64,000 nucleotides of DNA, from NCBI GenBank assembly GCA_949152475.1, contig OX424568.1, positions 23,845,667 through 23,909,666 on the forward strand, read 5' to 3'. This DNA is from Terebella lapidaria (taxonomy: Eukaryota; Annelida; Polychaeta; Terebellida; Terebellidae). Positions 1 through 64,000 of the stretch are shown in pieces. Below the pieces are notes generated by a model. It made no database searches. It was not told where the DNA came from and saw only the letters and a program-made list of their open reading frames with translations. Within the stretch, counting starts at the first letter, position 1, and the number at the start of each line of letters is the position of its first letter. A program made the translations under genes and the position numbers.

Positions 1-2028
1 GATTTGGTCACAAGCTCTCTTCATCTCGGTTACCATGCCCTCGGTGGGCAAGCCATAGTTGTCGTCATAACGTTTGATGATGTCCTTGCGAGTTGCTCCC
101 TGAGGCATAGCGATGTCCAGGAACAACACCTACAGTAATCAACAAAACTTCATTCAGTTGCCATTTGATTCCTAGGTGCCTACCCCACAAGTTGTATTCA
201 AGAAATTTAATCTAACAATACATTAATTGAGCTACATGTACATCTTCGGCTGATTTTACCCGTACACACCTCAATGCTGTAGCTTGAACACTTTGTTATC
301 ACCTGCCAAGGATCAAGTCTATACTACTAAGTGGACACTGTGGTTATGGTTACCCACCTGGAAGGCCAGGAGTTTGCGGCTGACGGCCGTGGCTGTGAGG
401 GTAGCGTCAAGTCGGTATTTCTGAGCGGTGTCGAGGTAGCCGAGTGTCGCATCATCCTTGACGTACCACATGACGTTACGGCGCCAACTCTCTGAGAGGT
501 ATGCGTCAGCAGCATCCATCCACCTAGTGGCCAGCACGAGGTAAAGGTAATTCGACTTGAGAAGAAATACATAAAACAATTTCCATGGGGATTTCACAAT
601 TCTATTTGATCATTATCATGATTAAGATTACTAAGCTACACTCACACCAGCTCCCTAGCATGCTGACTCTCATGGAACCCTCCCCCACCTACAAAGTATC
701 CACTATGGAATTTCCCAGCCTGACTCACCTGTATTTGGAGGATCCCGCCAGCAACATGAGCCACTCTCCGATGTGTGGGCACTTGTTCTTGCTTCGCATG
801 GCATCGTCTTCGATGAAATTTTTCAGTTTGTCGTCAATCTTGCGTTGAAGGTCAGGGTAGGTCTCAATCGCCCAAAGGAAGAGGCGGTGAAGGGCAAAGT
901 AGCCACAGAGGTGGTTATCGCTGGTGTGCTGTGTGCCCTTTGAGAACTCCACAACTGTCGCACTCATCAAGTTAGGGATAGTTTTGATCACCATGTCGTC
1001 TATCCCAGCTCGCTTGCAGTTCGGGATCACCTGTTAGCGAGATCATGAACAAGTTGAGACTCATTCGATGCTACTTGTACAATATTAGCACCCAAATTAA
1101 ATTTGAATACTCATTTACAAAATTTGGTATAATTTGTGTGCCTATTTGTGTGCCTATCAGGTACCTGGCTGAGAAGTTTCATGGTTTCCTCAAACTCTTT
1201 CTGGATCTGTTCGCCGTGGACCTTGCTAATGTACATCGGCAGGAAGAAGGCAAGTTCATCCTTCATGATGCTTTGTACTTGACCGACCTCCTTCTTCATA
1301 CCATAGTATGATGCCCCAGTCAAATACTCGCAGGGTGACGTAAAGGCTGGGCGACTTGGCGGTCCCGACTGGATCAAGCCAAATCCATAGAGCTCTTCTT
1401 TGGACTTCGGTTTGTTGGTTGGAGCGAACCGAGCCTTGGAGATGTAGTCAACGATCTCAGGACCGTCAGGGGTCTTGGCTTTAGACTTCGGGGTGGCCTT
1501 GGCCGTGGCGTCTAGGGGTGGGAACGGCTTGCTATGCTTATGGCCGCAGTCCTTGCAGGTGAAGCCCTTGGCCAGTTTGGCGTTGTTTGTGGCAACGCCC
1601 TTTGCCCAGGAGGACTCTCCACTCATCATCTCAGCCATGAATGAGAGCAAGTTGAGCAGAACGGTTTGCACAGTGTAACCCGGAGACCATCCAGCTGACT
1701 TCTCTGTTGCCCACTCGGGATGGTAATTGGCGAAGTCGGAGAATATCGACAGACAAACTTTGACCCCTTTCTTGCCATTCATTGTAGCTCCGCCCATGAA
1801 TTGGAATCCCCGAGGAACAAACTCGGCAGACGGTGAGACGAATGGATACGTTTTTGGGAAGAACAACAGAACGTGGTATACGGTATCGTCCAGTTCAAAG
1901 TTACAGTGCCACTCGAACATGTTGTTGTCTAGGGGAGCGGCGGACACGGACGGAACCGGTGATCGCTGTAGCTCCTCCAAATCCTGCATCAGCCGCTTCA
2001 TCGCGGTCTTCTCGGTCTTGTCGCCCAT
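1..2028 (-). CDS. E2 (UBC-fold) large protein, partial at left edge
   Basis: Exons read on the minus strand are 2028-1165, 1030-729, 523-358 and 129-<1, with GT-AG junctions and matching phases; the 3' end lies outside the window. I chose the ATG at 2028 because an acceptor (CACTGACAG) lies directly upstream, so the 5'UTR is probably spliced. Residues ~5-135 look like an E2 fold. The YPFVSPSAEF strand is followed by a presumed catalytic Cys92 in VCLSIF and the downstream W-SP element near 114-116; the usual HPN triad is not visible. A CxxCGHxH motif at ~158-164 could bind zinc. The C-terminal half has an LPMYIS segment and a helical region without a family I can name. E2s transfer ubiquitin from E1 to substrates or E3s; activity here is inferred only from the fold and Cys92. 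From memory, similar long UBC-core proteins occur in protists and invertebrates. It could be a pseudo-E2. Confidence 0.75.
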
Positions 2029-2605
2029 CCTGTCAGTGGAGAAATTAAGTCTATTATCAGGCATGTGAGTGTGTGCAGAAGCAGTGTCAGCAAAATTAAA
2101 AGTAAAAAGTTTTCGGTTCATCAAGTTTGTCAACTTGTTCAGACAATTATATTCACAATGACAAAAGATGATGAGTATTTGTATGAGTATTTTTTTTAAT
2201 GAATATGGGAGTTATGTTCGATTCTATTTGAATTAATTTCTGGATAGGATTGATTGTCAAAGTTTGTTTTCAAAAATAGTGAGAATATCTGAATATAGGG
2301 AACATGATTTCATGACATTTTGATTTCATTTTGATGACTAATCATCACCTACATAATTCATAGTTCCGACAACATATATAGCAACAGGCCACGCTCCCTT
2401 GGCAATCGCGAAAAAGTCCAACAAAATACCACAACTCTGTCACATGGGACGGTTGTTGGTGGGATTTGATACGCATCACTGCGTTTTGGAGCAATATTTG
2501 ACATTCTTGATTGGCTAGTGAATATGAAAGTGGGGGAATTCCTGTATCATCGGAATTATACATAATAAAGTTATAAATATTAAGATAAATATGTCTATAC
2601 TAAAG

Positions 2606-3166
2606 TTCATCTGTCAGTGAAACACGCTTTTTGGCTCTATAGTTTTGTTTTGGATAATCGAATCAACTTGAAATTTTGTGTGTCTTAATTGGGTATCATG
2701 CTGTAAATGTTCACCGAATTTCAGAGTTCTATCTCAAAAATTGAAAAAGTTGATAATCTACCCCAATGTTAATTCAACCCCATAATGGAATTTCAGGGTC
2801 TGCACACAAAAACGACTTTTATTTGATGTTTGAGTTATATACTGATTCAAAATAAACATGTTTACTTGAAATACACTACGATTATGCCTTCCGACTTCAA
2901 ATCAAAGCAATAAATTCATTCTGTACTGTCATAAACATCATATAAGCCCTGAATTATAGTTGGAATTTGTTTGATCCCATTTTGGACTGAAATTTAACAT
3001 TGAGGTAGATTGCCAACTTTTTTCATTTCTTGAGATAAAATTCTGAAACTCGGTGAAAAATTACGGCATGATACCCAATGAAGACACACAAAATTTCAAG
3101 TTGACTCAATTATATAAATCCAAAACAAAATTATCGCCAAAAAGCTTGTTTCAACTGACAGATGAA
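2606..3166. repeat. Palindromic MITE, about 560 bp
   Basis: The ends are inverted copies: TTCATCTGTCAGTGAAACAC at the left matches the reverse complement of the right end with few differences. Homology continues inward on both arms (the CAACTTGAAATTTTGTGTGT stretch and the 'tctaccccaatgtt' / 'aacattgaggtaga' pair). It lies in the presumed 5'UTR intron of the E2-like gene and has no coding capacity. Diverged relatives are at 26868-26960 and 33935-34420. Confidence 0.8.
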
Positions 3167-3479
3167 TTTTGATTTTAGCCAGGTTTACTATACTAGTAAT
3201 CAGCTGATAATACTAGGTACTATAACAATTGAACGCACCTTTACAGTGTAGTCGGTACGGTACAATGAATAACCACTAATGAGTCAGGCTTGACTGACTA
3301 ATTGGTCTTGCTGGGCAATGTGCACTGATGTGGGCATGCAGTCCCGGCATGCAGCCAGTAGACTATCACTTTCTGTTTCACTTCCACGACCGAATGTCAG
3401 CAGCATTCAATGGATTTGTTAGTGGCTGGCGGTCTTTTAGTAACTTGACAGCGTTCAGACAAACTGACAGAAGTAGAGC

Positions 3480-3670
3480 TGGAGCTAGACCGGTCACTCA
3501 GCCCCTTTTATAGACGACGCCGAGTCCTGGATCCACGCACCTGTCCTGACACGCCCGGTGTTTGTAGAGAGGGGACAGAGGGGGGTATGTCATCACCGCA
3601 CCGGCCCAGACTTGTCAGTGACGTCACGCTACTGACAGGGACGATGCTTACCAAAGCCGCCGACCCAGTG
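3480..3670 (-). promoter_or_regulatory. Likely promoter and 5'UTR exon region of the E2-like gene
   Basis: This GC-richer island lies in AT-rich surroundings upstream of the E2-like gene. On the minus strand a donor-like AGGACAG/GTGCGT ends at 3541 and could splice to the acceptor at 2029/2030. The exon and promoter are inferred; no TATA box is evident. Confidence 0.3.
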
Positions 3671-4220
3671 GGATCGTGGTCTTACAAAGGCGGTAGTATA
3701 GGGAGTATACATTATCTCATCAATAAATTCCGTCGAAAATACCCACGTGCCCTATATTAATGGTATTAAATTCGTGTAAATATGCTGTGTACTTTAGGAT
3801 TGTTCCCGCATAGCATATTTATTTATTTCTGTTTTTTTTTTCAAATTGTCATAGACTGCATACCAACAGGTATGCCATCATGTATATACATGTAGATCCG
3901 CTAATTAATGCAAGTTGTTGTATACATTTTCTTTACTCTCTGGATGAATATGAATGATTTGTCATAAGGAAAATGGGAAATGATATAAGCTTAGACGTTG
4001 ATCAACTTTATTTCAACAACATCAGAACACAGAGCTGACTAGTATATTTTCGTTGGTAAAATATTGATGACTCGATCCTAACTCAACAATACCATACTAT
4101 ACCAACTTCAAGCTAAGGACACATTGAGGAAACCAACAGCAAACCAGAACACTCACAGGCACATATTTGACACAACCATTGAGTAACATAACTTTTTTTT
4201 GGTGGTGAGTAATAGTGAGT

Positions 4221-4223
<3 letters not shown>
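3671..4223. other. Intergenic, no gene seen
   Basis: AT-rich sequence upstream of the E2-like gene. I see no convincing coding frame, RNA gene or element. Confidence 0.5.

Positions 4224-4261
<38 letters not shown>
4224..4261. repeat. (TA)n microsatellite
   Basis: About 19 uninterrupted TA units in the intergenic region between the E2-like gene and NT5DC. Confidence 0.95.
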
Positions 4262-4266
<5 letters not shown>

Positions 4267-4498
4267 CCTAAACAGTAACACAACACGTCAAGTTCAACAC
4301 ATATAGTAATGATTGATACATATATATAACACATGTACACTGTGTAAAATATGTAAATATAACACAAATGATATGAATATGCAATAGGGCAGTGACAAAG
4401 TGTAGAGGTAAAATATATACTGGGAGTTATATAATCTTTAAAAGTAGAACAGGATTAATCGGTGAGCAAGTATTTTGTTGACAGAAACAAAACAAGAG

Positions 4499-4920
4499 TT
4501 TACACTAAAATCAGCAGTTTTTGGGCAAACTGTATGCCATATCTTTCAACAAACAGTATCTCATATCACAACTTGATTAAAATATACTGCTATGCATAAT
4601 TAACATACAGGCAATTAGCCATTATATTGAATGTACCAGTAAGTATTACGTACTAGTATGTCATTTGGTGCTAAAACTCATCTAAACCATTGTCTATTTA
4701 CAATCAAAAATTTACACTGAAATCAGCAGTTTTTTTTTGGCAAACTGTATGCCACATCTTCCAACAAACAATATCGATTGACACAACTCGATTAAACTGT
4801 ATGCACATGAAACTTGCGATCGATTTGTCATGATAAAATACCAGTTAATTATTACTTGTAAGCTGGTACAGCATTTGGTGCTAAAATTCATCTAAATCAC
4901 AGTATACTAACAATTACCTG
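4499..4920. repeat. Diverged tandem duplication, period about 212 bp
   Basis: Two adjacent copies each begin TTTACACT(A/G)AAATCAGCAG, continue through 'gcaaactgtatgcca' and 'gcatttggtgctaaaa', and end near 'tctaaa'. The second copy starts at about 4711. It lies just 3' of the NT5DC stop codon. Confidence 0.75.
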
Positions 4921-5196
4921 TATATGTATGTAAAATATTACATATTTTTTGTACATTATTCGATAACATTTGATTCGTTCACATATACATCGGAAAATAT
5001 CCTTATTTTCACATGATACATGTATCAGTGGAGATTGGATAAACAAACTCGATGAATCACACTCAGATTTGGCACAAGGGAGAGATCGAACTTCATAATT
5101 TAACCCCCTACCCCCCAATCATATACATCCCCAATCCCCCGCCCTTAACAGACATACCAGGGTATGAACAAACCAACATAACAAACGGAGGTATCC

Positions 5197-8100
5197 CTAA
5201 GTCAGACCGGTCTCAGGAAGCTCGTGGGGTAGCGCGGTGCGTCTTGGGTAGAAGGTGTGCGATGCCGAGTAGTTGAGTAGGTTCGTGATGGACGACATGT
5301 AGACATCGGCGAATCGATTCAAACGACGCGTGAAGTATGTTGAGTTGTGGTACGTGCGGAACAGACTGCCAAACTGAGGGTTGAACAACGTCTTCGTCAC
5401 AAGTCTGCAAGAAAAAACCAACAAGGATATACAAAGAGTAGAATTCAATATTCAGCAACAAATAAACCTGGGTGAATCACTATGAAGAAATGAAGTACAC
5501 AGACCTCAACTGGTTGCGTTCTTTCAGCCATTCGGCAACAGTTGCCTGCGACTCGGCGTCCTGATAGATCTAAATGAACAAAGCATAAAAATGTACAGGT
5601 ATGCATATATCAGAAAGCAGTACTTTGCAGTTACTGTTGGACCGATATATATCATACTGACCTGTGATTTGCTGATCAGAGTCTCCAAACAGCAGAGCCA
5701 TCGCACAGATTCCTTGAACACATCGCTGTTGATGATATCAATCTCGTCCTGAAAGCAACCAGTCCATTCTCCCAATATATACACCACATATATGTGCAGA
5801 TGTCATTCAGTATTAACTCTGCACAAGGCCTAGCAATTGTCAACAGCAAGTTTGCAGCCAATCAGTGATGCTTACCTCTAACTCAGGGATGATGGCCCCA
5901 GTTCTCCAGCCGTGCTTCAACGTGGCATCCTAAGGACAACAAGTAAAACACCTTAGAATCCATGTACGTCACCCAATGGGGCATGTCATATCCTCATTCA
6001 GCATGGGGCAGCATTGTAATTGCGGTAAATTTTTGGCACCAAATCACTAACAAAAACCGTCTGTAATCAATAATGACGTGATTTTATGGCGGTTAATTTA
6101 CGTTTATATTGATAAAGCCAGAAAAACAGACCTATGACGTCATGTTTACCCCAAAAACAGTGCTACCAGCTGGCCATTGCAGGTATTATTGAACATGCCG
6201 TATTGATACTCTCAATGAGATGTACTTCGAGTCATGGTATATGATGAGTTTGGAAGTGGTACTCACCGCAAGGTCAGTGTACACATGGTCTCCAAAGTAC
6301 AAAACACGGGAGCCGTACCAGCCAGTCAGCCGACTCAACATGTAGAAGTTACCCTGTAAAAGACAACACAATGTCAATACACTATACACGCCTATGTACA
6401 ATTTTTCGAAGCATGATGACATCAGATATTGCAAAAAACAATATTTTTCAAATACAGCTAATCATGTTAATTGGAAATATAGCAATGTATTTTACATAAG
6501 ATCATAGTTTGAACTAACCTCTTCATAGTAGCAGCCTTTCTTCAATGTGTCAATCTTAGTCCAAGACTTCAAACCTGTCTTCTGTTCAAACTGTCTGAAT
6601 GGCCTGGAGAAATCAAAGTTGAGACATGGTGAAATACCAAATTAAGACCTTGCAGAAAATGGAAACTCAAAAACCAAATGCTGAACATATGTTAGAAACA
6701 TAGTTTCGCCATATACCTGTACGATTCTGAAAAGAACTTAGGTTTTCTAGCGTTGGTGATGATGACGTCAAACAGCTCATGCCAATCTTCTCCCACCAGG
6801 TAATTCATTCCTCGATTCCTGAAAAAAAATAGATGAAACACCAGTAAAACTCTCTGAAATCGGCTGTTTTGAGACATGACAGGACTCGACGGAGAGCTAG
6901 ACACCTACACGAAATTAACGCCACTGTTTGTAATGAGAAAAAGCTGTTTGCCCGCAGCCGAGAGCCGTCTAAGGACCTGTAAAACCTCCTGTTGGTGTCC
7001 GATGTACTCATCTGCAGAAGGGAGGATGGGAATATATTGAATGCATCACAGCGATATACCAAATACATTGTAGGGATATGTATGAATGGCGTTTTTCGAT
7101 GTGACATAACCGTTTTTCGATGTGACATAACTGTGAATATGAACATGCACTCATATGCATCGAATTACATGTATTTGCTCATATGTTTGAAATATCAGCA
7201 CCAACCAAGATTCTGTAGGATCGCATTGTGCAGCACTCCAGATTGGTGTAGGCCTTGCACTGCATTCTGAAAAAGATATACATTCATGCATAAAAAGAAG
7301 ATGGAGCAGTCTAACACTTCTAGCTTCTAATAGATAGTATGATTACCGTGTACATGTATTTGCACTGTATCCATTACAGCTGATATATAAACATATGTCA
7401 GTCCATCTAAATCTATCAAAACATATATATGTGAAGACATGAATACACCAAATTTCGTTCATTCTACATTTAAAATTACCAAAATAGTAGACAGAAAAAT
7501 AACTTACTCTGACATCATAGAAGACATACTCTGGATCATATGCTATGTCATTCGTCACGAAATACTGAAAAATCGAAGCAAAATTTCATGTACTGTACAT
7601 CTAGGCATGTCCAATTAGATATCCAAATTACATGACATACAATATGCCTTTATACCACTGTTGAATGACAAACAAAGTACCTCAATAACATTTGAGTACA
7701 GTGACATCTCTGACTGGGCAAAAAGATCCATCAACTGGTGCATTTTGGGACCCTGCCAAAGAAAAAAGAAACATTTCTCAATACATGTATACAGCTATTG
7801 GTGCACATACATACAATCAAAAATACTGATTTTTCTCTCCTCTGGAATAGTTGGTCAGCTTGTGTATATATAGTTCAATACTGTAAAAAGACAAATATTT
7901 GTGGTTGATTTATTTTGCGGATTTCATGGTTTTTCTTCAATTGCAAAATTAAATCAACCACAAATATTCGTTTTCTATATACAAATGTACATAATACACA
8001 TCACAGCTAAAATCTGCAAACTTAAAAACAGCAATATTTCTAGCCGCAAATATTTTATTGTAGTACATTGTATATTTTATAGCTTGTACTTACTGAGCCA

Positions 8101-9100
8101 TAGAACGTACTCATGTACTCTATTGGTACATGTGATCCGTGATAATATTCTTTAACCTCAGCATCAGAGACCGGCTGCAAACCTCTATAATAAAGCAGGT
8201 AATAAAATTAGGTGCAGCAGATAAAGCAATTTTCTGGTATGGTATGGCTAACAAAGAACATGTCACATACTGCATTATACAGTGTATCTTTAGGTCTTTA
8301 CCTGTAAACAGTTCCCATTTGTATATTGTGGAAAGCATCGATCTTCAGTAAAAATCCCTTTTTGACATCACAATGCAATCCTCGGACAGCAAACTTTGGG
8401 TTGAAATCCAGAGACAGAATCTCTGTTGGATACTGTAAAGAATAGTGCATATAATGTATTTAAATGAGGTCAAAGATTGATGAATCGCTACACTTGAAAA
8501 TGTGGAGATATAAATAACTATATATCCATCATTACACCGTAATTAGTGTTCCTAAAACTCTATACCTATACTGCACCATTCGGATACCTTATGTGTGTTA
8601 ACAAGCGCATCTCTGCCGAGGTTGTAGATAAGCCAGTGTAGCGAATCTTCATAGCAGGCCAGTGTGTAGTCATAGTCAAATCCATACACATCAATGTCAC
8701 TCAAACTCAGTTCATTGTTTGCAAAAATTGCTTTCGGATCTTGCTTCGGTGATAACTGCTGCCCTAGAAATTCAACGTAGATCTATGTGTTTTACAATTA
8801 TTATTTTTTTCATATAAAAAATTAATCGTAATTTAAATAATTTTTCTGATAAATTTTATACCTATATCTAAATTATAATAGGTGAAACATAATATTTTTC
8901 ATTTCAATCCACTTGCCTTGAATATATTCCTTGGTTTTGGCATATTCCTCCCACAGATTCGGAGTTGGCGAACGAAGGTCACTGTTGAATCTGTGCCCAC
9001 ATGTCATTTTCACTGGCAGACATGCTTGTGTATTCAATGGGTTATAACTGCTGCACAAATGTTTTCGATTTCGCAAAAGGTTCCGCCAAAGTTTAGACAT
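5197..9100 (-). CDS. NT5DC2/3-like: 5'-nucleotidase domain-containing protein, NT5DC2/3 type
   Basis: Fifteen exons on the minus strand: 9100-8917, 8763-8588, 8432-8302, 8184-8094, 7752-7681, 7564-7508, 7266-7206, 7011-6909, 6818-6717, 6603-6519, 6353-6267, 5929-5876, 5748-5662, 5569-5505, 5404-5197. They join to 520 codons with consistent phases. The first 20 residues are rich in Lys/Arg with no acidic residue, which would suit a mitochondrial presequence. The HAD nucleophile motif sits in [10 protein letters not shown] (DxDxT); LFLITNS matches HAD motif II, and GDHVYTD follows the pattern of the late acidic motif. The C-terminus ([18 protein letters not shown], then [11 protein letters not shown]) is the signature tail of NT5DC2/NT5DC3. 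The length equals human NT5DC2 as I recall it. The family belongs to the cytosolic IMP/GMP 5'-nucleotidase group, but the substrates of NT5DC2/3 are poorly defined. Intron 1 uses a GC donor (CAAG/GCAAGT). Whether it is orthologous to NT5DC2, NT5DC3 or both is open. Confidence 0.93.
5990..6195. repeat. MITE copy in an NT5DC intron
   Basis: It lies in the intron between exons 6267-6353 and 5876-5929. Its ends ('gcagcattgtaattgcggtaa' at the left and 'gtgctaccagctggccattg' at the right) match, in opposite orientation, the element at 24737-24905. Both also share 'aaatttttggcaccaaatcacta'-like sequence. Non-coding. Confidence 0.7.
7887..7970. repeat. Short hairpin repeat, about 84 bp
   Basis: Arms ACAAATATTTGTGGTTGATT and its reverse complement (AAATCAACCACAAATATTCG) flank a ~35-nt loop, inside an NT5DC intron. 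This looks like a very short MITE or the tip of a larger palindrome. Confidence 0.75.
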
Positions 9101-10363
9101 GTTTCCTTCGTCTATGTTCTACAAATCTTAGGAATATTTAGACACAAATGGGCCTGGAAAACAAAACCGAATCTGTTGTGTCTTGCTGTGTGTGCTGGAG
9201 CAAGAAGCAAGGTCAAGGACACAAATGTCAAAACATTCCGAACATTGCCGAACACCGAAGCCGACAGTAAACGAGCGTCGCACAATCGATTTCGGTAACG
9301 ATGGTAAGGCCGACCCAGTCAGCCCATTGTCACTGCTAGGGAGCATTTCTTGACTTCATACTGTATTATTTAAAGTAATAGTAAAATGAAAATATCATTT
9401 TAACTCAGATCAGAATAATATGTGGCCGATTGGGAATGGTTCCTCCAGCACAGTATTATTATGTGAGATTGTAAAATCGGTCATCCAAAATAAGACTGTC
9501 AAAACTTGTCAACATGACCATATTAACAGTGATATTTTGAGCAACACTTCTCACCCGATATAGTAAGTGATTTGTAATTAAGTGAAGACCATGTAGTTGA
9601 TCTTCAATTAGTAGCCTAATGAAGTCCTACATTTGATCCGTAACGATATAGCCTTGCTCCGCGGCTTCTGACACACTAAGCGCCATAGGCGGGAACCAAG
9701 CTACGTAACAATATAGCTGTTAGGCTACATGCTACATCTATCACGTCCGGCAATTTCATTATTGAAAAAAAAAACAACGTTACATGTAGGCCTATCCCAA
9801 ATTAATACTGATGAACTTGTTCAAGACTAATATGCAGTAAATAAATACTGGTGTAGTGTAGGCCTGTTTCGAGAAAGAACCCCGAATCAAGTGAACCCTT
9901 GCATGCATGCCGGGGGAGTGGGGGCACCTCCGCCAGAGCCCTTTCTATGTAATGGTGGTAGTTTCTTAGCCTCAACAGAGTATAAAATTCACACAATCTC
10001 ACTTTGATTACCCTGTCCCTGGCCTGTTTTCGAACATATCCCAACCCTTTTTTCATCCAGCCAAGCTGGTACCGCCTATGTAGGCATATATAGGCGGATG
10101 TAGGCCTAGGCCTATACAGTTTGTGTCTTGCCTGAGAAATTATATGCCAATTACTCTGTGTTTATTCAAAATTTGCTATATTCTTGCAAATGTAGTCCAT
10201 TTGAGGTATTTGCATAGGTTTTCAATAAACTTCGACATCCAATGAGAATGTGTCCCATTGTGTAACTCGTATGGGTAGCAAGAAAGTCGAACTCGAACAT
10301 TGATTCAGGTCAGAATACATTAACTCGATTGTGGAACTGAAGTCGAACTCAATTAGTGACAAA
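9101..10363. other. Intergenic region between the divergent NT5DC and STAG genes
   Basis: About 1.3 kb before the E2F-type site. It contains repeated AGGCCTA-type words (for example around 10080-10120) and no convincing exon. The NT5DC promoter should lie at its left end, upstream of 9100. No TATA box is clear. Confidence 0.5.
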
Positions 10364-10375
10364 TTTGGCGCGCCA
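10364..10375. promoter_or_regulatory. E2F-type palindrome upstream of STAG
   Basis: TTTGGCGCGCCA is a perfect palindrome containing the E2F core TTTSGCGC on both strands. It lies about 80 bp upstream of a donor-like site (ATCAAA/GTGAGT) that probably ends the STAG 5'UTR exon. E2F control would fit a cohesin gene, but occupancy is inferred. Confidence 0.5.
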
Positions 10376-10455
10376 GCACAAAGTTTGTTTTGGAGTTTCA
10401 GAAGTTTTTGATATCATTCATACATCGCGGAAGCTGGTAAACAGCACAAATCAAA
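10376..10455 (+). other. Probable STAG 5'UTR exon
   Basis: The segment ends in AAATCAAA followed by a strong donor, GTGAGTAC, at 10456. The coding exon of STAG starts with ATG directly after the acceptor at 11261, which implies a spliced 5'UTR. The transcription start is not determined. Confidence 0.4.
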
Positions 10456-10862
10456 GTGAGTACACCGCATTATCGAATGCAGGGCTATGGAAATAACAAT
10501 TTAAAGAGGTCGAATAATTGTAGGATTCGCAAAAACAAGCAGCTGATTAACGGCGTCTGCAAAACAGCTTGACCCACATTTTAAATTCAATATGGCGGCG
10601 CCCATGTATAAACAATCATCTAGATCTAGATCGTTACGTTAATCTGATCAGATACACTGTAGATCTTTAGCTGATTCTAGTTTGTAAGTAGATATTATAG
10701 GTATCGTATATCTAATTAAATGCAACTTGCTTGCAATTTATGAATGCATTTTGTTGTGTTTCGAATTAAGTAAGATGAAGTAAGCCTATATGATCTATGC
10801 CTGATAGATCTATGTGATTATGCTGCTAACTTCACGCCGGTGTGATAATGTGTATTGTATAT

Positions 10863-11076
10863 GTACGCGCCATCCGTCCTAAATTCGCCGCATCCCTAAG
10901 TTCACCAACTGCACATCAGCAAAGCATAGGAGCTGTCCTTGTGGAAAACAAATTGCTGGTAAACAGATAGACTCTCGATTAACGATATTACTGAGTGCTC
11001 TGAAGCACATAACAGAGCCTGAAAATGATGCTGGCGAATTTGGGAATGCGGCGAATTTGGGACGGATGGCTCGTAC
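10863..11076. mobile_element. MITE with about 30-bp terminal inverted repeats
   Basis: The left end GCCATCCGTCCTAAATTCGC, continuing CGCAT, mirrors the right end ATGCGGCGAATTTGGGACGG, continuing ATGGC. The inverted match extends outward to GTACG/CGTAC. It is ~214 bp and non-coding, inside the presumed 5'UTR intron of STAG. Confidence 0.85.
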
Positions 11077-11261
11077 ACAATTAAAGTCTTTATTCTTATG
11101 GGTTTATAATAAAGGCTAGCAGCTTACAACAACATTGTAGATCTAGATAGACACCTAAGTAGATTTTACATACTAATGTACCAATGCCATTGGTATTTGA
11201 AATGATGGTGATGCTACTGTGGCAATGCCAATGATAACATTGATTGGATGTTACTGTACAG

Positions 11262-14200
11262 ATGCCGGTAGGGCGACCAGCACGTAAAGCGAAGGAAACG
11301 GCCTTGGGAGGCTTGCACAGCAGTTACAGACAAGATCACAGTACATCAGACGTGATGGAACCATCTTCTGAACTCTCAGTGTGAGTATTAAATATTTAGA
11401 AATAATAGATGTACTAGTAAACAATGCAATTGTTGTTACATTTGTCATATATTGGTGTTTGTATGAAACCTAAACTGTTGGTTTACATAAATTGGACACC
11501 TTATTGCAGGCCTGACCGTGAAGATGACAGTGACTTTGAGGAGCCGGCGGCCGCAATAATACGCCCAGTATCAGGTCGCGGACGTTCCCGAGGGAGAGGT
11601 CGTGGGGGTGGTGATGTATGTGAATAGAGCCCTGATTCTATGCATGTTGACAATGGTTGACATCTTGACTATCATTGTCAATCATCAAAATTCTCCTTGG
11701 TTGCAGAAACCAATTCCAGTGACATTCTCGTGTACTGTTATTTTAGAGCATTGTGAATTTGTATTTTGATTCAAATTGATGGAATAGTAATAATGAATAA
11801 AATGTATTTTAGTCTCTGGTCGAAACCCTTGCCCAGTGGTGTTTTAGGTATTAATAATATGACTCATTATAACGCATCTCTAGGGACCCGGTCGACGAGG
11901 CAGGAAGGCATTTGGTAACACCGCAGCCAAAGATCGACGACCTGGGCCAGAACTGGACAGCGAAGGCAGTCTCTTTGAAATCGTCAAGTCTGGCCGTGTC
12001 GCTCTCACTGTATGTGCCACTTCATGCCATCATTCGTAGCTTGGTCAAATGTTTGGATTTTCTGAAATCACGTAAATGTTCTCAGAATATTGAAGGTTTA
12101 ATATCTTTGACTTAGGTATATATAGTTATATTCCTGACAAACATACTTTGTGATTTTAATGACTTATCAATGATTACATGATTCTCAATTTCACATTCAT
12201 TTGCCTTCAGACGGTCGTAGATGATTGGATCGACTCATACAAACAAGACCGAGATACAGCGCTCCTTGGACTGATCCAGTTTTTCATCCACTGCTCCGGC
12301 TGTAAGGGTCGAATCTCCGTTCAAATGTATCAAAGCATGGAGCATGCAGAAATTATCCGGAAAATGACAGAGGAGTTTGACGAGGTTTGTACTTGTAATA
12401 CATATGTTATCATTTTAATGACCATATTTAATGTCAATAATGAATTAGTTTATCATACTGCAAGTAGATGGTGTGCGTTTGTCAAATGTCACCTATTTGT
12501 CATGTCTGTTTGCTCGATCACAATTTGATATCAACATCCAGTTACAATTCGAAGACTTCGTACAAAAAAAAGGTTTGATGGTGAGGTCTAGACCATCTTT
12601 ATCATGCAGTTTACAAGTATGTTGCTTGTTCATATCACAGGACAGTGGAGACTACCCGCTCATAATGTCCGGCCCCCAGTGGAAGAAGTTCAAGACCAAC
12701 TTCTGCGACTTTATCATGATGTTGGTGCGACAGTGCCAATACAGTATCATCTATGACCAGTATATGATGGACAATGTCATCTCCCTGCTCACTGGTCTTA
12801 CAGACTCCCAAGTCAGGGCCTTTAGACACACCAGCACTCTAGCTTGTACGTACTGTGAAGATTTTGTGGCCCATGAGTTGTTGCCTGTTATCGATACGTA
12901 AAAAGTAAACGTGTACTCTTTATACTGGAACATTTGTAATAGAATCATACTTGCACTAGACACATGAATTTATTCATGTAATAAGATTTATGGTACACAT
13001 TATCATGATTAGATTCCTGTGGAAAAAGCGAAAATAGAGATAGACCACATATATATCCCTACAAGTATCGAAATGAATACAGTTGATACGTTGAATGTCT
13101 GTGAAAGAATTTGTTGTCGGTTCGCAGCTTGTGTACTGATGAGTTGAGATGTTATATACTGTCAATGTTTACAGCGATGAAGCTGATGACGGCACTGGTA
13201 GATGTCGCTCTGAACCTCAGCATTAACTTGGACCACACACAGCGACAGTACGAGGCTGAGCGCTCCAAGAACCGCAGTAAGCAGGCCAGCGAACGCCTCG
13301 AGATGCTCATGACGAAACGACAGGAGGTCAGTCAGTGCCACAGGAAACTTTCACTTAAATTACTCTTGCCTGGAGATTCAATGTGAAATATAAATTTGTA
13401 ATCTATGGTGTGTGGTAGTTGAATATTACCTGTACATGTATATGGCTAGCACTTTGAACTGATTGCCATGCTCTGTGAACTATAGCTGATTGACTTTTGA
13501 TGACCTGCAGTGTCTTTCTCTGTGGTATATAGGTTGAAGAAAATCAAGAGGAAATCAGAAACATGTTGACTTACATCTTCAAGGGAGTGTTCGTGCACAG
13601 ATACAGGTGAGTAATTGTGACAATATTCGCCATTCAGAGAAACAAAAATGTGTCCATAGGAAAAAATGTATCCATAGGATGGCTGATTGACCTATTGCTA
13701 AAGCCGCCTAAAATTTGTCCGAGTTGCACATACTATGTTGGCAAACTTCTCTTTGGCCAATGATAACGTTTTGCAGAATGCGTCAAAACTGACGTAAAAA
13801 GACTCGGACAAATTGGTTCGGCGATAGGTTAATTGCACCCTTCTATCTTTCCTTTGTAAACAGAGACACCCAGCCTGAGATCCGAGGCATCTGCATGGCT
13901 GAGATCGGGGTGTGGATGAAACGCTATCCAGGAATGTTTCTGGATGACAGTTACCTCAAATATGTGGGGTGGACGCTCTATGACAGGGTTTGTACCAAGT
14001 GCAATTGTGAGAGTTCTATTTAGAAAGAATGGCCTGATCTTGAATGTTCACTGTGTGTGGAGTTAGAACTAGGATATGAATTTAATAGTGTTCTATTATC
14101 GTATTTTAATACAGGTTGGAGAGGTGAGGCATTGTTGTTTGAGATGTCTACTGCCACTTTACGACACAACAGAACTTCAGCCGAAACTTGAGCTCTTCAC

Positions 14201-17200
14201 CAACAGATTCAAGGTGATTACTCGCGCAAGTCTAGCATACAAATCCCATACCATCTAGGGTCTGTTTTGCAAACAAAATATGACTCCGAATGAGTAAGTT
14301 AGGCCTATACCACACTGAATAAGCTTTTTCTTTTCCTGCCATCCTCACTATTTTGATATTCGCCAGTGTAAGCATAAAAGCTGATCATGGATGTGCAATT
14401 TTCAGGATCGAATCGTGGAGATGACGCTCGATAAAGAGTACGATGTTGCTGTGCAAGCAGTGAAACTGGTCATTGAGATCTTCAAGTAAGTTTGTGGTTT
14501 TAAATTTAAAGCTTTTCCATATTGCTATGATCAATAGTATAACTCCAAATGAAATTCAATAACATGTCAGATTTACAATTACAAGAATGGTGTTTTATAA
14601 GGCAAGTCTTTTTGCAGCTGTAAGATATTAAGTTGAAGTGTGGAACACAGATTTTGAAATGTTTTATATATTTCCTTCAGGTTTTCCGAGAATGTATTGG
14701 CTGACAAGGACTGCGAGAACGTCTATGAGTTGGTTTACTCATCCCACCGTGCTGTGGCTCAGGCTGCGGGTGAGTTCCTGAACGCCAAACTTTTCTCCCG
14801 TGAGAATGAAGAGGCCAAGAACGTTAAGACCAAAAAGGGCAAAAAACGCAGTGAGAACACTCCCCTCATCCGGGATCTTGTCCAGTTCTTCATTGAGAGT
14901 GAGGTGAGTGAAGGCCTTCATTGATGCCTAATGACACAAATTGTTGAAATAGCAGTCAAAAGTTTCTTGATATTGTTGTGTTATTGCTACTAAAAAATCC
15001 TTGTCTGTTTGCTCTGTTATGTTTATCTATCTTGAATAAGCCTGCACATGTAGCGATATCAATGTAACTCATGCCATATATTTCTGTCAATTCCAATACT
15101 TATGATTATATACCTAACAGAAAATGAATCATATGAACTATGTATATGCACATTTTGAGAATCATAATACCTATTGTACATGTATTCGTGTCATACTGTC
15201 ATGTTAACTGGACTTCGGTCGATAAATACATACATACATACAATATCATATATCGCCAGTTACACGAGCACGGAGCCTACCTGGTGGACAGTCTCTGGGA
15301 GATCAATGACATGCTGAAGGACTGGGAATGTATGACTGATCTGCTCTTAGAAGAACCCGGCCGCGGCGAGGAGGCAATGGACGACCGTCAGGAGACGAGC
15401 CTCATCGAGATCATGGTCTGCTGCGTCAAACAGTCTGCAACCGGCGAGTATCCGGTCGGACGTGGACCCACACGCAAGGTATGGGGTGTAATGTTTGCCA
15501 CACAGTAGTTTTGTTAGAGTTATGTGATGGTTTGTAGGGGGATTTTCGATATGCTTTGCATGTTTCCACCTGATTTTCTCCATCAGCTTACGACTAAAGA
15601 GAGTAAGCAAGTACTGGAAGACAAAACCAAACTGACGGAGCACTTCATCGTAACTCTGCCACAACTCCTTGCCAAGGTTAGTCACTGTCAATTACAGTTT
15701 CATGGAATGTTTATATGGATCATCCAATCCTGAATGCATAATACCACAGTTCCTGGTAGTTGGAAGAACTATAGAGCATTGTTCTAAAGATCACTAATTG
15801 TTGCCATAACAAAAATCAAAATGTTTTTGTTTCTCCACAGTATAATGTTGACGCAGAGAAGGTTGCCAACTTGCTGCAGATTCCACTGTACTTCGATCTG
15901 GAGATCTACACAACCAGTCGACAGGAAAAGGTTTTCACAGCATTTTATCGATTCTAAGATGTACTTGGATAAAAACTACATGTGAATATATGATTATGTG
16001 GCTGTATGCTTTACAATGTACATGTAATGAAAGTATTTTTGCTTCAGAACCTGGACACATTGCTGCGACACATTTGTGACATTGTGGACAAGCACACTGA
16101 TTCTGAGGTAACATTTCCTCAGTTGCTACTTTGCTATCACATCACTTCATTTACTACAATCAATTTCTAACCTGTGCTAATCACAAATTACTGAACAGGT
16201 GTTGGAGAACTGCTCTAAAGTGCTGGAGAACTTCTGCAGTGAGGAGTTTGCAATCTCTGGAAAATGTAACGTTGCGCGGTCAACGTTGATTGACCATCTC
16301 GTCCAGCGCTACAAGGAGGCATTCCAGGACTTCTTTCAAGAGGTCAGTGCTTCACTCAAACAGAACCCATTGTGTTTAGTGTTTAGAAGAAAAAAAAATT
16401 GTAAATTTTATGATATTTTCCCCAGTGTCACACAACAATTGCACATAATCTGTTTTGAGGGAAAAAAGAAATCGTAAATTTTGTGCTATATGCTCGTATA
16501 CAGGGTGAAGAGCCAGATGAGGATGATGCCTATGCTCTGATGGCGAGCCTCAAGCGAATTTACGCCTTCTACTGGTAAGTTTCATCCAAGCTTCATGAAT
16601 TTGATGAGTAGACCAATGGCAGAACAGCAGTTGACCCCTAAACATGAAAACATGCAAAATATTATACTGATATGATGATAATGATGATGATAATGATATA
16701 TATGGTGCCCTTACTTGCAGTTGCCACGATTTGAACCCATGGGGTCTATGGGACAGTCTCTTTGCCATCGTGAAAGGCGGTCAAGATGGAAATACTATCC
16801 CAGAGGAGATCGTCTGTAAGGCCATCGCCTGCTGCTACCAAGCGGTCATCTGGTTCCTCGATGCGTTAGACGAGAACAACCCAGACAAGGTAGTTGAACG
16901 ATGCAGGCAACTTGTCGATGTACCGAATATTGCACTGTTCATAGAGTAGTCGCACATTAAAGTGACAGAAGTGGACAAAGCTTGAAAACATCTACCCTTT
17001 GTCTTGGCATTTGCCAGATATAAAGGGTGCTTCAGTGCTCCCTCTATGCGTGTTAGTTTATGTGGGGATTTTTCTGACTTGCAGTCAACAATGAAGGAAC
17101 TGAAGAAACGACTCAACCACTTCATGAAAACCTGCCATCAGCTAATGTATCACCAACAGGACAAAATACAGGAGGATGTTAGTGAAACTTGCTGAATATC

Positions 17201-20200
17201 TCTCATATTATCACATGATTATAAGGAACAACTGTTCAGTAGAATCTTTGCTAAAAACCACCTGTCAATACAGATCACCCTGTGAGCATTAAGACCACTA
17301 ACATCAATCCAAACGGTCCAAATATATTCCAATTTATACCATGTTACACAGATTGGCTACAACTCAATTGTATTTACTGACAATATTCAGCAATGTCGCC
17401 ACTGTTTTATATCTATCTTTCAGTCGTACATCACCATCTGTGACATGTTGGTGGTGTTTAGTAAACACCTTGGGAACGTGTCCACACTGACTCCGCTCGT
17501 CTACGATCCCGACAAGAACCTTCAGGGACAACTCAGCGGCTTTCTCAACGATAAAGTCTTCATCGAGGACGACGATGGTATGTACATGTAGATAGCAGCA
17601 CAAAGTTTTGCTTTACATGTAAAGTACAGTAACGCTAATATTGTCTTTTTGCTGATATTGCTAATATTGCCTGGTGCTCCACTTATAGTTCTTTCTGGTA
17701 ATATGTAACATTTTGATGGCCTGTATTTACTTTTTACAAAGTTATATTGCATGTCGTGTTTTCAGATGAAATGGATGAGAATCAGAAAATCGTTGAGCTG
17801 CACAAGCGTCGTAACTTCCTGGCATCTTTCTGTAAACTTGTCGTCTACAATGTCGTCAACATCAAGAACGCTGCCGATATGTTCAAGTATTACATGAGGG
17901 TGAGAGTCGAAAACAGTGTTATGTAATATGTATGGACATGTGTATTATATACACAGTTATGTATTGTGACAGCAAATCCTGGATATGTCACAGGTATTGC
18001 ATATGTCACTGCGATTGCTTGTATTGCATAATAGCATGCAAAAAACTCTGTTTCTGACCAATTGTTTTGGTTTCATGCACAGTTCTATAATGATTATGGG
18101 GACATCATTAAGGCTACCCTCGGGAAGGCTCGAGAAATCAACAAAGTCTCCACGGCAAAAACACTGGCATCTAGTCTCACACAGGTATGTGCTTCTTGTG
18201 GCGATTCCACTCGTCAAATACATGCGGGTATAAAATTTCCACCGTTTGTCTGATTTGTGAAAACTTTGGTTGGATTGTTGCAGCTTTTCACAGAACTACA
18301 GCAAGAACAGGGATGGAATGTAGACCGCTCATCAGAAGGCTATCTAGCCATCAAGGTAGGTCAACTCGCAAAATAAATGTGACCATAGACATTTCCAGCC
18401 TTGGATTTTAACACTAGTGTTCAGTGTGTCTGCGTTTTGAATGCTGCCCTATGAAGCTCTAGATAGGTGGTGCTGTATACTGTCTCATTCTGTGGTCTCT
18501 GCTATGTAGGAGCTGGCACGTCGTTTCTCCCTGTCCTTTGGGCTGGATCAGCTCAAGAATCGTGAGGCTGTGGCAGCCATGCACAGGTATTAATAAACAT
18601 ATAAAAAAAAACAACATCAAATTCAAAGTTCATGATAGTCATATATTTTTAACTTTTCGTATATAATGATGTTAAATACAAATATTGAGTGTAAAGATGT
18701 TCACTGGTTTATCACTGTTCACCAGGGAAGGAATTACGTTTAGTCTGTCTACATTGGAAAACACCGAGATGGAAGGCGGCCCACCTCCAAACATATCATT
18801 CTTGGAAATCTTGTCAGAGTTTTCATCGAAGCTTATGCGCCAGGACAAGCGAGTTGTGTCAGTAACGTATTCTAGATATTCTTCACCTTTAACATTTAGA
18901 TATTCAATTCTTTTCCACGTGCTGATGTTTTACCTCACCACTCCTATACATGATGACAAGTTTTACATATCTTTTATACCAATTCACTCTGTGTTTGCAG
19001 AATGGCCTTCCTCGACAAACAGCTAAAGGGAATCACTCCAGCTGACGACTCGGAACTCTGGGGACCGTACTTCACCTACCGTGGCTGCCTGCTGCAGGGG
19101 GAGGGGGATGTCACCGGGGTGCCCACTAAAACCCCTGGAACGGGCAAACGTGGCCGCGGGGCTAAACGCAAACAGAAGGGCCATGCTGTAGTCGAGAGTG
19201 AGTAACGAATGCATGAACCTACATGTTTCGAAATTTGATAAGCTTTTCTTTTCCATTGAGATTGGTAGCATGATCAAATTTATTTTGATATGTGCATAAT
19301 AACGAACAAATGTCTAAATTGAACGAATTCCAAAAACGTCTCACTCACAGGCACCGCTGAGACGACACAATGGGTACTAAGCAGTAAGACTCCATCCCGC
19401 AACATGCCTGGGCCTCTGACTTCGACCGTCATCAAGAAACGTCGCGTGGAAGATATACCAGTACAATCGGAATCCGAGTCAGAGGAGGGCTCGGATCAGG
19501 AATTCCAGGGGTAAGTTTGTAGCTGAGTTTTCCGTGTTGTGCCATTTGTTTTGACTACGTTGTTGCGTAATATATGCCAGTCTGGTCTTGGCTTCAAGTT
19601 CAGATCATGTTTGATTGCATCGGTATTTTTGCTCTTTGTAGGAAATGGCAATTTTATTGTTGTTTGTCTTATGCTAATGATAAAATGTTTCGTTGTTCGT
19701 TGTAGAATGTATTGAAATTGAGGTATGGAGAACCGTTTTGCTTTTTCCTAGGTGATTGTGTAGAATTATAATGTAGCATAGACTGTACATTTATTTTGCA
19801 TCTTAGATGGTCAATGCATGTTAACCAACAACTATATGTGGTGATCTGGTTGTAAAACCCTAAAAGTGGTGCATGCTAGCTTAGTGCTGTAGATGCTATA
19901 CGTTTGCTGTGTATCTGTCCCTGAACTTTCTATCGATGGCTCACTATTTTCTGAGTTCTATGTACAGAAATGAATACCGGAGGGTAAAATTATGCAATGA
20001 CCTTGTCCAGATCATTTGTGAGGCAGCCAACACGCACTTCAAGTCGAAAATCAAGTGCACAAGAGCACCGGATACGCAAGAGACGAAAACGCGAATCCAG
20101 TCTGACTCGCATGAGGAAAAGACCGAGGTTTGCGCCCAGTGTAGATATAAGACCCTCTTGGATTTTGGGTGGTGTCATAACATAACAAGACTTCGGATTT

Positions 20201-20947
20201 AACACTGAATGGTTGGTGATTCCGAAATTAACAAGACACATCTTATGCATGCCTTATAGTAGTCCAATGCCCGGGCAAGGTCGAAAAAACGACCTATCAG
20301 CAGATGAATCTCGGGACAGCATCGAAGAGTTCGAGAGCCCTGAGCCCCCCAAAGGCAGGGAGAGTAGCCGAGGGGGCATGGTGGACAGTCCCCACCCCCC
20401 TCGGGCATCCAGCCACCGCCCACAGCTTGCCCCTCGTCAACGCAGATATAGACATAGCCTCCTCCCGCAAAACACTTTCGAGGAGGACGAGGAAAGTTTA
20501 GCAATCGATGATGACGACTCTGTGAGGATTACAGGCTCTTCCTTACAACCTGTGCATTAGCTTCATGTTTTCCTACTAAGATCTCTTTCTTTCAGCAAGT
20601 TCTGCATTCATTTTCATGTTATCATTCTACTAACATGAATTGTTTTGCGTTCACTGGTCCTAACTTTTGTTTCATGTTTCAATGTTCGAAGCTTTTTGTT
20701 CAGTTTCATTCATTTCTCATCAAAACTCGAAGTATAACATGTTAAATTCAACAATGACTCGCATTTCTGATCGAGTTTTTTATAAATTGATATGCATTCA
20801 AATCTGAGGTCCTCTGAATCACCGGTACTAAGTATACGATAGAAGTAAATAAAAGTAGCTGAATTCCTTGTCTGCATTCAGGAGTTGATGATTTGAGGTG
20901 ACTTTATTATAAATTGTCTATTTCAGGAGGACCTAGAAGCCATGTAG
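11262..20947 (+). CDS. STAG: Cohesin subunit SA (STAG/SCC3)
   Basis: Exons: 11262-11380, 11510-11615, 11884-12009, 12211-12384, 12641-12845, 13175-13326, 13533-13606, 13864-13987, 14115-14213, 14406-14485, 14681-14903, 15260-15478, 15587-15676, 15841-15930, 16048-16107, 16199-16342, 16504-16574, 16721-16889, 17085-17177, 17424-17577, 17766-17899, 18083-18184, 18284-18355, 18510-18586, 18726-18857, 19001-19197, 19351-19510, 20011-20127, then either 20260-20560 (1287 aa) or 20260-20521 plus 20927-20947 (1281 aa); all phases agree. The conserved core begins [14 protein letters not shown] and includes [15 protein letters not shown] and [13 protein letters not shown], then the stromalin conserved domain ([36 protein letters not shown]) and [13 protein letters not shown]. 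It is a HEAT-repeat protein that binds SCC1/RAD21 and loads or retains cohesin on chromatin. The N-terminus has an RG-rich stretch (~60-80); the C-terminus is basic, then acidic. Family identity is very strong; STAG1, 2 or 3 cannot be distinguished. Confidence 0.97.
13686..13833. repeat. MITE, 148 bp, in STAG intron 7
   Basis: ATTGACCTATTGCTAAAGCC, continuing into AAATTTGTCCGAGT, is mirrored at the right by ACTCGGACAAATTGGTTCGG, continuing CGATAGGTTAAT. The arms are about 38 bp with a few mismatches. Confidence 0.8.
20848..20853 (+). other. AATAAA polyadenylation signal inside the last STAG intron
   Basis: This AATAAA lies between the retained-intron stop (20560) and the alternative terminal exon (20927). 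It could end the transcript that reads through donor 20522. Confidence 0.4.
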
Positions 20948-20953
20948 AGTCAT

Positions 20954-21590
20954 GTTCTGCATCAACCACTGCCATGTGTTCATCAATTCCTGGAGACATC
21001 ACGGTTCATAATTCCCTGACGGTCTTGAGTTCAAAAAAAATTTGAGAACAAATTATGTGAACATTCATCGGTCAACTGTGAATAATTTGAGTGACGATGG
21101 TTGCATGCAGCTACGGAAAAATTATTTAATCATGAAAAGGCAGCATTTATTGTTGTGCGTATGTGTGTTGTTGTACATGTTTTAAACAGTTATTACATAT
21201 TCACGAGATTCTCAATTGACATTGCATTGGTTCAGTGTTCCTTCGACAGATGAAATGAAGTTGTTGTCTGGTACAAGTGTGTTGTCTCATCAGTGTTTTA
21301 TATCTTGCGACTGGTAATTCAGAGCTGGTTCGCTACTTTTAAATCTATGTTGCATTTGTAAATATACAACTGGTAGTAACTGTTTTATGGAAGTGTCAAG
21401 TCTGTTTGTTCAGAGTCTGTTGATAAATGTTGTGAAAGCTACATTGTGCCTTTGTGTTTTCAATCAATCAATCAGTTTTACAACTGATAGTCAATATAAC
21501 CAAATGTATATAGAGCAGCTATGGAATTCCACATGCGACATACCAAATATTGACCCACAAAAATGATATATACAGGTTACCAATACATAT
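20954..21590 (+). other. STAG 3'UTR and downstream sequence
   Basis: AT-rich, with no coding frame I can support. It probably holds the 3'UTR of the spliced isoform; no canonical AATAAA was spotted. Confidence 0.35.
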
Positions 21591-22097
21591 ATAAAACCAT
21601 GCGAGTGTGTTTTCCGCAAAAAGATATCGGTCGAGTTTGGTCTGACGGATGAATTCAGGATGCACGAGTCCGAAGGACGAGTGTATTCTGTGTTCATCCG
21701 CCAGACCAAACGAGACCGATATCTTTTTGCGGAAAACATGAGCGTGGTTTTTATTTTATCACAAACAACTGTTCAGACATAATTCTAGATATTGTCGTAG
21801 ATCATAGGAAAATTGTGAATGATCATTAATATAATAATATTAATTTTATAATATTCATGAATATGCCTGCTGTGATGTCAGAAAAATCTCAAGTCGGCTT
21901 GGTTTCGGTTGCTAAGATCGTTTTCATATGTATGAATTCATATTGTTCTTTTACGTAATAACGATCTTCACATAAAAAAAGTAGTATCAGCCCGATGTGG
22001 CTCAGCAAGTGATACAGAATTTGAAGTAGGGTGATACAGAAAAGGTTATCACACCTTTTGGGGTCCTGTAGCATTGTAGTTTATAGTGTGTGATAAA
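21591..22097. repeat. Hairpin-headed repeat, copy 1, about 505 bp
   Basis: The first ~160 bp form a near-complete palindrome: AAACCATGCGAGTGTGTTTT through GATATCGGTC on the left arm, mirrored by GACCGATATCTTTTTGCGGA and CGTGGTTT on the right, with a loop near 'gtccgaaggac'. A ~340-bp AT-rich tail follows, ending TTTATAGTGTGTGATAAAT. Copy 2 is at 23741-24261. Confidence 0.85.
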
Positions 22098-22123
22098 TAC
22101 AAAATTAGCCCAAAGGCTAAGAT

Positions 22124-23626
22124 AGGTTACCGGACAATTTTGGTTTGGCCATGGCAGCATTGGCAGGTAACAGACCTTGAGATTTACCAATCAAGGTTCG
22201 CAGTGTAAACATATGACCTTGGGATTTACCAATCAAGGTCATCCGTATGAACCTCGATGTAACCATTACATGTATGTGTGCGGCATTTGATATTCTATAT
22301 GTTGGGTGGAATCGTTTAGGCCGCTCAGGTCAATTTACACATTCCAAGTCAGACATTTGGCACTCAAGGTCATCTGACGTCAAGTTCAAGGTCATCATTA
22401 GTTGTGCCATATATGTCTTCCTATATGTTCATAATGCAAACATGAGCTCTATCTGCAAGCATTTCATCTACAAAGGCAAATCTGGGCATTTTTTGACCCC
22501 AAAATGGCTGTTTTGACCTTTCAAGGTCATCGAAGGTCAAATTCAAGGTCACCACACAAGTCGCCATATATGACTTCCCATTTGAAAGTGCCAATTTCTA
22601 AGCTCTATCTTCAAGCGTTCTATGAGTACAGTCCCGACAGCTCCCATTATGAAGGAAAAAAGTGCCGAAAATTTTCTAAGTCCAAAATTTTTTTCAAAGG
22701 GTGAAAATTTTTTTTTGCCTAGAAATGGCCCAAAATGGATAGTAATGTTATTTGGGGCGAAAAATTTTTTTTTCGCCGACTCGTCAAAAATTCAAAATGG
22801 CCGCCACACTGAGATCGGCGATTCAAGGGCAACAAAACTTATACACGTCACAGAGGTATATAAGAGGAATCTTTTTAAGAAAAAATCTCAAAACTGATCA
22901 GACAGTTTTTGAGAAAATACAGACCAGGTGCAAATTTGAGCGTTTTTCGACCCAAAAATGGCTGTTTTGACCTTTCAAGGTCATCCAAGGTCAAATTCAA
23001 GGTCACCACACAAGTCGCCATATATGACTTCCCATTTGAAAGTGCCAATTTCTAAGCTCTATCTTCAAGCGTTCTATGAGTACAGTCCGGACAGCTCCCA
23101 TTATGAAGGGAAAAAGTGCCGAAAATTTTCTAAGTCCAAAATTTTTTTCAAAGGGTGAAAAATTTTTTTTGCCCTAGAAATGGCCCAAAATGGATAGTAA
23201 TGCGATTTGGGGCGAAAAAATTTTTTTTCGCCGACCCGCCAAAAATTCAAAATGGCCGCCACACAGAAACCGGCAGATTTAGGGCAACCAAACTTATACA
23301 TATCACAGAGGTATATGAGGGGAATCTTTTGAAACCAAAAACTCAAAACTGATCAGACAGTTTTTGAGAAAATGGCCGTCAAAGTCCAAAATTGAGCGTT
23401 TTTCGACAAAAACGGCCGCCATTTTGAAAAAAATGCGAAAATCAAAAAACAAAAAAATACCTCCTTCTCAAAATATTTTTAGGCATTTTTGTGCAAAATT
23501 TCAGAAAGATTCGATCGTTAACTTTAAAGATAAAAATGTTAACGCCGGACGGACGGACGGACGGACGGACGGACGACGGACGCAACGCCATGCCAATAGG
23601 TTATCGGACCAAAGGTCCGGTAACCT
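22124..23626. mobile_element. Non-autonomous element with AGGTTACCGGAC termini
   Basis: AGGTTACCGGAC at the left and GTCCGGTAACCT at the right are perfect 12-bp inverted ends. Just inside the right end a second hairpin (ggttatcggaccaaaggtcc) and a GGAC microsatellite (~23549-23575) occur. The interior has two 454-bp direct repeats. No intact transposase frame. It lies between the two copies of the hairpin-headed repeat. Confidence 0.7.
22490..23400. repeat. Two 454-bp direct repeats inside the element
   Basis: The segment beginning 'aaaatggctgttttgacctt' at about 22500 recurs at about 22954. A stretch of roughly 200 bp is nearly identical (GGTCAAATTCAAGGTCACCA through 'ttttttcaaagggtga'). 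The rest of the unit is more diverged. Confidence 0.85.
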
Positions 23627-23740
23627 AAAATACTTCACAGAGGCCTGCTGCTAGGCGTACTACACATACAGTATATCATGTAATATCATATACCTTGAGA
23701 TAGATATCAGAATGTCCTATGCAGACCTAGTATGGAATAT

Positions 23741-24261
23741 ATATAAAACCATGCGAGTGTGTTTTCCGCAAAAAGATATCGGTCGAGTTTGGTCTGACGG
23801 ATGAATTCAGGATGCACGAGTCCGAAGGACGAGTGTATTCTGTGTTCATCCGCCAGACCAAACGAGACCGATATCTTTTTGCGGAAAACACACGAGCGTG
23901 GTTTTTATTTTATCACACACGCCTATTCAGATATTAAATACCGTCGTTATCAACGAACATTGTGAATGATCATTAATAAATAAATTAATTAATTTAATTA
24001 TATTCATGAATATGCATGGGATGTCCGAAAAATCTCAAGTCTGGGCTTGGTAAGTAACTCTAGGTTACTAGAATCGTTTTCATAGGACATCACATTGTTC
24101 TTTTACGCAATAACGGTCTTTACGTAATCCGCGGTAGGAAAGTAGTTTCGGCCCAGTGTGGGTCAGCGAGTGATACAGATTAATTTGAAGTAGGATGATA
24201 CAGAAAAGGTTATCACACCTTTCTGAGTCCTCTAGCATTGCAGTTTATAGTGTGTGATAAA
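23741..24261. repeat. Hairpin-headed repeat, copy 2
   Basis: Direct-orientation copy of 21591-22097. The hairpin head is almost identical; the tail (through 'tgatacagaaaaggttatca' to GTGTGTGATAAAT) is more diverged. Confidence 0.85.
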
Positions 24262-24624
24262 TTAAGATATCTCACCTGTGGAATTCCTTAGCTACGGTAA
24301 CACCCACTTCAAAATCGAAAATCAAATCTTTGATTGCAACATGCAAATTCATTCAGAACACGAATGCACTCCTGAATGTTTCAACTGGTACATTTATTAG
24401 AACAACCACGACTTACACAGTTAAAAGTACTTCACAACATACGCTTTCCCCAGTACAACATCAAACACTCACTTCAGATACATGTATTCCCATCTGTATT
24501 TAGATTTTCGCTCTGGTTTTTGAGGTGCACAGCATGGACCAAATGTCCGTGCCAATTGTCGATATGGTAACTAGGATCTAGAAATTTACTGGAAATGCAC
24601 ATATAAACAAATTCAGAACCTCTG

Positions 24625-24905
24625 ACAGTGACCCATAATTCATTGCAAATGGAATATGTTGACCCCAAAGGCGGTGCTGCCAACTGGTGATTGCGGATAT
24701 TACATATTCCATTTGCAATGAATTATGGGTCACTGTCAATCACCAGTTGGCAGCACCGCCTTTGGGGTCAACATGATGTCATTATGCTGTTTTCTGGCGT
24801 TTAATCAATGTAATCGTGAATTTACTGCCATAAATACCTCATTGTTGATTATATCCATTAGTGATTTGCTGCCAAAAATTTACCCCAATTACAATGCTCC
24901 CCCCT
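24625..24905. repeat. Interleaved inverted repeats A-B-A'-B' and a MITE
   Basis: A (24625-24659) is reverse-complemented at 24702-24736, and B (24657-24693) at 24737-24773. The order is therefore A B A' B', not a simple palindrome. B' is the left end of a ~170-bp MITE running to 24905, whose relative is at 5990-6195. It lies downstream of SPCS2. Confidence 0.85.
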
Positions 24906-25076
24906 GTTGAATGAGTGTATGACATGCCTCAGTATGACGGATAACAACAGTCAAATGTACTGTTGATATAATATTTGCACTGGCACTAGGTTCCAAATCG
25001 GTTGAGAAAACTTACTGTGGTTTGACAGCAAAATGAATACAACTTTTATAAATGAATTTTACAATAGATGGATGTT

Positions 25077-28000
25077 TCATTTCTGTTTCTTCTCGTCACC
25101 AAGACCCGAGCAGAGTTTTATGACTTGAGGCTCGAACAAATCCGAGCAGATCTGTCCAGTCTCGTCGAAAAACTCGGCCACAGATTTGGTGAAGTTAGCC
25201 TCCCGACTGTTCCCGCTTTGACCGTCGCAGTACGACATAAATAATGTGTATTGGTCATCGTACCTGGAAGCAGATTGACATGGACATGTATAAATTTTTT
25301 GTCCCATCAGTGGCGAGACATTAATGTTTCGAAGATGAAGATCCAATATGGCTGAAATTGTTGGTCACGTAAGCTATGGCAACACTAGAGATAAGCGCTC
25401 CAAAACTCAAACGATATTTTCACAAGTTCACACGAGCTCATGGGCGCATCCATTTTGCCAGCTGTATTGACCTCAAAATTCACTTGGTGGCGCCTCAGTG
25501 TCATTATTTTATATCAAGTTGTGATGCCACCAAGCGAACTCTGATGTCATCACTGTTGACAAGTGGAAGCGCCCATGACCCGGCCGTGAGCTTGTGAAAA
25601 TATGGTTCGAGTTTTCAAGTTGGGAATATGCAGGGATAAAGTCATTGATTGTTTGTCAAGTGTGTACCCTCTCGTCCTCTCGGTATATAGATGAGGCCTA
25701 GAGGTAACAGTTGTGGAAGATTTCGATTTATTTGTTGATAAGATGTGTAACGGTTTCTATCCCGAGGGTGAATGACAGCGATCTCAGACACTCTGCGTCG
25801 CTCAGGCTGGCATTGCTATAAGCAGAAGCATGCAAGGAAATTGCCAACACTAACCGTTTGAGTTGCGACGAGAGTCTCCACACGTTTGCAGGGTCGACTC
25901 CAGCCTTGTCCTTATCGAGAGCACACATGAAACATCCTCTCTCCTTGAGTGTGGTATACAAGGTCAACACCCCCATCATCAGAAAGTATCTAAGTCAGGG
26001 TTAAGGAATATCTCATGCTGCTAGGTACTGTAAAAAATCGCCTACTAAATTTGGCGGTTGTAAGCCCCACATTATTTGGCGGAGATTTAATTTCGTGGTT
26101 TCGAAACCACTTATATTTCTCAACATATATCTAGTTAGTTTGGCGGACAATTTAATTTGGCGGTTTTTCCCCTACCGCCAAATCCGCCAAGTAAATTGTC
26201 CACCAAAATTTGTTGCAAACATTTCAGGCCTGCTGAGACTGAATTCTGAAATTTACATCAACTTTGATTCAGATTGTGAAATGACGAAAGTGAATACTGT
26301 CAAAAGTTACATTATTTTCATGGGAGGTCGGAAAGGATACGACACAACACAAATGATGAGAACAGATCTCGACTGTGGAAATGGGTGCAAATAATCCCAA
26401 AGTAGTGCAAATCCCGCAAAACCAACTGCAATAGTACAGATCAACAGACGTCCGTCCATCAAAGCATGAGATTCTTCATAGCCATAGTGATCCACCATCA
26501 CCTTCAATAAACAAATATTCAATAGTTTGCAAAAACAATTCTACTAGTCAAAAATCAAGTTCGAACACTGGGATAAGCAGGTAACATATGGGATATTTTC
26601 TGAGTAAAAATTTGATTGCTGGTGGCGTTCACCTTCTTGGCAGCGTCGTCCAAGGCATTTTTCACAGCTGCTCCGTCCCACTTGTCCACTTTGACAGGCT
26701 TGTCTCCTTCCTAAAACCAATCGGATATCAGGTTTGTCAATGTCAGCTACTGCTCGATCATTATGTTACGAGAAAGCATATAATGTTGGGAATTTTTTTT
26801 CCCAGTTGGCATTCGATTGATGCAGGCAACATTCATTTGGGAGTCTGCTAAAGTCAAGTTCATGAAACAGTGAAACACGCTTTTTGGCCGTTGCCCCCAG
26901 TAGTTTTGTTTCGGATTATCAGATCAACTTGAAATTTTTTATGTCTTAATTGTGTCACTCATATCATATTCTTATGTAGATATACGAGGGACGGTAGATC
27001 TACATTACGAATAGCGTACAAGAACAAAGTCAAAACATAGGAGCAAATGTAGGATAAAGTGCCACTCTCATTCTGGGCAAATGTGGGCGTGACCAATGAG
27101 CGCCATGCTACCTGCACCGTGTGACCAGTTTTGAACCAATCACAGCCTATGTCTCAGATTGCCCACGATATTGTACAGTATTGTCGGGTGACCAAAGTTC
27201 GGGATAGCCCTAAGTTCGGGAGAGAGGCTGATGCTTGGTTTCGCACGCCGTTTTGACGCCATCACCATCATTGTTTGTTTACATGTTGTTGTTGACACCT
27301 GACTCAAGTTCCATAGAAGAAAACAGTCTAATGCAAAATTGAAAATATTGCCTGTACAGCACACAATACCTAATAATCACAACAGCAGCGTATGCTAGGA
27401 AATTTCCTTCGCCATCTTGATTATGATAATTAGTTGGGCATAAGCCACACCCATTATTCGGTACGGCACACCATTATGTCTAATAATGCGAAAGTGATTA
27501 ATATTAGATTCGCTCACCAACTTTGTGAAGCTTAAATTGTTCACAATGTTTCAAATGAATTGTATGGTTTAATAGACTTATTAGAATGATGGCTTGCCAT
27601 ATCCCAAACTTAGGCACACTTTCACTCGCTAGGGGCACTGCTGACTGCATACATCGCCAGTAAACAAACTTGCTGCTATTCGAAATCTCGTGGAAGGTTT
27701 CCATAAAACTAGGGCCCGAACGAGTCGATGGGTATCCGAATTTGGGGCGGGTCATACAATTACCCGGGTCGGAATTTCATTACCCAGGCATACCCGAGAA
27801 CGAATAAAGATATTGTTTTTGTCCTGAAAAATTGCGATAAACACTAGTAAAATCACAAGAATGACAAGAATATCATTGCGAAAAAATCGGAAGTACATGT
27901 AGTTTTATGAGGTCATGTGCTCTCTTCCAAACTTGAAAATAAACACCGACGAAACAAGTAATATGTGTCAAAGATCGATGACTGGCGTTTACTTGTTGTA

Positions 28001-28453
28001 AATTGCTCCAGTGATTCCCGTTCAAATTTTGATCTATATTTGGACGGGTTACCCGGGGCGGGTCGGGTCAGACCAAATGGGTACCCGGATCAGAAATTTC
28101 CGACTCGTCCGGGCCCTTTATAAAACATATCATTGTCAGCGTGAACAATTGTAGTTTTGATTTTCATTTGACATTCATCAAATATAACGGTGATATTCTT
28201 TAAATACAGATTGAAACAGCTTAGTATGTAACAATGCTACATGCAACCCCAAAACATATGTTTAGGGGCTATCAGTCACTGACAGTGTCAATCACCATTG
28301 ATTCAAAACTCTCAATCACGAATTTTGCGATGCAGAAACTTGTCTCTTGATTATTCTCTGTACTTTTCTTTCAAAGTTTTTCGTTTAATACATGACGCAT
28401 GGGAATAAACACGCATTTACTTGTGTGTTGCCGGTTTTTGCCTTGGACGCCAT
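25077..28453 (-). CDS. SPCS2: Signal peptidase complex subunit 2
   Basis: Exons on the minus strand: 28453-28421, 26710-26633, 26501-26341, 25989-25855, 25263-25077; 198 codons including stop, and phases 0/0/2/2 match. The protein starts [11 protein letters not shown], then has the family signature [19 protein letters not shown], then [20 protein letters not shown] leading into two hydrophobic segments around the conserved [10 protein letters not shown] turn (TM1 about 63-80, TM2 about 91-110). The tail ([21 protein letters not shown]) is typical. SPCS2 (SPC25) is a two-span ER membrane subunit of the signal peptidase complex; it contacts the translocon and supports signal-peptide cleavage without being catalytic. 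At 197 aa it is slightly shorter than the human protein (226), mainly at the N-terminus. The 1.7-kb intron 1 holds repeats. Confidence 0.96.
26033..26215. repeat. CGCC-rich inverted repeat in an SPCS2 intron
   Basis: TTTGGCGGACAATTTAATTT followed by GGCGGT is mirrored by ACCGCCAAATCCGCCAAGTA and 'attgtccaccaaa'. A third TTTGGCGGT lies at about 26050. Looks like a short MITE-like repeat. Confidence 0.6.
26868..26960. repeat. Fragment of the 2606-3166 MITE family
   Basis: GTGAAACACGCTTTTTGGC, then TTTTGTTTCGGATTATC and 'atcaacttgaaattttttat', match the left arm at 2617-2690. Only one arm is present, in SPCS2 intron 1. Confidence 0.75.
27710..28118. mobile_element. hAT-like MITE, about 409 bp
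   Basis: Ends TAGGGCCCGAACGAGTCG and CGACTCGTCCGGGCCCTT are inverted repeats. Internal inverted GGGTACCC/GGGTATCC and GGGCGGGTC motifs follow. The flanks are CATAAAAC (27702-27709) and TATAAAAC (28119-28126), an 8-bp target duplication with one mismatch, as expected for hAT. Non-coding; in SPCS2 intron 1. Confidence 0.8.
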
Positions 28454-28466
28454 GGTCAGAAATTGA

Positions 28467-28475
28467 ACCGGAAGT
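28467..28475. promoter_or_regulatory. ETS-type site near the SPCS2 start
   Basis: ACCGGAAGT matches the ETS/GABP consensus, 14 bp upstream of the SPCS2 ATG, so it would lie in or near the 5'UTR. Function inferred from motif and position. Confidence 0.35.
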
Positions 28476-30200
28476 TAACGTGTTGACATTCAAGATGTCT
28501 TATTTGCGGATTGATAAATACAAAGAGAAACATCCAGAGACAAAGATCACCATGATAGCTTGAGATCATTTGTCAGGACTCGGGAGCTACCCTGGTTCTG
28601 GTTTATCACGTGTGCGATTACATTTAGTTGATAGCCTATATAGTTTCCGTCAGAAGTGGTTGAGGCAGTCATCCGCAAGACGAATTTGGGATGATGCATA
28701 TGTTGGAGATCATTGATATAAAACGGACGAAAATGAGTGATCTCTGGCGGGGAACTGCATCAAATGGTATCACCACTCCAAGGTGTACTATTATTCATTC
28801 AGACCTCAGGGGCCAATGTTTCATAATTCCCGTCGAAAGAAACTTCTGCCTATAACCTACCTAATCTAACTATAACCTGTAGCTGTTCAAGTCTGAACAT
28901 ATAACCTAGCTATATGTTCATAAATCATTATCTGTGTTTTCACGAGTCCACACGTGGGACAATCATCTGAACGAACCCCTCCCCACCCCCCATAAAAATG
29001 TTATACTCTCATCACTTTTCGTTTGCGATTATTATTTGTGCCATCGTTCGTGTGCTAGAGATAATATTCATTTGGACAAAGAGCACACCAAAGGCACATA
29101 CATGTTGTATGTATATTATGTCAAATATACTGTTATATGCGTATATCTTACCTCCATAACACATTACGGGTTATGTAAGATCCACATTATAGTAATTAAT
29201 TCAGTTCAATATGGTCATCAATTATTATCAGAAAATGTAATCAAGATGAGCCATCTACTTTTGTATGTCAGTTACACATACTCAAATCCCTGCTGTTTCG
29301 ATTCCTGATTTATATGCAAAGTCCCGTCAGGGGACTGTAATCACAGTCTGTTGTTCACTCATTGTGCATGTACACCAGAGGTGTCAGGATCCAATTAATG
29401 AACTTGTTGCTCTGTGATAATATATACCAGCAAAATTTTCAATATTTGCAATTTTGGATTAGACTTCAAACTATACACATCGTTGTTGTCTCCAAATCTC
29501 CAAACACAGAAACCAGGCTCACTGGCTTTGGCCAGTCCGGTCTGGACAGAAATGCACAGACTTGTAAAGTTTGTAAATACAGAGAAAAACACAAATTTTA
29601 CACTTACTAGCCTTACAGGTATATGAGTTATCCAATGAGAGAACCCCATTTGAATAGGGCCATATAAATGGAAAACTGTTATGGAACATCGCCTCATACT
29701 AGTTTTTATTTGCCAGATTTCTGGACGAGTGTATGATCATCTGAAATAATGAACTGCTCTGAAATAATGACCCGGTTTTCAAGACAGTATCTTTGTTAGC
29801 ATTCTTCTCAGGAGCTGATGGTTTTGCATGGCCATCAGCATCCAAAATTTCGGATATTTTCATCCCCTGGTCCATTCAAGGCAGAATAGGGTAAAAACCA
29901 TTTTGCCCTATAATATATTCATGCTTATCAATACGTCAATCGATAACCAATACGTCAATTGATAAAACTAGCATAGTGGTGAGGACCACCATAGTAAGAC
30001 ATTGAGTTGAATGGTCAAGTCAATTGGTATTATATACCATACGGGTTTGCCTTGCCAGTGTGTCTTTGGATAAACTATTTGGTCGGGCTTTGTTTCTATT
30101 GCAAAATGTTTATATTTTGTTTGTTATTGGCATCATCGATATCTGACTATTGGTGGTAATAGATCGATACTTACATTGCTGACATAACTCTTAAGGTTTT
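28476..30200. other. Intergenic, no gene seen
   Basis: Upstream of SPCS2. AT-rich, with scattered short direct repeats (for example 'ataacctagctat' near 28860-28920 and 'aatacgtcaat' near 29930-29960). No supported gene. Confidence 0.5.
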
Positions 30201-30239
30201 TCTTTTCTTTGTTTTCGTGTTGTGAACACTCACTTTTTG

Positions 30240-33024
30240 AATGCTTTTTGAATTTTGTTCTGTGGACTTCTCTTCTCGCAGATTTCATGGATTTCTCCGT
30301 CCTTACGCGGTTCTCCGTTCATCAATATGTTCGCTCCTGCTCCCACCCTTTGAGTGAGACACGTCAGTGTGAGCAGTGTGGGCAGCAGCTGCTTGTATGG
30401 GAGGTTCACGCCAAGTGCGTGGCCTGTCAGGACAATGTCCACACTGATCCACTGACATGCTCTGTGAGTGAGGGGCGCACCAGGTAGCAGTGGTGCAGGT
30501 TTTGGGCACCGTTTTTGCCAAGATAGAGAAGTTACAGTCTCGTCAGGCTTCATTGGCCCTTTCCACCTCATCCTCTTCCTCTTCGGCCGAGTGCCACCGC
30601 TTCCAGGAAAGGAAGAATACCACCCTTGTAGAAAGCTCGATAGGACTTTGGTTTGTCTTGGGCATAAGCTTTTTTCCCCTCCCCAATTTTTTTGTCTCAC
30701 TGGTGACCAGCTTGTGGGAAAGCCATTCACGACCCGCGGTGTTGAGCTCCGTAAGTCTTATTATGCTGTATTATATGTTTGTTCAGACAGTTGTTCATTC
30801 GAGGGCTTTCTTTCTGTTTGGTCTGATCACCGTGGGCTGATTTCTAGTGCTGTTTCCTCATCGTTCCCAGCTGCTTTTCAGACCATGCTGCTTTTTCCAA
30901 CTCCCGACCCTTGGGGGTCGGACCCCATATGGAGCCGGAGCCTTGGACTTCGGTCTGTGGTCTAGGTGGTTTGGCATTGGGTGGCAGTAGTTGGCTGTAT
31001 GGTATTGGGTCTTGGAGCCTGGTACCCATGCAGAGCCATGACCTCAGCCCTCTGTGCGCTCGTTAGGTCAGGCCTGTGAGGCGTAAGCCACAGAGGCCAT
31101 CCCCCATTCGACGGAGGGAAGAGGACCCCATACCATTAGGTTGTTCAGTACCCAGCGGATATGACTCCAGATCATGTCTGATCTCTTGTATGCTCGATCT
31201 TACAGGGACTGGGCCCAGTGCGATAGGTTCTCTCTTTGGAGGAATGGCGTGTTTTGCCTCTTGGCTTCTGTCTTCGCGCTCAAGTCGTCCGATATCTGCT
31301 TCCATCGACCCTACTACTACCTTCATCTCTTTTTTTACAGACTCTGAGCACCTACTACTTCAACGAAAGCCACTCCTTCGATTACTTCAGCTCAGATGAC
31401 CCCTTCAACGGTGTAGCCATCCCCTGGGATCCCGAATCCTGCATTCCAGCCCGTTGATATCTCCAGCATTGTGAAGGCAGTTTTGGCAGCCTTGGACACT
31501 CAAGCTGCATCTACAGTCCCTCCCTCCACCAGTTTGTCTGCACCAGGGACTTAGACAGCGACGTATTTTGACACTTCATCCTCTCAGCCATTGCCTACGG
31601 CCATCTTCGGGTCCCTGGAGGAGGGTGAAGAGGATGAGGCTAACCAAAACGAAGACGACGACTCTGGCGACCAGGACGTAGAGGAGGAGATTGCTCCATA
31701 TGCTCCTGTGATGCCCCCACCACCTGCCCCAGCTTCTCGGAAGCACCCCCCCCCCTTCTGTGATGGCAGCTACTAGCACAAGACTGAGGATGGACTTGGA
31801 GTCAGACAATAGTGAGGATGGTGATGAAGACCTCACACTCTTCCACAAGATGGACCTAATGCAGATTATATTGAAGCCTATATTTTTCCTGCGAAACTGA
31901 AGCCAGCAATGTCCCAGCGCCCTACTTCATTTCTGGCCTCCGAGAGGTCGCCTGAGCAGCGGCGCATGCATGAGCTGGAGCAAAGCAAAACAGACTTGTG
32001 TAAGTTTCCGCGATGTCCACAGTTCGTCGAGGAGTACTACGAGCCTTCCAACTCTGATTACATGTATCTTGACCAATTGGCATTGTTTCTAATGAGGCAG
32101 CCACGTATCTGGGAGATAACCCTTGTCCAGTGATGGTTCAGCCCAAGATCCTAATGTCACTGACCCACGCCATCTGATCCTCTACATGTGTGTCATCACT
32201 TGAAGATTGATTTTGGACCGCTGCCTATCAGCAATTGCGAAAAGCTCAGAGGGCTGTGGACGAGTCTTCTCTGTGGACCACCTCCACTCCATCTTGCAAC
32301 TTTTGAACTCCTGCGACGATGCCTCCTCTCACAAGAGGGAGCAACTGAGCACGTCACCTTATCTGAAGGGACAATTTCCTGGCAAGGCTTGTTCCAAGTC
32401 CCCCCCCCCCCCCTTCCCCAATGAGGTTCCTGTTTGCCACCAGGATCGCCACCATGTAATTCGGGTATAGATAAACCATAGAAACAGTCTATTGTGCCAT
32501 ATAATACAAAAACGTAATAAAGTAGCATTAAAATTTTGTTATGTTTGTTTTTGAATAATGCAGACAATACGTCAATAGACATGACGTTTTTTGTACTTTT
32601 CAGGCATAATAGACTGTTTCAGAGCCCCAAAAGCACATGGCATCAGCAGGTACCCCATTCATACCCTCTTCACCAGACTCAAAGCTAGGCTCCACAAGGG
32701 CAAGGTTAAGACAGCATATGAGAAATCCTCTGCCCCCATGGTAGGTGAGTGTACCACTCCCTGCGATGGAAAGGCCACAGGCAGGTGTCTCGCAAGTTAT
32801 TAGCAAGAGTGGCAGTCACCCGCAGCCAGCCTTTGGATCATGTTGATCCTACGCAGGAAGTTTCGCATTCAGTTCAGTCAACATTCTGTACTATCTCCAA
32901 AACTCTTTACTCTTTCCAGAGCTCGCGCCAAGCATCTAGCATTTTCTCAAGAGATCGAAGATATGCTAGCCAAAAACACACTCGAAACAGCAGTTTCCCT
33001 CTCCCTGTTATTAGGGACCTCTAG
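30240..33024 (+). pseudogene. Decayed retroelement, possibly DIRS-like
   Basis: Broken plus-strand frames. At 30330-30465 there is a Cys/His cluster (CEQCGQQL, EVHAKCVAC, then DPLTC) of the kind found in DIRS-type gag. Ser-rich and acidic stretches (31590-31776) and a segment near 31910-32110 (PEQRRMHELEQ, DYMYLDQLALFLMRQP) follow. At 32920-33000 HLAFSQEIEDMLAKNTLE resembles the region just before the reverse transcriptase palm in DIRS/Pao-type elements. Many stops and frame changes separate these pieces, and no intact RT, RNase H or tyrosine recombinase was seen. The assignment rests on pattern memory only; a decayed host gene is possible. Confidence 0.35.
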
Positions 33025-33393
33025 TAAAGCGGCCCATACACGATCAATAATATTGTGCAATATTATTGTGTTATTATATTGCACAATATCCATGCCTCCC
33101 ACACACGGTTCAATAATATTGCGCAATATTTTTTAAACAAACCTCATTGCCTGGATTTATGATTTTTATTAATCACAGCATGCCTTCATGTATATTAGCC
33201 TTTGAATATTTCGCATTATTCTCGCCGGTTTTTAAAATCAGCGCAATATTATTGACGTACCGTCAATAAAAATCAACAGATTTTGATGTTGTCAATATAT
33301 TGCGCAAACCGTCAATCTTCAACACACACTATCAATACTATTGCGCAATATTAAATATTGCACAATATTATTGATCGTGTATGGGCCGCTTTA
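33025..33393. mobile_element. MITE inside the retroelement remnant, 369 bp
   Basis: Perfect terminal inverted repeats: TAAAGCGGCCCATACACGAT, continuing CAATAATATTG, at the left and its reverse complement ending GTATGGGCCGCTTTA at the right. The interior has many CAATATTATTG-type sub-repeats. A TA target duplication is possible because the ends are TA. Confidence 0.92.
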
Positions 33394-33934
33394 CCCATAC
33401 AGGTAAACGTGTAGAGCCCTCCTCAATCAGTTACCATGACAAAACGTTATTCGATTGCGTGATGTAATTTCTTCCTACCGGTATGACGTTTTCTCTACAG
33501 GATTCGAACGGGTAAGTGGTGTTTTACCAGAGAGTGTAGATTGGTTTTACCAGTAGCAGCAAACGGGCACATATACACCGTAGGTGTTTAGGCCTGCAGC
33601 CGTGCCACCGGGGACTCTCTCGGGCATATTGTTGATATAAGCAACTACTTTCGACGCAACATGCACAATTTTGCTGAAAAAATACAATTCTTTTATATAT
33701 CGCATCACAAATTCCGATTTACCGTCATGGTGATCCCCATGTATGTTGCCTGACATGTTTTGATGTTCCGATTTACCGACACTTGTATGTCTAGATATTA
33801 GTCAAGCATATCATTTGTTGTAATGAAAACAAATATGAACGCTTACATGGCAAATTTCTTACCTTCATACACTTTGTGTCTGCACATGATATGTGTATGC
33901 AAATTAAGTCAATTTCAACACACGACCTCGAATG
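33394..33934. other. Unassigned sequence
   Basis: Sequence right of the MITE. It may continue the retroelement remnant, but I find no frame that supports this. Confidence 0.35.
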
Positions 33935-34420
33935 ATTTTTTCCTATAATTTTGTTTTGGACCGTCGGATCAATTTGAAATTTTATCTTTTCATCTGTAAT
34001 GAAACATATTTTTTCGCCAAATTTCAGCTCTTCAAAACTGGAAAAGTTGACAATCTACCCCAATGTTAAATTTCAGCCCCAAATGGGATCACGTGAATTC
34101 AAGCAAATTTGGGAATTTCATAATGTTTGTGACCATGAAAAATTTACCAATTGTGTTTTTTTTAGTTTGAAGACATACAAGTGTATTTTTGTCAAATAAT
34201 CTTTTTCCAAAGCAATGTGTGATTCAAACATCGAATAATTTGCCAAGTTGTGTTCAAACTCGCGAATATCTTGTTTGAGGTGAAATTTAAGAAGTAGATT
34301 GCCGACTTTTCGAGTTTTTAAGATAGAATTTTAATGCCAAATGGAAAGATAAATAATTCAAATAGATCCGATGAACCAAAATAAATTTATGGTAAAAAAA
34401 ATCCCTTTAACTCGACTTTA
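33935..34420. repeat. Diverged relative of the 2606-3166 MITE
   Basis: It shares 'ttttgttttggaccgtcgga', 'aaaagttgacaatctacccc' plus 'aatgttaaatttcagcccca' on one arm, and 'gtagattgccgacttttcga' on the other, in the same order and spacing as 2640-3130. The terminal repeats are eroded. Confidence 0.65.
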
Positions 34421-35167
34421 CATGTCACTTTACATATTTTTTTTATCAAAAGTGGAATGATTGCCAGGTCACATCCGATTACTGGGGCGTGTCACATGCA
34501 TTCAACCCACATTCGGATCAAAACACACATTCCCCATGCATCTGGCTGTATGCGGCAGCAATGACAGCAGTGGGTGAGTGATCAAGAAAACAACCTGTAT
34601 AAAACGAGAGAGCTTAAACGAGAAAAAAGGAATGAATTCAATGTATATGTTTAAATTATTGGCTCCTTCAGCCATCAAACGTCGTTAGATCAGATGGTAA
34701 TTCAATCTTTCTAACTCATGCCAAAGTAAATTTAGGAACATATCATACAGTAGTGTTGTCTATTCTGATGTTTTTACAAGTCTTGTAAATCGGAACATGC
34801 AACCACGTAAATCGGAACTGTGACCTGTGCTAGTTCCGGAAAATCGAAACATATCCAATATACCCGTACTGCACCGAAATAGCATTTTCCCCACGCAAAT
34901 GACATTTTATATACTGCTAGGCGTTACATATATAAATAGGCCTACACGCTCCTCACATTCAAGCTGGATTCTGCTGATGTGTATGTGTATGTGATGTGTA
35001 TGAATAACCGGGTGATCCTATAGTTTATTCCACGTGTACCAGTATACCTGTAGCTAAAGTCCCACTTCATATTTTATGCACTGGTATGTGCACAAGTACC
35101 GGTATACGTTTATACGTGTAACTAAAGGTCTCTATTACAGTATTCTTTTCTTGACCCCCAAGAACTC

Positions 35168-35184
35168 GGGGGGGGGGGGGGGGG
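35168..35184 (+). repeat. G17 homopolymer
   Basis: An uninterrupted G run followed by GGAGG; G-quadruplex prone. Confidence 0.9.
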
Positions 35185-36126
35185 AGGAGGGGACTCGTCT
35201 CCAAATCTGGGCCTCCCTAAAGGCTCGGTCCAGATTCAGAGACTCGTGCTGAGATAAAGCCATCTCACACACAATTCCATATGCATATCTCCACACTCGC
35301 TACTGTTGGAATTTTTTATTATTGTGAAAGTTTTTACGGACACAATAAATTCTCATTGAAGCAAGTTGAGAGTGCATCCAACTAAAGCCTGCAGTGTCTG
35401 ATATAACACATATGTATGCATGCATACAATACTATCCCAACACTTACAAAGCTATGATCTGCACTAGTGTACTGTGTATACATTTTGTGTATGCATTTTA
35501 TATATTTTCCAGGTTTCCTCTAAATAATTATGGAATTCAACAAAAAAACCAAGGGATCCTGATTCAATCAATTCATCAGCTTGCTAAATTTGAGATATTT
35601 TCAACGTATTGATAGTTTACGGTCACTATATGCGAAATGAAGCTTTGATATAACTTGAAGCGATCATTTGATGCATTTTGTATAAATGTAAACTTCAGTA
35701 GGATTCTCTAAGTGTTTTGTAGAACAAAGGCAATAAAAATCAATTGTGAGCAAGGGAGCGGTAGATAAGATCAGATAGATAGGTGAGATGAAAATTTATT
35801 TAACGTCGTGTAGGAACAACAATAACATTACCTGAAAACAACTATTTGAGAATGAAATTTAGGTAGCAAAATTCGACAACCTATGTAGCTTGTGCTTATT
35901 TATGTACATGCATACATCACAATTGAAATGCTCGAATATATAAATAAAAATCTTTGCGATCTTCATTGTGTAGAAGATTTTCTTGGGCTAATATCCATCA
36001 GCATCCCTCGCAATCATATGTCGTGATTGGTGGGTGCGAGTCACTTGTACCTAGGCTAATCGATCAGGCAAATGAGTTTGAAGAATTGTGGATGTATTAT
36101 AATGTGCACTCATCATACAGTGTTGT

Positions 36127-36151
36127 GGGGGGGGGGGGGGGGGGGGGGGGG
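36127..36151 (+). repeat. G25 homopolymer
   Basis: About 25 consecutive G, then AGGGAG. Strong G-quadruplex potential, and the length is likely uncertain in assembly. Confidence 0.9.
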
Positions 36152-37700
36152 AGGGAGTTGGCCTGGTCCGATTAGGTGTAGTGGGATGCACGTGTATACA
36201 ATGGGGTACATTGTCGAGAGGTGCAAATTGTTTGTGTCTTTCTGTATTTTGGCCCACCTTGCCATGTATAAAAATATTCCAATTTTCACAGTTTTATCAT
36301 GCATGTCTAAAATTAATCAATATTCATAGGACATGGTCGGTGCTGCCTAGTGAGGCAACTGAAATTTCTCAACGATACTGACTTGGCTATGCATGAAAGG
36401 TTTTCACAGAAGAGGGCATGAAAGGAAACGTTGGTTTTCACCGAATGACTTCACAATAAGCCAGTTCGCAGATCCAACAAAACCCCTAATTTTCAAGGGA
36501 TAGATAAGCAAAAGCATATGACTACTTTGTCTCGGGTTCATTTGAGACAATGAAAATTATCTCCTCAGCGTCTGACGTTTTTTGTCCAAACATCATTGTC
36601 ACATGCTTTTGTTTGTGTCCGCTCTTCGTGAGATGACGGCGGGCATAGGTAATTAGTTTAAGACTATAATCAGGTAAACAGTCCGTCGATCAAGTCCGGC
36701 CATTATACATCACCCAGACATTGCACCCGGGACATTGCATCATTGTAATGTAGCCTGTGGTGACGAGCCCGAAACGCCATGGGCGTGGCCCCCGGAATCT
36801 GCGCACATGGGCGTGTTGCTGGCCGGCCTTGCAACCCTGGATAGAACCCCGGACAGCTCGACGGTCTGCCAGAGCCTGTGTCGCACAATCCCAGGGCGAG
36901 AGACTACTGTTCCATGGGGCGTGCACCCCGGATCAAAGCATTCCCCCTTCTGCCCCCCCCCCCTCCCCCAATTGGAAATTGCCCCCGGGGCCCTATCGAG
37001 CCTTCTCAGATAGAGAAAGGAGACGTGGAGCACATGGCCGTACTCTCCGTCGATGAGACAACTCCGAGGAAGCAAGACGGCTGGCAGTATGGCAAGTGGC
37101 TTATTCATAGATATCCCACAATACATGTGTCGTATCTAGTGTACTATGGGATATCTAAGTCGGTTGAAATGTATTTATATGCCTTTCAAAATAGATCTTC
37201 TGGACTGGAGTCGTGGACATGTTTCTGCGTTTGGTGATAATCACATACTACAGTTCGCAGATACGAAGCACGAAATTTGCTCTCGCGAGATTTGGTCGTT
37301 GACCGAGAAAGTGTCTGGCGGTGGTTTTAAAAAGTTGTTCAACTTGTTCTCAACTCAAGGCGTTGTAACTGAATTGCATGCAGTATTGGATACATTTTAA
37401 TATGTACGATTATAATTCGAACACTACATTAATCAAGATTACTTTGCCCCACAAATCACAAACACGCGCTTTCGAACGCGTCACTTCGTCAGTCTCAGAG
37501 ACTGATTCACAATTTTGACACAAAATCCACTGTCATTGTCATTGACTTTTGGTTTTGATAAATTGAATTGTGTGTTAGCCTAGATCTACCTCAGTTTTGT
37601 TTTTTGACATCGTCAACGAACAAAATTTAAAATATGTGAACAAACAATGACATTATCGACATGAAACAATACAGACATCCACACGTTGGTCACCTGATGG

Positions 37701-37850
37701 TACAGGTTACCACGCGATAAGGCCGCCAAAGCAATCAGGCTGCATATTAGCATACCTTGATGTCATAACACTCGTCATTCATCACTTAACCCGCAGTTTA
37801 ATAATTTTCAATGGCGGCATTATCACTTTAGCGGCCTTATCACCTGTATC
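37701..37850. mobile_element. Small MITE upstream of CDC20
   Basis: GATAAGGCCGCCAAAG (37716) is inverted at CTTTAGCGGCCTTATC (37826-37841). The inverted match extends outward with a gap to TACAGGT / ACCTGTA. It ends about 65 bp before the first CDC20 coding exon. Confidence 0.75.
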
Positions 37851-37916
37851 CCATGGTACAGAGAAAAAAGTATGTTATAGATTCTGACTAGATCTACTAA
37901 TTCTCTTCCAGGCAAT

Positions 37917-40900
37917 ATGTCTCACTTCAACCTTGAGAACGAGATTTACGAAGCGACCCGTCTGGATGTCCCCCTGGAGCGGGGCCCACTGGCACGATGG
38001 CAGAGAAAGGCTCTGGAGGCTGGCGTCAAATCCCTATCACTTGATGGTATATGTAACATTAATATATTAGATTGCCTTATTGGTCCTATCTGTTGATTCT
38101 GTTCAGGTCTATGTGTAATGATGTGTGGTAGATATTTTGATGTACATACCAAATGTTTCATACAGCGGGCCTGAATCTCTCTGGCCTGTCAGGACCACGA
38201 TCCGGAGCTTTGACGGCCAAGACACCAAGAACTCCCCTCAGCTCACGAACCCTCACCGACAAACGACTATTAGGTCGGTATCCATGCCAACAAGCAAACT
38301 ATGATAACTATCCATTTTATAAAATATCGCTACTGCATCAGCATTTCATAAATATGCACTAAATTAATACTTCCAAATTTAGCTTGAACTGAATATATAA
38401 ATATGAGACACAAAAGATAATCATGATGATGTTTATACTATAATATGCTGCATAATAAGGTATTACATATACATGGAGGGTTTTGTGCTTAGCAGTTCCA
38501 GGGCGGACTCCGGGTTGCAAAACACCAGGTCAAACTCCAGGCAAAAGCTCGGGGACCCCAGTCAAAACGCCCAACAAGAGTCGCAAGCCTCTGTCGAGTA
38601 AAACTCCCAATAAGAGCAACCCCTCCACTCCTCATCTAAGTCAAGACAGGTCCGTGATACACAAATCGTATAGCAATCAGAAATGGAAGCCTTTACTAGT
38701 AACTTGTTTAGCATGTTTAGCGGCAAATCTTCCTATATATAATTGTTAACTTCATTTTTGCATTCTGACATATTCATTCAATGTCCTACCTCTATATAAA
38801 CACCTTTTGGGAAATCTTGCTCTGGCATGCAGGGATAGAAGTTATCTGGTATCCTAACCCTGCTCCACGGCTGAACCTGCATTTTCGATCGATGTTTTAA
38901 CAGTAGGTTCAGCCATGTAGGTTTTTTCTCTGAAGCCGGAACTCATCACTGACATCAGACGATTTTGACACTTCGATTCAAGTGCGTGTAAAGAATTGTC
39001 ACGCGTGAAATATGATGCAGATTGGTTTAAACTGACTTTTATGACATCAAAAGAGTGACATGTCATCGATTCAGAGGGTGTAAAATGTGAAAACAAAGCA
39101 GTGCAATTTAGCGCGTTCATTTTGTTTATTTTCCAACCTTTCAAGATAGCATTTCAAGATAATGTTTTAGTGTATGGGAGAAATGTTTTTGGGGTCTGGT
39201 GCATATTACATGTACCACGAAATGTTTTTAGTGTATGGGAGAAGTGTTTCTGGGGACACGGAAGGCCTATAGTGCACGGGAAAATGTTTTTAGTGTATGG
39301 GAGAAATGTTTTTGGGGACACGAAATGTTTTTAGTGAATGGGAGAAGGCTTATAATATACGGGAAAATGTTTCTGGCGACACGGAAGGCTTATAGTGTAC
39401 GGGAAAATGTTTTTATTGGATAGGAGAAATGTTTTTGGGGACACAAAATGTTTTTAGTGTATGTGAAAAATGTTTTTGGGGACACGAAATGTTTTGAGTG
39501 TATGGGAGAAATGTTTTTAGGGACACGGAAGGCTTATAGTGTACGGTAAAATGTTTTAAGTGTCTGGGAGAAATGTTTTTGGGGACACGAAATGTTTTTA
39601 GTATGGGAGAAGGCTTATAGTACATGTATACGGGAAAATGTTTTTAGTGTATGGAAGAAATGTTTTTGGGGACAAGGAAGGCTTATAGTGTACGGGAAAA
39701 TGTTTTCAGTGTTTGGGAGAAATGTTTTTGGGGACACGAAATGTTTTTAGTGTATGGGAGAAAAGCTTATAATATACGGGAAAATGTTTCTGGGGACACG
39801 GAAGGCTTATAGTGTACGGGAAAATGTTTTTAGTGTATAGGAGAAATGTTTTTGGGGACACGAAATGTTTTTAGTGTATGGGAGAAATGTTTTTGGGGAC
39901 ACGGAAGGCTTATAGTGTACGGGAAAATGTTTTTAGTGTATGGGAGAAATGTTTTTGGGGACACGGAAGGCTTATAGTGTACGGGAAAATGTTTTTAGTG
40001 TATGGGGGAAATGTTTTTGGGGACACGAAATGTTTTTAGTGTATGGGAGAAATTTTTGGGGGGACACGAAATGTTCTTAGTGTATGGGAGAAGGCTTATA
40101 GTATACGGGAAAATGTTTTTAGTGTATGGGAGAAATGTTTTTGGGGACACGGAAGGCTTATAGTGTACGGGAACATGTTTTGAGTGTATGGGAGAAATGT
40201 TTTTGGGGACACGGAAGGCTTATAGTGTACGGGAAAATGTTTTTAGTGTCTGGGAGAAATGTTTTTGGGGACACGGAATGTTTTTAGTGTCTGGGAAAAA
40301 ATGATAATTGATTGTTTAGTAGAACAAACTAGGTGTTTTTTTTTTCGAGTATTCACTCAAAGAGTAATTGCAATTTAATTCCACGGACGCACAACTTCGC
40401 ACTTCACGGTCAATTAATTGGCGGAACATTTTGTGACAGAAGAATGACTGTGACAAACAGTCGTTGTTATAAAAAAGAAAAGAGAAACGCGACCAAAGAA
40501 GACAAGAACACAACCTCGTTTCTGATTTGAATGTTGATCTTGGTTTTACTCATATAAAGATTTGTTGTTTTTGTTTTATCCCAATAAATTTGTGATTGTA
40601 ATGGGCAATGAAGGAAAAGAATAAATAAACACAGCACCATTTGTGAATGTCTTAGGCTATATTTTTCTTGTTTTTAACCTTAACCCAATATCGATTTGTA
40701 TGTGAAAGGCAATAAACACAATGCAACAAAGGAAAACAACGAACACAATACTTTTTATTAATAGTTTAATGCGATCATGGCATGCATTGGCCCACATCTA
40801 TTGGTTTTAATCACATCAATAATCACATCATAAATCTTCTCTTTTGCTTTTTGTAAGCTACACTTCCAAATACGTTTGCAAATTCAATATATAATAATAC

Positions 40901-43900
40901 ATATGTCATCATCGAGTATTCATACAGACGCTACCCTAAAAACATCAACCTAGCAAGAACGAAATTCACAGTTTTTGGCCACCTCAAGATGGCGATGACA
41001 CACTTGTTTACCGGTCATTAAAAACACTTGAGCGGCGCCAGTATTGTATGAAAATACTACTTTTTGGGCGTATATACGAATCATTTCAACTATTCGACCA
41101 TTTTCCATAGTTATCTAAGTTTTTTGGGCTTTATCAAGTAGGAAAACCGTACACGAAAAACATTTCACAAGTCCCCAAAAACATCACTAACGAGACAATC
41201 AGAGATCAGGTCAATTATTGATTTTTACATTTTCCGTTGCCATGGCAACAGTTTTTGTCCGATTTTGACCAGATTCGAGGAGGACCGAGCCACTGAGATA
41301 CCGCTAAGTTTCATGTTGATCGGACCATTCTCCTTTGAGATATGCGCGCGGACAGACAGACAAACAGACAGACAAACGGACAGACCCAATTACAATACCC
41401 TCTGCCCCTATCGGGGCGAGGGTAAAAACGTGTATTACTGGGACCCATGCTGCAGTGCGCATGCGCAGTAGACCATCTAGTCAACTTGGGAGAATGAGAG
41501 AATTGATCTTTATTTTTCTATCGGATTATCCAATGAAAGCAATTCATATGTTTCTTTTTTTCATCGAATAATATAATAATTTGATCCATATTCCTCTGAA
41601 AACATCGTCGTGATAATGCCACGCAGTTGTCACGTTTCAACACAGTTTCAGACACGCCCACTTCTTACCCATGATTCTCTGCGAATCTCGCGTGAGTGCC
41701 ATGGCAAAATGGCGAGAGGGGGTTTCAGCGATGAAATGATGAAGACCCAATGACAACCAACAGGTCTCAGCTGGGTCTCTCGAAAAGACCCAACGGAGCA
41801 CAGCCAGGAGCATTTGTTTTGTCATTACATGTGACACAATGGGACACTCATCATTTCATCTTTCCAACTGACCCAGTGGGAACCTGACCCAGTCAGACAT
41901 TCATCGCTTCATCATTTCACCTGACCCAGTGGGACACTCATCATTTCATCCTTTCAACTGCCCCAGTGGGAACCTCACCCAGTTAGACATTCATCGCTTC
42001 ACCATTTTACCTGAATAAGTGGGACACTCATTTCATCCTTTCAACTGACCCAGTGGGAACCTGACCCAGCCAGACATTCATCGCTTCATCATTTAACATG
42101 ACCCAGTGGGACACTCATCATTTCATCATTTCAACCGACCCAGTGGGAACCTGATCCAGTCAGACATTCATCATTTCATCATTAGGGCATTTCGGCACGA
42201 AATGTCCTTATGGTTTTGTCAGAATTTTTTTTTTTTTTTTTTTTTCTTTTTTTTTTTTCATTTTTTTTTTTTTTTTTTTTTTTCACTTTTCGGTTTCCGG
42301 ACGATAACTTAAGAACGCCTTGACGAATCTTCGAGAAATTTTCACCAGTTATCACATATATAACATAGATGAACCCTATTGTTTTGGAGCCGGCTTCGAG
42401 GTCCGGTTAGTCCGTGAGGATGAATTTTGAGTCAAATGGTTTCCGGATGATAACTCGAAAAGTACTTGGGCTACCATTCTGAAACTTGACATATATGTTG
42501 ATATAGTGTCGCAGAGGAGCCCTATCGATTACGGGGTCAATACCTTGAACGACCTTTGACCCAAGGGCCAAAAACAATTTTGATGAGTCATCCTTGAGGC
42601 TCATTGCATATCTCGGAAACGTTGCGTCGTAGAGCGAAACGGACGTTATTTTCGGACTCGTTGACCTAGACAAACATGTCTCAGGGGTATTATGGATGAA
42701 CTTTGACCTTGACCCAATTTTTTTTCGCCGAGTCGGCATTTTTCGTTTCCTTCGATATCTCGGAAATGGTGTGTCGTAGAGCGAAACGGACGTCATTTTC
42801 GGACTCGTCGACCTAGACAAACATGTCTTAAGGGTATTACAGATGACCTTTGACCTTGACCTTGAATTTTTCTGCCGAGTCGGCATTTTTCGTTTTCGTC
42901 GATATCTCGGAAACGGTGCGTCGTAGAGCGAATCGGACGTTATTTTCGGACTCGTCACCCTAGACAAACATGTCTAAGGGTTATTATGGATGAACTTTGA
43001 CCTTGACCCGAAATGTTTTTGCCGAGTCGACATTTTTCGTTTTCTTCGATAACATGGAAACGGTGCATCGTAGAGCGAAACGGACGTTATTTTCGGACTC
43101 GTCGACCTAGACAGACATGTCTAAATTGTATTATGGATGAACTTTGACCTTGACTGGAAATTTTTTTGCCGAGTCGGCATTTTTCATTTTCGTCGATATC
43201 TCGGGAACGGTGCGTCATAGAGCGAAACGGACTTTATTTTTGGATTCGTCACCCTAGACAAACATGTCTAAAGGGTATTATGGATGAACTTTGACCTTGA
43301 CCGGAAATTTTTTTGCCGAGTCGGCATTTTTCGTTTTCTTCGATATCTCGGAAATGGTGCGTCGTAGAGCGAAACGGACGTTATTTTCGAACTCATGGCA
43401 CTAGACAAACATGTCTAAGGGGTATTATGGATGAACTTTGACCTTGACCTGAAATTTTTTTGCCGAGTCGGCATTTTTCGTTTTCGTCGATATCTCGGAA
43501 ACGGTGCACCGTAGAGCGAAACGGACGTTATTTTCGGACTCGTCGACCTAGACAAACATGTCTAAAGGGTATTATGGATGAACTTTGACCTTGACCCGAA
43601 TTTTTTTTGCCGAGTCGGCATTTTTCGTTTTCTTCAATATCTTGGAAATGGTGTGTCGTAGAGCGAAACGGACGTTATTTTCGGACTCGTCACCCTAGAT
43701 AAACATGTCTGAAGGGTATTATGGATGAACTTTGACCTTGACCCGAAATTTTTTTGCCGAGTCAGCATTTTTCGTTTTCTTGGATATCTCGGAAACGGTG
43801 CATCGTAGACCGAAACGGACATTATTTTCGGACTCGTCGACCTAGACAAACATGTCTTAAGGGTATTAGGGATGACCTTTTACCTTGACCTTGAATTTTT

Positions 43901-46900
43901 CTGCTGAGTCGGCATTTTTCGTTTTCTTCGATATCTCGGAAACGGTTTGTCATAGAGCGAAACGGTCGTTATTTTCGGACTCGTGACACTAGGCAAATAT
44001 GTCTTAGGGGTATGTTGAGTCAACTTGATCCGTCGTCTTGGATTGAAATGGATGTATCTACATAATCATTTTGGCTGCAGAGTTGTCAGTAATAAACAGT
44101 TCACCTGTGATTGTGTTGTGTATCGAAATGCCCCAAGGCCTCTAGGCCTTCACGTCTAGTTTTACATGACCCAGTCAGACATTCATCATTTCATCATTTT
44201 ACATGACCCAGTGGGACACTCATCATTTCATCCTTTCAATTGACCCAGTGGGAACCTCATCATTTCATCATTCCAACTGACCCAGTGGGAACCTGACCCA
44301 GTCAGACATTCATCGCTTCATCATTTTACATGACCCAGTGGGACATTCGTCATTTCATCCTTTTTACTGACCCAGTGGGAACCTGACCCAGCCAGACATT
44401 CATCACTTCATCATTTTACCTGACCCAGTGGGACACTCATCATTTCATCCTTTCAGCTGACCCAGTGGGAACCTGACCCAGCCAGACATTCATCACTTCA
44501 TCATTTAACATGACCCAGTGGGACACTCATCATTTCATCATTTCAACCACCCCAGTGGGAACCTGATCCAGTCAGACATTCATCATTTCATCATTTTACA
44601 TAATCCAGTGGGACATTCGTCATTACATCATTTTACATGACCCAGTGGGACACTCATCAATTCATCCTTTCAACCGACCCAGTGTGAACCTGACCCAATC
44701 AGACATTCATCGCTTCATCATTTTACATGACCCAGTGGGACACTCATCATTTCATCCTTTTAACTGACCCAGTGGGAACCTGACCCAGCCAGACATTCAT
44801 CGCTTCATCATTTTACATGAGCCAGTGGGACACTCATCACTTCATCCTTTCGAATGACTCATATTGGGAACCTGACCCAGTCAAAAATTCATCGCTTCAT
44901 CATTTTACCTGACCCAGTGGGACACTCATCATTTCATCCTTTCAACTGACCCAGTGGGAACCTCATCATTTCATCATTCCAACTGACCCAGTGGGAACCT
45001 GACCCAGTCAGACATTCATCGCTTCATCATTGTATCCCCCGAACAAAGTTCGGCGGATACTATGGATTTACGATCGTCGCGCCGCGTCCGCGTCCGCAGA
45101 CACTTTCTTGTGAACGCGCTGCAGCTTGCAAATATGAACCGATTTTGATAATATTTCATATGGACATGTCTTATGGTGAGATCTGGACACCTATCGATTT
45201 TGGTTGCCATAGCAACCAAAATAGCCGATTGGCGTAACATTTTGTGCTCAAATTAGCCTGTTTAACACACATGGTGAACGCTCTACGGGTGGGAGTTTTC
45301 AATGAATGATGATGAAATCGCACAGGCTCAATGAGAAAGACCATCACACGAAACCTATTGTTTTTCAGAATGATCGAATAAATATTAATAAGTTTGAGAG
45401 GTTAACTTATTACGACAATTAAAATACCTACTTAGACATGTGTGATCACTCCAATAACCTATGAAAGCAAATTGCACTGGATTCTTGTTCAGAATACAGA
45501 ACTGATGTTTTTGGTGAAAACAGAACAATATTACTGAATAAGTTAACATTGGTTTTACTAGTTAAGTCTATTATTGACCACAATAAAAATAGTTAAGACG
45601 AGAAACATTTATTATTGAGCTCAACAAGGTAAAGGTTTTGTCCAGTACAGATTTCACAGGTGTAACCGAATAAGTTAATATTATTTTTACTAGTTAAGTC
45701 TATTATTGACCACAATAAAAATAGTTAAGACAAGAAACATTTATTATTGGGCTCAACAAGGTAAAGCTTCTTTGCAGTAGAGATTTCATGGCTGTAGCCA
45801 AATAAGTTAACATCATTTTCACTAGTCAAGTCTATTATTGACCACAATAAAAATAGTTAAGACAAGAAACATTTATTATTGAGCTCAACAATTTAAAATT
45901 TTTGTCCAGTAGAGATTTCATGGGTGTAACCGGATAAGTTAACATTATTTTTATGTTATTTTAATGTCAATTTTTACTTCGAATTTCAACTTGAAACCAA
46001 GTTTGGCACATATTATGAATTAAAATTTAAACTATGGTTAAAAGTTGATCTGGCTCCAATTTCGTCATCTTGAAATGTAGTTTTGGTCAACTTTTACTTT
46101 GAATTTCAACTTGGAACCAAGTTTGGCACATAGTATGAGTTGAAATATAACTTATAGTGAAAAGTTCGATCTGCCTCCAATTTAGTCATCTCGCAACTTG
46201 GAACCAAGTTTGTCAAATATTCTGAGTTGAAATATAGCTTTAGGTGAAAACTTTTATCTGGCTGTAATTTCGTTATTTTTTTCGAACATGTCGAAATGGA
46301 AATTCGAATGCAGTGATTTTAGTGGTGATCTTGAATTCGATCTTCAATCAGCTTGAAAGGTTTCACACTCACAATGTACATCAGCGATATATTTGGGGCA
46401 ACAGGGATGATAGGGCTACGGGGGATACACCCAAGCGGTCGTAGGCGACCGGAAGCGTCTAGTTTAACATGACCCAGTGGGACACTCATCATTTCATCAT
46501 TTCAATCGACCCAGTGGGAACCTGATCCAGTAAGACATTCATCATTTCATCATTTTACATAACCCAGTGGGACACTCATCATTTCATCCTTTCAACTGAC
46601 CCAGTGGGAACCTCGTCATTTCATCATTCCAACTGACCCAGTGGGAACCTGACCCAGTCAGACATTCATCGCTTCATCATTTTACCTGACCCAGTGGGAC
46701 ACTCATCATTTCAACCGACCCAGTGGGAACCTGATCCAGTCAGACATTCATCATTTCATCATTTTACATGACCCAGTCAGACATTCATCATTTCATCATT
46801 TTACATGACTCAGTGGGACACTCATCATTTCATTATTTCAATTGACCCAGTGGGAACCTCATCATTTCATCATTCCAACTGACCCAGTGGGAACCTGACC

Positions 46901-49900
46901 CAGTCAGACATTCATCGCTTCATCATTTTACCTGACCCAGTGGGACACTCATCATTTCAACCGACCCAGTGGGAACCTGATCCAGTCAGACATTCATCAT
47001 TTCATCATTTTACATGACCCAGTCAGACATTCATCATTTCATCATTTTACATGACCCAGTGGGACACTCATCATTTCATCATTTCAACCGACCCAGTGGG
47101 AACCTGATCCAGTCAGACATTCATCATTTCATCATTTTACATGACCCAGTCAGACATTCATCATTTCATCATTTTACATGACCCAGTGGGACACTCATCA
47201 TTTCATCCTTTCAATTGACCCAGTGGGAACCTCATCATTTCATCATTCCAACTGACCCAGTGGGAACCTGACCCAGTCAGACATTCATCACTTCATCATT
47301 TTACATGACCCAGTGGGACATTCATCATTTCATCCTTTTAACTGACCCCGTGGGAACCTGACCCAGCCAGACATTCATTGCTTCATCATTTGACATGACC
47401 CAGTGGGACACTCATCATTTCATCATTTCAACTGACCCAGTGGGAACCTGACCCAGTGAAACATTCATCATTTCATCATTTTACATGGCCCACTGGGTCA
47501 TTCATCATTTCATCCTTTCAAATGACCCAGTGGGAACCTGAACCAGTCAGATATTCATCGCTTCATCATTTCCCTTGACCTAGTGGGACACTGATCATTC
47601 CATCCTTCCATCTGACCCAGTGGGAACTTCAGCCAGTCAGACATTGATTGCTTCATCATTAAGGTATTTCAGCAGATACGCCTTTACGGTTTTGTCAAAA
47701 AAAATTTTTTTTTTCGTTTTTTCTTCTTTCACAGCATTTTTCGTGAAAAATGCCGACACAGCATTTTTCCGACTGGACAAAAAAAATTCAGGTCAAGGTC
47801 AAAGTTCATCCCCAGTACCCCTTAAATATGTTTCACTCCGCCACAAGTCCAAAAATAACGTCTGTTTCGCTCCACGACGCACCGCTTCCGAGATATGCAT
47901 GAGAGCCACAAGGATGACTCAGCTAAAATTATTTCGAGCCCTAGGTCAACCGTCATTCGACGGATCACCCTCAAAATTAACAGTCTTCTTCCCTGGTGAT
48001 ATATGGACCTCCATGCAAAGTCCCACAGTCATTGCCATAATATTTTTTTAGTTATCATGTGGAACCAGAAATATTGATTTCATCCTCACGGACCTTACGG
48101 ACCCCGAAGCCAGCTCAAAAACAATAAGCTTTTTCTACACCTCATTTCTGACCAGCTGTGGAAATTTGGCAGATATATCAGGGCAAACTGAAATTATCGT
48201 GCGGAAACCAGAAAATGAAAGAAAAAGAGAATTTTTTTTTACAAAAGCATAAAGGCATTACTGGTGTCTGCCTTGAAAATGAAGCGATGAATGTCTGACT
48301 CCGTCAGGTTCCCACTGGGTCAGTTGAAATGAAATGATGAGTGTCCTACTAGGTCAAGTGAAATGATGAAGCAATGAACGTCTGGCTGGGTCAGTTGGAA
48401 TGATGAAATGATGAGGTTTCCACTGGGTCAGTTGAAAGGATGAAAAGATGAATGTCCCACTGGGTCATGTAAAATGATGAAATGATAAAGGCCTCATTGG
48501 GTCAGGTTCCCACTGGGTCAGTTGAAAGGATGAAAAGATGAATGTCCCACTGGGTCATGTAAAATGATGAAATGATAAAGGCCTCATTGGGTCAGGTTCC
48601 CACTGGGTCAGTTGAAAGGATGAAATGATGAGTGTCCCACTGGGTCATGTAAAATGATGAAGCGATGACTGTCTGGTTGGGTCAGGTTCCCACTGGGTCA
48701 GTTAAAAAGGATGAAATGATGAGTGTCCCACTAGGTCAAGTTAGAAATACATAAGACCAATGTATTTCTGGTCGAGTGAAATGATGAAGGGATGAATGTC
48801 TGATTGGGTCAGGTTCCCACTGGGTCAATTGAAAAGATGAAATGATGAGTGTCCCACTGGGTCAGTGTCCCACTGGGTCAAGTGAAATGATGAAGCGATG
48901 AATGTCTGACTGGGTCAGATTCCCACTGGGTCAGTTGAAAGTATGAAATGATGAGTGTCCCACTGGGTCAGATTCTCAGTAGGTATGTCAAATGATTAAG
49001 CGATGAATCTTTCCTCTTGCCAATGGTCATTCCTTCGAATTTAAATTAGGGGGACGGGGGTAGGCCGTATAGAGTTCTAGGGTTGGGTCAATTGATCACC
49101 ACGGCACTGGCACTGCTACTGACACACCATAGTAAACCGGAAATTACATTGTGAAAATGTATGATCCCGGAAGACAGTTTGCGGCCAGACCCAGTGGTAA
49201 CCCCGTTCGACCCAGCTGAGACATTGGTTCTCATTGGGTCTTCATCATTTCATCGCTGAAAGCGCTTATGAAAATGGCGGCAATATCAACACGAAGTTGG
49301 CAGATTTGACAGCTCGGGATATTTTGCTTGTTATTTACGATAAGTACACAGTATTTTCGTTTTTGCTCCAGAAAATGATTGCAAACCATTCCCTCTTGTG
49401 AATTACAGAGCTATATCCGGAATAAATGTCGTTTATTCCCGGCCCCTCAGGGCCGGGTATATGTGATTGTCGTTGACCTCACCCTATGTATCTCCTGTCT
49501 TCCGACTCTCTCGGACGACTCTCTTAGATTCAGCATACATTGGTGTTGGTTTCGCGAATTTGCAATAAAAGCTGAGAAAATTCCGCTAAACTGATTTAAA
49601 AACACTGCTAATATCACTGTACTAACAATAAGAATTTGAATGACAATGAGAAGTGCTGTTTCAAATTAGTTTTCGGCTGGTATTCGCAAGTGCAATTACC
49701 GATTCTCCTGCCGGTTATTTTGGAACTTCTCATATTTGAACCGCCCCAGATATAATCACTGCGTTATATAACTACGCCAACAAGTAATCACTAAGAATAT
49801 GTTGTATTGCAGCGACAGACAGTGATACATTAGGTGTAAGCATTTCAGAGAATAGTTTAAAATTATCTTTTCGAATTATTACAGTTGCATTAGGCCTGTT

Positions 49901-52900
49901 AGGCCATTTTTCGTGGGGCGATCCAGCGTGTAGCATAACAAAACTGAAGCATGAGAAATTTTGTTGCTTCACAAGCGCGATCGCCTTTAATAGCCAAGAC
50001 CGCCATAACGAAGCCGTGACGAATCCGTGCTTTCGACCACGGGTACTTAAAAACCTGGCAATAGGTATAACCTTTATTCCAGTTTTATACGAGCCCTGCT
50101 ATGGAATTTTGTACATATGCCTAGGGCCTGTGCAGGAACGGTTAGACATCTATCCATTGTAATACGGCTGTACACATACACTTTAGGCCTATATTCATCA
50201 AATCCTGCCGCCTCTATGTGAATATTTAAAACCTATGGTGATGTTTTGGGGCATATTGGGAATGTGAGATTTTAAACTAGAAGATAGTTTCCAGATTCTT
50301 GGGCGACTTATGGAGCAGGAATTTAGTAGGATGTTTTTAACAGAGCTGCCGACGGCTAGGTCCAAAGACTGGCACTGGCGATCTGGCAAGGATACCGTAC
50401 ATCTTAAGTGGACTTGGGGGAGATAAGTTGGCTGAGGGTGTACACGATTTCCTGTTTCATTTACTTTGATGTGACTGATTGTGTGACTTTTTATATGAAC
50501 TGTACAACTATTGTTGTGAGTTATTCATATATATGTGTTGATTGTGTATTGAATTCATTTTGTGAGTCCATGGGAAACACGTACACATAAAAGGGCCGGG
50601 TTTTTTTCTGCCATGTTTTCTAAAACATGGCGTTATACTTGTTTGTGAATAATGGCGAAGTACGCAGCCTGCGTACCGGGCCAAAATTCGGCCTGTAATC
50701 GGACGGCGAAAACGCCATAGCGTATTCCCTGCCTTTGGCAAGTTTGGGAGAATGGAATACGCTTGCCAGAGTTACTGGTATCCAGTAGGCCTAATACAAG
50801 TACAAAATTTTGGGACCGGTTACTCGGGGGTCTGTAACCGGACCGTGACCGGTTACTCGTCAAAGATACCACATAAAAATCCATGTGACTGTTTAGTATT
50901 GATGTTTGAACTTCGGACGCTCCCATATAATTGTTGTTGGTTAATGCGCATGCGCACATCTTTACCGTAATGTCTTGTGCAAAATCAGTCAATGTTTGCA
51001 TATGAAAATTATGAAATATACATGTAAAATATCTGACCAATGAATGTGTAATTAACATGCGATGCTTCAATATCGCAATATTTTAATGTGTAATGATGTA
51101 CGTATATACATGTAATCATGTATGTACATGCAGTACCTTGGAGGTCGATTATCCATTATATATTAGACCATGATTGGCTATGCACTTGCTAATGTGGTAA
51201 TGCTAATAATGTAAACGTAATTGGAAATCTTCTGTTAGAGGTAGGAAATGCAACAAGGCAAAACACCGAAGCAAAGTGATCAAAACTGATAATTGAAACT
51301 TTGAAAGGGAACATGGAGCCACGAAACTTGTTGTGATCACCTATTCAGATTCTCTTTATCTGTATAGATCTACCATTTTATTTACAAAAAGCTTATAACC
51401 GGTTAACCGGTCACTGCATCTGTGACCGGTCACGAGCGTTTCTGTGACCGTGACCGGTTACCCGTGTACTTGTATTAGCCCTAGTATCCAGTTCTCGCAA
51501 TAATTCCCTCGAAATGGCGTTGATTCTCGCACATGATCACAAATCTAACTCTGAAACATATAAATGTCTCACAGCCACCTTGATGTCTTTTTAAATGTGC
51601 AGATTTATCCCGAACCGTTCTGCGATGGACTTGGAGACAGGCCACCACGTTCTAGCGTACAACGACGGCGGGGGTGACGAGAATGAGGCCAATTTTGAAG
51701 ACCAGCAGTATACTTCGAAAATGTCACGTGCGCTCAGCGAAGGCAATTTGCAGGATCACAAAATATTGAGCTTCAACCAAAAACCACCAAAAGCAAGGGA
51801 AGGTTTGTATTCTTTTTCCATTGTGGGTTTTCCCCCATCCCCAGCGATTATACTATGAAATATGTTCAATACAATATTCGGCCAGTATACAAAATATGTC
51901 GCGTATTTGCACCCTTAGTTTTTCTGTAGGGAGTCCACCAGAAAAATCACCAATGTCAGAGATTTCATATTTTCATACTGCTGTTCTGATGGGTCATATA
52001 TGATTCTTAAATGGAACACACTTCCGTAGTTACAACGTTAATATAAATCCATTAATTTCCACAGCATTTACCCGTGTTTTATTTCCCTGGCGAAACTCAA
52101 TTTCAGGTCTGCAGCAAAGTAAAGTTCTGTTGTGAATGTTTCCACTTGGTAGTTCATATGTTAGGTGTTTGTTACCTCTAAACTCTTATACATTTGAAGC
52201 TTTAATATTTCTTGTTATATCTTTTAGGGTATACTCTAGTATCTCAAACGTCTACAAGTACAATCATGAAATTCAACAAACACATATTACGCGACAATCT
52301 AAGGAATTATGTGAAAAAAGGTGCAATTCTAGTTTTGCAAAAAAACTTCCATTATATAATTTCCCTGTCATTTGGAATTCAATTGTACAGCAAATTGGCA
52401 ATTATGATTCCAAACATACTTTCAAAAAAGTGTTAAGAAATTATATGACGTCTTTCTACTCTTCAACCATAAAATGTACAAATGTTTTTTGTACAAGTTG
52501 TCGCACTTGACTGATAGTTTGAATTGGTCTATACGGAACTTTTATTTCATTAGAGCCTGGTTATGGTCACGGTATGATGCATTCCTCCCCTCCTCTCCAC
52601 TGGCGTTTCCTTGTCAGGCCGGGCAAGCCTTACAAATCAAAACTATCAACTCAACTTTAGTATTATTCATATCTATAATATAAATATTATACACTAATAT
52701 ATTTATATTTGGTATATGTGTTTAGGTTGTTTTGTAAATGTTAACATTTTTTATTCTGAATTATGTTATTTTTTCTAAGGGACCAAATGGAAGACAGCAG
52801 ATGCTAATTTGGTACCCTTGTTTTCCATCAAACCCTGAAAATATTTGCACATATCTGTATATCTATTGACATGTACTGCTGATGTGAAAACGAGAATAAA

Positions 52901-55427
52901 TTCTATTCTTAAAAAAATTCTATTCTACAGTATACTTGAAGCAGTTATCATTTAAAAGCAAAACGTTGCTATAGGTAAAATAATTCCCCGCTATAATCAT
53001 GATAACACCTATAATAAGTCAATTGCTTCTACTAGGAACAATTTATTGTGTAATTTGAAAATTACACAAGACAAACTGATATATACTTGAGAACTCACTG
53101 GTCCCAATTTGCAGTGCAATTCTGAAAAATGTCTTCAGCTAATGATGTATTCAATTTGACAAAGGACTGATATTTTCCTGTCTTTTTTGCAGGTTACCTG
53201 AACAACCTAAAGGTGCTGTACAGTGGCAGTGCCAGTGTCTCCTCACAGAAGAAAGCCGTAGTCACACGCCAGATTCCGCAGCAGCCAGAGCGAATCATGG
53301 ACGCACCTGACATGGTGGACGATTACTGTACGTTTATGTACTTGACTCCTGTAAATATATAAAATATTTGTGTAACATTTATTTCATGGATTCTCTCAAA
53401 TGTAAACAGTTCCCAGCAAACCAAATTCGATGATTCAGGTTACAAGATGTACACGAATTCTGTTTTCGAACATGAGGACATTATCGTAACCCTAACAATG
53501 GATGACTATTGAGGAATTAGCTATTCAGATCTGATTGTACAAGATTATCCATAGTTAAACTGTTCTTTTCACTAACCTCCACCCCCCCCCCCCCCCCCTC
53601 CCCCAGATCTAAACCTGCTTAGCTGGTCGACTAACAACCACCTGGCCGTGGCCCTTGAATCTGCCGTCTACATCTGGGACGCGGGTTCTGGATCTGTCGT
53701 TCAACTCCCGATGTCCGACAGCCCTGATGTGTACATCTCAAGTGTCTCGTGGGTCCAGCAGGGTAACTTCTTAGCGCTTGGCGACAGCACAGGTCGTGTC
53801 CAGCTGTGGGACGCCAGTCAACAGAAGCTTTTGCGTAACATGGAGGGTCATGTCGCAAGAATCGGTGCTCTGTCCTGGAACTCCTATATCCTCACCAGGT
53901 GTGGCAGTCTAGAAAATATAGATTAACTTCTTGGTGCCGAGAAGCTTGACAGTGAAGTCACTCCATACTGTATCTTTGAAACCACTGATAGAAAGTCGAA
54001 ATCCATTCACAATATAGGTTTATGGCATGGAATTCGCGACGTAAGAGCTTATTTCATGTTCAATATGAGTAGTGATAAAACACGATCCACTGTAGTAAGT
54101 GCTTGGATATGGATAAACATCTACCAACCTGGTTAATAGACAGATAACCTTCAAAAAACAATATTCTTTCACTGTTTCTGTGCGTTGTCAGTGGCTCCCG
54201 GTCAGGTTCAATATTCCACCACGACGTGAGAATAGCGGAACACCAGGTGGCGACACTGCAGCACCACTCACAGGAGGTCTGCGGATTGTCGTGGTCTTCG
54301 GATGGTCGACATCTTGCCAGCGGAGCCAACGACAACCAGCTCAACATCTGGGATGTCACACTGGGACACGACGTCGCTCCCATACACACCTTCACTGAAC
54401 ACCAGGCTGCTGTAAAGGTCAGTCTCTACCAATTGGTGTTGTAGTGATGTTTTTGGAGAATGGATGTGCAATTTGTTTCACGAGTCATTCAAAGTAGTTT
54501 CCCTTCGGAAATGCTTCCGACTATCATTAAAATATATTGACTGGTAGACCTTAAGACGAATTCACCGAGTTTGGCCTTGTGTTATGCTCTGCATCATATT
54601 AGCTGTCAACAGCTGTTCTGTTTTGGAAGTTTCGACACCCTGTTTCTAAACTCTCGATGCTATTCTTGACAGTGCACCCATGTTTCTGTATTGCAGGCTC
54701 TGGCGTGGTGTCCGTGGCAGGCTAACTTACTCGCTAGCGGCGGCGGAACTGGAGACAGGCACATCCGCTTTTGGAACGTGACAACAGGATCGTGCGTCAA
54801 CAGTGTTGATGCCAACTCACAGGTCGGTCTCTACCATTCACGTGAAGGTGGATGTGAAGTTACATGCAGTGGAGTCTGTGTTAGACCATCTTCAAATGGA
54901 CACCCCTTTGTTTGGTCTTTAAATGGGTTTATATAACGTATAACCAATACCTGGTACGATAGACTACCCTTTTTGACTACATTGTATTTGATAGGCTTTT
55001 TTGCGTAGTCATCTTAACGCGAGACACACTGTACAACTGCCACTCCCTTGTCTCGACCCATTATAAAAAGATCATATGTACAAATGTTGGTCCCGCCAGC
55101 GTAAAATAATGATCGATTTCCACTCTACAGGTTTGTGCTGTTCTCTGGAATGCTGAGCACAAAGAGCTGATAAGTGGCCATGGATTCTCCCAGAACCAAC
55201 TTACCATCTGGAAATACCCGTCCCTCGCCCGAATCACAAACTTAGTCGGGCACGAATCTCGCATCCTGTGCCTCGCCATGTCACCAGATGGCACCACGGT
55301 TGCCAGTGCCGCCGCGGACGAAACCATTCGACTGTGGAAGTGTTTTGCCTCAGAAAAACGTGAGAAGTCAAGCAAGGCCAAGCCAAGATCAACGTCTTCC
55401 AGCATGCTGATGAAGGGGATCAGATAG
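37917..55427 (+). CDS. CDC20: CDC20, activator of the anaphase-promoting complex
   Basis: Nine coding exons: 37917-38046, 38166-38273, 38493-38649, 51603-51802, 53193-53327, 53607-53898, 54192-54417, 54697-54822, 55131-55427; 556 aa, all phases agree. The N-terminus is basic and Ser/Thr-Pro-rich ([20 protein letters not shown]), typical of a CDK-phosphorylated region. The C-box DRFIPNR is split by intron 3. A MAD2-interacting [12 protein letters not shown] precedes [10 protein letters not shown]. The seven-bladed WD40 propeller runs from YYLNLLSWS through HEVRI-type blades ([67 protein letters not shown]) to [12 protein letters not shown]. The last residues, GIR, are the IR tail that docks on APC3. 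Cdc20 recruits D-box/KEN substrates (securin, cyclin B) to APC/C and is held by MAD2/BUBR1 at the checkpoint. No KEN box is visible upstream of the propeller; a D-E-N-E-A-N stretch lies near the expected position. The ATG at 37917 follows an acceptor by five bases, so the 5'UTR is spliced. Confidence 0.98.
39160..40300. repeat. 62-bp minisatellite in CDC20 intron 3
   Basis: Built from three ~20-bp modules: AAATGTTTTTAGTGTATGGG+AG, AAATGTTTTTGGGGACACGG, and AAGGCTTATAGTGTACGGGA. Full units recur every 62 bp (for example at 39901 and 39963), while other units skip or repeat a module. Roughly 18 units. Confidence 0.95.
40301..41722. other. CDC20 intron 3 sequence between arrays
   Basis: AT-rich non-coding sequence. 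From about 40980 to 41425 it looks like a repeat element: a gccatggcaac-containing stretch, a GACAGACAAACAGACAGAC microsatellite at 41352-41382, and a terminal hairpin 'ccctctgcccctatcggggc' + 'gaggg'. No gene seen. Confidence 0.45.
42184..44159 (+). mobile_element. Helentron-like (rolling-circle) non-autonomous element 1
   Basis: It sits inside a satellite unit at catcaTT/TTacatg. The 5' end AGGGCATTTCGG is matched inverted by CGAAATGCCCC at 44124-44134, which lies inside, not at, the 3' end. A hairpin AAGGCCTCTAGGCCTT (44135-44150) follows, and the 3' end is CTAG(TT). This asymmetric terminal repeat plus subterminal 3' hairpin plus T-T target fits Helentron/Helitron2-type elements. The body has about nine ~147-bp tandem units (GCCGAGTCGGCATTTTTCG, 'cgtcgtagagcgaaacggac', 'gatgaactttgaccttgac'). 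No Rep/helicase coding. Confidence 0.75.
45032..46462 (+). mobile_element. Helentron-like non-autonomous element 2
   Basis: Inserted in the same satellite, also at a T-T site. The 5' GTATCCCCCG is inverted at 46419-46428 (CGGGGGATAC), followed by hairpin CGGTCGTAGGCGACCG (46436-46451) and 3' CTAG(TT). The interior has four ~131-bp repeats (CTATTATTGACCACAATAAA) and then three ~120-bp repeats (CAACTTGGAACCAAGTTTG). A different sequence family from element 1 with the same end architecture. Confidence 0.75.
47661..48280. mobile_element. Rearranged element-1 relative at the satellite inversion point
   Basis: The left end AAGGTATTTCAGCAG...GGTTTTGTC resembles the 5' end of element 1 in forward orientation. 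The rest (from ~47790) is a reverse-complement copy of the first ~550 bp of element 1 and ends at 48280 in an eroded reverse 5' end. Two 5' ends therefore point inward. Satellite units read forward on its left and reversed on its right. Confidence 0.65.
50786..51483. mobile_element. hAT-like element, 698 bp, with perfect 8-bp target duplication
   Basis: Ends TAGGCCTAATACAAGTAC and GTACTTGTATTAGCCCTA are inverted. GTATCCAG flanks both sides (50778-50785 and 51484-51491). Repeated CCGGTTAC/GTGACCGGT motifs occur near both ends. No transposase frame. It lies 119 bp before CDC20 exon 4. Confidence 0.93.
52136..52920 (+). mobile_element. 3' fragment of a LINE (non-LTR retrotransposon)
   Basis: The frame at 52226-52465 has the layout of a LINE ORF2 C-terminus: a [18 protein letters not shown] stretch, [12 protein letters not shown], then [12 protein letters not shown] 3'UTR with 'gaccaaatggaag' follows and ends in an 'ataaattctattct' tail. 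5'-truncated, as usual for LINE insertions. In CDC20 intron 4. The clade is uncertain (CR1/L2-like by impression). Confidence 0.55.
53582..53606 (+). promoter_or_regulatory. C17 polypyrimidine tract and acceptor of CDC20 exon 6
   Basis: Seventeen C, then TCCCCCAG, directly before exon 6 at 53607. An all-C tract serves as the polypyrimidine tract of this 3' splice site. Confidence 0.85.
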
Positions 55428-55919
55428 TAACAATTTGCAGATACTTTGAATGACGAATCGTCAAATTACCACAGGAACTTAGGGTTGTGAATTTTTGCTG
55501 CTCCATGAACTAACCAGATGAAATATACAACCTATTTATTACTGGATAGATTCTCTGTGATAAAGCGTACCAAATTGTGTTCACAGCTTTATAACATAGG
55601 AAATTTTGTGTTCTGTTCATGACCTTGTATGTAGAAAATCATTTGTGATAACAATTTTGTTAGCTTGAGGAAGTCGGCTTGTCAGGTCATAGTGCAAATA
55701 TGTGATATCAGATTTTCAGATTATTCGATACAATTATTTTGTATGGTTTTAATGTGTGTGAATGTGCGAATACACTGCTCACTCTCAATATTTTCATAAT
55801 TACATTTAATCGAACATGCATTTATCGAAGAAAAATACTGACATATTGACATGCCTGCCATAAGGATGTTTTGAAACTGTAATAGGATGTCTGTGCTTCT
55901 GCATGACAAATTGAATTTG

Positions 55920-55925
55920 AATAAA
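55920..55925 (+). other. CDC20 polyadenylation signal
   Basis: AATAAA about 490 bp after the CDC20 stop, the first canonical signal downstream. It implies a ~0.5-kb 3'UTR. Confidence 0.6.
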
Positions 55926-55944
55926 ACATTTTACTTTTGATTTT

Positions 55945-56428
55945 GTCTTCTATGAACAAGCCTGATCCGTAATCGGACTGACAGAAAATGAAGTCATGAG
56001 CATCATATCAATGAACTGAACACTTTTACTAGTATGGTATATGCATTTTCCATACAGCTAGTAAATGAACCGGCTCAATATACATGTACCTTGACAAGTT
56101 TGAACAAGAGCATATTTTTGAAATGTCGCTTTTAATACACTGGACGTAAACATTTAATAGGTAAATTGTAAATAAAACTGGATAAAACACTAAATAAATA
56201 TACAAACCATCCAGATCATTTCTCATTACATCGACAAACTTTTCACAACAGATCTTGACATTGAACTACTAACAATACATCAACCACAACATTAAGTGAA
56301 CAGATTTGAATTGAGTTGACTAGAATCTCTGTTGGCGCAACATCTATGCATAGTCTCGAAAAGTCTTCAATAAATTTTATGTAGGAGTATATAGCTACTG
56401 ACTAGACTAGTGAGCAGAGTTAATACAT
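55945..56428. other. Intergenic between convergent CDC20 and ZDHHC genes
   Basis: AT-rich sequence that probably contains the ZDHHC 3'UTR. No other gene seen. Confidence 0.45.
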
Positions 56429-57319
56429 TCATTCTTCCTTATCAGCAAGTGGGAAAGTCATGCCATCACTGGTGAGGTTCGATGGTATCCATGGCGACAA
56501 GAGGGCCAGGTACCAGCGTTCGCCGAGGGTGTCCCTCAGGTTTTGTTTGAAGCCTCGGTCGTAGTCGTACAGGCCCTTCGCGTATTCATACTCTGTCTGG
56601 CCATGGGAAAGCTGCATAAGCTGCAGGACGAGCAACCAGGAAAACAGCCCAAGACACAGCAACGCGATGAACGACATGAGCGCAACGAAGAACTGGTACA
56701 GTGTCAAGTACCCGGTCAGTCCCGCAACGTGCGGCAGCAAGATGCAGAAGATGGTTCCCAATGAAAGGCCGCCTTGCTGCTCCATCACAAAGCTGTAGTG
56801 GAAGATGTTTGCGTAGACAGCACCGACCCACACCGCCACGACCATCGACAGGTAGTATCGGTAGTTACCGTGGCCTACGCAGCAACCCGCAAACCAACAG
56901 TGGTGGTCCCGCTTTAGGATGCAGACACTGCAGACGACGCAGTGGTGACATCGTGGCGGGACATGACTCTGGCAGGCGCCACAGAAGTGCCACGAGTCCC
57001 GTCGCTTGGCACACACCTCAAGAAAGTCAGCTGACGCTACAGTGTTGATAGTGTAGTAGAGGCTGATGTATGTGTTGAGGTAGGTGAGAATCCCGACAAC
57101 GTAGTGGCAGATGACTGCCGGAGTGGCCTCCAAAGTTGGGTGGTAGTGTGGTAAGACGTGACATAACTCAAACCAAAGAGCCAGGTGGCCCCCTACGATA
57201 AACACGGAGAACGCCAGACAGTCGATGCTGCTCCTTGCGAAGCTTGGATTGCTGCTGATGCAGCGTCGCAGGACAGCGATGACTTTGCTTGTGACAACGG
57301 GATGACGATACATTGTCAT
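56429..57319 (-). CDS. ZDHHC24-like: DHHC palmitoyltransferase, ZDHHC24-like
   Basis: An uninterrupted 296-aa frame. The cysteine-rich domain spans ~112-155: CGACQSHVPPRCHHC, CSVC, then KRDHHCWFAGCCVGHGNYRY. D138-H139-H140-C141 is the catalytic motif; Cys141 forms the acyl intermediate. Hydrophobic segments at about 33-53, 68-92, 156-178, 186-205 and 208-237 fit the four-span (possibly more) topology of the family. A QTEYEY near 241-246 may be a degenerate TTxE motif. These enzymes attach palmitate to cytosolic cysteines on Golgi, ER or plasma membranes. Length, intronless coding region and divergent TM segments suggest ZDHHC24 (284 aa in human), but the subfamily assignment is tentative. An acceptor-like CTAACAG lies 5 bp upstream of the ATG, so a 5'UTR intron is likely. 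Confidence 0.9.
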   Translation of the reverse strand: MTMYRHPVVTSKVIAVLRRCISSNPSFARSSIDCLAFSVFIVGGHLALWFELCHVLPHYHPTLEATPAVICHYVVGILTYLNTYISLYYTINTVASADFLEVCAKRRDSWHFCGACQSHVPPRCHHCVVCSVCILKRDHHCWFAGCCVGHGNYRYYLSMVVAVWVGAVYANIFHYSFVMEQQGGLSLGTIFCILLPHVAGLTGYLTLYQFFVALMSFIALLCLGLFSWLLVLQLMQLSHGQTEYEYAKGLYDYDRGFKQNLRDTLGERWYLALLSPWIPSNLTSDGMTFPLADKEE

Positions 57320-57568
57320 GGGCTGTTAGCGACAGGCCCCTCTTCACCTCCTCAGTGGCCTCTGCCTCAGAGCATAGATCTGCAAATTAAAACAAAGCAG
57401 GAATTTACATCCGTAAGTAACATGAACATTTATACCAAGGACTGAGGAACCAGTGTGCAGAAATTTCAAGGAATGTGCGAGTTGGCTAATGTTCCGAGTA
57501 GGTAAAAAGGTGATCTCTGCCCTCTGTTCTCGTCGTTCTCTGCCAATTCAGTTGGAGATACACAAAAC

Positions 57569-57813
57569 TTAAAGGGGCACTGTATGGGATCCGGCTTTTA
57601 GAGGATTTCCAAGATTTTTCTCCCGACGCTTCTATTTATAGAAAAAAACGTGGCCTAGGATCTCTGCCGAGCTGACCGGGCTGATCTGAGCATTGGCTCG
57701 GTAGAGATCCTGGGTCAAAAACGTAATCTGACCTTTTATTCTACAAATAGAAGCGTCAGGAGAAAAATCTTGGAAATCCCCTGAAAGCCGAATCCCATAC
57801 AGTGCCCCTTTAA
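57569..57813. mobile_element. Palindromic MITE with TTAA flanks
   Basis: TTAAAGGGGCACTGTATGGG at the left is the reverse complement of the right end. The whole 245 bp folds back (CTTCTATTTATAG / CTACAAATAGAAG; 'ggatctctgccgagc' / 'gctcggtagagatcc'). TTAA on both sides suggests a piggyBac-type target site. Confidence 0.85.
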
Positions 57814-58574
57814 CAATATATACCGGTACTGTAAATAATGACAAGCCAATACCCTTTGAAATCCTTTGTAATAGATTATATTTTGCCAACTTAAAAACGT
57901 ACTGTGTATTCTGCCCCCCCCCCCCTCACCCCCGACCCCACTGATATAATTTGAATACAGATTTCACTAATCGCTGCTCATTATGAGCTACAAATTTCAG
58001 TCCAAAGGTACAGAAATGGCTGCTATGTACTCCATGCCATACATAGCTGATCATCAAATGAATGTAATGTCTGGGCGCCGCCCTAGGCCTAATCATTATG
58101 ATATATCATTCAAATCATTGTGAAGGGTACATTGGGTAGACTAGTCAGTAGAATAGTGAGTGGGTCCGGGGAGGGCTAGAACAAGTCAAGTGGCAAGATG
58201 ATGGGCCGAGGGCACCGGCGGTAGTCTTTCATACTAGATACTGTACATTCTCAATCTTGATAAATCATTATGCTGGCTATTTGCAGTCTCTAGCTGATTG
58301 TTAAAGGGATTAATTTGGTAGATGTCAGAAATGACAGAAAAATACTCAGTAAAATAGTTCATAATTCACTCGATATGGGGCGCCCCAAAAACCAAGTTTC
58401 TCACTAGATGTCGCGCCTGTATAATGATGGAACAGTATTAGCGACATAAATCCATTTTCAATTCACATCAGAAACTCGTGCAAGTAAATTGTGCAAGAAG
58501 AACCAAAGCTATCTGAAGCAAAGCTGCAAAATAAAATAAAATTCGCATTGTCAAACGTGTCAAAATCGACGTAT

Positions 58575-58898
58575 CTTCATGATAGACATAGAAGAGAGAT
58601 GGACTGCCAACTTCGGTATCACTCTCACTGTTTCTAGTCTTTGAGCTTGAGGTCACACAAGGTGAGAGGAAGAGGGTAGTTACACTTCCGCTGTCAAAGT
58701 ATAACGTCATATTGCCTTTGTTCATTCCTGACGATCCTCAGAGTGTTGACGTAACGTACAGTATTCGACGTATTTTTACAATCCAAATTTCCCATAAAAC
58801 TTACCCAAATAAGTACCCAAATTCCTCCGGTCGAAAGCTCAAGGTCACTGAGGTCGAGTTGGCAGTCCATCTCTCTTCTATGTCTATGTCTTGATGAA
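58575..58898. repeat. TIR element, about 320 bp
   Basis: ACATAGAAGAGAGATGGACT, continuing GCCAAC, at 58586 is inverted at GTTGGCAGTCCATCTCTCTT, continuing CTATGT, near 58858-58883; eroded homology extends outward. Non-coding. Confidence 0.75.
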
Positions 58899-58989
58899 TC
58901 TTTTTATTACAAGCTAGAAATCAATTGTACATCATTCTTCAGTTGTATCCACATGATAAATTTGTTGAATAAATCCTAGGCATATGTTT

Positions 58990-59150
58990 TGGAAGAGCTA
59001 CTATGTTCCGCCAGTGACAAAAACTGCAGCAGCGGGTTTAGGGGGGCTGGGGGCAAGGGGCCTAACCCCTCCCCCCCCCCCCTTCCTCCCAGAAAAAAGG
59101 AAAACAAGAAGAAAAAAAGAGAAGGGGGGGGGGGGGGAGGTGAAGTGGTT
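58990..59150. repeat. C-rich then G-rich low-complexity region
   Basis: A C12 run at about 59072 and a G14 run at about 59124 face each other across an A-rich spacer, making a fold-back. Homopolymer lengths may be unreliable. Confidence 0.7.
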
Positions 59151-59439
59151 TTGGCTTCTGGGGCACCATGTGTATGCGAGAAGTGTATTCGCTGTACAGC
59201 CAAACCACTTGTGCTCAGTGAAAGCACTTTATGGCCTTCACCTTCTATGAATGAATTGAGAGCATTAATTGACCAATTCACATAATCATTTGATGGGGCC
59301 CAAACCATTTTATGCCATATTTTATCTCAACTGCAGTGATCATGCATTTATAGGTGTGAAGTAATGCTTGATAATCAGACACAGGAGAGCACTGGAATGC
59401 CATATTAGGCACTAAAATACCTCCAGCCAACAGGGGCTT

Positions 59440-59830
59440 GCTTCAGCTCGCTTAGCAACATTTCACAACTGGGCGTTCCCTCAAAATCCTAGATCTGCCC
59501 CGAATCAGCCATACGAAAATTCTTTAGGGGGATAGAAAATAGACCAAAGGAAAACTCTAAAACATACCTTCGGGCATGCTTATCTGTCCAGCTTCTGGGG
59601 CCCTTAGAGTGGGCCCCAAACCCTCTGCATTCAGTCGTATCACAACATTTCACATTTTGACCCTCCAGAACCCTAGATCCGCCCAGAACAGGCTTTCATA
59701 AACTCTCCAAGACCATGGAAATTGGATCAAGAAGAGCCCTAGAAGACACCATTGGGGATGCATAATCCTTTAGCGTCTGGGGTCCTTAAGTGGGCCCTAT
59801 AAAATTCAAACGCAATTTGGTAACATATGA
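59440..59830. repeat. Diverged direct duplication, period about 190 bp
   Basis: Two copies share the order 'acatttcaca', 'ccctagatccgccc' / 'cctagatctgcccc', 'tctggggcccttagagtggg' / 'tctggggtccttaagtgggc'. Spacing and order are conserved with many substitutions. No gene. Confidence 0.55.
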
Positions 59831-59889
59831 GTTTCATGCACATGGAGTATTCAGTCAGTTGTCTTCAAAATCGAAGAGATCATATTTTT

Positions 59890-60247
59890 AAAACTACTAT
59901 CGAATGTAAAATCGAAAAAGAAACTAAACTAGTGGGCCACGCCCTCCAACTGGGGAGAATGAATGAGTAATAAACGATGACGTCATTGTTTTGATGATGC
60001 CTCGGGCAACGGAGCATTTCCAGCAGTTTTGAGTCCAGTGAAATGAGCCGCCTGTCGAGGCTTCTCTCAAAAGAATGACGTCACAGAAATTTACGTCATA
60101 TATGACGTTTTTGTCAGCCATGCACCGCCGAGTGGGAAAAACTTGCAGGTTTTCGTTGATTTTGATGTTATATCCTCCGTACGATTTGTTTGTACTTAAC
60201 AAATTACGTATTCCATATGTGAACGAAGCTTAGAGTCTTCTCCATTC
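59890..60247. other. Unassigned sequence left of the large TIR element
   Basis: Contains several short TGACGT/ACGTCA (CRE-like) words between 59970 and 60115. No gene seen. Confidence 0.4.
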
Positions 60248-60439
60248 TACGGTGGCTTAGATTCGCCATCACGTTTAATTTAAACCCCATTCAGTTTCCA
60301 CCTCGGCGAGAACCCTTCTCACATAGGTGTGTGGCGATTTTGCGATTTTGCCCTAAGCACGCGGCAGGTGATTGTAAACATACATGCCATTTATGTGGCC
60401 TTTTCGTACTTGGCCTTGTTTTGACACGCTCCGTTCGAG

Positions 60440-61072
60440 CGTGCGTTGCCACGGCGACGCATTGTAATTTACGCTCCAGTAAACTATAACAATGGATCGA
60501 TTAGACCTCGCGTGCGTCCCACAGCTTGTGGTGTATTATATATACACTGGAAGCGACTCGATCGAGGAGATTGTCCGAGAGAGAGTAACTGGGACGCACA
60601 CGAGGCTCGCCATGAGCTTTGTGTTCCCTAGTTGCGAGTAGTGGGCTCCTAGAGCCCTGGGGACGATTTCCATGGGGAGGCCCGGGCTGGGAGAGACAAG
60701 TTGCTGATTCGGGGGCATAAGCCCTGTGGATCGCCAGTTCTCTCCCTTCCCGGGACGTGTGACATAGGCTCTGGCCAGCATGTCGGACTGTACGGGGTTC
60801 CGTCCCCCGAGGCAGACCGCGGCTCGCCAGGCCCCGCCAGTTAACACCGTGGTGATGAACCAGTTTCTGAACGGTGTCCGTAGGCCTGGGAGTGTCGGGT
60901 GGGCTGTTACCTGGTTACCGTTAATGCTGAAATAGTTACCGTGTCCGCAGTGACCTCCGGTGAGCGGCGCCGCCGCAAGGATCCGGAATAGCGGATGCGC
61001 GTCCGCAAGGACTCGTGGTGAGAGGACTATCCTCGAGGATCCCGAAGAGCGGACGGTAGTCAATAACTTTAC
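60440..61072. other. GC-rich single-copy segment inside the TIR element
   Basis: Clearly GC-richer than the surroundings. A 184-codon open frame on the minus strand (60536-61090) enters the satellite at its start and resembles nothing I know; its openness may just reflect base composition. It could be captured host DNA, an element leader or unannotated RNA. Confidence 0.4.
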
Positions 61073-63905
61073 AGGTGAAAACCTTTTCACCCCAGTGAAA
61101 ACCTTCTCACCCCGGTGAAAACCTTCTCACCCCAGTGAAAACCTTCTCACCCCGGTGAAAACCTTCTCACCCCGGTGAGAACCTTCTCACCCCGGTGAGA
61201 ACCTTCTCACCTAGGTGAAAACCTTCTCACCCCGGTGAAAACCTTATTACCCCGGTGAAAACCTTCTCACCCCGGTGAGAACCTTCTCACCCCGGTGAGA
61301 ACCTTCTCACCCCGGTGAGGTTCTCACCAGGGTGAGAAGGTTCTCACTGGGGTGAGAAGGTTCTCATCGGGGTGAGAAGGTTTTCACCAGGGTGAAAAGG
61401 TTCTCACCGGGTTGAGAAGGTTTTCACCGGGGTAATAAGGTTTTCACCGGGATGAGATGGTTTTCACCTAGGTGAAGGTTTTGACCTTGGGAGAAGGTTT
61501 TCACCTATGTGAGAATGTTTTCACCGAGGTGAGAAGGTTTTCACCGAGGTGAGAAGGTTTTCACCGGGGTGAGAAGGTTATCACTGGGGTGAGAAGGTTT
61601 TCAATGGGGTGAGAAGGTTTTCACCTAGGTGAGAAGGTTTTCACCGGGGTGAGAAGGTTTTCACCGAGGTGAGAATGTTTTCAACGGGGTGAGAAGGTTC
61701 TCACCGAGGTGAGAAGGTTCTCACCGGGGTGAGAAGGTTTTCACCGGGGTAATAAGGTTTTCACCGGGATGAGATGGTTTTCACCTAGGTGAAAGTTTTG
61801 ACCTTGGGAGAAGGTTTTCACCTATGTGAGAATGTTTTCACCGAGGTGAGAAGGTTTTCACCGAGGTGAGAAGGTTTTCACCGGGGTGAGAAGGTTATCA
61901 CTGGGGTGAGAACGTTTTCACCTAGGTGAGAAGGTTTTCACCGGGGTGAGAATGTTTTCACCGAGGTGAGAATGTTTTCACCGGGGTGAGAAGGTTCTCA
62001 TCGGGGTGAGAAGGTTTTTACCAGGGTGAAAATGTTTTCACCGGGGTGAGAAGGTTCTCACTGGGGTGAAAAGGTTCTCACCGAGGTGGAAACTGAATGG
62101 GGTGTAAATTAAACGTGATGGCGAATCTAAGCCACCGTACACAATACTATCAATGTCAGCAAAGATTCTACTTGTCACATGACCTCTCGATGCCACGTGA
62201 GATTCCACCTAGGTGAGAAGGTTTTCACCTGGGTGAGAAGGTTTTCACCGGGGTCAGAAGGTTCTCACCGGGGTGAGAAGGTTCTCACCAGGGTGAGAAG
62301 GTATTCACCGGGGCGAGAAGGTTTTCACTGGGGTGAGAAGGTTTTCACCAGGGTGAGAAGGTTCTCTTCGGGGTGAGAAGGTATTCACCAGGGTGAGAAG
62401 GTTTTCATCCAGGTGAGAAGGTTTTCACCGGGGTGAGAAGGTTCTCACCGGGGTGAGAAGGTTTTCACCAGGGTGAGAAGGTTTTCACCGGGGTGAGAAG
62501 GTTTTCACCGAAGTGAGAAGGTTTTCACCAGGGTGAGATGGTTCTCACCGGTGTGAGAAAGTTTTCACCAGGGTGAGAAGGTTTTCACCCGGGTGAGAAG
62601 GTTCTCACCGGGGTGAGAAGGTTTTCACCGGGGTGAGAAGGTTCTCATCGGGGTGAGAAGGTTTTTACCAGGGTGAAAATGTTTTCACCGGGGTGAGAAG
62701 GTTCTCACCGGGGTGAAAAGGTTCTCACCGAGGTGGAAACTGAATGGGGTGTAAATTAAACGTGATGGCGAATCTAAGCCACCGTACACAATACTATCAA
62801 TGTCAGCAAAGATTCTACTTGTCACATGACCTCTCGATGCCACGTGAGATTCCACCTAGGTGAGAAGGTTTTCACCTGGGTGAGAAGGTTTTCACCGGGG
62901 TCAGAAGGTTCTCACCGAGGTGAGAAGGTTCTCACCAGGGTGAGAAGGTATTCACCGGGGCGAGAAGGTTTTCACTGGGGTGAGAAGGTTTTCACCAGGG
63001 TGAGAAGGTTCTCTCCGGGGTGAGAAGGTATTCACCAGGGTGAGAAGGTTTTCATCCAGGTGAGAAGGTTTTCACCGAGGTGAGAAGGTTCTCACCGGGG
63101 TGAGAAGGTTTTCACCAGGGTGAGAAGGTTTTCACCGGGGTGAGAAGGTTTTCACCGAAGTGAGAAGGTTTTCACCAGGGTGAGATGGTTCTCACCGGTG
63201 TGAGAAAGTTTTCACCAGGGTGAGAAGGTTTTCACCCGGGTGAGAAGGTTCTCACCGGGGTGAGAAGGTTTTCACCGGGGTGAGAAGGTTTTCACCCAGG
63301 TGAGAAGGTTTTCACCAAAGTGAGAAGGTATTCACCGGGGTGAGAAGGTTTTCACCGGGGTGAGAAGGTATTCACCATGGTGAGAAGGTTTCCACCGTGG
63401 TGAGAAGGTTTTCACCTAGGTGAGAAGGTTCTCACCGAGGTGAGAAGGTTCTCATCGGGGTGAGAAGGTATTCACTGGGGTGAGAAGGTTTTCACCGGGG
63501 TGAGAAGGTTTTCACCGGGGTGAGAAGGTTTTCACCAAGGTGAGAAGGTTTTCACCGGGGTGAGAAGGTTTTTACTGGGGTGAGATGGTTCTCACCGGGG
63601 TGAGAAGGTTCTCAACGGGGTGAGAAGGTATTCACCGAGATGAGAAGCTTTTCACTGGGGTGAGAAGCTTTTCACTGGGGTGAGAAGGTTTTCACCGAGG
63701 TGAGAAGGTTTTCACCGGGGTGAGAAGGTTTTCACTGAGGTGAGAAGGTTTCCACTGGGGTGAGAAGGTTTTCACCGGGGTGAGAAGGTTTCACCGGGGT
63801 GATAAGGTTTTCACCGGGGTGGGAAGGTTTTCACCTAGGTGAGAAGGTTTTCACCGGGGTGAGAAGGTTTTCACCGGGTTGAAAAGGTTTTCACCTAGGT
63901 GAGAA
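61073..63905. repeat. Quasi-palindromic 20-bp satellite array
   Basis: Monomer consensus GGTGAGAAGGTTTTCACCGG, in which GGTGA and TTCACC pair across a short loop. The first part (61073-61316) reads in the reverse sense (GGTGAAAACCTTCTCACCCC) and flips at about 61318. A 647-bp block (about 62088-62735) is repeated next to itself with few differences. A smaller duplication (period about 315 bp) is visible at 61440-61900. Confidence 0.95.
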
Positions 63906-64000
63906 GGGTTCTCGCCGAGGTGGAAACTGAATGGGGTGTAAATTAAACGTGATGGCGAATCTAAGCCACCGTATTTATGCCTTCGTCTGAGTGGTTGAGT

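Follow-up and report, generated by a model that had tools for sequence, protein, structure and literature searches.

A dispersed, apparently non-autonomous foldback-type DNA transposon family with probable IS3EU ends in Terebella lapidaria

Layout of the copy at 60248..63973

The window, the whole 64,000-bp stretch of Terebella lapidaria DNA that was analyzed, carries at 60248..63973 a rearranged member of a family of parasitic DNA elements that is scattered through the genome in dozens of copies. The copy is bounded by 82-bp terminal inverted repeats (TIRs), 60248-60329 matching the reverse complement of 63892-63973 at 80 of 82 positions (E values of 3e-35 and 3e-33). An earlier, sequence-only reading had given ~76 bp with one difference, which was right; the second mismatch is the 76th base. 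Between the termini lie ~130 self-complementary 20-bp units, arranged as 12 full units and 1 partial unit on the left and 123 units, partial ones included, on the right. Unit orientation switches at 61318/61319 (reverse at 61074-61318, forward from 61319). The end match and the unit annotation thus bore out the proposal of a TIR element whose self-complementary units form inverted arrays, including the array reversal placed at ~61318. As in foldback elements, long inverted arms containing tandem repeats are enclosed by conserved ends. The features are as follows.

60248..60329, + strand: left TIR, made of a 55-bp conserved end beginning TACGGTGGCTTAG and the first array unit; 80/82 identical to the right end
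60330..61073, + strand: 744-bp sequence in the left arm, read as a solo long terminal repeat (LTR), TGTGGCG...TTTACA, of a high-copy LTR retrotransposon
61074..61318, - strand: left array of 12 full 20-bp units, in the opposite orientation to the right array
61319..62085, + strand: right array, block 1, containing a 317-bp internal duplication
62086..62139, - strand: first extra internal right end, 54 bp, identical to the right end and 98% identical to the left end
62140..62201, + strand: first fragment of the middle domain (M), 84% identical to M positions 1-53 of locus L010; displaced, lying after the internal end
62212..62732, + strand: right array, block 2, from the array-unit annotation
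62733..62786, - strand: second extra internal right end, carried on the 647-bp tandem duplicate
61985..63278, no strand: 647-bp tandem pair (61985-62631 and 62632-63278), boundaries approximate
62787..62848, + strand: second copy of the middle-domain fragment, from a sequence match
62859..63919, + strand: right array, block 3, from the array-unit annotation
63892..63973, - strand: right TIR, final bases CTAAGCCACCGTA

Between 62000 and 62649, the 647-bp duplication was evident in 13 windows of 50 bp, each with 48 to 50 of 50 positions identical. The copy is atypical in this duplication, in the solo LTR in its left arm, in its two extra internal right ends and in the lack of a target-site duplication (TSD), its left flank being CCATTC and its right flank TTTATG.

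We interpret 60330-61073 as a solo LTR that inserted into the left arm. The repeat had 42 matches including itself (best 40 of 3182 candidates scored), and the scored matches were 98-99% identical, except for the self match and one short match of 71%. At seven other loci inspected by eye, the copies begin with TGTGGCG (altered in L035) and finish with TTTACA. Furthermore, a primer-binding-site-like TGGTGCCGTGACC directly follows the LTR in L033 and L036, and the LTR is surrounded by 4-bp TSDs in L030, L032 and L034, while no such TSD was seen in L031 and L035. The window LTR is flanked by GGTG on both sides, which says little, since GGTG occurs throughout the array. Another reading of this 745-bp "unique" part was a captured gene or the remains of a transposase. 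That reading was rejected once the part proved to be a solo LTR; its ten reading frames gave no match above the curated cut-off and two sub-threshold ones (E values of 0.07 and 0.2). The parent LTR retrotransposon is very abundant in the genome, with 3182 first-look candidates.

The 20-bp unit has the consensus GGTGAGAAGGTTTTCACCGG and consists of two inverted 8-bp halves, each followed by GG, so that the 8-bp half-sites recur at a 10-bp pitch, i.e., one helical turn. Leaving aside the duplicated stretches, the window copy has 90 full units; 61 of these had at least seven of eight Watson-Crick arm pairs, and 86 had them when G-T pairs were counted. Random 18-mers of matched composition reached at least seven of eight pairs at a rate of 0.0002.

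A dispersed family with 6-bp target-site duplications

The exact 20-bp terminus TACGGTGGCTTAGATTCGCC was found 228 times in the 761.6-Mb genome (112 on the + strand and 116 on the - strand), while its reversed control was found on neither strand. The element is thus not a single-copy locus. Using the 200 of 228 ends mapped for this purpose, we obtained 64 adjacent +/- end pairs spanning 293 to 12,929 bp, with a middle value of ~1.6 kb; two zero-length rows (back-to-back ends) were left out. Addition of all 84 C-preceded ends brought the mapped places to 215 of 228.

Copies were examined fully in 20 regions of ~10 kb taken from the best matches, in eight middle-domain loci (one of which, L037, is L010) and in the window; they were mostly best-scoring matches and not a random sample. 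A typical copy is ~1.6 kb long and reads end, array (-), optional middle, array (+), end, with widely differing unit numbers. Units occurred in both orientations in 17 of the 20 regions (in L022, just one left unit was counted). The other three, L017, L018 and L019, have a left end and an array in one orientation only. They were considered as autonomous copies and rejected, as there was no right end in the stretch and no transposase-like frame by eye. The middle domain lies between the two arrays in L009, L010 and L023, and it was near full length (at least 168 of 211 bp) in 11 of the best 40 of 62 candidates, the query's own locus included. Paired ends read TACGG..CCGTA, although the right termini of L013 and L026 each differ by one base, and L015 and L021 are each missing a terminus. 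No transposase was seen in the family copies examined. For the patterns tried, a search for relatives in viral and prokaryotic collections found 0 exact matches and was dropped.

Extra ends were present in 6 of 21 stretches, namely, L009, L027, L028, L011, L014 and the window. L009:5410-8771 has a right end, one G and then a left-end fragment, twice over; L027:8904-9003 has a doubled 45-bp end within an intact TSD; and L028:5716-9302 has three right ends in tandem.

TSDs of 3 to 10 bp were sought at the 16 loci where a left and a right end could be paired at least once, the window among them and L010/L037 counted once; in 12 further loci, the stretch contained no such pair, and these lie outside the count. 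An exact 6-bp TSD was found at 11 of the 16 loci, and none of the 16 had a longer exact one. The TSD of L014 matched at 5 of 6 positions, and that of L027 was exact only with the outer of its two right ends. No exact TSD of these lengths was detected in L009, L026, L042 or the window; in the complex L009, a GTTAAG resembling the left flank comes after the inverted end fragment (by eye). A first reading of the window copy alone, with a 2-bp TA TSD and Tc1/mariner membership, was rejected by the other copies: their TSDs show that the TA is part of the terminus and that the TSD is 6 bp. In line with the dispersal of a foldback family, then, there are 228 exact termini and 6-bp TSDs at 11 of 16 paired-end loci, and the window element is a copy of a dispersed, apparently non-autonomous foldback-type DNA transposon family.

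Its missing TSD, the two internal right ends, the displaced middle-domain fragments and the 647-bp duplication would also fit a different history, in which the present window copy is a chimera of at least two copies produced by ectopic recombination (compare the Galileo inversions) and not one insertion. We consider this possible but on balance doubtful. The wanted flanks were indeed found at other termini, GAATGG at C1:82296324 and TTTATG at C14:18901315 (2 of 19 matches), but the first base past the opposite end was in both cases the base expected for an intact TSD, and ~0.6 matches to each flank are expected by chance (an estimate, from 19 matches over 32 combinations). Judged from that first base, neither was accepted as a reciprocal recombination product of the window copy. 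The chimera question touches the history of this copy and not the nature of the family.

Termini, superfamily and related systems

IS3EU elements in general have TA..TA termini and usually a 6-bp TSD (excerpts of PMC10045372), and the fungal IS3EU families in the available part of PMC12730594 have a 6-bp TSD and the termini TAYGG..CCRTA. The present family, with TACGG..CCGTA termini and a 6-bp TSD, carries this signature. It is probably a non-autonomous foldback-type DNA transposon family with ends of the IS3EU superfamily, a membership suggested by the termini and the TSD and not by a proven partner.

The genome contains 133 matches (150 of 246 candidates scored) to PF24764, an integrase-core family that we take to be the IS3EU-type transposase. 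One locus, L046, has a 406-amino-acid (aa) open reading frame (ORF) with PF24764 at 1.3e-35 and a HECT-domain ORF on the other strand. At all five places that share one 421-aa frame, the terminus TACGGTGGCTGATATATGCCAT was found 0.86 to 1.74 kb upstream of the PF24764 domain. Among 43 matches, which come from the best 40 of 648 candidates, homology between copies starts exactly at TACGG in 24 and 1 to 6 bases earlier in 19. The first 10 bp are common to the L046-lineage terminus and the foldback end, with a weaker match further in; 0 of 5000 shuffles were as good, and 7 of 5000 were when the first 5 bp were omitted.

The search for an autonomous partner sharing the ends, proposed in the sequence-only reading, thus yielded a PF24764 lineage with the same first 10 bp, but the 215 mapped ends among the 228 exact ones have none of the 133 PF24764 matches within 10 kb, the nearest being at 10.7 kb. 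For the L046 element, no right end turned up in the first 11.4 kb of the joined stretch, and L048, the one short copy examined that has both L046-type ends (TIRs identical at 91 of 94 positions), has no TSD. L045 (C6:16187583), an element with PF24764 and a HECT domain, was also considered as the autonomous partner and rejected: it is a neighbor, lying ~6-7 kb away from a foldback copy, and the 8 kb examined contained no TAYGGYGG-type terminus. The PF24764 ORF has a HECT-domain ORF on the opposite strand in both L045:679-5192 and L046:3207-7098, and HECT is unmentioned among the IS3EU literature matches listed.

It appears quite unlikely to us that the mobilizing transposase comes from a different superfamily, be it Mutator-like, P/Galileo or hAT6 with a 6-bp TSD, and that the TACGG ends arose by convergence. 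Most described foldback elements are placed in Mutator, with exceptions such as Galileo, according to excerpts of PMC4079207, hAT families with 6-bp TSDs exist (available part of PMC12730594), and the PF24764 survey of the exact ends produced no autonomous partner with the full end. However, the TSD is exactly 6 bp at all 11 loci having one, versus the 8 to 10 bp of Tetris that would be looked for in a Mutator-like element. Moreover, TACGG..CCGTA fits IS3EU, and the shared 10 bp belong to a PF24764 lineage of the same genome.

The sequence-only reading knew of no named family with this layout, but Tetris, Galileo and other foldback elements share it. The FB elements of Drosophila have long TIRs composed largely of internal tandem repeats, are apparently non-autonomous and vary in repeat number between copies. 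The same properties are described for Tetris of D. virilis in the excerpts of PMC4079207, but its TSD is 8 to 10 bp instead of 6 bp, and its unit is ~220 bp long instead of a 20-bp dyad. The termini TACGG..CCGTA set the present family apart from the FB and Tetris foldbacks. Galileo, of the P superfamily, likewise has foldback-like TIRs with tandem repeats, and these repeats hold extra transposase-binding sites (PMC3688188); its termini are different, as is the transposase superfamily that the termini and TSD suggest for the present family. The family resembles IS3EU/GingerRoot in its TA..TA termini, its 6-bp TSDs and the PF24764 lineage with the same first 10 bp, whereas its arms are inverted minisatellite arrays and the copies examined contain no transposase. 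An oyster satellitome study reports a pair of IS3EU-like satellites, whose units measure 690 and 129 bp, and cites Tetris, with no foldback IS3EU in the available part of that source (PMC8268682).

No earlier description of a foldback family on IS3EU-type ends was found among the literature matches listed. As far as we can see, this is a new family of the known foldback layout whose ends point to a little-studied transposon group, new with respect to the literature listed. If the assignment is true, the foldback layout arises on an integrase-like transposase too, besides Mutator and P (Galileo), which would support repeat-filled arms as a general, convergent solution.

Arms of the element and neighboring repeats

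In the proposed mechanism, an IS3EU-type DDE transposase supplied in trans would bind the ends, excise the element and reinsert it with a 6-bp stagger, and the arrays would lengthen and shorten via slippage and unequal exchange. In the window copy, a solo LTR would later have entered the left arm, the segment with an extra right end would have been duplicated in tandem, and the TSD would have been removed through recombination or deletion. The role that we favor for the repeat units is that of putative extra transposase-binding sites, by analogy with Galileo. Going further, the arrays may form an oversized docking platform along which an IS3EU-type dimer could load over hundreds of base pairs, the foldback layout having evolved independently on an integrase-like transposase; from the sequence, we regard this as speculative and rather unlikely.

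For the comparison of arms, 15 copies were tried and L022 was dropped due to its short left arm. In the remaining 14 copies, the mean proportion of left-arm 41-mers shared with the copy's own right arm was 0.077, versus 0.047 for the right arms of other copies. In 12 of these 14 copies, sharing with the own arm was above the between-copy mean, yet in just 3 did it pass the between-copy maximum; for the window copy, it was 0.263, versus a between-copy mean of 0.092 and maximum of 0.297. Common descent of the two arms of a copy has thus left just a faint trace. The view that the matching termini make the window structure young or homogenized is weakened: terminal identity is 95-100% family-wide (40 scored of 301 candidates), and the copy's own arms are little closer to each other than arms are between copies. 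Families of this kind seed dispersed minisatellites and long inverted repeats able to drive rearrangement.

It had also been predicted that the DNA should extrude cruciforms. The long inverted arms fold strongly, with RNA across the arm junction at -390 kcal/mol (z of -30), as any inverted arrays would. The prediction is weakened by the monomer, whose consensus is a weak DNA hairpin of -2.3 kcal/mol, reached by 15 of 200 shuffles, and a variant with C at position 13 gave -5.2 kcal/mol as DNA, reached by 2 of 200. Double-compensated pairs numbered 0 in 90 units versus 0.58 expected by shuffling, a weak test as the expectation is so low, and selection on pairing within the monomer was rejected with no covariation in these units. 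A selected hairpin or small-RNA locus, its dyad unit kept for a cruciform or double-stranded RNA function, is very improbable despite the near-perfect dyads and the strong folding of the junction. No Rfam match at gathering scores and no tRNA was found.

The CpG at C18-G19 of the unit (61319-63907) is among its most variable sites, with C>T in 13 and G>A in 11 of 90 units, as expected if the arrays are methylated.

Elsewhere in the window, 41723-49261 is a second, unrelated TIR-bounded structure (41723-41777 versus 49209-49261, 93%) with foldback-like inverted arrays of a 37-bp unit (TGACCCAGTGGGA...). No TSD was seen around it by eye, and a 147-bp array at 42608-44013 is among the repeats nested inside it. 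This structure hints at more than one such family in the genome. The stretch 39161-40300 is an array of ~62-bp and 41-bp units (AAATGTTTTTAGTGTATGGGAG...), and the window also contains ORFs with ubiquitin-conjugating, DHHC and STAG domains.
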